A stretch of DNA of 25,579 nt from a virus. Position numbers and translations under genes: made by a program. The DNA lies in IMG/VR virus record IMGVR_UViG_3300034190_000938, positions 1-25,579 of that record; one strand, 5' to 3'. The first letter of the stretch is position 1; the number at the start of each line of letters is the position of its first letter. Under the pieces are notes generated by a model. That model was not told the DNA's origin, ran no database searches, and saw only the letters and a list, made by a program, of their open reading frames with translations. Below, piece by piece: positions 1 through 25,579 of the stretch.

Positions 1-153
1 TGGATTTTGGGTAGTATATCTAAGGAAGACTTTTACAAGAAAGCTACCCTATATAGAAAAGGGGACATCGATAAAGATAACGGTTTTGTATTCAAAGCTG
101 ATTGTTACAATCTAAGAATAAATGAATTGAGTCCTATCCATGAAACAGTTTAA
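1..153 (+). CDS. C-terminal fragment of an unidentified plus-strand phage protein
   Basis: An open frame enters from the left edge and runs 50 codons to TAA at 151-153. It reads naturally as coding, with the segment ISKEDFYKKATLYRKGD followed by a hydrophilic end. Its stop overlaps the ATG at 140 of the next plus-strand gene by 14 nt, as expected in a tightly packed phage operon. The start lies outside the window. I do not recognise it firmly. The ending weakly recalls the C-termini of phage nuclease-like proteins, but no catalytic motif is in view. It is transcribed towards the late block, so it probably belongs to the early or replication side of the genome (inference). Confidence 0.6.
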   Translation, partial: WILGSISKEDFYKKATLYRKGDIDKDNGFVFKADCYNLRINELSPIHETV

Positions 154-370
154 AAGTAAAGTAAAAGCGAAATTGTTTTCGTTAGAAGCCTATCTAAACA
201 AGGATGGTAATGTTGAGTTGAATTACGAAGCAGTGAAACCAGAGGATTTAGAAAGAGAACTTAACACTGGGTTGCCCATGTACGATGGCACAAGCCAAGT
301 TGCAGCACTGCTTAGATTTATGAGGAAGATGGGAGATGAGATAATGGATGGTTCAAGAAACTACATCTAA
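140..370 (+). CDS. Small hypothetical protein, 76 aa
   Basis: This short plus-strand gene has its ATG 14 nt inside the end of the preceding frame, which suggests translational coupling. The product begins MKQFKSKVKAKLFSLEAYL, continues with an acidic middle, and ends in a helical, Met/Arg-rich stretch (residues about 52-70). There is no signal peptide, membrane segment or known motif. The TAA stop at 368-370 overlaps the TAG of the converging SET gene (367-369 on the other strand), so no intergenic space is left for a terminator. The function is unknown. The coupling to the upstream frame and the clean convergent end are the evidence that the gene is real. Confidence 0.6.
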   Translation: MKQFKSKVKAKLFSLEAYLNKDGNVELNYEAVKPEDLERELNTGLPMYDGTSQVAALLRFMRKMGDEIMDGSRNYI

Positions 371-684
371 GTATGGTAGTTTAGTAGTAGTTCTTCACCT
401 TCAGTTATTAATCTTTTCGTAAAGATATTATACACAAAATGATCATCCCAGTCTTGTGTACAATCTAAAAAACAATTTGGTTTATCGGAGTGGTTGATGA
501 AGCCACCAAGAGGTGTTCTTATATAGGTAAGAATCATTGGCACTTTGATATGTGTAGAACCTATATCCGTGCCTTTCTTTATATCTTGGGCCGCAAAGAT
601 TCCGTGACCATGCACAGAACTTTCTTTTATACAGACTTCTCTAGGCAAAGGATTATAATAAAATCTATTATACTTTACCTTCAT
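367..684 (-). CDS. SET-domain protein, putative protein-lysine methyltransferase
   Basis: SET-domain enzymes transfer a methyl group from S-adenosylmethionine to lysine side chains. The 105 residues are essentially one minimal SET domain with its landmarks in order. VHGHGIFA (residues 24-31) is the N-terminal Gly-x-Gly strand. FINHSDKPNC (62-71) matches the NHSxxPN SAM-binding pseudoknot motif. TEGEELLLNY (94-103) matches the C-terminal GEE-L-xxY motif, with Tyr103 in the catalytic tyrosine position. The length is close to that of small viral SET proteins, and there is no recognisable pre- or post-SET zinc domain. The gene is last in the late block: its ATG abuts the TAA of the 111-aa gene, and its stop overlaps that of a convergent gene. 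The family call is strong. The substrate is unknown; a virion protein or a host protein is possible (inference). The segment between the first and second motifs is short, so some insert elements are reduced. Confidence 0.85.
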   Translation of the reverse strand: MKVKYNRFYYNPLPREVCIKESSVHGHGIFAAQDIKKGTDIGSTHIKVPMILTYIRTPLGGFINHSDKPNCFLDCTQDWDDHFVYNIFTKRLITEGEELLLNYHT

Positions 685-1020
685 TTAAGTTTTGCTCTTA
701 CCCTTTTTATCTTTAAGAGCTTGTCTCATAGATTCTTTTTTATTACCATCTTTATCAAAGTCTAGATAGTCTGGCTTTGCACCAGTTCTACCCCCTGCAC
801 TTTTCTTTTCAAATTTTTTAATAGCACCACCTAAATTGTAACCCATGCCAAACTTTTTCTCTTGAGTCATCATACCCATCGGATCTTTCTTTGGTGCTGT
901 CATGGTAGTTTGCTGTCTGTTTTTTTCAGCAAGTCCACCCATCATCATAGGTTTACGTGGCATTGCCATACCACCACCATACATTTTAGTTGGTCGCTGT
1001 CCATTATTGTACATTTTCAT
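685..1020 (-). CDS. Met/Gly/Lys-rich small protein with a C-terminal DxDxDG segment
   Basis: This 111-aa basic protein has low-complexity sequence. Methionine makes up about 13% of residues, including MMMGG near residue 25, with many Gly and Lys. From about residue 84 it reads DYLDFDKDGNKKE and then a lysine-rich end. DxDxDG resembles a calcium-binding loop, but the acidic residue that should close the loop (position 12) is missing, so binding is doubtful. The gene is coupled to the 1619-aa gene by a TGATG overlap at 1018-1022 and is followed directly by the SET gene. Small proteins of this composition are common next to structural genes in marine phages, but no function is established that I know of. 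It could be a minor internal virion protein. Its composition parallels that of the 122-aa protein at 23892-24260. Confidence 0.75.
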   Translation of the reverse strand: MKMYNNGQRPTKMYGGGMAMPRKPMMMGGLAEKNRQQTTMTAPKKDPMGMMTQEKKFGMGYNLGGAIKKFEKKSAGGRTGAKPDYLDFDKDGNKKESMRQALKDKKGKSKT

Positions 1021-4000
1021 CAGTCTTCTCCTTCTTCATTAAAAATAGGTAACTCCCTAACATTAGATCGTGCTAGTTCTGTTATCATAAAATCTTGAAC
1101 TAAAATACCAAATTCATTTAGTTTTACTCTATCCATGTTCTCTGGGTATAAGAGAACTTCTTTAAGAACTTTAGCAGCGTCTGGATCACCCGCTGCCATC
1201 TTTACCATATCTTGAGCTGCGTTAAGCGACACTCTAACTGCAAACTCTGATCCAACGTAGGCAGGACTAACCATACCTCTCGCCAAGTTATAAACTCTAC
1301 TTAAAATTTCTGTAATGGCAAATCCTATTTTTCTACTACTTGGGCCTGTTAAAGTATCAGGATCTTGAGTAGTGTTTTTTAAATAAACCATTACATCTTT
1401 TAGATCGTTAATGTGTTGTTGATCCATAACTTCATTAAGAATTTTTCTTACATTAGGATTCTCTATAGCTTCTACAATATTTTCAGGATTACTATATCCA
1501 TAGACAAGACTCTTTCCCCCATCAATTTTAGATAAAAACTTACCCTTTTGTACAGTTCTATTACCTTTTGCAAGCAATCCCTCTAAAATAAGTTTAGTTA
1601 GGACATTATCGATTTCTTTAGAATACTTCTCCATGTTTTCTGCACCCAAAGCTAACAAGTCAGATTTTAACTCCTGTATCCCTGTAAGATCTCCTTCTTC
1701 TACATACTTTTTAAAGAATCCCTCTGCGTTACCATACTTACCAAAATCTCTTAATTTAGCTCTGTAATTTTCTTCGAGAGCTTTTAATTGTTGCTCTCCT
1801 TTGCTTACAGATTTTAGTTTTGTTTCTATTTTATTTTTAAATCTATTATACTGAGTTTGTAAGATACTATGTCTTTTCATTTGTTTGACAATATCTTTTT
1901 CATCACTGATTATTTTTGCAAAGTCTATTAAAGGCTCTTGAACTGGTTTACCATTTCTTATAACAGTTACATTTGTTAGACTGCTTAGTTCATTTAATTT
2001 TTCTATATCCAACTCTCCAAAGTCATAACCTCCCTTTTTTTCGTTCAGTATAACCTTTGCTCTAGGACTTATAGTCTCTATTGATTTAACTATTTTATTT
2101 GCCCAACCTGTATAAACCATACCTTCAATGACTTCTTTAGTTATTTTAAAAGCATCGGCAGATGAAGGATCATCCATATCAAACACTTCTTGAAAGTTTT
2201 TTCTGTCTGACAACTGTGTAAATATTCTTCTTACGTCTCCTTGTATTTCAGTTGCAAGAAGAGGATTGTCAGGATCTTTCATGTACTTAGTTATCTTTTG
2301 TATGATAGGATTAAAGATCTGAGATGGAGTTTCTTTTGTAAATACGGCTCGTGTTTCTTCTGGTCGTTTTGTATCTTTTTGAGTTTTTAAGGGTACAATA
2401 TCACTCTTAGATTTATTGTATATAGACAAAGGACCTTTACCATCTCTCAGTCTATCAAATACATTTGATCTGTATATGTCTTTAGAGTTCTGTTGCATGT
2501 CTTTTAAATTGCCTGCAGCAGTTGTTATCAAGTCGTCTATCTCTGACTCAAATGCTTTTACTTCACGACCTAACTCGATATTATTTGTTCTAAAGGCATA
2601 GTTTCTAAACGTAGCTTGTACATCCATAACTTCACTCGGTAAAGCTAGAAACGCATCAAACGCATCATCTTCTGATTCAGAATAAAACATGGCTATGTCT
2701 AGTTCGTCTGCGTCTTTGCTTATAAATTTAGGATTAGCTTTTTCTAATTTTGTAACAGGATCTATTATTATATCTTGTCTATGTAAAGTTTTTAATTTTT
2801 CTATTGTTGAGGGACTGAACTTACTTCTTAAAGTTCGTACACCCATTTCTTTCAAAGAACCTCGTAGTGTTTTTGCTAAAGGTCCTTCTAAAAATTTACC
2901 CTCTGCTGTAAAATATTTACTCAAGGGAGTTTTAAATGTTTCTAACTCTTCTTTTTTTGCTATCAAACTTTTTAACAAAGGCAACACATTTACTGTTTTA
3001 CCCTCTGCTTCCATAGCTTTGTCAAATTCTTTGTAACCAATTTTTCCGTTTGCATAACTTCTGAGAAGTATACTTTCCATTAGATCTTCAGTTAGAACAT
3101 CAATATTTTTTAAATACTTAGTATCTAATCTGTTAGTCTTCATAGTTTCAGCACGTTCTATGAGAGCTTTATGTATTCTACTTGTAATTTTTTCAATGGC
3201 TTCACCTCTTTTTAAATCAGGTTCTAGCTTCATACCTAGTTTAATTGCTGCATTTATTAAAGAGTTAAACTCTTCACTTTTAAAATCTGTGGATCTCTCA
3301 TCTTTAAGAATAGTACTTAAAACTTCTCCCACAAGAATGTTAGCTTGAGTTTGATCTTTTACTAACTCAGTCTTTCCTCTTTGCAAGGCACTTTCTATAC
3401 CTCTTATGATTTTACCAATATCTTCATTTGTTTGAAAATTAACACCTTGCTTTGTTAATTGTTGTTTTAAGTTTTCAACAGATCTGTCGCCAAGTTTAAG
3501 CATTTCTTCTTGTTCTATGATTGCGTCAGTCATGCCGTCAACATTTTTTAAAGATGTAACGTCAGATACATCAATGTTTGTTGCCGAACTTTTTGAAAGA
3601 CCTCGTAGCCAACCTAAACTTGTGAGAGATGCAAAAGTTGTTCTTAATGATTCTTTAACTTTCATTTGCATGTCAGGGTTTGTATTTTTGGCAAAAGACT
3701 TGACTATTCTGTCTTCTAATTTACTAAATTCTGTTATAGAATCTAAAACTAACTCCATGTTTTCTTCACTCATTTTTTCTGATAATTTAAAAACATAAGT
3801 TATTGCAGCTCTTTGTGTTCGATTTAATCTTTTACCTTGTGAGTTTAAATATTCTTCAAATTTTAAAAGATTTCCGTCTAAGAAAAGTTGTTTAGGAACT
3901 CCGGGGATTATTGAACCTAATGATAGTACCTTAGACATAGTGCTATGTAAAGTAGGTGGTTTACCAGTAATTATAGATCCTACCCCTGTTACCAGACCAA

Positions 4001-5879
4001 CCCCTCCTCTAACTATGTATCTACCACCTAAAGCATATCCGATTGCACCCAGACCTTGTGCAGAGTAGTAGTCTAATAAAGGGTCTTCTCCACTTGTTAA
4101 AAGTTCAGCTACAGCAAATTGAGTTAAACTGGCAGGTGCTGATATAGCTAGACCCTCTTTAAATATAGGATAAGCACCCAAACTATATGTATAATTTCTG
4201 AATAACTTACCTCTTATAGTGTTTATAGTGTTGGTTGCTTTTATGTACTCTAAGCTACCTTTTTTTAACTTTGCTCTTTCTTTTATAAGTTTAGCCTTTT
4301 GATCTTTTAATCTTTGTAAAGTGTTTGATACTTTCTGTTGACCAAAACCTATTTCAAGAAATTTATCATTTAAACTTACTTTTTCTCCATCACGAGCTAG
4401 TGCTTGAGCTTTTTGTTTTACACTCATGTCCTCGAACGGATCTTTTTTTAATTTTGTAGGTTTGAGTTCTTCTACTTTTTTTTCTAATTTTCTTACTGCT
4501 TTTTTACCGAGAGTTCCTGATAATTTAGCAAGTGAGGACATACCTAACACGTTCTCAAGGTAGATCATAAAAAATCTTTCACTTGCACCTAATTGATCTA
4601 TACTTTCAAACAGTAACTGTTCAGCTTGATCTCTGTCTACAAATTCTCTTTGTCCTATAACGTTACCATCTAGGTCAGTTATTTGTGTTAGTTCATTAAA
4701 TCTTTCTCTTGTTATACCCCCCGGTTTATCAATTTGTTTTTCGAGTTCTTCAATGATCATAGTATTTACTTGATCAGATAGTAACTCACCACCTAGATAC
4801 TTAAATATTTCTTTATTGGATTGAACCCATTTTTTTCTTTCTTCTTCAGATGCGTTCCAAGCGTCAGTAAAATCAGCACCCTGATCAAACATCTGCTTAC
4901 CTATCATAGCAGCGATAGCTCCTTCTCCTGCAAACTGAGGTAAATCAAATGTCATACCTCTTTGAGTTTCATTCAAAGTTTCTACAAATGTATTGAAAAA
5001 GTTTCCTGTAGATATCCTGTCTATGATAGCCTGCTCTACTCTTACCTCATCTTTTCTACTCATTTGTAGATCAGGATATTTTTGATTTAAATTTTTAAAA
5101 GTTCCAGATACTATCTTTGCAACTTCTAGTCTTCCTTCAGCATATCTTTGTTGTTTGTTCTTTAAAACTACGTCATTATTGTCCGTTGTTTTTACTGCTT
5201 GACCTCTAGTAAATGCTATCTCTGGGCCATCTGCTTTTTTCATACGTGTGATAGTGGTAAAAGCATTATTTACAATAGTATCAAATTTGGGTTTTTGACT
5301 TGAGAATTGAGGGTTTTTACTTAGAAGATACGCATTTTTTAATCGATTATAAGCTTTAGTAGATAACTCTGGTATAGGTTCATTGTTCTCTAACTTACTT
5401 ATGAACTCTTGATATGTGCCTGCAGGTTGTCGTTGTTGTTGGATATCTTCTTGTGCAGTTCTGGCTAATTCCGTATCTTTAGGCAATCCTGCTTTTTCAT
5501 CTTTATCTGTAACAATACCTCTAGGAGATGGTAGAATATTTTGCAACATACCTGCTTTTTTAACAGAGGGTTCTTCTTTTCTTATAAACTTCTTTACGCC
5601 TTCTATTTTAATATTCTTATCAACAACTTTAGCTTTTTCAAATTCCTCAGTTTTTACAGGAGGTACATCTTTTTCAGGTGGTATATAGGCAGAGTCATCA
5701 ACAACAGGAGAAGGAGTTATAACTTTTTCTTCTTCTTGTACGTTTCTAGGTCTTGTCACACCTATATTTAACATACCTGTTTCTTTTTCTTTAAAGTCAA
5801 GAATTCCTTTTTTCTCGGCTTCTTCTTTTGTAATTACAGGTAGATCTTCTACAGTGGTTTCTTCCATGAGAGTAGCCAT
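1020..5879 (-). CDS. Giant putative internal virion / DNA-ejection protein, 1619 aa
   Basis: This is the largest gene in the window, at the distal end of the virion block. That is where T7-like and other podoviruses keep their large internal core or ejection proteins, so the role is inferred from size and position. The N-terminal ~130 residues are charged and probably disordered (runs of E, K and P). Long helical, Lys/Glu-rich stretches follow. A Gly/hydrophobic segment lies around residues 580-660 (ISAPASLTQFAVAELL, then GLGAIGYALGGRY and GVGLVTGVGSII), which could insert into a membrane. I see no transglycosylase or protease motif. Residues 1533-1549 read ARGMVSPAYVGSEFAVR and closely match residues 40-56 of the 122-aa protein. 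The start is coupled to the 654-aa gene by TAATG at 5877-5881. Confidence 0.8.
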   Translation of the reverse strand: MATLMEETTVEDLPVITKEEAEKKGILDFKEKETGMLNIGVTRPRNVQEEEKVITPSPVVDDSAYIPPEKDVPPVKTEEFEKAKVVDKNIKIEGVKKFIRKEEPSVKKAGMLQNILPSPRGIVTDKDEKAGLPKDTELARTAQEDIQQQRQPAGTYQEFISKLENNEPIPELSTKAYNRLKNAYLLSKNPQFSSQKPKFDTIVNNAFTTITRMKKADGPEIAFTRGQAVKTTDNNDVVLKNKQQRYAEGRLEVAKIVSGTFKNLNQKYPDLQMSRKDEVRVEQAIIDRISTGNFFNTFVETLNETQRGMTFDLPQFAGEGAIAAMIGKQMFDQGADFTDAWNASEEERKKWVQSNKEIFKYLGGELLSDQVNTMIIEELEKQIDKPGGITRERFNELTQITDLDGNVIGQREFVDRDQAEQLLFESIDQLGASERFFMIYLENVLGMSSLAKLSGTLGKKAVRKLEKKVEELKPTKLKKDPFEDMSVKQKAQALARDGEKVSLNDKFLEIGFGQQKVSNTLQRLKDQKAKLIKERAKLKKGSLEYIKATNTINTIRGKLFRNYTYSLGAYPIFKEGLAISAPASLTQFAVAELLTSGEDPLLDYYSAQGLGAIGYALGGRYIVRGGVGLVTGVGSIITGKPPTLHSTMSKVLSLGSIIPGVPKQLFLDGNLLKFEEYLNSQGKRLNRTQRAAITYVFKLSEKMSEENMELVLDSITEFSKLEDRIVKSFAKNTNPDMQMKVKESLRTTFASLTSLGWLRGLSKSSATNIDVSDVTSLKNVDGMTDAIIEQEEMLKLGDRSVENLKQQLTKQGVNFQTNEDIGKIIRGIESALQRGKTELVKDQTQANILVGEVLSTILKDERSTDFKSEEFNSLINAAIKLGMKLEPDLKRGEAIEKITSRIHKALIERAETMKTNRLDTKYLKNIDVLTEDLMESILLRSYANGKIGYKEFDKAMEAEGKTVNVLPLLKSLIAKKEELETFKTPLSKYFTAEGKFLEGPLAKTLRGSLKEMGVRTLRSKFSPSTIEKLKTLHRQDIIIDPVTKLEKANPKFISKDADELDIAMFYSESEDDAFDAFLALPSEVMDVQATFRNYAFRTNNIELGREVKAFESEIDDLITTAAGNLKDMQQNSKDIYRSNVFDRLRDGKGPLSIYNKSKSDIVPLKTQKDTKRPEETRAVFTKETPSQIFNPIIQKITKYMKDPDNPLLATEIQGDVRRIFTQLSDRKNFQEVFDMDDPSSADAFKITKEVIEGMVYTGWANKIVKSIETISPRAKVILNEKKGGYDFGELDIEKLNELSSLTNVTVIRNGKPVQEPLIDFAKIISDEKDIVKQMKRHSILQTQYNRFKNKIETKLKSVSKGEQQLKALEENYRAKLRDFGKYGNAEGFFKKYVEEGDLTGIQELKSDLLALGAENMEKYSKEIDNVLTKLILEGLLAKGNRTVQKGKFLSKIDGGKSLVYGYSNPENIVEAIENPNVRKILNEVMDQQHINDLKDVMVYLKNTTQDPDTLTGPSSRKIGFAITEILSRVYNLARGMVSPAYVGSEFAVRVSLNAAQDMVKMAAGDPDAAKVLKEVLLYPENMDRVKLNEFGILVQDFMITELARSNVRELPIFNEEGED

Positions 5880-7843
5880 TATGTAATCTTATCTCCATCT
5901 TGTATTTGATTTCTAGGTACAGATTCAAGAGTGTCTGTGTCTATAACGTTATCTGGATTGTTAGGATCAGATATGTATTTAGGGTTACCTTCTTCATTTA
6001 TATCAGTTGCTTTACGTCTAAACTCACCTCTTGACATAGGTTGTCCGACCAGTTGGGTTTCTCTTTTTATCTTATGATATTGTTTCGCAGCATATATTAT
6101 TCTTCTTTCTTTATCTGAAAGAACATTAAATTTACCTGCAGAAGGTTTATTGTAGATGTCATGAATTAAACTTTGTTTGTTAACTAAATTTTCAGTGTCT
6201 TCTAATACAGTTTCTATAGCTGATATTTGGGAATACATATTAGTAAATATTCCTGTAGTTCCTAATCTTCTTAACTGCACTTCAAAATCTTGGTTAGATA
6301 ATCTTCCTGATGGATCAGCGGCTCGTGCTAACGTAAAAGCAAGCTCAATTTTTAAAGCTTCAATTTTTCCTAATTCATCAAGGTTGGTTTTGTTAAATAC
6401 TCTTTGTAAAGTGCTAGAAAACATTTCAGCACTATCATCACTACTCCCTGAAAGTTGTTCTGCTAGTTGACTAATTTGACCCCCTGTACCAAATATACCA
6501 AACCCTAGTTTGTACATCTCCTGTACAAGACCATCACTTAGTTTAATTTTTTCTCTTAGTCCTAAAAGTGTTTTTAATTTGTTTCTAGCTTTTATAGCGG
6601 CATCAAATCCTTTATTAAAATCTTTTTTCTTAACATCCAAGATTGATAGTAGTTCTTCTTGTCTAGGCATACCCATAGTTAAAACGCCATTTTGTTCTAG
6701 CTCTGACCCCGGTCTAGCAGGAGCAGACATAGCTATGGATATAGCTTGTATCTTTTTACGATCACTTTTTTCTCCTTGACCAAAGTTATTGTTTAAATAT
6801 TTCATAACTTGATCTTTTTGAATATTTAAAGGATCGTTAATGTTTAATTTTCTTAATTGTATAGCATGGAATAAATAACCGTAAGCTTCTTGTATGGAAG
6901 GAGTGTCTACACCTGCATCAATATCTCCTTGAAATATTTTATTTGGTGCTATTTTTGTAGCATAATCATACAAAAATTGATTTGTTTTTCCTTCATACCC
7001 ATAATCTTTTGCTAAATTATCAAATATCTGACGTTCTTTTTTACTTCTTGGACTATAAGGATATGCCTTTAATTTGCCATCTTTTTCGTATGGAAAGAAC
7101 AATGAGTCTTTTTTAAAAAAATCTATCATAGTTTTATTGTCTTTATTAAACTTTGAAAACGCACTACTTATAGCGTTAGCTTCGATGCTAGAATCATTTA
7201 TACCATCGTACAAATCTATGATTGAATCTAATGCTCCAAACTCTCTTAATAGTTTTGTAAATACTAAAGCTTTTTGTTCACCATTTTGACCTTTTGGACT
7301 TTCATTTAATGAATAACCATTTAGAAGATCCCTTTCATTTTTTTTAAAAACAGAATTTAAAAACTTTTTTTGATCTGGTTTACCATCAAAATGTTTTCTA
7401 AAAGCTATAAGATCTTGAGGATTTGATATATGATCTTGTAAAGATTGCCAAAATTGAGTTGCCCTAGCATAACTATCTTTTTGAATACCTGTTTCAAAAT
7501 ACGAAGCCGTTCCCGGAAAAGAATAAGTACCTATCTTTATTAAGTTTTCATCTTCAGTAGCCATAGCCATCTGTTGTAGCTTAGACATATCGAGACTTAA
7601 CCTGTCCCCTGCTCTTCCAAATAAATCGATGGGTTCTCTATTTGCGACCTGCTGTTTAGCATCTTGTAAAATATTGCCTATTTCTTTAGGAACTCTTTTT
7701 TTAGGATTGGTTGCAGCTTCAAATACAAAGTTTTCCAACTCTGCTATTCGTGCATCCTCTGTACCCCTAATATCTCTTTCTCGTTCGATGTTTTTGTTAA
7801 AACCACCGACTAATCCTTTTACAAATGCTAATCCTATACTCAT
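5879..7843 (-). CDS. Putative internal virion protein with an ADPSGR motif, 654 aa
   Basis: This is a largely helical, soluble protein with no signal peptide. It lies between the 187-aa gene (ATGA overlap at 7840-7843) and the giant gene (TAATG overlap), so it should be translated in step with them. Near the C-terminus, residues 505-528 contain TLARAADPSGRLSNQDFEVQ followed by LRRLG. The core LAR-ADPSGR-(L/I)-xx-QD is repeated in the 122-aa protein at 23892-24260. From memory, similar motifs occur near the ends of long marine phage internal proteins, but I cannot verify a family. A role in the virion interior or in ejection is inferred from position, size and the shared motif. No enzyme signature is visible. 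Confidence 0.75.
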   Translation of the reverse strand: MSIGLAFVKGLVGGFNKNIERERDIRGTEDARIAELENFVFEAATNPKKRVPKEIGNILQDAKQQVANREPIDLFGRAGDRLSLDMSKLQQMAMATEDENLIKIGTYSFPGTASYFETGIQKDSYARATQFWQSLQDHISNPQDLIAFRKHFDGKPDQKKFLNSVFKKNERDLLNGYSLNESPKGQNGEQKALVFTKLLREFGALDSIIDLYDGINDSSIEANAISSAFSKFNKDNKTMIDFFKKDSLFFPYEKDGKLKAYPYSPRSKKERQIFDNLAKDYGYEGKTNQFLYDYATKIAPNKIFQGDIDAGVDTPSIQEAYGYLFHAIQLRKLNINDPLNIQKDQVMKYLNNNFGQGEKSDRKKIQAISIAMSAPARPGSELEQNGVLTMGMPRQEELLSILDVKKKDFNKGFDAAIKARNKLKTLLGLREKIKLSDGLVQEMYKLGFGIFGTGGQISQLAEQLSGSSDDSAEMFSSTLQRVFNKTNLDELGKIEALKIELAFTLARAADPSGRLSNQDFEVQLRRLGTTGIFTNMYSQISAIETVLEDTENLVNKQSLIHDIYNKPSAGKFNVLSDKERRIIYAAKQYHKIKRETQLVGQPMSRGEFRRKATDINEEGNPKYISDPNNPDNVIDTDTLESVPRNQIQDGDKIT

Positions 7844-8403
7844 TCTTCTATTTCTTTCGCTTGTGGTTGCATGTTCAAAAAGTTTTCTTCAACTGGTTTT
7901 CCACCCTCACGTATGGATTCATTAATATTTTCTTGTATAAATTCAAACATACGTGGATTGTTTCGTTTAATTAGGCTAAAGAATTTTTCATCACTCATTT
8001 TATTCTTTTGACCTGCATCTTTATTTTCAAACATACGATAAGGTATACCTTCTTCTTCTGCCATGTTAGCCATGACAATAGCTAAAGGTGGTTTTATAAG
8101 TAATCCAACGTCAGGAGTAAATCTACCTTCGTGAAACCCTTGAAGGATGTAACCTTCTATCATAACTTCTATAGATACCCCACCCAACATTAGTTTAAGC
8201 ATCTCTTCTTTTACACTAGGTTTGTTCAAAGATCGTATTGCTTTGTCTAGTACAACCTCTGGGTCTACATCAAGAGGTGGCTTACCCCAGTTCCACTGAG
8301 AGTTTACTCTAGTTAAAGAGTACCCCGGAGGAGCTTTAGAAAAGGGATCTTTTGCTTTAATAGAACCTCTAGCAGGTGGCTCTTGGTCGTTCATCATTTC
8401 CAT
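7840..8403 (-). CDS. Conserved-looking virion-block protein, 187 aa
   Basis: The product starts with a proline-rich segment (KDPFSKAPPGYSLTR) and a Trp-containing stretch (NSQWNWGKPPLDVDPE). A helical middle with hydrophobic character (residues about 68-115) and a charged C-terminus follow. It has no clear transmembrane segment or catalytic motif. The end is coupled to the 654-aa gene by ATGA, and the start lies one base past the stop of the 166-aa gene. I recognise the PPGYSLTRV-type N-terminus as something that recurs in marine phage genomes, but not with a function. A structural or assembly role is inferred from its position among the putative internal proteins. Confidence 0.7.
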   Translation of the reverse strand: MEMMNDQEPPARGSIKAKDPFSKAPPGYSLTRVNSQWNWGKPPLDVDPEVVLDKAIRSLNKPSVKEEMLKLMLGGVSIEVMIEGYILQGFHEGRFTPDVGLLIKPPLAIVMANMAEEEGIPYRMFENKDAGQKNKMSDEKFFSLIKRNNPRMFEFIQENINESIREGGKPVEENFLNMQPQAKEIEE

Positions 8404-8404
8404 A

Positions 8405-8905
8405 TTATTCTGCCTTTATTTTTTTGCCAGTTATTTTTTTAAGATTTGCTGACGCTAAACCCACTGTTTTTCTACTTATAGGTAAATTGGGAGTTATTCC
8501 GTACCTAGCAAACATGTTACCTAATTGTTGATTGTTTGTTCTTGTAATTAAATTTTTTAAAGCTGTTTCTACATTTGGGTTACCATATCCAATTCTACCA
8601 CTGCTTGTTGGATTGTAACTTTTGCTACCTGCTTTTGATTTGCCTGCTCTATATGGTGACTTGGGATTTAATCTTTGGTAAGCTGTTGGGCCTGTATATC
8701 CTTTAGGTTTACCCTTTTGAGATGCCATGTAAGCACCTGCACCTTTTTTTATAAATCCTAAAACGTCATCGGTTAATTGATCTCCTGCAGAATAAAAGTC
8801 ATCTGTATAGTCTTCCATAAAATCGTCATACCCTATTGTTTCTGCAACAAAATCAACTCCTGTATCTATCCATCCTCCTATTGTATCAAAAAGATCACCA
8901 AACAT
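8405..8905 (-). CDS. Putative virion protein with acidic N-terminus and basic C-terminus, 166 aa
   Basis: Residues 1-50 are strongly acidic and amphipathic (MFGDLFDTIGGWIDTGVDF, then many D/E). After that the protein becomes Gly/Lys/Ser/Tyr-rich and basic (GKPKGYTGPTAYQRLNPK) and ends in a Lys-rich tail. There are no membrane segments or known motifs. An AAGGAG ribosome site lies in the 11-nt gap after the 491-aa gene, supporting the ATG at 8905. Short amphipathic proteins of this kind often accompany large internal or ejection proteins in podoviruses. That role is inferred only from the neighbourhood. Confidence 0.7.
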   Translation of the reverse strand: MFGDLFDTIGGWIDTGVDFVAETIGYDDFMEDYTDDFYSAGDQLTDDVLGFIKKGAGAYMASQKGKPKGYTGPTAYQRLNPKSPYRAGKSKAGSKSYNPTSSGRIGYGNPNVETALKNLITRTNNQQLGNMFARYGITPNLPISRKTVGLASANLKKITGKKIKAE

Positions 8906-8916
8906 TACCTAACTCC

Positions 8917-10392
8917 TTAACTAGCTATCCAAGATGCAAGCCAGTCACCTGTAGCTTCAGCTATCGCATCTCTTTGTTCTTTATCATACAACTCATTAGA
9001 ATTAGAAAACTCCATAGCCAACATAGCTATCTCGTGTCTTCTTTGTGCTTCTGATTCTGACTTTTCAAAATTCCAAGCTGCATTGTCTCTATACTTTAAC
9101 CACAGATTATTTAACTGAGTGGTTGTTGCGTTGTACAAATTTTGTACGTTTATTCTATTTGTTTCGTTTTGAATGGCTGTGTCTTGAGTGTTTATAGCTC
9201 TTCTCCACTCTGCGTTAGACTGATCAATGGCAAAACCCATGTTTGACTCAAACTTATCTCTTGAGTCTAGCAAAGAAGCATTAAACTGGTTGACTGCATT
9301 TGCTTCGCCTGCGTTAAACTGATCAACTGCGACTGCCCTGTTTGCATTAGCTGTCTCAATTTGTGCATCCATCTCAGTAAAATATTCTTCAGTTTGCATT
9401 TCGTTCTTTACATTTATCTCGCTTCGTGCATTTTCTTGGGCCGCATCTTTAAATACACCTTGCACTAAAGCATTATACTCCAATTCATTCTTTGATTGTT
9501 CAGCAGTTAAGTTAGATGTCTCAACAGCTAAAAGAGTTTTTGCGTTGTTTACTTGTGCTGTTAATCTTGCATTTAAGTTTGCAGTGTCCATCGCAGCGTA
9601 GACTGCTGCATTTTTTAATGCTGTTTCTTGTCTGTTATTTAAATTTTGTAATTGTATTTTTGCGTAGGAGTTAGCATCAGCAGTTGCTATAGGTATACCA
9701 GATTCCATAAGTGCTTGTGTTAAAGCTGCCGCTGCCATACTCGATGCACCGATACCTCTTTGTTGCATTACGGCTGATACTTTACGTACAGCAGGGGCTG
9801 CCCACGCAGGAGGTTCTGTCCCCTCTTCTATGGAGCTAAACAAATCACCAATTTGATATTTTACAGTAGCTCTTTCATCAAATTCATCTAAATCCAAAAG
9901 TTGAGCTTCAGCTATAGAATCACCACTCACCTCACCTTGCACAACATCTTCATCAGCTATCAATAATTTTTTTGCTTCGTCTTCATCTATCTTAGCAAGA
10001 TCAGGTTCTCCCATTTTATCAAGTGCATCTTTAGTTCTTTCTATTTTGCCTATAACACCATAATCTTCATCTTCTGGTCGTGTTGGTTTCTTTACGTCAA
10101 CAGTTTTTACCTTGTCTGCTGCAGTAATAGTTCGACTGTCTTCTCCTAAAGCTACATCTTCTTTGTCTAACAACTCATTATCTTTAACAGTTGGTAGTAC
10201 AGCTTCTACTTTAGGAATGTTTCCTTGATTACCTGCAGCAATATCGCCTACCACAGCTTTAAGTTCTGCGTCAGTAGTTATAGGAGGTGGAGGAGTTGTA
10301 ACTACTTGATCATCAGGTGGTGGATTTATACCGACTTCGTTTTCGGTTTCTCCACCCTCTTGCATACGTATTCTTTTTCTATACTGAACCAC
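8917..10392 (-). CDS. Putative internal virion protein, Ala/Asn/Gln-rich helical, 491 aa, GTG start
   Basis: The N-terminal ~170 residues are acidic and proline-containing, probably disordered. From about residue 190 there is a Trp-Ala-rich stretch and RGIGASSMAAAALTQALMES. A long helical region rich in A, N, Q and E follows, with recurring short units such as QFNAGEANAVNQFNASL. This layout resembles internal core or ejection proteins of marine podoviruses (inference from composition and position). The start appears to be GTG at 10390-10392, sharing bases with the TAG of the upstream gene (TAGTG) and preceded by GGAG at 7 nt. An alternative ATG lies nine codons further in. The gene ends in TAA 11 nt before the next start. 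Confidence 0.75.
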   Translation of the reverse strand: MVQYRKRIRMQEGGETENEVGINPPPDDQVVTTPPPPITTDAELKAVVGDIAAGNQGNIPKVEAVLPTVKDNELLDKEDVALGEDSRTITAADKVKTVDVKKPTRPEDEDYGVIGKIERTKDALDKMGEPDLAKIDEDEAKKLLIADEDVVQGEVSGDSIAEAQLLDLDEFDERATVKYQIGDLFSSIEEGTEPPAWAAPAVRKVSAVMQQRGIGASSMAAAALTQALMESGIPIATADANSYAKIQLQNLNNRQETALKNAAVYAAMDTANLNARLTAQVNNAKTLLAVETSNLTAEQSKNELEYNALVQGVFKDAAQENARSEINVKNEMQTEEYFTEMDAQIETANANRAVAVDQFNAGEANAVNQFNASLLDSRDKFESNMGFAIDQSNAEWRRAINTQDTAIQNETNRINVQNLYNATTTQLNNLWLKYRDNAAWNFEKSESEAQRRHEIAMLAMEFSNSNELYDKEQRDAIAEATGDWLASWIAS

Positions 10393-10625
10393 TATCTAGC
10401 TCCAATCAATATTTTATCTAATTTATCTTCTAATCTTTTAATTGCATCCATCAGATCGTGCATATCTTCTTTAACATCATCTTTACGTGCATATTCTTCA
10501 CGTGTTTTATTGAGGAGTATCTGCAAACGTTTGACCTCTTGGAACATTTTGTTGAACGCCCACCCTGCAGGTACAACGACCATTGTCAATATTATATTCC
10601 AAAATAACATTGCATCTATCTCCAT
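10392..10625 (-). CDS. Small membrane-anchored coiled-coil protein, 77 aa
   Basis: The chosen ATG (10623-10625) lies 4 nt after the stop of the 191-aa gene. A longer frame reaching back to 10706 would overlap that gene by about 75 nt and adds an implausible N-terminus. From the chosen start the protein has one hydrophobic segment (residues about 7-24, LFWNIILTMVVVPAGWAF). A charged helical coiled coil follows (about 27-74), with the segment KRLEDKLDKIL near its end. This topology is seen in several phage membrane proteins, including holin-like proteins and inner-membrane spanins, but also in T7-type minor proteins. It lies in the tail/internal protein block and away from the lysozyme, so a lysis role is uncertain. 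The stop overlaps the GTG of the next gene. Confidence 0.7.
   Translation of the reverse strand: MEIDAMLFWNIILTMVVVPAGWAFNKMFQEVKRLQILLNKTREEYARKDDVKEDMHDLMDAIKRLEDKLDKILIGAR
10400..10403 (-). promoter_or_regulatory. Ribosome binding site deciding a GTG start
   Basis: GGAG on the minus strand lies 7 nt upstream of GTG at 10390-10392, inside the last codons of the 77-aa gene. It supports GTG over the downstream ATG as the start of the 491-aa protein. Confidence 0.6.
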
Positions 10626-10629
10626 TATA

Positions 10630-11205
10630 CTAAGATTCCTGTGGGAAGTCAAATATTGGTGGATTGTCACCTGTTGGATTACCATCACTATCAACAGGTG
10701 CGTCAAACAGTGCCATAAATTGTGTTAAGTTGGAACAGTTGTTGATACTTGTTTCAATAGAAGTACACTTAGTTCTTACACTATCTCTGTAGCTTTGAGT
10801 TGCATCAGGTATTGCAGTTCCCTTTTCTGATTTACGTGTAACCATCCAATCTGTTTTAGATAACAAATCATTAGCAGTTTGTTTTGTTTGTGTAATCCAA
10901 ATAGATTTTAATCCTAGTTGTATAGCTTGTTCTTCCGTTCTTGGGTCTATTACTGCATTGCCATCTTCATCAACTACATTAATATCTGCAAGACTACGTT
11001 CAATCAAAGTGCCATCTGTCTGTCTACCCCAATAGAATCTATTATCAAAAGGTGCTTCAGATGCAGGTGGTTCTTCCCATGTTAACCCATTATTTGTTTT
11101 TTCAGAGCTTGACCATCTCATCCAAACAGAAGGATGTTTTACACCACTATCTGAAACCCACGCTTTTCCTACTCTTATTGTTCTTCCGTTATGCTTCCAC
11201 GGCAT
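10630..11205 (-). CDS. Tail-assembly-chaperone-like protein (Phage_tail_APC type)
   Basis: This 191-aa protein follows two tail fibre/adhesin genes. The N-terminal half contains Trp-rich strands (GKAWVSDSGVKHPSVWMRW) and a charged linker. The segment from about residue 110 to 145 reads NDLLSKTDWMVTRKSEKGT, then a Tyr-Arg-x-x-x-Arg motif. This resembles the LxxTDW...YRxxLR signature of phage tail fibre assembly chaperone-like domains. Members are thought to help fold or attach fibres, and the position right after the fibre genes fits. GGGAG upstream supports the ATG at 11205. The family call is from memory of the motif and is moderate. Confidence 0.6.
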   Translation of the reverse strand: MPWKHNGRTIRVGKAWVSDSGVKHPSVWMRWSSSEKTNNGLTWEEPPASEAPFDNRFYWGRQTDGTLIERSLADINVVDEDGNAVIDPRTEEQAIQLGLKSIWITQTKQTANDLLSKTDWMVTRKSEKGTAIPDATQSYRDSVRTKCTSIETSINNCSNLTQFMALFDAPVDSDGNPTGDNPPIFDFPQES

Positions 11206-11216
11206 AGTCTATCTCC

Positions 11217-13712
11217 CTATCTTGCATTACTAAATTTAAATGGCTGTTCTGCAAAAGCCATATAGATGTATGTTCCACCTGATGCGTTTTGTGAACTATC
11301 TGTATTTCTCGGTTTGAAGCCACTAGATAATATATCTATACCAGTTCCACTTTCAGCATTATTTAAATCAGCATATAAATGCCCACCAGTTGGATTAAAT
11401 GTGTATCTACCAGTATCATTTATATACCAATTTCCACTTCCACTAGTTTTCTTAGTCATAACAAAAGCAGGTCTAAAGCCAGTATAGACAAACGTACCAT
11501 CTGTTGAGCCATTTCCAGTATATTCACCAATCTTAGAGTAACCCTCAACACTATGAAAGCAGTACATCACAAACTTGTCAGTTCCCTCATTTACTGTATT
11601 ATCAGTATTGATTGTTACAACAGTGCTTGTAGGTGCAGTATTGTCAAATGAACCACTATTTGTGCTAAATGCACCTGTATCAAAATACACCTGACCCGTA
11701 AAACCACTTAGGTCTTGTCCTATAACCCATTGACCATTAGGACTTGAGTCTCTATTTTTTATTATTACCATATTAGGTGCTGAATTTAATCCGTGTCCAA
11801 CAGTGCCTTTTGTATTGTTGTTTGCTGTATAAGTTACAATACTAAATCCTGCATCCGTGTTTGCTTGTACTGTTGATGTTATGCTTCCATCTGTATTACT
11901 GCTTGTTGTTCCACCATTAGCTTTCCAGTTCCACGAAACATAGGTTTGACTATTTTCATTTGTTGCACCACTTGTACCTAATGTAAATCCATCTGAGTCA
12001 AAACTTTTATGAATAGTTGTTGCTGTGTTTTCAGCTTGCGTAGAATGAGATACTAAAAATTTACTAGCACCTCTACTTGAATCTAATAAAACGTGGTCTG
12101 ATGTACTGCTTCTTTCTTTAATCCATAACCAATCTGGTTGAAAACCCACACCAGTTATAGACGTATCATCTGTAGCATTACCAGTATAAGGAACCGTATT
12201 AAAGTAGTCATCTGCTTGTGAAGTGCTGTCAGGACCTATTGTGACATCGGGTAAATTAGCTGAACAGAGTGCAAGATAGCCACTAGGTGGTGCATAATAA
12301 AAATTACCTTGTCCATTGTCATCTGTATTGCCTTGTGCTGTTTCTGTTCCTAAGAATGTTCCATCTTGACCAAAGTTTGCAGTTACATTTCCACCATTGT
12401 AAGCATCTAATGCTGGTGTAGCAATTCTTGTACTATCAACTGTAAAATTTAAAAAAGAACCTGTCTTACTTGATCCACTTGCAGGATTGCCACTATTCAA
12501 ATAAGTGTTGTTTTTAGCAAAATAAACAGCACCATTATCCATATCAAAGGCTATGCCTATGATATCTCCAGTTGTCCAAGCCGTTGTTGACGTAAGTTGA
12601 AGTTCACCACTTATACCTCTAACAGCTCCATTATATCTAGCAACCACACCTTTTCCGTGCGTTTGTGCTACGGATGAACCATCAATAAGACTGTTTTCAT
12701 AACTTACTTGTTTTACCATGACACCAATAAATTCTGAGCCTATAGTTCCTTGTCTAACTTCAAAATACCATTTACCACTTGTTACAGAAAAAGTTCCTAA
12801 TGATACACCAGAATTAGCTGAAGTTGCACCAGTTACCTTTAATCCACCCTCTGACAAAGTTGTGTAACTAGTATTTATTTGAAGAGGATTTTGTACGTTA
12901 TAATTATTTTCTGGACAATCAAGTATATTGCTGTCGTGTGCATCTAAACTAACATCTTTAAAATGGTTTGAATTTCCACTTGTATCTGCACCTATCGTGC
13001 TTGAACTTGGGCTAGTTTGACCATCTCCAGTTTCTTTAAATTGAAGTCTAACACCATTGTTTCCATATGAACCAGAATAGGCTTTTGGAATCCAAGCTCC
13101 GTTTTTTGATTCTGCAAAATCTGTATAATTTGCTGCACCATCTATAAGATGAACATCTGCATAGTAGCCACTAAAATATTGAGCGGCAGTAAAATATCTT
13201 GAGAAATAAAAAGTTGTGCCATTTTTAATTATATTTTGAGTTGTTGGTGTGCCAGTTGAAGATGAGTCCACTGTGCTTAATAAATTACCATTTACATATA
13301 ATTTTGCTTTGTTTTCATTACCACTTAAAGTCATGTCAACTATTAAAGCAATATGATACCAGTTACTTGGGTCTCGAAAAACTTGTCCAGTGGCATTTCT
13401 TATTAGTTCATTACTCCCACTACTTGATGGGTCAATATAAATTCTAAATGTTTTTGAAGCACCAACATATTGAAGATAAAACATAACAGTAGTGCCATCA
13501 AAAGATGAAGCCAACATTCTGTCTCCAGTGGCTGTTACATCTGCTATTTTAACCCACATAGATAAAGCAAATTTATTTGTTGAACTTGCATTAGCACCAT
13601 ATGTTTTCATTAAATAAGCAGCACTGCCATCTAATCTTAACGATTGTTCGACAACACCATTGTAAAAACCAGTGCTTTCGTCACCTATACTTGATGCAGG
13701 TAATAAACTCAT
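11217..13712 (-). CDS. Tail adhesin with LamG-like and SPRY-like domains, 831 aa
   Basis: This is a multidomain, beta-rich, extracellular-type protein. Residues about 24-215 look like a LamG/concanavalin-A-like domain (LRLDGSAAYL, FALSMWVKI, WYHIALIVDMTL, KLYVNGNLL). Residues about 280-455 look SPRY-like (SGKWYFEVRQG, IIGIAFDMDNGAVYFAKNN). The C-terminal ~330 residues carry repeated beta units. These include FQPDWLWIKERSS, SYVSWNWKANGG-type text, NMVIIKNRDSSPNGQWVIG and FRPAFVMTKKTSGSGNWYI, ending near YIYMAFAEQPFK. I know this C-terminal type from marine phage adhesins (I believe it is DUF7483). It lies directly after the long tail fibre gene, so it probably helps bind the host surface, perhaps glycans (inference). 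Thr/Ser/Asn/Gly-rich composition and very few Cys fit a secreted virion fibre. Confidence 0.75.
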   Translation of the reverse strand: MSLLPASSIGDESTGFYNGVVEQSLRLDGSAAYLMKTYGANASSTNKFALSMWVKIADVTATGDRMLASSFDGTTVMFYLQYVGASKTFRIYIDPSSSGSNELIRNATGQVFRDPSNWYHIALIVDMTLSGNENKAKLYVNGNLLSTVDSSSTGTPTTQNIIKNGTTFYFSRYFTAAQYFSGYYADVHLIDGAANYTDFAESKNGAWIPKAYSGSYGNNGVRLQFKETGDGQTSPSSSTIGADTSGNSNHFKDVSLDAHDSNILDCPENNYNVQNPLQINTSYTTLSEGGLKVTGATSANSGVSLGTFSVTSGKWYFEVRQGTIGSEFIGVMVKQVSYENSLIDGSSVAQTHGKGVVARYNGAVRGISGELQLTSTTAWTTGDIIGIAFDMDNGAVYFAKNNTYLNSGNPASGSSKTGSFLNFTVDSTRIATPALDAYNGGNVTANFGQDGTFLGTETAQGNTDDNGQGNFYYAPPSGYLALCSANLPDVTIGPDSTSQADDYFNTVPYTGNATDDTSITGVGFQPDWLWIKERSSTSDHVLLDSSRGASKFLVSHSTQAENTATTIHKSFDSDGFTLGTSGATNENSQTYVSWNWKANGGTTSSNTDGSITSTVQANTDAGFSIVTYTANNNTKGTVGHGLNSAPNMVIIKNRDSSPNGQWVIGQDLSGFTGQVYFDTGAFSTNSGSFDNTAPTSTVVTINTDNTVNEGTDKFVMYCFHSVEGYSKIGEYTGNGSTDGTFVYTGFRPAFVMTKKTSGSGNWYINDTGRYTFNPTGGHLYADLNNAESGTGIDILSSGFKPRNTDSSQNASGGTYIYMAFAEQPFKFSNAR

Positions 13713-13713
13713 C

Positions 13714-16700
13714 TTATGTCAAAGCTCCTGTTGCACCTACTAATATTGTATTATCACCACTTGATGCAGAACAATAGTAACTAAGCATATATGTTCCTGC
13801 AGTTGATAATGCAGTCAATATATCTGCGTTAATAGCTAATGAAGCATGAGCAGATACTGTATGACCACCACTGTTAATTAGCATGATTGTTCCTGACTGA
13901 CCTTCTGCAGGGTTAGATAAAGTTAAAGTAAAGTTACCCGACGGGGTACATTTAAAGAAGTTAGCAGTTGCTAAATCAAAGTTACCATCGTTATCTGTCT
14001 CTTGGTTACCTGTTGCTCTACCTGCTACAGATGCGTCATCTCCTACAGTTACGTCTCCTGTTGTTGTAACGTTTCTAAAACCTGTTACATCTTTGTTAGA
14101 GTCAACAATAACTGCCTTAGACGCAGATATTGTACCTGCAGTAATTCCGTCTACTAAGTTTAACTCGGCTGCTGTAGATGTAACTCCATCTAGGATATTT
14201 AACTCGGCAGTGGTAGAAGTAACACCATCTAGAATGTTTAACTCGGCTGCAGTAGCAGTTACTCCGTCAAGGATGTTTAGTTCGGCTGCAGTAGAGGTCA
14301 CTCCGTCAAGGATATTTAGTTCTGCAGCAGTTGATGTAATTGACGTACCACCTATCTGTAATGTTGTAGCATTTACTTCACCACTTGAACCGTACACAAC
14401 TGCTTTACTATTTACAATAGTTCCTGCACTTGAGCCATCTACCAAGTTAAGTTCGGCAGTGGTAGAGGTCACCCCATCTAGTATATTAAGTTCTGCTGCA
14501 GTAGAAGTAACAGTCGTACCATTAATTGATAAAGCATCTGTTTCAAGAGTTCCATCAAAAAATCCATTTTTAAATTGTAAAGAGGAACTTCCTAAGTCTA
14601 CATCATCATCTGTAACAGGAAGTAATGCACCATCTTGTAATTTTATTTGGTCTGCAGCTCCTGCTCTGAATATAATGTTATTATCAGTAGCGAAGTCAAT
14701 ATCATTATCTGCGTCTCTACCAATAACGAGACTTGTATTTGTTATAGAAGTTAGTCCTGTTTGTGAAGCATTTACTACAAAATCAAGATTATCATTAGTT
14801 GTGTCATAACTAACTGTAATACCTGTTTCAGTATTACTAGATACCATGTTGTTTCCGACAGTATCCCTGATAAATGTAGCTAGTGCAGTTCCATTTACTG
14901 TGATTGCATCTGCTTCAAGTGTACCATCTATGTCTGCATTACCACTAATGTCTAAGGTAGCTGCATCAAGCTCACCTGTAATAGTAAAGTTTCTTATTCC
15001 TGTGTAATCTTTATTAGCGTCAAGTATAACTGCTTTAGAAGCTATGGCAGTGCCGACAGCAGTTGAACCTAAGTCTAGTGCATTTATCTCTCCTACTACT
15101 ACTGTAGCACCATCAAGTATGTTCAACTCTGCAGCAGTAGAGGTTACGCCATCAAGTATATTTAGTTCTGCAGCAGTAGAGGTAACAACTGTACCATTGA
15201 TAGATAACGCATCTGTCTCAAGTGTTCCATCAATATCTGCATTACCTGATATATCTAGTGTAGCTGCGTCAAGTTCACCTGTAATTGTAATATTTCTACC
15301 ACCTGATATGTCTTTGTTAGAATCAGTTATAATAGCTTTACTTGCTATTACAGTTCCGTTTGTAATGCCATCTATTAAGTTGATGTCTGCAGCACTAGCA
15401 GTAACTCCATCAAGGATGTTTAGTTCTGCAGTTGTAGCAGTGACTCCATCCATAATATTGAGTTCTGCAGTTGTAGCAGTGACCCCATCCATGATGTTTA
15501 ACTCTGCAGCAGTAGCAGTAACTGTAGTGCTTGCTATTGATAAAGCGTCTGTTTCTAAAGTACCATCTACATCTACGTTGCCTGATATATCTAAAGAAGC
15601 TGCAATGAGTTGGTCTACTTGTAAATCTTCGTGGCTAGAACCTAACTTTAATTCAAACTTAGGACCTGTTGTGTTATATGTAAATGTAGCATCATCTCCA
15701 CTACCACCTTCAATAGTTATACCTGCACCATTAATAACTGCACTTGTACTATTGTCGCTATCTAATACAATATTATGATCACCTATATTAACAGTGTTTG
15801 AATTAACTGTAGTTGTTGTTCCTGATACAGTTAAGTTTCCTGCTAAAGTTACATTAGCACCACTAAAGGTCATAGCAGTTGTAGGTGTAGAACCTGATTG
15901 AATTACTAACTCACCACTAGAGTTTTTAAAGTTACCAAAAGTTGTCCCACCGTCTTTTAAAGTTATGTCTGTGCCATCTGCGTCAAGTATGATATCTCCT
16001 GCAGAATCTAACGTTAATGTAGAACCTGTAATATTATTGCCATTTACATCTAAATTACCACCCAACTGAGGTGTAGTATCTTCAACTATATTATCTAGAC
16101 CTGTGCCTGATACAGCTAGTCCTGAAACAATTGTGCTTCGTGTAATCTTTTTAAGACCACCAGTATCCGTGTCTACTGCTATAAATACATCATCGTTAGC
16201 TACTGTGGATATCTCTGCTAAGTCACCAACTGCTATGGAGTTAAAATTTGTACCATCTGCAACAAGTAAATTACCTGCAGTGTTTGTACCCATAGTGATG
16301 TCATCACCTGCAACTGTTAAGTCACCTGTAATACTTAGGTTTCTAAAACCACTTACGTCTTTGTTTGAATCTGCTATAACTGCTTTTGATGCAGATACTG
16401 TTCCTGCTGTTATACCATCTACTAAATTTAACTCGGCTGCTGTGGATGTAACCCCATCAAGTATATTTAGTTCTGCAGTTGTCGATGTAACACCGTCAAG
16501 TATGTTTAATTCTGCAGCAGTTGATGTTACGCCATCTAGTATGTTTAGCTCTGCAGTGGTTGCAGTTACACCATCTAAAAGATTTAGCTCTGTTGCAGTT
16601 GCAGTAACTGCTACGTTTTCGTTTATCTTTGGACTTGTTAATGTTTTGTTTGTTAAAGTTTGAGTTGCTGCAAGTCCTACAAGTGTGTCTGTAACAGCAG

Positions 16701-18357
16701 GTAAAGTTAATGCAGTGTTACCAGAAAAATCGCTATGAGCAGGAGCTTTAAGTGCAGCGTAGTGTGCGTTGCTAGACTCACAATACAATCTAAGTTCTGA
16801 TTGTGACCCAGTGTTTTTAAGATCAATAACTCCACCCTCAACTGTAAGATCATCACCCACAGAAATATCACCTGTAACAGTTAGAGAATCTACAAAGGCA
16901 TCTTTAAATCTAACACCAGTTGTGCCTAAGTCTACATCACTATCTGTTTGCGGCCCAAAGACTCCATCTGCAACAAATACTTGTTCTGCATTGGCTGCAT
17001 AAAAATGTATCTCGTCAGCAGTCTCAAAATCTATTTTTGTTTGATCGTCTTCTCCGATCTTGATGTCTGTTGCAAGTAAACTGGTTATACCTGTTTGAGC
17101 TGCATCAACACTAATTACAGAACTAGATGCAGATAAACCTGTGCCTGCAAATAAATTAGCAAGAGATGCTATGGTTGTTAATTGTTCTGTAGATCCATCA
17201 GAATCTAGTGTAGCAAGTTTATCACCGTTTGCAGGAGTAACGTCACTTAACTCAGATAAGTCAAGAGTTAAAGTTACATCACCTGATGAGCCACCCCCAC
17301 TAAGACCTACACCTGCAGTTACAGCAGTAATATCGCCTGCTGCTAAATATGTTGTCAAATCAGAAGCAGGTATTTGTTTTGTAGTAGTGCCATCAATTAT
17401 AATAAAAGCATCATCGTCTGCAATAGTAATAGATGAAGTTGATTTAGCTGATCCATCAAGTAAATTGATTTCGCCTGCAGTAGATGTTACTCCATCAAGA
17501 ATGTTAAGCTCTGCAGTGGTGGATGTTACTCCGTCTAATATGTTAAGCTCGGCTGCAGTAGATGTCACCCCATCTAATATATTAAGTTCTGCTGCAGTAG
17601 ATGTAATTGATGTGCCTGCTATTTGTAAGGTTGTAGCGTTTACTTCTCCACTAGATCCATACACAACTGCTTTGCTGTTTACGATTGTTCCTGCACTTGA
17701 CCCATCAACTAGATTTAATTCTGCAGTAGTAGACGTTACCCCATCTAAGATATTAAGTTCGGCCGCAGTAGATGTTACACCATCTAATATATTTAGTTCT
17801 GCAGTGGTTGCAGTTACACCATCTAATATATTTAGTTCTGCAGTTGTTACTGTAGCACCATCTAATATTTCAAGCTCTGCTTCAGATATACCTGCACTAC
17901 CTATCGTCAATGTTCCTGATATATCTACGTTACCGTTTATATCTACAGTTGTTGCAGCAATTTGTATTTCTGTGTCTGCTACTAAGTCTAATTGTCCATC
18001 GGTAGATGAATTGATGTATATTGCTGTGTCTCTAAATTGTAGCTTCTCTGTAGAAGCAATAAGTATGTCGTCACTAAACTCAAAGTAGTCCTCATCTTCC
18101 ATCCATTTTAGTACACCATCTGATGTTTCACCATCAAAGGTTATTGTTATATCTGTTCCTGCTGTCCCTGCACCAAACGTAAGAGTGTTGCCTAACAGTT
18201 TTGTTATAGGGCCACCTTCGTTGGCTGTGCCATCGTGGGTGTGTCCTGTGCTTGCTTGAAAGGCTGCTAATAACTGATTAAACTCATCATTGGTATGAGC
18301 TGCAGTTATTACGTCTCCGTCAGTGTATGAAGACTGTCTAGTGTATGTATCTCCCAT
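13714..18357 (-). CDS. Long tail fibre with about 28 copies of a 13-residue motif, 1547 aa
   Basis: The N-terminus (residues about 1-60, YTDGDVITAAHTNDEFNQLL and HTHDGTANEGGP) is the type found on marine phage tail fibres, presumably the virion-attaching end. The body is beta-rich with clusters of the motif TAELNILDGVTST. These fall at roughly residues 159-217, 249-302, 579-647, 941-997, 1057-1091, 1281-1306 and 1339-1402, with beta segments between them (for example TGELDAATLDISGNADIDG, present twice). The last ~100 residues form a globular-looking end with TLTLSNPAEGQSGTIMLINS. Such repeats build trimeric fibre shafts in known phage fibres, and host binding is inferred. The ATG directly follows the TAA of the nozzle gene. 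The frame is intact through all the repeats. Confidence 0.85.
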   Translation of the reverse strand: MGDTYTRQSSYTDGDVITAAHTNDEFNQLLAAFQASTGHTHDGTANEGGPITKLLGNTLTFGAGTAGTDITITFDGETSDGVLKWMEDEDYFEFSDDILIASTEKLQFRDTAIYINSSTDGQLDLVADTEIQIAATTVDINGNVDISGTLTIGSAGISEAELEILDGATVTTAELNILDGVTATTAELNILDGVTSTAAELNILDGVTSTTAELNLVDGSSAGTIVNSKAVVYGSSGEVNATTLQIAGTSITSTAAELNILDGVTSTAAELNILDGVTSTTAELNILDGVTSTAGEINLLDGSAKSTSSITIADDDAFIIIDGTTTKQIPASDLTTYLAAGDITAVTAGVGLSGGGSSGDVTLTLDLSELSDVTPANGDKLATLDSDGSTEQLTTIASLANLFAGTGLSASSSVISVDAAQTGITSLLATDIKIGEDDQTKIDFETADEIHFYAANAEQVFVADGVFGPQTDSDVDLGTTGVRFKDAFVDSLTVTGDISVGDDLTVEGGVIDLKNTGSQSELRLYCESSNAHYAALKAPAHSDFSGNTALTLPAVTDTLVGLAATQTLTNKTLTSPKINENVAVTATATELNLLDGVTATTAELNILDGVTSTAAELNILDGVTSTTAELNILDGVTSTAAELNLVDGITAGTVSASKAVIADSNKDVSGFRNLSITGDLTVAGDDITMGTNTAGNLLVADGTNFNSIAVGDLAEISTVANDDVFIAVDTDTGGLKKITRSTIVSGLAVSGTGLDNIVEDTTPQLGGNLDVNGNNITGSTLTLDSAGDIILDADGTDITLKDGGTTFGNFKNSSGELVIQSGSTPTTAMTFSGANVTLAGNLTVSGTTTTVNSNTVNIGDHNIVLDSDNSTSAVINGAGITIEGGSGDDATFTYNTTGPKFELKLGSSHEDLQVDQLIAASLDISGNVDVDGTLETDALSIASTTVTATAAELNIMDGVTATTAELNIMDGVTATTAELNILDGVTASAADINLIDGITNGTVIASKAIITDSNKDISGGRNITITGELDAATLDISGNADIDGTLETDALSINGTVVTSTAAELNILDGVTSTAAELNILDGATVVVGEINALDLGSTAVGTAIASKAVILDANKDYTGIRNFTITGELDAATLDISGNADIDGTLEADAITVNGTALATFIRDTVGNNMVSSNTETGITVSYDTTNDNLDFVVNASQTGLTSITNTSLVIGRDADNDIDFATDNNIIFRAGAADQIKLQDGALLPVTDDDVDLGSSSLQFKNGFFDGTLETDALSINGTTVTSTAAELNILDGVTSTTAELNLVDGSSAGTIVNSKAVVYGSSGEVNATTLQIGGTSITSTAAELNILDGVTSTAAELNILDGVTATAAELNILDGVTSTTAELNILDGVTSTAAELNLVDGITAGTISASKAVIVDSNKDVTGFRNVTTTGDVTVGDDASVAGRATGNQETDNDGNFDLATANFFKCTPSGNFTLTLSNPAEGQSGTIMLINSGGHTVSAHASLAINADILTALSTAGTYMLSYYCSASSGDNTILVGATGALT
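14150..14340 (-). repeat. Tandem 39-bp coding repeats, C-terminal cluster of the tail fibre
   Basis: Five contiguous units of about 39 bp, each encoding a (T/A)AELN(I/L)(L/V)DG(V/I)T-type 13-mer, are visible from 14150 to 14340. Further clusters lie at 14440-14515, 15085-15185, 15365-15535, 16415-16620, 17450-17610 and 17705-17880. Units differ mainly at third codon positions. There are no spacers, so this is not a CRISPR array. Confidence 0.9.
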
Positions 18358-20136
18358 TTATCTTCTTGCTCCTAATTGATATTCTAACTGAAATCCTTTT
18401 AGTGAATAAGGTGCAGTTACTCCCCCATCGTTTACCCTTAGTGCTACTGCGAAACCAGATCCTTCTACAGGTTGTCTAAATAAAGGTTGTGATGAACCCC
18501 CATACGTACCCTTTGTTGTTGATGTCTCACCGTATGTTGATGTTCCATATATTGCGGCCACATCTGCTGAGTCTAAAGGGTAAGCTGCAGGTCTTGCAGA
18601 TTCTTTAGATTCGTAATCATATCGAAGAAATAAATCTGCATCTATGGATGACTCTGGTGCAAAGTTTACAATTACTCTTTGCATATTTTTTCTTATACCC
18701 GGATCGTTTAAAGTAAGATCAGGACTTCTGTATCTAGCGTTTATAGCTGTACCATCAAAATCATTACCTTGTTCTTGTCTGTACACAAAACCATCACCTG
18801 ATCCGTGTATAGATATAACATTCCCTTGTTCTATAAATGTATCAGTAGCTGTTGGTCTTATACCTCGAATTTCTGAAAACTCAAAGTTTTGTCCTTTTAA
18901 AACACATATAACACCCTCTGTTAAATTTTCACCTACATCACTTTTTGTAAAAAATATTCTGTATTGTGTTTTATCAGGTATAACAATCGATGTAAATTTT
19001 GCAGCATTAGCTAAATTAAAATCAAACAAAGACTGCACATTAGAACTTATAGTACCCAACTCAACGTCACCAATTCTTGCAGTACCTGCAATAGTACGTA
19101 ATCCATCAGGACCTAAGAATATAAGGTCACCTGCAAATTCCTGTATTGTCTGTCCGTTTATACAACCTATATCTCTTGTTACAGCCGTTATTGCAAAATT
19201 TGCTTGAGAAGTTCCTGATAATTTAAATATTCTATTTTGACAGAATATAAATAAATCTTCTCGGAAAACTTTAAGTCCTGTTATCTCATCGTCAACTCTT
19301 ATACTTCCACCACCTACAGCAACGGAAAAATTATCTTCATCAAACGGCACACTAAATACAAGCTCTTGCTTAGTCCCAGACATACCTGCATAAAACATAT
19401 GTTCTTTAAATGCTACTACAAACTTAGCACCTGCCACTGCAGGTGGAAATAAATCAGACACTAATGTTCCTACTTCGTGATCTGCTGCAACACTGCTTGA
19501 TGTTGCTCGTGTTACTCCTGTAAGAGTAGTAGATGTTTTACCTGTGTAAGTAAAAGTTTCAGCACCGATGAGTACAGAACCAGAGCTATCAAACTGAGAG
19601 GTATCAACTACTGTAATAGTGCCTGAACCTGACATACCTGTGCCTGAAGCTATCGCAGCCAACAACGTAGTTGATTGACCTGTACCTGTGCTTGCAGGAC
19701 TAACATCTGTCGCAGCAAAAGATGTGTTGAACACCGTTGGAGCATTGTTACCGTCTGCAACAATAAATTTATCATTGCCGTCAAAGTTAAATCTTTCAAA
19801 CGTATATGTGCCTGCACTTGTTCGACCAGTATCTCGTTCTGTCCAACTTGATCCACCTGCATCTGCAGTAAATATTTTTTCGCCACGTGCTGCAATAACT
19901 TTTGAGTTAAAAGTTGCAACCATCAAAACCTCTTCAGCAGAAGAACTTGTTTGTGGTACAACAGCACTTACATATTTATTAAAACCATTTATTCTTCTGT
20001 AGCCACCCTCTATGTCAGGTTCAAAGTTAAGTAACTCAATGGCTTCCCCCGGTTTCATTATAAAAGTAGATTTGTCTTTAACTAATCCACCTTCACATAC
20101 AAAAGGGTAAGCACCTGTTTGGCTTAACTCTGGCAT
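18358..20136 (-). CDS. Tail nozzle / stabilisation protein, 592 aa
   Basis: The protein follows the head-tail adaptor gene (TAATG overlap at 20136) and precedes the tail fibre. This is the order adaptor-nozzle-fibre known from short-tailed phages of the P22 and SU10 kind. The start has the typical text MKPGEAIELLNFEPDIEGGY, followed by GGYRRINGFNKY. Beta-rich sequence follows (VLMVATFNSKVIAARG, ERFNFDGNDKFIVADG), consistent with a beta-propeller-like tail tube piece that forms the nozzle. Residues about 145-229 are an inserted Ser/Thr/Gly-rich module (GTITVVDTSQFDSSGS, LIGAETFTYTGKTS, LTGVTRATSS). The C-terminal half contains FKEHMFYAGM and IFLGPDGLRTIAGTA-like strands. The family assignment rests on synteny and N-terminal similarity. 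Confidence 0.75.
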   Translation of the reverse strand: MPELSQTGAYPFVCEGGLVKDKSTFIMKPGEAIELLNFEPDIEGGYRRINGFNKYVSAVVPQTSSSAEEVLMVATFNSKVIAARGEKIFTADAGGSSWTERDTGRTSAGTYTFERFNFDGNDKFIVADGNNAPTVFNTSFAATDVSPASTGTGQSTTLLAAIASGTGMSGSGTITVVDTSQFDSSGSVLIGAETFTYTGKTSTTLTGVTRATSSSVAADHEVGTLVSDLFPPAVAGAKFVVAFKEHMFYAGMSGTKQELVFSVPFDEDNFSVAVGGGSIRVDDEITGLKVFREDLFIFCQNRIFKLSGTSQANFAITAVTRDIGCINGQTIQEFAGDLIFLGPDGLRTIAGTARIGDVELGTISSNVQSLFDFNLANAAKFTSIVIPDKTQYRIFFTKSDVGENLTEGVICVLKGQNFEFSEIRGIRPTATDTFIEQGNVISIHGSGDGFVYRQEQGNDFDGTAINARYRSPDLTLNDPGIRKNMQRVIVNFAPESSIDADLFLRYDYESKESARPAAYPLDSADVAAIYGTSTYGETSTTKGTYGGSSQPLFRQPVEGSGFAVALRVNDGGVTAPYSLKGFQLEYQLGARR

Positions 20137-20822
20137 TAAACGGCTCTCATATATAACTGCTTATTAATTAACTCAACACGCATACGTTTAAGTGATTTTT
20201 CAAATTGTGCTTGTGTTAATTGTGCATTTTGTACTTCACCTCGTAAAGTAAATGCGTAATATTTTGCTCGTTCTGTTATAACTGTTTCAAATCGAGTAGG
20301 TATTATTGAAGTATCTGTTGATGCACTTAACGCTGTGTGTGTAGCGTAATAGTAATACTTTACTGTGTACGTTGATTTATCAGGCACAGGAGATAATCCT
20401 ATATTATCTTGTGGATCTTGATAAACGTATACTGGTATAGCTCTTGAATTACCAGTAGGATCTGTATCTCTTTCGTGGTAATTATCTAGATACTCGCTGT
20501 ATGTTATATATTCTAATGTAGTTTCTTTTTTATCTGATGCTTCAAGAAATGTAAAAGTATCAAAATCTACAGTTTTTGTATCTGTCGTGCTTAAAGCTGA
20601 ACGTGTGTATAAACGTGTGCCTGCAGTTGTAGTAAAAGTTTTTGCTGTGACCGTAAAGGGCCACTCGGTATCTGCGTTGATTATGTCATCTATAGCACGA
20701 TTAACGTAATCCTTTACTGCAGTTTGTATACCTCTTGATGAACTGAAAGTGCTACTTGTTAGTTCTACTTCGTTTAGATCCCGTAGTACGTTGTTTATTA
20801 GTGTTAGGTAACTGCTTGCCAT
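20136..20822 (-). CDS. Head-tail adaptor protein (SU10/P22-type), 228 aa
   Basis: The N-terminus YLTLINNVLRDLNEVELTSS, followed by VKDYVNRAIDDIINADTEWPF, is characteristic of the helical adaptor proteins that dock on the portal in marine short-tailed phages. A beta-rich middle follows (LEYITYSEYLDNYHE, DNIGLSPVPDKSTYTVKYYYY). A helical C-terminus ends the protein (ERAKYYAFTLRGEVQNAQL and RMRVELINKQ). The nozzle gene downstream supports the assignment. The start has only a weak ribosome site and lies about 70 nt inside the overlapping frame of the A10-interrupted gene. The amount of adaptor made may therefore depend on how ribosomes behave in that upstream gene (inference). Confidence 0.75.
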   Translation of the reverse strand: MASSYLTLINNVLRDLNEVELTSSTFSSSRGIQTAVKDYVNRAIDDIINADTEWPFTVTAKTFTTTAGTRLYTRSALSTTDTKTVDFDTFTFLEASDKKETTLEYITYSEYLDNYHERDTDPTGNSRAIPVYVYQDPQDNIGLSPVPDKSTYTVKYYYYATHTALSASTDTSIIPTRFETVITERAKYYAFTLRGEVQNAQLTQAQFEKSLKRMRVELINKQLYMRAV

Positions 20823-21007
20823 TTTCTAGTTTCTCATGGAGACTTCTTTTTTCTAAGTAGTCCCTTCTTTTTTGTTGAATACGGAAAGGACTATTCAGAA
20901 ATTTGTTTATGTTTTCTACTTGTTGTAAAGTAAGTAGTTTGTAGGGTTTGGTATCAGTACGTAATAATAGTCTTAAATTTTTTTTTTAACTTTATAATCT
21001 TATACAT
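20752..21007 (-). CDS. Small basic protein, 84 aa, interrupted by an A10 run (+1 frameshift or one-base indel)
   Basis: The ATG at 21005-21007 overlaps the TGA of the 79-aa gene (TGATG), a strong start signal. In that frame only 17 residues are read (MYKIIKLKKKFKTIITY) before TGA at 20954-20956. Skipping one base in the run of ten A on the coding strand (20978-20987) opens a frame to TAG at 20752-20754. The resulting product is MYKIIKLKKNLRLLLRTDTK, then PYKLLTLQQVENINKFLNSP and a Lys/Arg-rich helical end. The downstream frame has no ATG, GTG or TTG of its own near its beginning, so it needs the upstream start. Causes could be programmed ribosomal or polymerase slippage, or a homopolymer sequencing error. 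It overlaps the adaptor gene by 71 nt. Function unknown. Confidence 0.6.
20978..20987 (-). other. A10 homopolymer, candidate slippery site
   Basis: Ten A on the coding (minus) strand, read as TTA AAA AAA AAA TTT in the ATG frame, separate two coding-like frames. Loss of one A or a +1 slip joins them. Confidence 0.6.
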
Positions 21008-21246
21008 CAACTAGCTTTTTTCTTTTCAGGTTTTTCTTCCAAAGATGCTATTTCTTCTGTTACCTCTTTGGTGTTTTCTTTTACCATAGTATTAAGAAGT
21101 TTTAGTTTCTCTGTAGTTTTGATAACTTCATCTAATGCCTTGTCAATAAAATCTAACCCTGCGTTATTATTATTGATAACTGCTTGTGCAGTCTCTATTT
21201 GTAGTTTATATTGGTAAGCTAATGCTTGTGCTGCTAATGTTTTCAT
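21007..21246 (-). CDS. Small coiled-coil protein, 79 aa
   Basis: The protein is helical and highly charged: MKTLAAQALAYQYKLQIETA, an Asn-rich turn (INNNN), then K/E-rich heptad-like sequence ending EEKPEKKKAS. There is no signal peptide or membrane segment. It is the first gene after the promoter at 21266-21294 and has a strong AAAGGAG site 7 nt before its ATG. The stop overlaps the ATG of the A10-interrupted gene. As first gene of the tail module it should be well translated. A scaffold, chaperone or minor tail role is conceivable, but nothing in the sequence identifies it. Confidence 0.75.
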   Translation of the reverse strand: MKTLAAQALAYQYKLQIETAQAVINNNNAGLDFIDKALDEVIKTTEKLKLLNTMVKENTKEVTEEIASLEEKPEKKKAS

Positions 21247-21253
21247 TAAGATG

Positions 21254-21260
21254 CTCCTTT
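21254..21260 (-). promoter_or_regulatory. Ribosome binding site at the very 5' end of the tail-module transcript
   Basis: AAAGGAG on the minus strand lies 7 nt before the ATG at 21246. The expected transcription start for the promoter at 21266-21294 is about 21259, so this site would begin almost at the first transcribed base, giving a leader of only about 13 nt. Confidence 0.6.
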
Positions 21261-21265
21261 GTCCA

Positions 21266-21294
21266 ATTATACAGATAAACTACGATAATTGCAA
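21266..21294 (-). promoter_or_regulatory. Sigma70-type promoter for the tail module
   Basis: On the minus strand TTGCAA (21289-21294) is followed, after exactly 17 nt, by a perfect TATAAT (21266-21271). It lies in the 49-nt gap between the stop of the 147-aa gene and the ATG of the 79-aa gene. It would drive the adaptor, nozzle, fibre and internal protein genes using host RNA polymerase. Confidence 0.75.
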
Positions 21295-21295
21295 G

Positions 21296-21739
21296 TTAAA
21301 TCTTACCTGCCCATTTAGCTGCAAGGTACACTACAGCTACAAATCCCGTAAATGCTAATGATACTCCTACGACCCATTGCACTACTGTCATTATTTCTTC
21401 TCTTTTCTTTTGAGCTAATCTTTCTTGCTCTCTTCTAGCTTTTCTTGCTTGTGCTTGAAACTTCTGCCAATCTGCCCATAATCCGGGTCTACCTACATAA
21501 ATCATTATTTGTTTGAGTTCTTCTTCCTTTTGTCTTAGCTCTTCTAGAGCCATGAACTCTTCTAAATCACCACCTGCAATGCCTTTTGCTTTTTGTTTAT
21601 TTACTTCCTTTTCTATTTTTTCTTTAGCAAAAACAAAATCAGAAATTTGTTTACCACAACTGGCAAGTTCCTTTCCGTTGGAGACGAAACTTTTTATAAC
21701 TCCGAAAGCCGCATTGGCTGCGGCAAGCTCTGCTAACAT
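21296..21739 (-). CDS. Coiled-coil protein with C-terminal membrane anchor, 147 aa
   Basis: The N-terminus is Ala-rich (MLAELAAANAAFGVIKSFVS). A charged helical region rich in K and E follows (residues about 38-78), then a conserved-looking turn (YVGRPGLWADWQKFQAQARK, 81-100) and a basic helix. A clear hydrophobic segment ends the protein (about 117-141, VVQWVVGVSLAFTGFVAVVYL). I recognise the YVGRPGLWADWQ-type centre as recurring in marine phages, with no known function. It is placed after the lysis genes and just before the tail promoter. A lysis-linked or membrane-contact role is possible. The topology (anchor at the C-terminus) is the reverse of a usual inner-membrane spanin. AGGGG 6 nt upstream supports the ATG. 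Confidence 0.75.
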   Translation of the reverse strand: MLAELAAANAAFGVIKSFVSNGKELASCGKQISDFVFAKEKIEKEVNKQKAKGIAGGDLEEFMALEELRQKEEELKQIMIYVGRPGLWADWQKFQAQARKARREQERLAQKKREEIMTVVQWVVGVSLAFTGFVAVVYLAAKWAGKI

Positions 21740-21748
21740 GTATTCCCC

Positions 21749-21925
21749 TTACTTGTTTACTGGCTTGCAATATGCAATTATTCTTTTATCTCCTTCCTCA
21801 GAAGGTATCATTGGTTGTTTTGTTAGACGTTCAGCAAAATACAGGCATCTGTCTATATTCCGAAACCTCTGTGTTTGGTTTATTATCTTTGTTTCGAGCA
21901 TTATCACTAGAAGAAACTCTATCAT
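21749..21925 (-). CDS. Small signal-anchored protein with two cysteines, 58 aa, overlapping the Cys-rich gene
   Basis: This is a short frame between the Cys-rich gene and the 147-aa gene. The product begins MIEFLLVIML, a short hydrophobic segment that could be a signal or anchor. NIDRCLYFAERLTKQPMIPS and RIIAYCKPVNK follow, with Cys27 and Cys53 placed so that they could form a disulfide after export. I know similar C-rich 'YFAxRL...AYC' small proteins from marine phages, without a function. The overlap with the Cys-rich frame is about 95 nt in a different reading frame. There is no clear ribosome site before the ATG at 21923-21925. An alternative ATG is eight codons in, but it would remove most of the hydrophobic segment. 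TAA lies 9 nt before the next gene. Confidence 0.6.
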   Translation of the reverse strand: MIEFLLVIMLETKIINQTQRFRNIDRCLYFAERLTKQPMIPSEEGDKRIIAYCKPVNK

Positions 21926-22001
21926 TGTGATGGCAATCGCATGAACATTCTTCGCAATCGCAGTCGTAACATTCGCAAGTCTCGCATCGTTTTTTATTCA
22001 T
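21831..22001 (-). CDS. Cys-rich metallothionein-like peptide, 56 aa
   Basis: The ATG (21999-22001) lies 8 nt after the stop of the preceding gene. Residues 6-25 read CETCECYDCDCEECSCDCHH, with cysteines at 6, 9, 11, 14, 16, 19, 21 and 23 and then His-His. This is a near-regular C-x-x-C-x five-residue period, as in small metal-binding (metallothionein-like) peptides. The rest is polar and Asn/Ser-rich, ends MPVFC, and overlaps the 58-aa gene in another frame, so the functional part may be only the first 26 residues. The ribosome site is weak (GAAAAG about 11 nt upstream). Metal binding is inferred from spacing alone. It could also be a disulfide-rich or redox peptide. Confidence 0.55.
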   Translation of the reverse strand: MNKKRCETCECYDCDCEECSCDCHHNDRVSSSDNARNKDNKPNTEVSEYRQMPVFC

Positions 22002-22009
22002 TTATTAAT

Positions 22010-22183
22010 TCAACTTTTCTTTTTGTATTTTTCAACTTCTTTAAGAAATTCTACGGTTTCAGGAGGATATATTCTTGAGCTATACTTATCTGCCCTTTTT
22101 CTTCGTGTTCGTTTATCATCAAAGACATTACCTTTCTCCCCTTGATCTAATTCTACTTTTCTTGGTGGCACATATCTAATCAT
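22010..22183 (-). CDS. Small basic protein, 57 aa
   Basis: The preferred start is the ATG at 22181-22183, which overlaps the end of the lysozyme gene by 8 nt and has GGAG 6 nt upstream. A frame starting 14 codons earlier would lie deeper in the lysozyme gene without such a site. The product starts MIRYVPPRKVELDQGEKGNV. A run of basic residues follows (DKRTRRKRADKYSSR), then a short helix (PPETVEFLKEVEKYKKKS). No membrane segment, Cys or known motif is present. It is part of the lysis-region string of tiny genes. Nucleic-acid binding would fit the charge but is speculative. Confidence 0.65.
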   Translation of the reverse strand: MIRYVPPRKVELDQGEKGNVFDDKRTRRKRADKYSSRIYPPETVEFLKEVEKYKKKS

Positions 22184-22664
22184 TCCATTCTCCGTGTTCC
22201 ATAGTTTTTGATAAATTATCTGCACGTTTGCCTACCTGCTTTGCCCAACGAGAATTAAGCATCTCGGCTGCAGCCCATTCAAAGTCCTGTCTCTCTATAG
22301 CTTCCCACATCTTTTTAAACTTCATAAGACGTGGTATACCTAAATTAAATCCCATATCTACAAGACACATCTGTCTTGCTTCGTCAAGTTCCATTACGAG
22401 TGGCTTTTGTTTGACGAGTTCTTGTTCTACAATATCGATGTCATTGTTGCAAAGATAGTAGGCTTCTTCTTTAGTTAAGCCATCAGATATAATCTCGTCA
22501 AGTGTTTTGTTCATGTGCATAAGTTCGTAATCATCTATACCACGACCCTCAAGATTACGCCCGATGCCAATCGTGCTTATGCCCAAAGAATCTTTGTAAG
22601 GCTCTAGTACGAGTCCCTCGTGTTGAGCTATTTTTTCAACTAATGTATCTCTATCGTACTTCAT
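22176..22664 (-). CDS. Endolysin: T4-type lysozyme (glycoside hydrolase family 24)
   Basis: The enzyme hydrolyses the N-acetylmuramic acid to N-acetylglucosamine bond of peptidoglycan to release progeny. The catalytic region is plain. HEG contains Glu16, PYKDSLG contains Asp25, and STIGIGRN contains Thr31. The spacings of 9 and 6 are the same as Glu11, Asp20 and Thr26 of T4 lysozyme. Later the typical helical lobe is seen (DMGFNLGIPRLMKFKKMWEA; AAAEMLNSRWAKQVGKRA). At 162 residues it is a full-length single-domain enzyme with no signal peptide, so it needs a holin to reach the wall. The 130-aa holin candidate lies three genes upstream. The start is coupled to the 92-aa gene by ATGA. Confidence 0.93.
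   Translation of the reverse strand: MKYDRDTLVEKIAQHEGLVLEPYKDSLGISTIGIGRNLEGRGIDDYELMHMNKTLDEIISDGLTKEEAYYLCNNDIDIVEQELVKQKPLVMELDEARQMCLVDMGFNLGIPRLMKFKKMWEAIERQDFEWAAAEMLNSRWAKQVGKRADNLSKTMEHGEWND
22190..22193 (-). promoter_or_regulatory. Ribosome binding site inside the lysozyme gene
   Basis: GGAG on the minus strand, 6 nt before the ATG at 22181-22183. It decides the shorter 57-aa start over the upstream in-frame ATG at 22225. Confidence 0.6.
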
Positions 22665-22939
22665 ACCATCTCTGCCTTTCTACCTCGATGTATTCTTCCA
22701 CCTGTCGCTGCTGATGCTCTTTTTTTACCTGATGCAGTTACAGACCACTTAACAGCTTTAGGACCTGTCTTTTTCTTTGCTTCCTGCTTACTTATTCTAC
22801 TTGCAACCTTTGCAGGTCTACATGCAGGATAAGGTCTAGACTTTTTTTCTTTACCAGATCGACCACACTTCTTGCCAGTTTTAACGTCACGCCAATCTTC
22901 TTTAAACCACTTTGTTAATCCCCCTTCTGGTTTGCCCAT
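22661..22939 (-). CDS. Small basic protein, GLTKWFKEDW family, 92 aa
   Basis: The N-terminus reads GGLTKWFKEDWRDVKTGKKC, then GRSGKEKKSRPYPACRP. This is a conserved signature I know from small proteins of phages and large algal viruses (I believe DUF5872). Conserved Trp, Cys and Gly-Arg positions suggest a compact, possibly metal- or nucleic-acid-binding fold, but no function is known to me. The C-terminal half is Lys/Arg/Ala-rich (KKKTGPKAVKW, ASGKKRASAATGGRIHRG). The start overlaps the stop of the 53-aa gene (TAATG), and the end overlaps the lysozyme start. It is one of several lysine-rich small proteins in this block. Confidence 0.8.
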   Translation of the reverse strand: MGKPEGGLTKWFKEDWRDVKTGKKCGRSGKEKKSRPYPACRPAKVASRISKQEAKKKTGPKAVKWSVTASGKKRASAATGGRIHRGRKAEMV

Positions 22940-23100
22940 TAGTAAGTTCCACCACGTTTCTTGTATGTTCTAACTAACCAAGCATTTGCATACGCTGAAG
23001 GGTATACTTTAAATTTACGCTTTGCTTCTGCTTTTACACTAGCGTACAACTTTGGATTTTTTGGCTTTGAGCCACTCTTCTTTTTTTTAGGTGTTGCCAT
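22939..23100 (-). CDS. Small basic YPSAYAN-type protein, 53 aa
   Basis: This short frame reads MATPKKKKSGSKPKNPKLYA, then a helical segment with KRKFKVYPSAYANAWLVRTY, and ends KKRGGTY. The YPSAYAN-x(4)-R-x-YKK-x-GG pattern is a known small-protein motif that, in algal viruses and phages, often appears next to or fused with the GLTKWFKE-type domain of the following gene. The two genes here share bases (TAATG) and may act as a pair. AAGGGAG 8 nt upstream supports the ATG at 23098-23100. Function unknown. The high charge suggests nucleic-acid or virion contact (inference). Confidence 0.8.
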   Translation of the reverse strand: MATPKKKKSGSKPKNPKLYASVKAEAKRKFKVYPSAYANAWLVRTYKKRGGTY

Positions 23101-23126
23101 GTTTATGCTCCCTTACATGCACAAAT

Positions 23127-23148
23127 CTTCATACTTGGTTGTATGAAG
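23127..23148 (-). other. Perfect 8-bp inverted repeat in the gap before the 53-aa gene
   Basis: On the minus strand CTTCATAC-AACCAA-GTATGAAG forms an 8-bp stem with a 6-nt loop. It lies in the 104-nt gap (23101-23204) between the holin candidate and the 53-aa gene. No T-tract follows, so it is not a typical terminator. It could be an mRNA stability hairpin or a protein-binding site. The rest of the gap shows only AT-rich sequence and the AAGGGAG site. Confidence 0.6.
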
Positions 23149-23204
23149 TCTATGTTTGGATAAATCCCCTGAGTGTTTTTTAAATAATTGTAATAGTAAT
23201 TTTA

Positions 23205-23597
23205 TCATTTCTTTTTTAACATCTTTGCTGCTTGACCTACACCTTTAATACCAAACGATGCAGATATAGCTATATATAACAAGTATTGATACCAGTCTGG
23301 TAGTGTTGCAAGAACTTCAAAGCCTTGCTGTACATACTCTCGCATCCCCGGAATAAACACCAGTATTGCAGGAGCTAGTAAAACAACCAAAGCAAACTCG
23401 TCTTTCCAACTATCATTGGTAGCATCTGCCATCTTTCCTTCCCACTCGACTTCACCTTTTGCAACCTTTTCTGCAACCGATGCACGAGCTTTGGCTTCTG
23501 CTATTTTAGCTTTGCCATCTGCTTTAGTTTTCTCTAGTTTGTTTTCAAACCACGTTCCTGCTAAGTTAGCGATAGGACCTATTAATGCTTGAAACAT
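23205..23597 (-). CDS. Holin candidate (GTA_holin_3TM-like), 130 aa
   Basis: Holins make lesions in the cytoplasmic membrane so that the endolysin can reach the wall. Residues 1-15 are moderately hydrophobic, residues about 20-55 are a charged Ala/Lys/Glu helix, and the family-like SWKDE motif is at 63-67. Two clear membrane segments follow, at about 68-84 (FALVVLLAPAILVFIPG) and about 103-121 (YQYLLYIAISASFGIKG), before a Lys tail. The layout matches the holins described for gene transfer agents and marine phages. The lysozyme three genes downstream supports a lysis cassette. Only two strong membrane segments are visible, so the topology is uncertain. Confidence 0.75.
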   Translation of the reverse strand: MFQALIGPIANLAGTWFENKLEKTKADGKAKIAEAKARASVAEKVAKGEVEWEGKMADATNDSWKDEFALVVLLAPAILVFIPGMREYVQQGFEVLATLPDWYQYLLYIAISASFGIKGVGQAAKMLKKK

Positions 23598-23598
23598 A

Positions 23599-23889
23599 TT
23601 AACACTTCCATCTTTTTCTAGCTTGTCTTAATCTGCTGTTAGGATTCTTGGCTGCTTTGGGAAACTTTTTCATTTGTCCTGCACTTCTTGCACAAAATGA
23701 TTTACGTCTTTTTGCAGCCTTGCTCCCCGGCTTGACTTTACCAGTCACAGCAGTTTTAAGTTTGCTTCCGGGGTTTTCTCTACGGTACTTGGCAACACCT
23801 TTAGCAGTCATGCCTGCACCTTTTTTTGTAGGGCGTTTATCACCACTCTTGATGGTGTACCCTTTCATGCTACCCCTTTTACTAGCCAT
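23599..23889 (-). CDS. Small Lys/Arg-rich protein with KSFCAR motif, 96 aa
   Basis: The sequence contains GAGMTAKGVAKYRRENPGSK, LKTAVTGKVKPGSKAAKRRK and SFCARSAGQMKKFP, ending with a Cys (KRWKC). I know this composite signature from small marine phage and cyanophage proteins (I believe DUF6321). No function is established to my knowledge. About a third of residues are Lys or Arg, and two Cys are present (about residues 66 and 96). It sits between the Gly/Lys-tailed 122-aa gene and the holin candidate. Nucleic-acid binding is plausible from charge but unproven. Confidence 0.8.
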   Translation of the reverse strand: MASKRGSMKGYTIKSGDKRPTKKGAGMTAKGVAKYRRENPGSKLKTAVTGKVKPGSKAAKRRKSFCARSAGQMKKFPKAAKNPNSRLRQARKRWKC

Positions 23890-23891
23890 GA

Positions 23892-24260
23892 TTATCTAGC
23901 CTTACCACCACGAGCCATGTATTTCTTGGTTTTGCCACCACCTGCCATGTACTTCTTGGTCTTGCCGCCACCTTTCATCATCTTTTTGGCTTTGCCACCA
24001 CCCATCATCATTTGTTTTTTGCCACCTGCAGTGCCACCTTTAGCCATCATTTTTTTCTTTTTCATGGCTTTGCCACCACCTGCTTTTTTCATTCTTGCTT
24101 TTGCTTCTCCTGCTACATAGCTAGGACTAATCATACCTCTAGCTATGCTTAAAGCTCTTGAGATATCTTGCTGAATTATTCTTCCTGACGGATCTGCAAT
24201 TTTAGCTATTTGTCTTGCTAAGCTTTGTAACTTTGATTCTTTTTTATCTGCTCCCGGCAT
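23892..24260 (-). CDS. Small protein with virion-type motif and histone-tail-like Gly/Lys/Met repeats, 122 aa
   Basis: Residues 1-57 form a helical head. It contains LARQIAKIADPSGRIIQQD (residues 14-32), matching residues near 505-518 of the 654-aa protein, and ARGMISPSYVAGEAKAR (40-56), matching residues 1533-1549 of the 1619-aa protein. Residues 58-122 are low-complexity, built from GGGK, KKMM and two exact copies of GGGKTKKYMA (97-106, 107-116), ending RGGKAR. The tail is strongly basic and resembles histone N-terminal tails in composition. It follows the 225-aa gene with no gap to speak of and precedes other basic proteins. A role in the capsid interior or in binding DNA is inferred. The tail could also be a lysine-methylation target of the SET protein (speculative). 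Confidence 0.8.
   Translation of the reverse strand: MPGADKKESKLQSLARQIAKIADPSGRIIQQDISRALSIARGMISPSYVAGEAKARMKKAGGGKAMKKKKMMAKGGTAGGKKQMMMGGGKAKKMMKGGGKTKKYMAGGGKTKKYMARGGKAR
23913..23972 (-). repeat. Two tandem 30-bp coding repeats (GGGKTKKYMA)
   Basis: Copies 23913-23942 and 23943-23972 differ at 4 of 30 bases, all synonymous third positions. The encoded decapeptide is identical, so the repeat looks maintained at protein level and not freshly duplicated. Confidence 0.9.
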
Positions 24261-24261
24261 T

Positions 24262-24939
24262 TTATTCTCCCTCTGAATACAAGTTGTTAAATGTTACTGC
24301 AGGATCAAGATAAGTTTCGTGAATCTCTGCGTTGTGTATGTACTGGCTCGGTCTAAAGTCTGGAGGACCTTCCCCAGTTTCCCAAAGTGCAGGACTTGTC
24401 GCCCTTACTCTGTTATTTGGAAGAGCAACGATGTTGCCAGTCCAATCCCCTGCATCTATCAACTGTAGTACGTGACTTTGTTTGTGTTGTGCAGGATCAT
24501 CTGCTATGTCACTTTCTGTATAATCTACAGTAAACAGATATTGTCCCTTATGAAACTCCCCATCTATTTTGCATATCCACGGGGATGAACTAACTCTGTC
24601 TAATCGTACAATCGAGTGGTGGTGTGAACTGCAGTCCCACGGTTGAGCCAAATGCGTTGGCATTATCTGCGGCCACTCTTCGTACGGTATATCAGCAACC
24701 AGTGCTGTTATCGGCATCCTTGCCCACATTGCACCACCGTGTACGTTCGGTTCGTTTTCATCGTCATCACTTTCACATCCTGTAAATACAACTTGAAAAC
24801 TTAGACATCTGTCTGGTACTGTGTTTACGGCTATTGCTAGTCCGTGTAAATATTCACCATGATACATTTGGTGATTGTGTGTGAATTCTTTTCTTACCCA
24901 ACATTTAAAGTGTGGGATGTTACTTATCAGATACGGCAT
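24262..24939 (-). CDS. Unrecognised structural-block protein, 225 aa
   Basis: This is a soluble, beta-looking protein rich in His, Trp, Asp and Pro, unlike its basic neighbours. Segments include PHFKCWVRKEFTHNHQMYHG, LSFQVVFTGCESDDDENEPN, WPQIMPTHLAQPWDCSSHHH, KIDGEFHKGQYLFTVDY and a long polar C-terminus. HNH-like His and acidic clusters are visible but do not form a nuclease motif that I recognise. It has no membrane segment. It is the first gene after the capsid terminator, with AAGGT about 7 nt before its ATG. I have seen similar small proteins next to capsid genes of marine phages without an assigned role. A minor head or completion function is only a positional guess. Confidence 0.65.
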   Translation of the reverse strand: MPYLISNIPHFKCWVRKEFTHNHQMYHGEYLHGLAIAVNTVPDRCLSFQVVFTGCESDDDENEPNVHGGAMWARMPITALVADIPYEEWPQIMPTHLAQPWDCSSHHHSIVRLDRVSSSPWICKIDGEFHKGQYLFTVDYTESDIADDPAQHKQSHVLQLIDAGDWTGNIVALPNNRVRATSPALWETGEGPPDFRPSQYIHNAEIHETYLDPAVTFNNLYSEGE

Positions 24940-24970
24940 ATCTTACCTTTGTATAAGACATTACCCCCTT

Positions 24971-24998
24971 AAAAAAGTGAGGGGTGGTTGCCCACCCC
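24971..24998 (-). terminator. Rho-independent terminator after the decoration gene
   Basis: On the minus strand GGGGTGG-GCAA-CCACCCC (24981-24998) forms a perfect 7-bp GC-rich stem closed by a GNRA tetraloop. TCACTTTTTT (T run at 24971-24976) follows. It lies in the 67-nt gap after the 157-aa gene, and would limit transcription of downstream genes relative to the capsid genes. Confidence 0.9.
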
Positions 24999-25006
24999 AA
25001 ACTGTA

Positions 25007-25480
25007 TTATGTGCCAGTAGAAACTGTAGCAGTCTCAGTTGGGTTTACAGAGATGTCAGCTAGAACAACGTGTATTCTAAATCTGGCAGCACTTTCACCT
25101 GTTGAACCTGCATCGAGGATTAACGCATCGATAGTATCTGCTGAAGTTAATACTCTAGCATTAGAGCCTGAAGCACCTACAGCAGCTTCTAAGAATGGTG
25201 TAAAACCTGCAGCTAATGCAGAACCGTCAATAAAACAGTCTACATCACCACCTGTGATACCTACATCCAAAGTAATCTGTGAGTTACCTCTTGCTTCTAA
25301 AACTTCAAGAACACCTGCAACGATCATAGTATCAGCAGGGACATCAATCAATTGAATGACATCTCCACCTGCACCACCGTCTGCAGTGTCATGGACTTTT
25401 GAAGTCACCACGTAAGGTCTTGCAACATTACCCGGATGACCGATAGTTCCTCCGTTAGGAGTTAAATCATATGTAGCCAT
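25007..25480 (-). CDS. Putative head decoration / minor capsid protein, 157 aa
   Basis: This is an Ala/Gly/Thr/Asp/Val-rich, beta-rich, acidic protein (MATYDLTPNGGTIGHPGNVA; VIQLIDVPADTMIVAGVLEV; ARFRIHVVLADISVN), with one cysteine and no membrane segment. It lies directly after the probable major capsid gene (16-nt gap with GGGAGAA ribosome site) and before a strong terminator, the usual place for an abundant capsid-decorating protein. The assignment rests on synteny and composition; I do not recognise a named family. It could equally be a small major virion protein of another kind, for example a head fibre. Confidence 0.65.
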   Translation of the reverse strand: MATYDLTPNGGTIGHPGNVARPYVVTSKVHDTADGGAGGDVIQLIDVPADTMIVAGVLEVLEARGNSQITLDVGITGGDVDCFIDGSALAAGFTPFLEAAVGASGSNARVLTSADTIDALILDAGSTGESAARFRIHVVLADISVNPTETATVSTGT

Positions 25481-25495
25481 AGTTTATTCTCCCTA

Positions 25496-25579
25496 TTAAG
25501 CGAAGTCAATGACGCCACGAACTAATGCTTCTGGTCTAAGAATTTTTCTACCAAAAACATGTAGTCCTCTAACAACGTC
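25496..25579 (-). CDS. C-terminal 27 residues of the probable major capsid protein
   Basis: An open frame enters from the right edge and ends in TAA at 25496-25498. The visible residues are DVVRGLHVFGRKILRPEALV, then RGVIDFA. The start lies outside the window. The end resembles C-termini of marine phage capsid proteins, and the following decoration-like gene and terminator fit. With only 27 residues the identification is mostly positional. Confidence 0.5.
   Translation of the reverse strand, partial: DVVRGLHVFGRKILRPEALVRGVIDFA

Follow-up and report, generated by a model that had tools for sequence, protein, structure and literature searches.

A minimal SET-domain protein as candidate single-gene cargo of marine tailed phages

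Work on SET-domain enzymes has dealt almost exclusively with chromatin or effector enzymes that act on eukaryotes, and a review regards bacterial SET proteins as having arisen in prokaryotes, with suggested roles in chromatin (PMC3980110). A 25,579-nucleotide stretch of the IMG/VR virus record IMGVR_UViG_3300034190_000938 (hereafter the window) encodes a SET-domain protein of 105 aa on the minus strand at positions 367-684. The locus raises the question of whether so small a protein is a methyltransferase and, if it is, what it would methylate. An original prediction, made from the letters of the window, read it as a minimal lysine methyltransferase closing a phage virion operon, and named a phage structural protein as a possible target beside a host chromatin or ribosomal protein.

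The open reading frame (ORF) is intact, with 105 codons running from the ATG at 684 to the TAG at 369-367. As predicted, the product gives a significant match to the SET profile PF00856 (E=5.8e-12, 46.4 bits against a cut-off of 22.4), and it aligns near full-length with the unnamed family phrog_28741 (E=2.8e-21, residues 10-103 to positions 3-93 of 100). By sequence its best PDB relatives are the KMT2/MLL SET domains (phmmer 5.4e-5; profile 1.6e-10), and the chlorovirus protein vSET is also recovered by profile (E 7.9e-7). A link to the Legionella effector AnkI/LegAS4 was rejected at an NCBIfam score of 26.5 against a cut-off of 550, which reflects the common SET motif only, and the antisense ORF 490-765(+) was judged spurious because the conserved frame is the minus-strand one. 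AlphaFold, run on a 24-row alignment of the window and locus proteins, returned a model with a pLDDT of 85.3 and a pTM of 0.77, which Foldseek matched to SET structures at E 1.6e-6. MLL1 is the top structural match (VIA-align Z 12.8, 100 residues, rmsd 2.5), and the proposed comparison with small viral SET proteins bore the identification out, with the model superposing on vSET at Z 11.2 (89 residues, rmsd 2.4). The modelled SET fold spans the whole domain; the superposition extends over residues 1-105 and takes in the C-terminal segment that would thread through the NH loop to form the pseudoknot.

The three SET landmarks occur in order, exactly at the residues first proposed. The GxG motif of the SAM-binding loop is G26-H-G28 (601-609, codons 26-28); NHSxxPN, N64-H-S-D-K-P-N70, associated with SAM binding and the pseudoknot strand, occupies 475-495 (codons 64-70); and GEELLLNY, G96-E-E-L-L-L-N-Y103, with Tyr103 at the catalytic position, lies at 376-399 (codons 96-103). 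All seven key residues are kept in 122-124 rows of an alignment of 124 distinct relatives (G26 and H65 in 122, G28, N64 and N70 in 124, E98 and Y103 in 123 with one gap). The family signature RTPLGG (502-519, codons 56-61) is invariant at R56-T57-P58-x-G60-G61, an invariance that is partly ascertained, as the signature was part of the search pattern and of the extraction filter. The middle of the protein is unusual: the span between the first GxG glycine and the NH asparagine is 36-40 residues in most of the family and about 52 in vSET at aligned positions, the window protein being about 16 residues shorter here, and the motif II/SET-I region is reduced. In the close family its place is taken by LGxTHIKVPMI with H45 (550-552, codon 45; H in 122/124). 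A motif II Tyr/SET-I substrate region of usual length, which is typical of SET proteins and not needed by the SET profile, is absent from the phage protein. As both profile and predicted fold agree with SET, the shortened middle is, on sequence and model, a variant trait and no exclusion from the family. Two residues before Tyr103, L101 aligns with the Tyr of TYDY in MLL enzymes, which we take to be the F/Y-switch position; this residue is mostly L or V in the family, and product specificity can therefore not be read from the sequence. Profile, fold and conserved catalytic residues uphold the reading as a minimal SET lysine methyltransferase, with activity itself a prediction: the product is probably active, transferring methyl groups from SAM to lysine.

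An HMO-2011-type podovirus is the best assignment for the window as a fragment, because its tail protein (20136-20822) is closest to that of Pelagibacter phage HTVC033P, followed by Roseobacter CRP phages and HMO-2011. Among the cultured HMO-2011-type phages in INPHARED no SET carrier was found. The position given in the original prediction was right: the minus-strand late block ends with SET, which comes directly after the 1619-aa and 111-aa ORFs described next. The last large gene of that block (1020-5879, minus) encodes 1619 aa, probably an internal virion protein by its position and size, and gave no significant Pfam match and no INPHARED match. Directly upstream of SET, as left flank of the insertion site, is an ORF of 111 aa (685-1020, minus; cluster 49) that is rich in Lys, Gly and Met, with 19% Lys. 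On the other side the SET stop runs into the last bases of a convergent ORF of 76 aa (140-370, plus; cluster 50), the right flank, a detail additional to the original prediction. At the SET junction, terminators, promoters and inverted repeats were either absent or no more frequent than by chance. Elsewhere in the window, a fibre-like protein of 1547 aa (13714-18357, minus) is full of TATTAELNILDGVT-type repeats, and a 225-aa ORF (24262-24939, minus) matches phrog_3704, labelled ferredoxin in the moron/host takeover class (E=1.4e-30), with no Pfam match.

The two flanking genes made it possible to see the site with and without SET. We gathered relatives of both for the window's own site; the resulting counts refer to the best matches listed and are not frequencies in nature. 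In these matches SET lies between the flanks in 7 of 67 distinct flank pairs, and most of the 38 IMG/VR relatives of the 76-aa ORF among the matches listed have no SET beside them. Locus L183, with flanking proteins 93% (left) and 99% (right) identical to those of the window, is missing precisely the 318 bp of the ORF, start codon to TAG, and L192 (70% and 100%) lacks the very same segment. The alignment of these empty sites thus returns the ORF itself as the inserted unit, placed where two gene blocks converge stop to stop. At the same site two further loci (L186:2814-3137(-) and L189:2817-3137(-)) carry a different gene of about 107 codons on the strand opposite to SET, whose product has a signal-peptide-like start. 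The intergenic site is a hot spot for small cargo genes, of which SET is one.

The contexts of the relatives are wider still. IMG/VR yielded 208 relatives with a first query, and 581 among the first 600 pattern matches with a second; more than 580 marine viral contigs carry a relative. Their clustered and annotated neighbours include a DNA polymerase A/DUF3310/UvrD helicase/primase group, the large terminase, baseplate genes gp25-gp6, glycosyltransferases and a PD-(D/E)XK-like nuclease, and others stand at the end of a late block. The closest relatives outside the window's type sit in replication modules, where they are 76-83% identical to the window SET. When the nine context labels are mapped on a tree of 124 SETs, 20 changes are required, compared with a mean of 70 after shuffling and a possible minimum of 8, and one supported clade of 18 SETs mixes late-block ends (7) with replication modules (11). 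Three cultured phages carry the gene, annotated as a hypothetical protein, each in a different setting: Kolga EXVC016S next to a primase/helicase-type gene, P-RSM6 next to the gp25 baseplate gene and P-SSM7 next to nrdAB/talC. The family thereby occurs in an HMO-2011-type podovirus, a SAR11 phage (Kolga) and Prochlorococcus myoviruses. Given the precise presence or absence of the gene and the many contexts of its close relatives, SET is best read, from these comparisons, as single-gene mobile cargo.

What such a cargo would act on is a matter of graded likelihood. We lean towards a minimal SET methyltransferase that is carried by phages as a stand-alone gene and acts on a conserved host protein. 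Catalytically competent and made during infection, the protein would bind SAM through its GxG and NHSxxPN segments and use Tyr103 in methyl transfer to a lysine of this host protein, which could belong, for example, to the translation or transcription apparatus or to the nucleoid, to the benefit of the phage; the late-block end would be a merely tolerated landing site for a one-gene cargo of marine tailed phages. The target is probably a bacterial protein rather than a product of the genomic neighbours, since the gene is found in unrelated parts of genomes, and a host target is preferred because one enzyme core, little changed, is found in phages that differ in type and host and is free to move between replication-type and virion-type modules. 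Three observations count against this explanation: loci of the type 'lysrich16', cupin-SET fusions that precede ejection genes, and the altered motif II Tyr region and F/Y-switch (L101, with H45 in the shortened middle).

The first two of these belong to another explanation, which we regard as rather unlikely: methylation of a virion protein, either a small lysine-rich protein or an internal or ejection protein, by which assembly, stability or ejection would be tuned. Its appeal comes from the late-block position and from the 19%-Lys neighbour, which adjoins SET in 9/9 loci of the window's type ('late_end'). The window has five small lysine-rich ORFs with 19-25% Lys, four of them (21-25% Lys) forming a basic cluster at 22661-24260 (22661-22939, 22939-23100, 23599-23889 and 23892-24260), and homologues of this cluster flank SET in another phage lineage, the 'lysrich16' loci, in which SET lies between homologues of the lysine-rich genes at 22.7-23.9 kb of the window. 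In addition, distant SETs in phages are joined in one protein with a domain that carries a short tail fibre or adhesin annotation, and in phages P26218 and PH1 the fusions lie directly before a DNA-ejection gene. However, a scan of 61 SET groups found no significant excess of lysine-rich genes within two genes of SET (10.6%, compared with 7.7% further away in the same loci; p=0.67), and lysine-rich neighbours were on this ground set aside as substrate; the closest relatives outside the window's type are housed in replication modules; most phages with the same flanking genes, among the matches listed, are without SET; and the fusion cousins are only about 30% identical, with a fibre label that is annotation. 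Constant linkage to virion genes was not found, as contexts vary and SET is absent in 60 of the 67 distinct flank pairs listed. The step from operon position to structural target is not supported, given the precise insertion, the varied contexts of the relatives and the missing lysine-rich enrichment, but the distant cupin-SET fusions of P22-like podoviruses still lend a virion link some support.

These fusions (phrog_34170: Rhodoferax phage P26218 gp30, Pseudoalteromonas phage PH1 gp49 and MW202744.1) combine a cupin-like tail domain with a C-terminal SET. They share with the window protein a shortened SET, the RTxxGxxxNHSxxP segment and an ending E/D-E-x-T-x-D-Y; they differ in the fused domain, with its short tail fibre annotation, in lacking H45 and in their place before an ejection gene in two phages. 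The cupin-SET fusions in P22-like podoviruses lie at L178:2530-3291, L179:3467-4342 and L180:2965-3795. The cupin-like domain, a reading from sequence and not a profile match, has 55 matching phage records, mostly without SET and several annotated as short tail fibre or adhesin, and a single-sequence search of the MW202744.1 fusion protein against the PDB gave no match.

Another possibility is that the protein keeps the SET fold but has no methyltransferase activity and serves, for instance, in binding or as a decoy, which would fit the strongly shortened motif II/SET-I and the L or V, with no aromatic residue, at the switch position. We consider it improbable, because a dead enzyme is not expected to need the GxG, NH, Glu and Tyr positions that practically every relative has kept. 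Selection speaks in the same direction: most pairwise dN/dS values fall at 0.04-0.17 and a single close pair reaches 0.30, which indicates strong purifying selection on the family. Counter-defence by methylating or blocking a host anti-phage factor, a special case of a host target that overlaps the preferred explanation, would suit a gene that is patchily distributed as single cargo and shares a variable site with other small genes in alternation, but it is likewise improbable, with no PADLOC match (in a library of defence, not counter-defence, proteins), no recognised defence gene nearby and nothing specific in its favour.

To place the minimal SET protein among known systems, we compared it with its nearest counterparts. 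The phages of phrog_28741 (P-RSM6, P-SSM7 and Kolga EXVC016S) carry members of the same family, with the RTPLGGFINHS signature, 99-102 aa and 42-46% identity, which differ in their hypothetical annotation, in having no THIKVPMI block and in not standing at a virion-block end. Bacterial hosts have no H3. The PBCV-1 protein vSET (A612L) is, like the phage SET, a stand-alone viral SET without pre- or post-SET domains; it differs in coming from a chlorovirus with a eukaryote host and a histone target, in its 119 aa at 27% identity and in a GxG-to-NH stretch about 16 residues longer. It acts as a dimer on histone H3 Lys27, the H3K27 methylation being covered in a review (PMC4023394). Cellular SETs (MLL/KMT2, SETD8, archaeal and bacterial) have the SET fold and core motifs in common with the phage protein, yet are larger, possess SET-I and often accessory domains, and are about 20-27% identical. 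On a SAR86 chromosome (L086:5983-6321) there is a close homologue of about 46% identity, a lone gene without recognisable phage neighbours and, among the genomes searched, the single cellular representative of the close family. Among 398 Pseudomonadota genomes a family-level homologue occurred only in this SAR86 genome, the eight other matches being short generic SET stretches (E 1e-4 to 1e-3), and 199 genomes of its order held only that homologue and one partial match. A cellular origin of the family was rejected on this single occurrence, and within the sampled genomes the close SET family looks phage-centred.

The idea that SET proteins are known mainly outside phages needs amending. Since UniProt-derived names already label several uncultured Caudovirales proteins SET, SET in phages is a known kind, and a SET-domain ORF is named, though not studied, in one phage paper. 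A survey of HMO-2011-type genomes does not contain the word methyltransferase (PMC9038755), and in the open-licence literature, with subscription papers outside this coverage, we found no study of the minimal phage family; the minimal, mobile and phage-centred variant appears to be undescribed.

The presence of a conserved minimal SET on hundreds of contigs from phages whose bacterial hosts lack histones implies a target in the bacterium or the phage, and the question of SET function in prokaryotes becomes directly testable. An assay is practical because the protein is small, stands alone and is present in the cultured phages Kolga, P-RSM6 and P-SSM7. The locus is, in addition, a clear case of a marine-phage site that takes up single-gene cargo. 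More tentatively, a phage-centred minimal SET may rewrite a conserved bacterial housekeeping protein by lysine methylation in the course of infection, as a one-gene cassette passed between unrelated marine phages that have different hosts. If that is true, protein-lysine methylation would be a general takeover tool of ocean phages.
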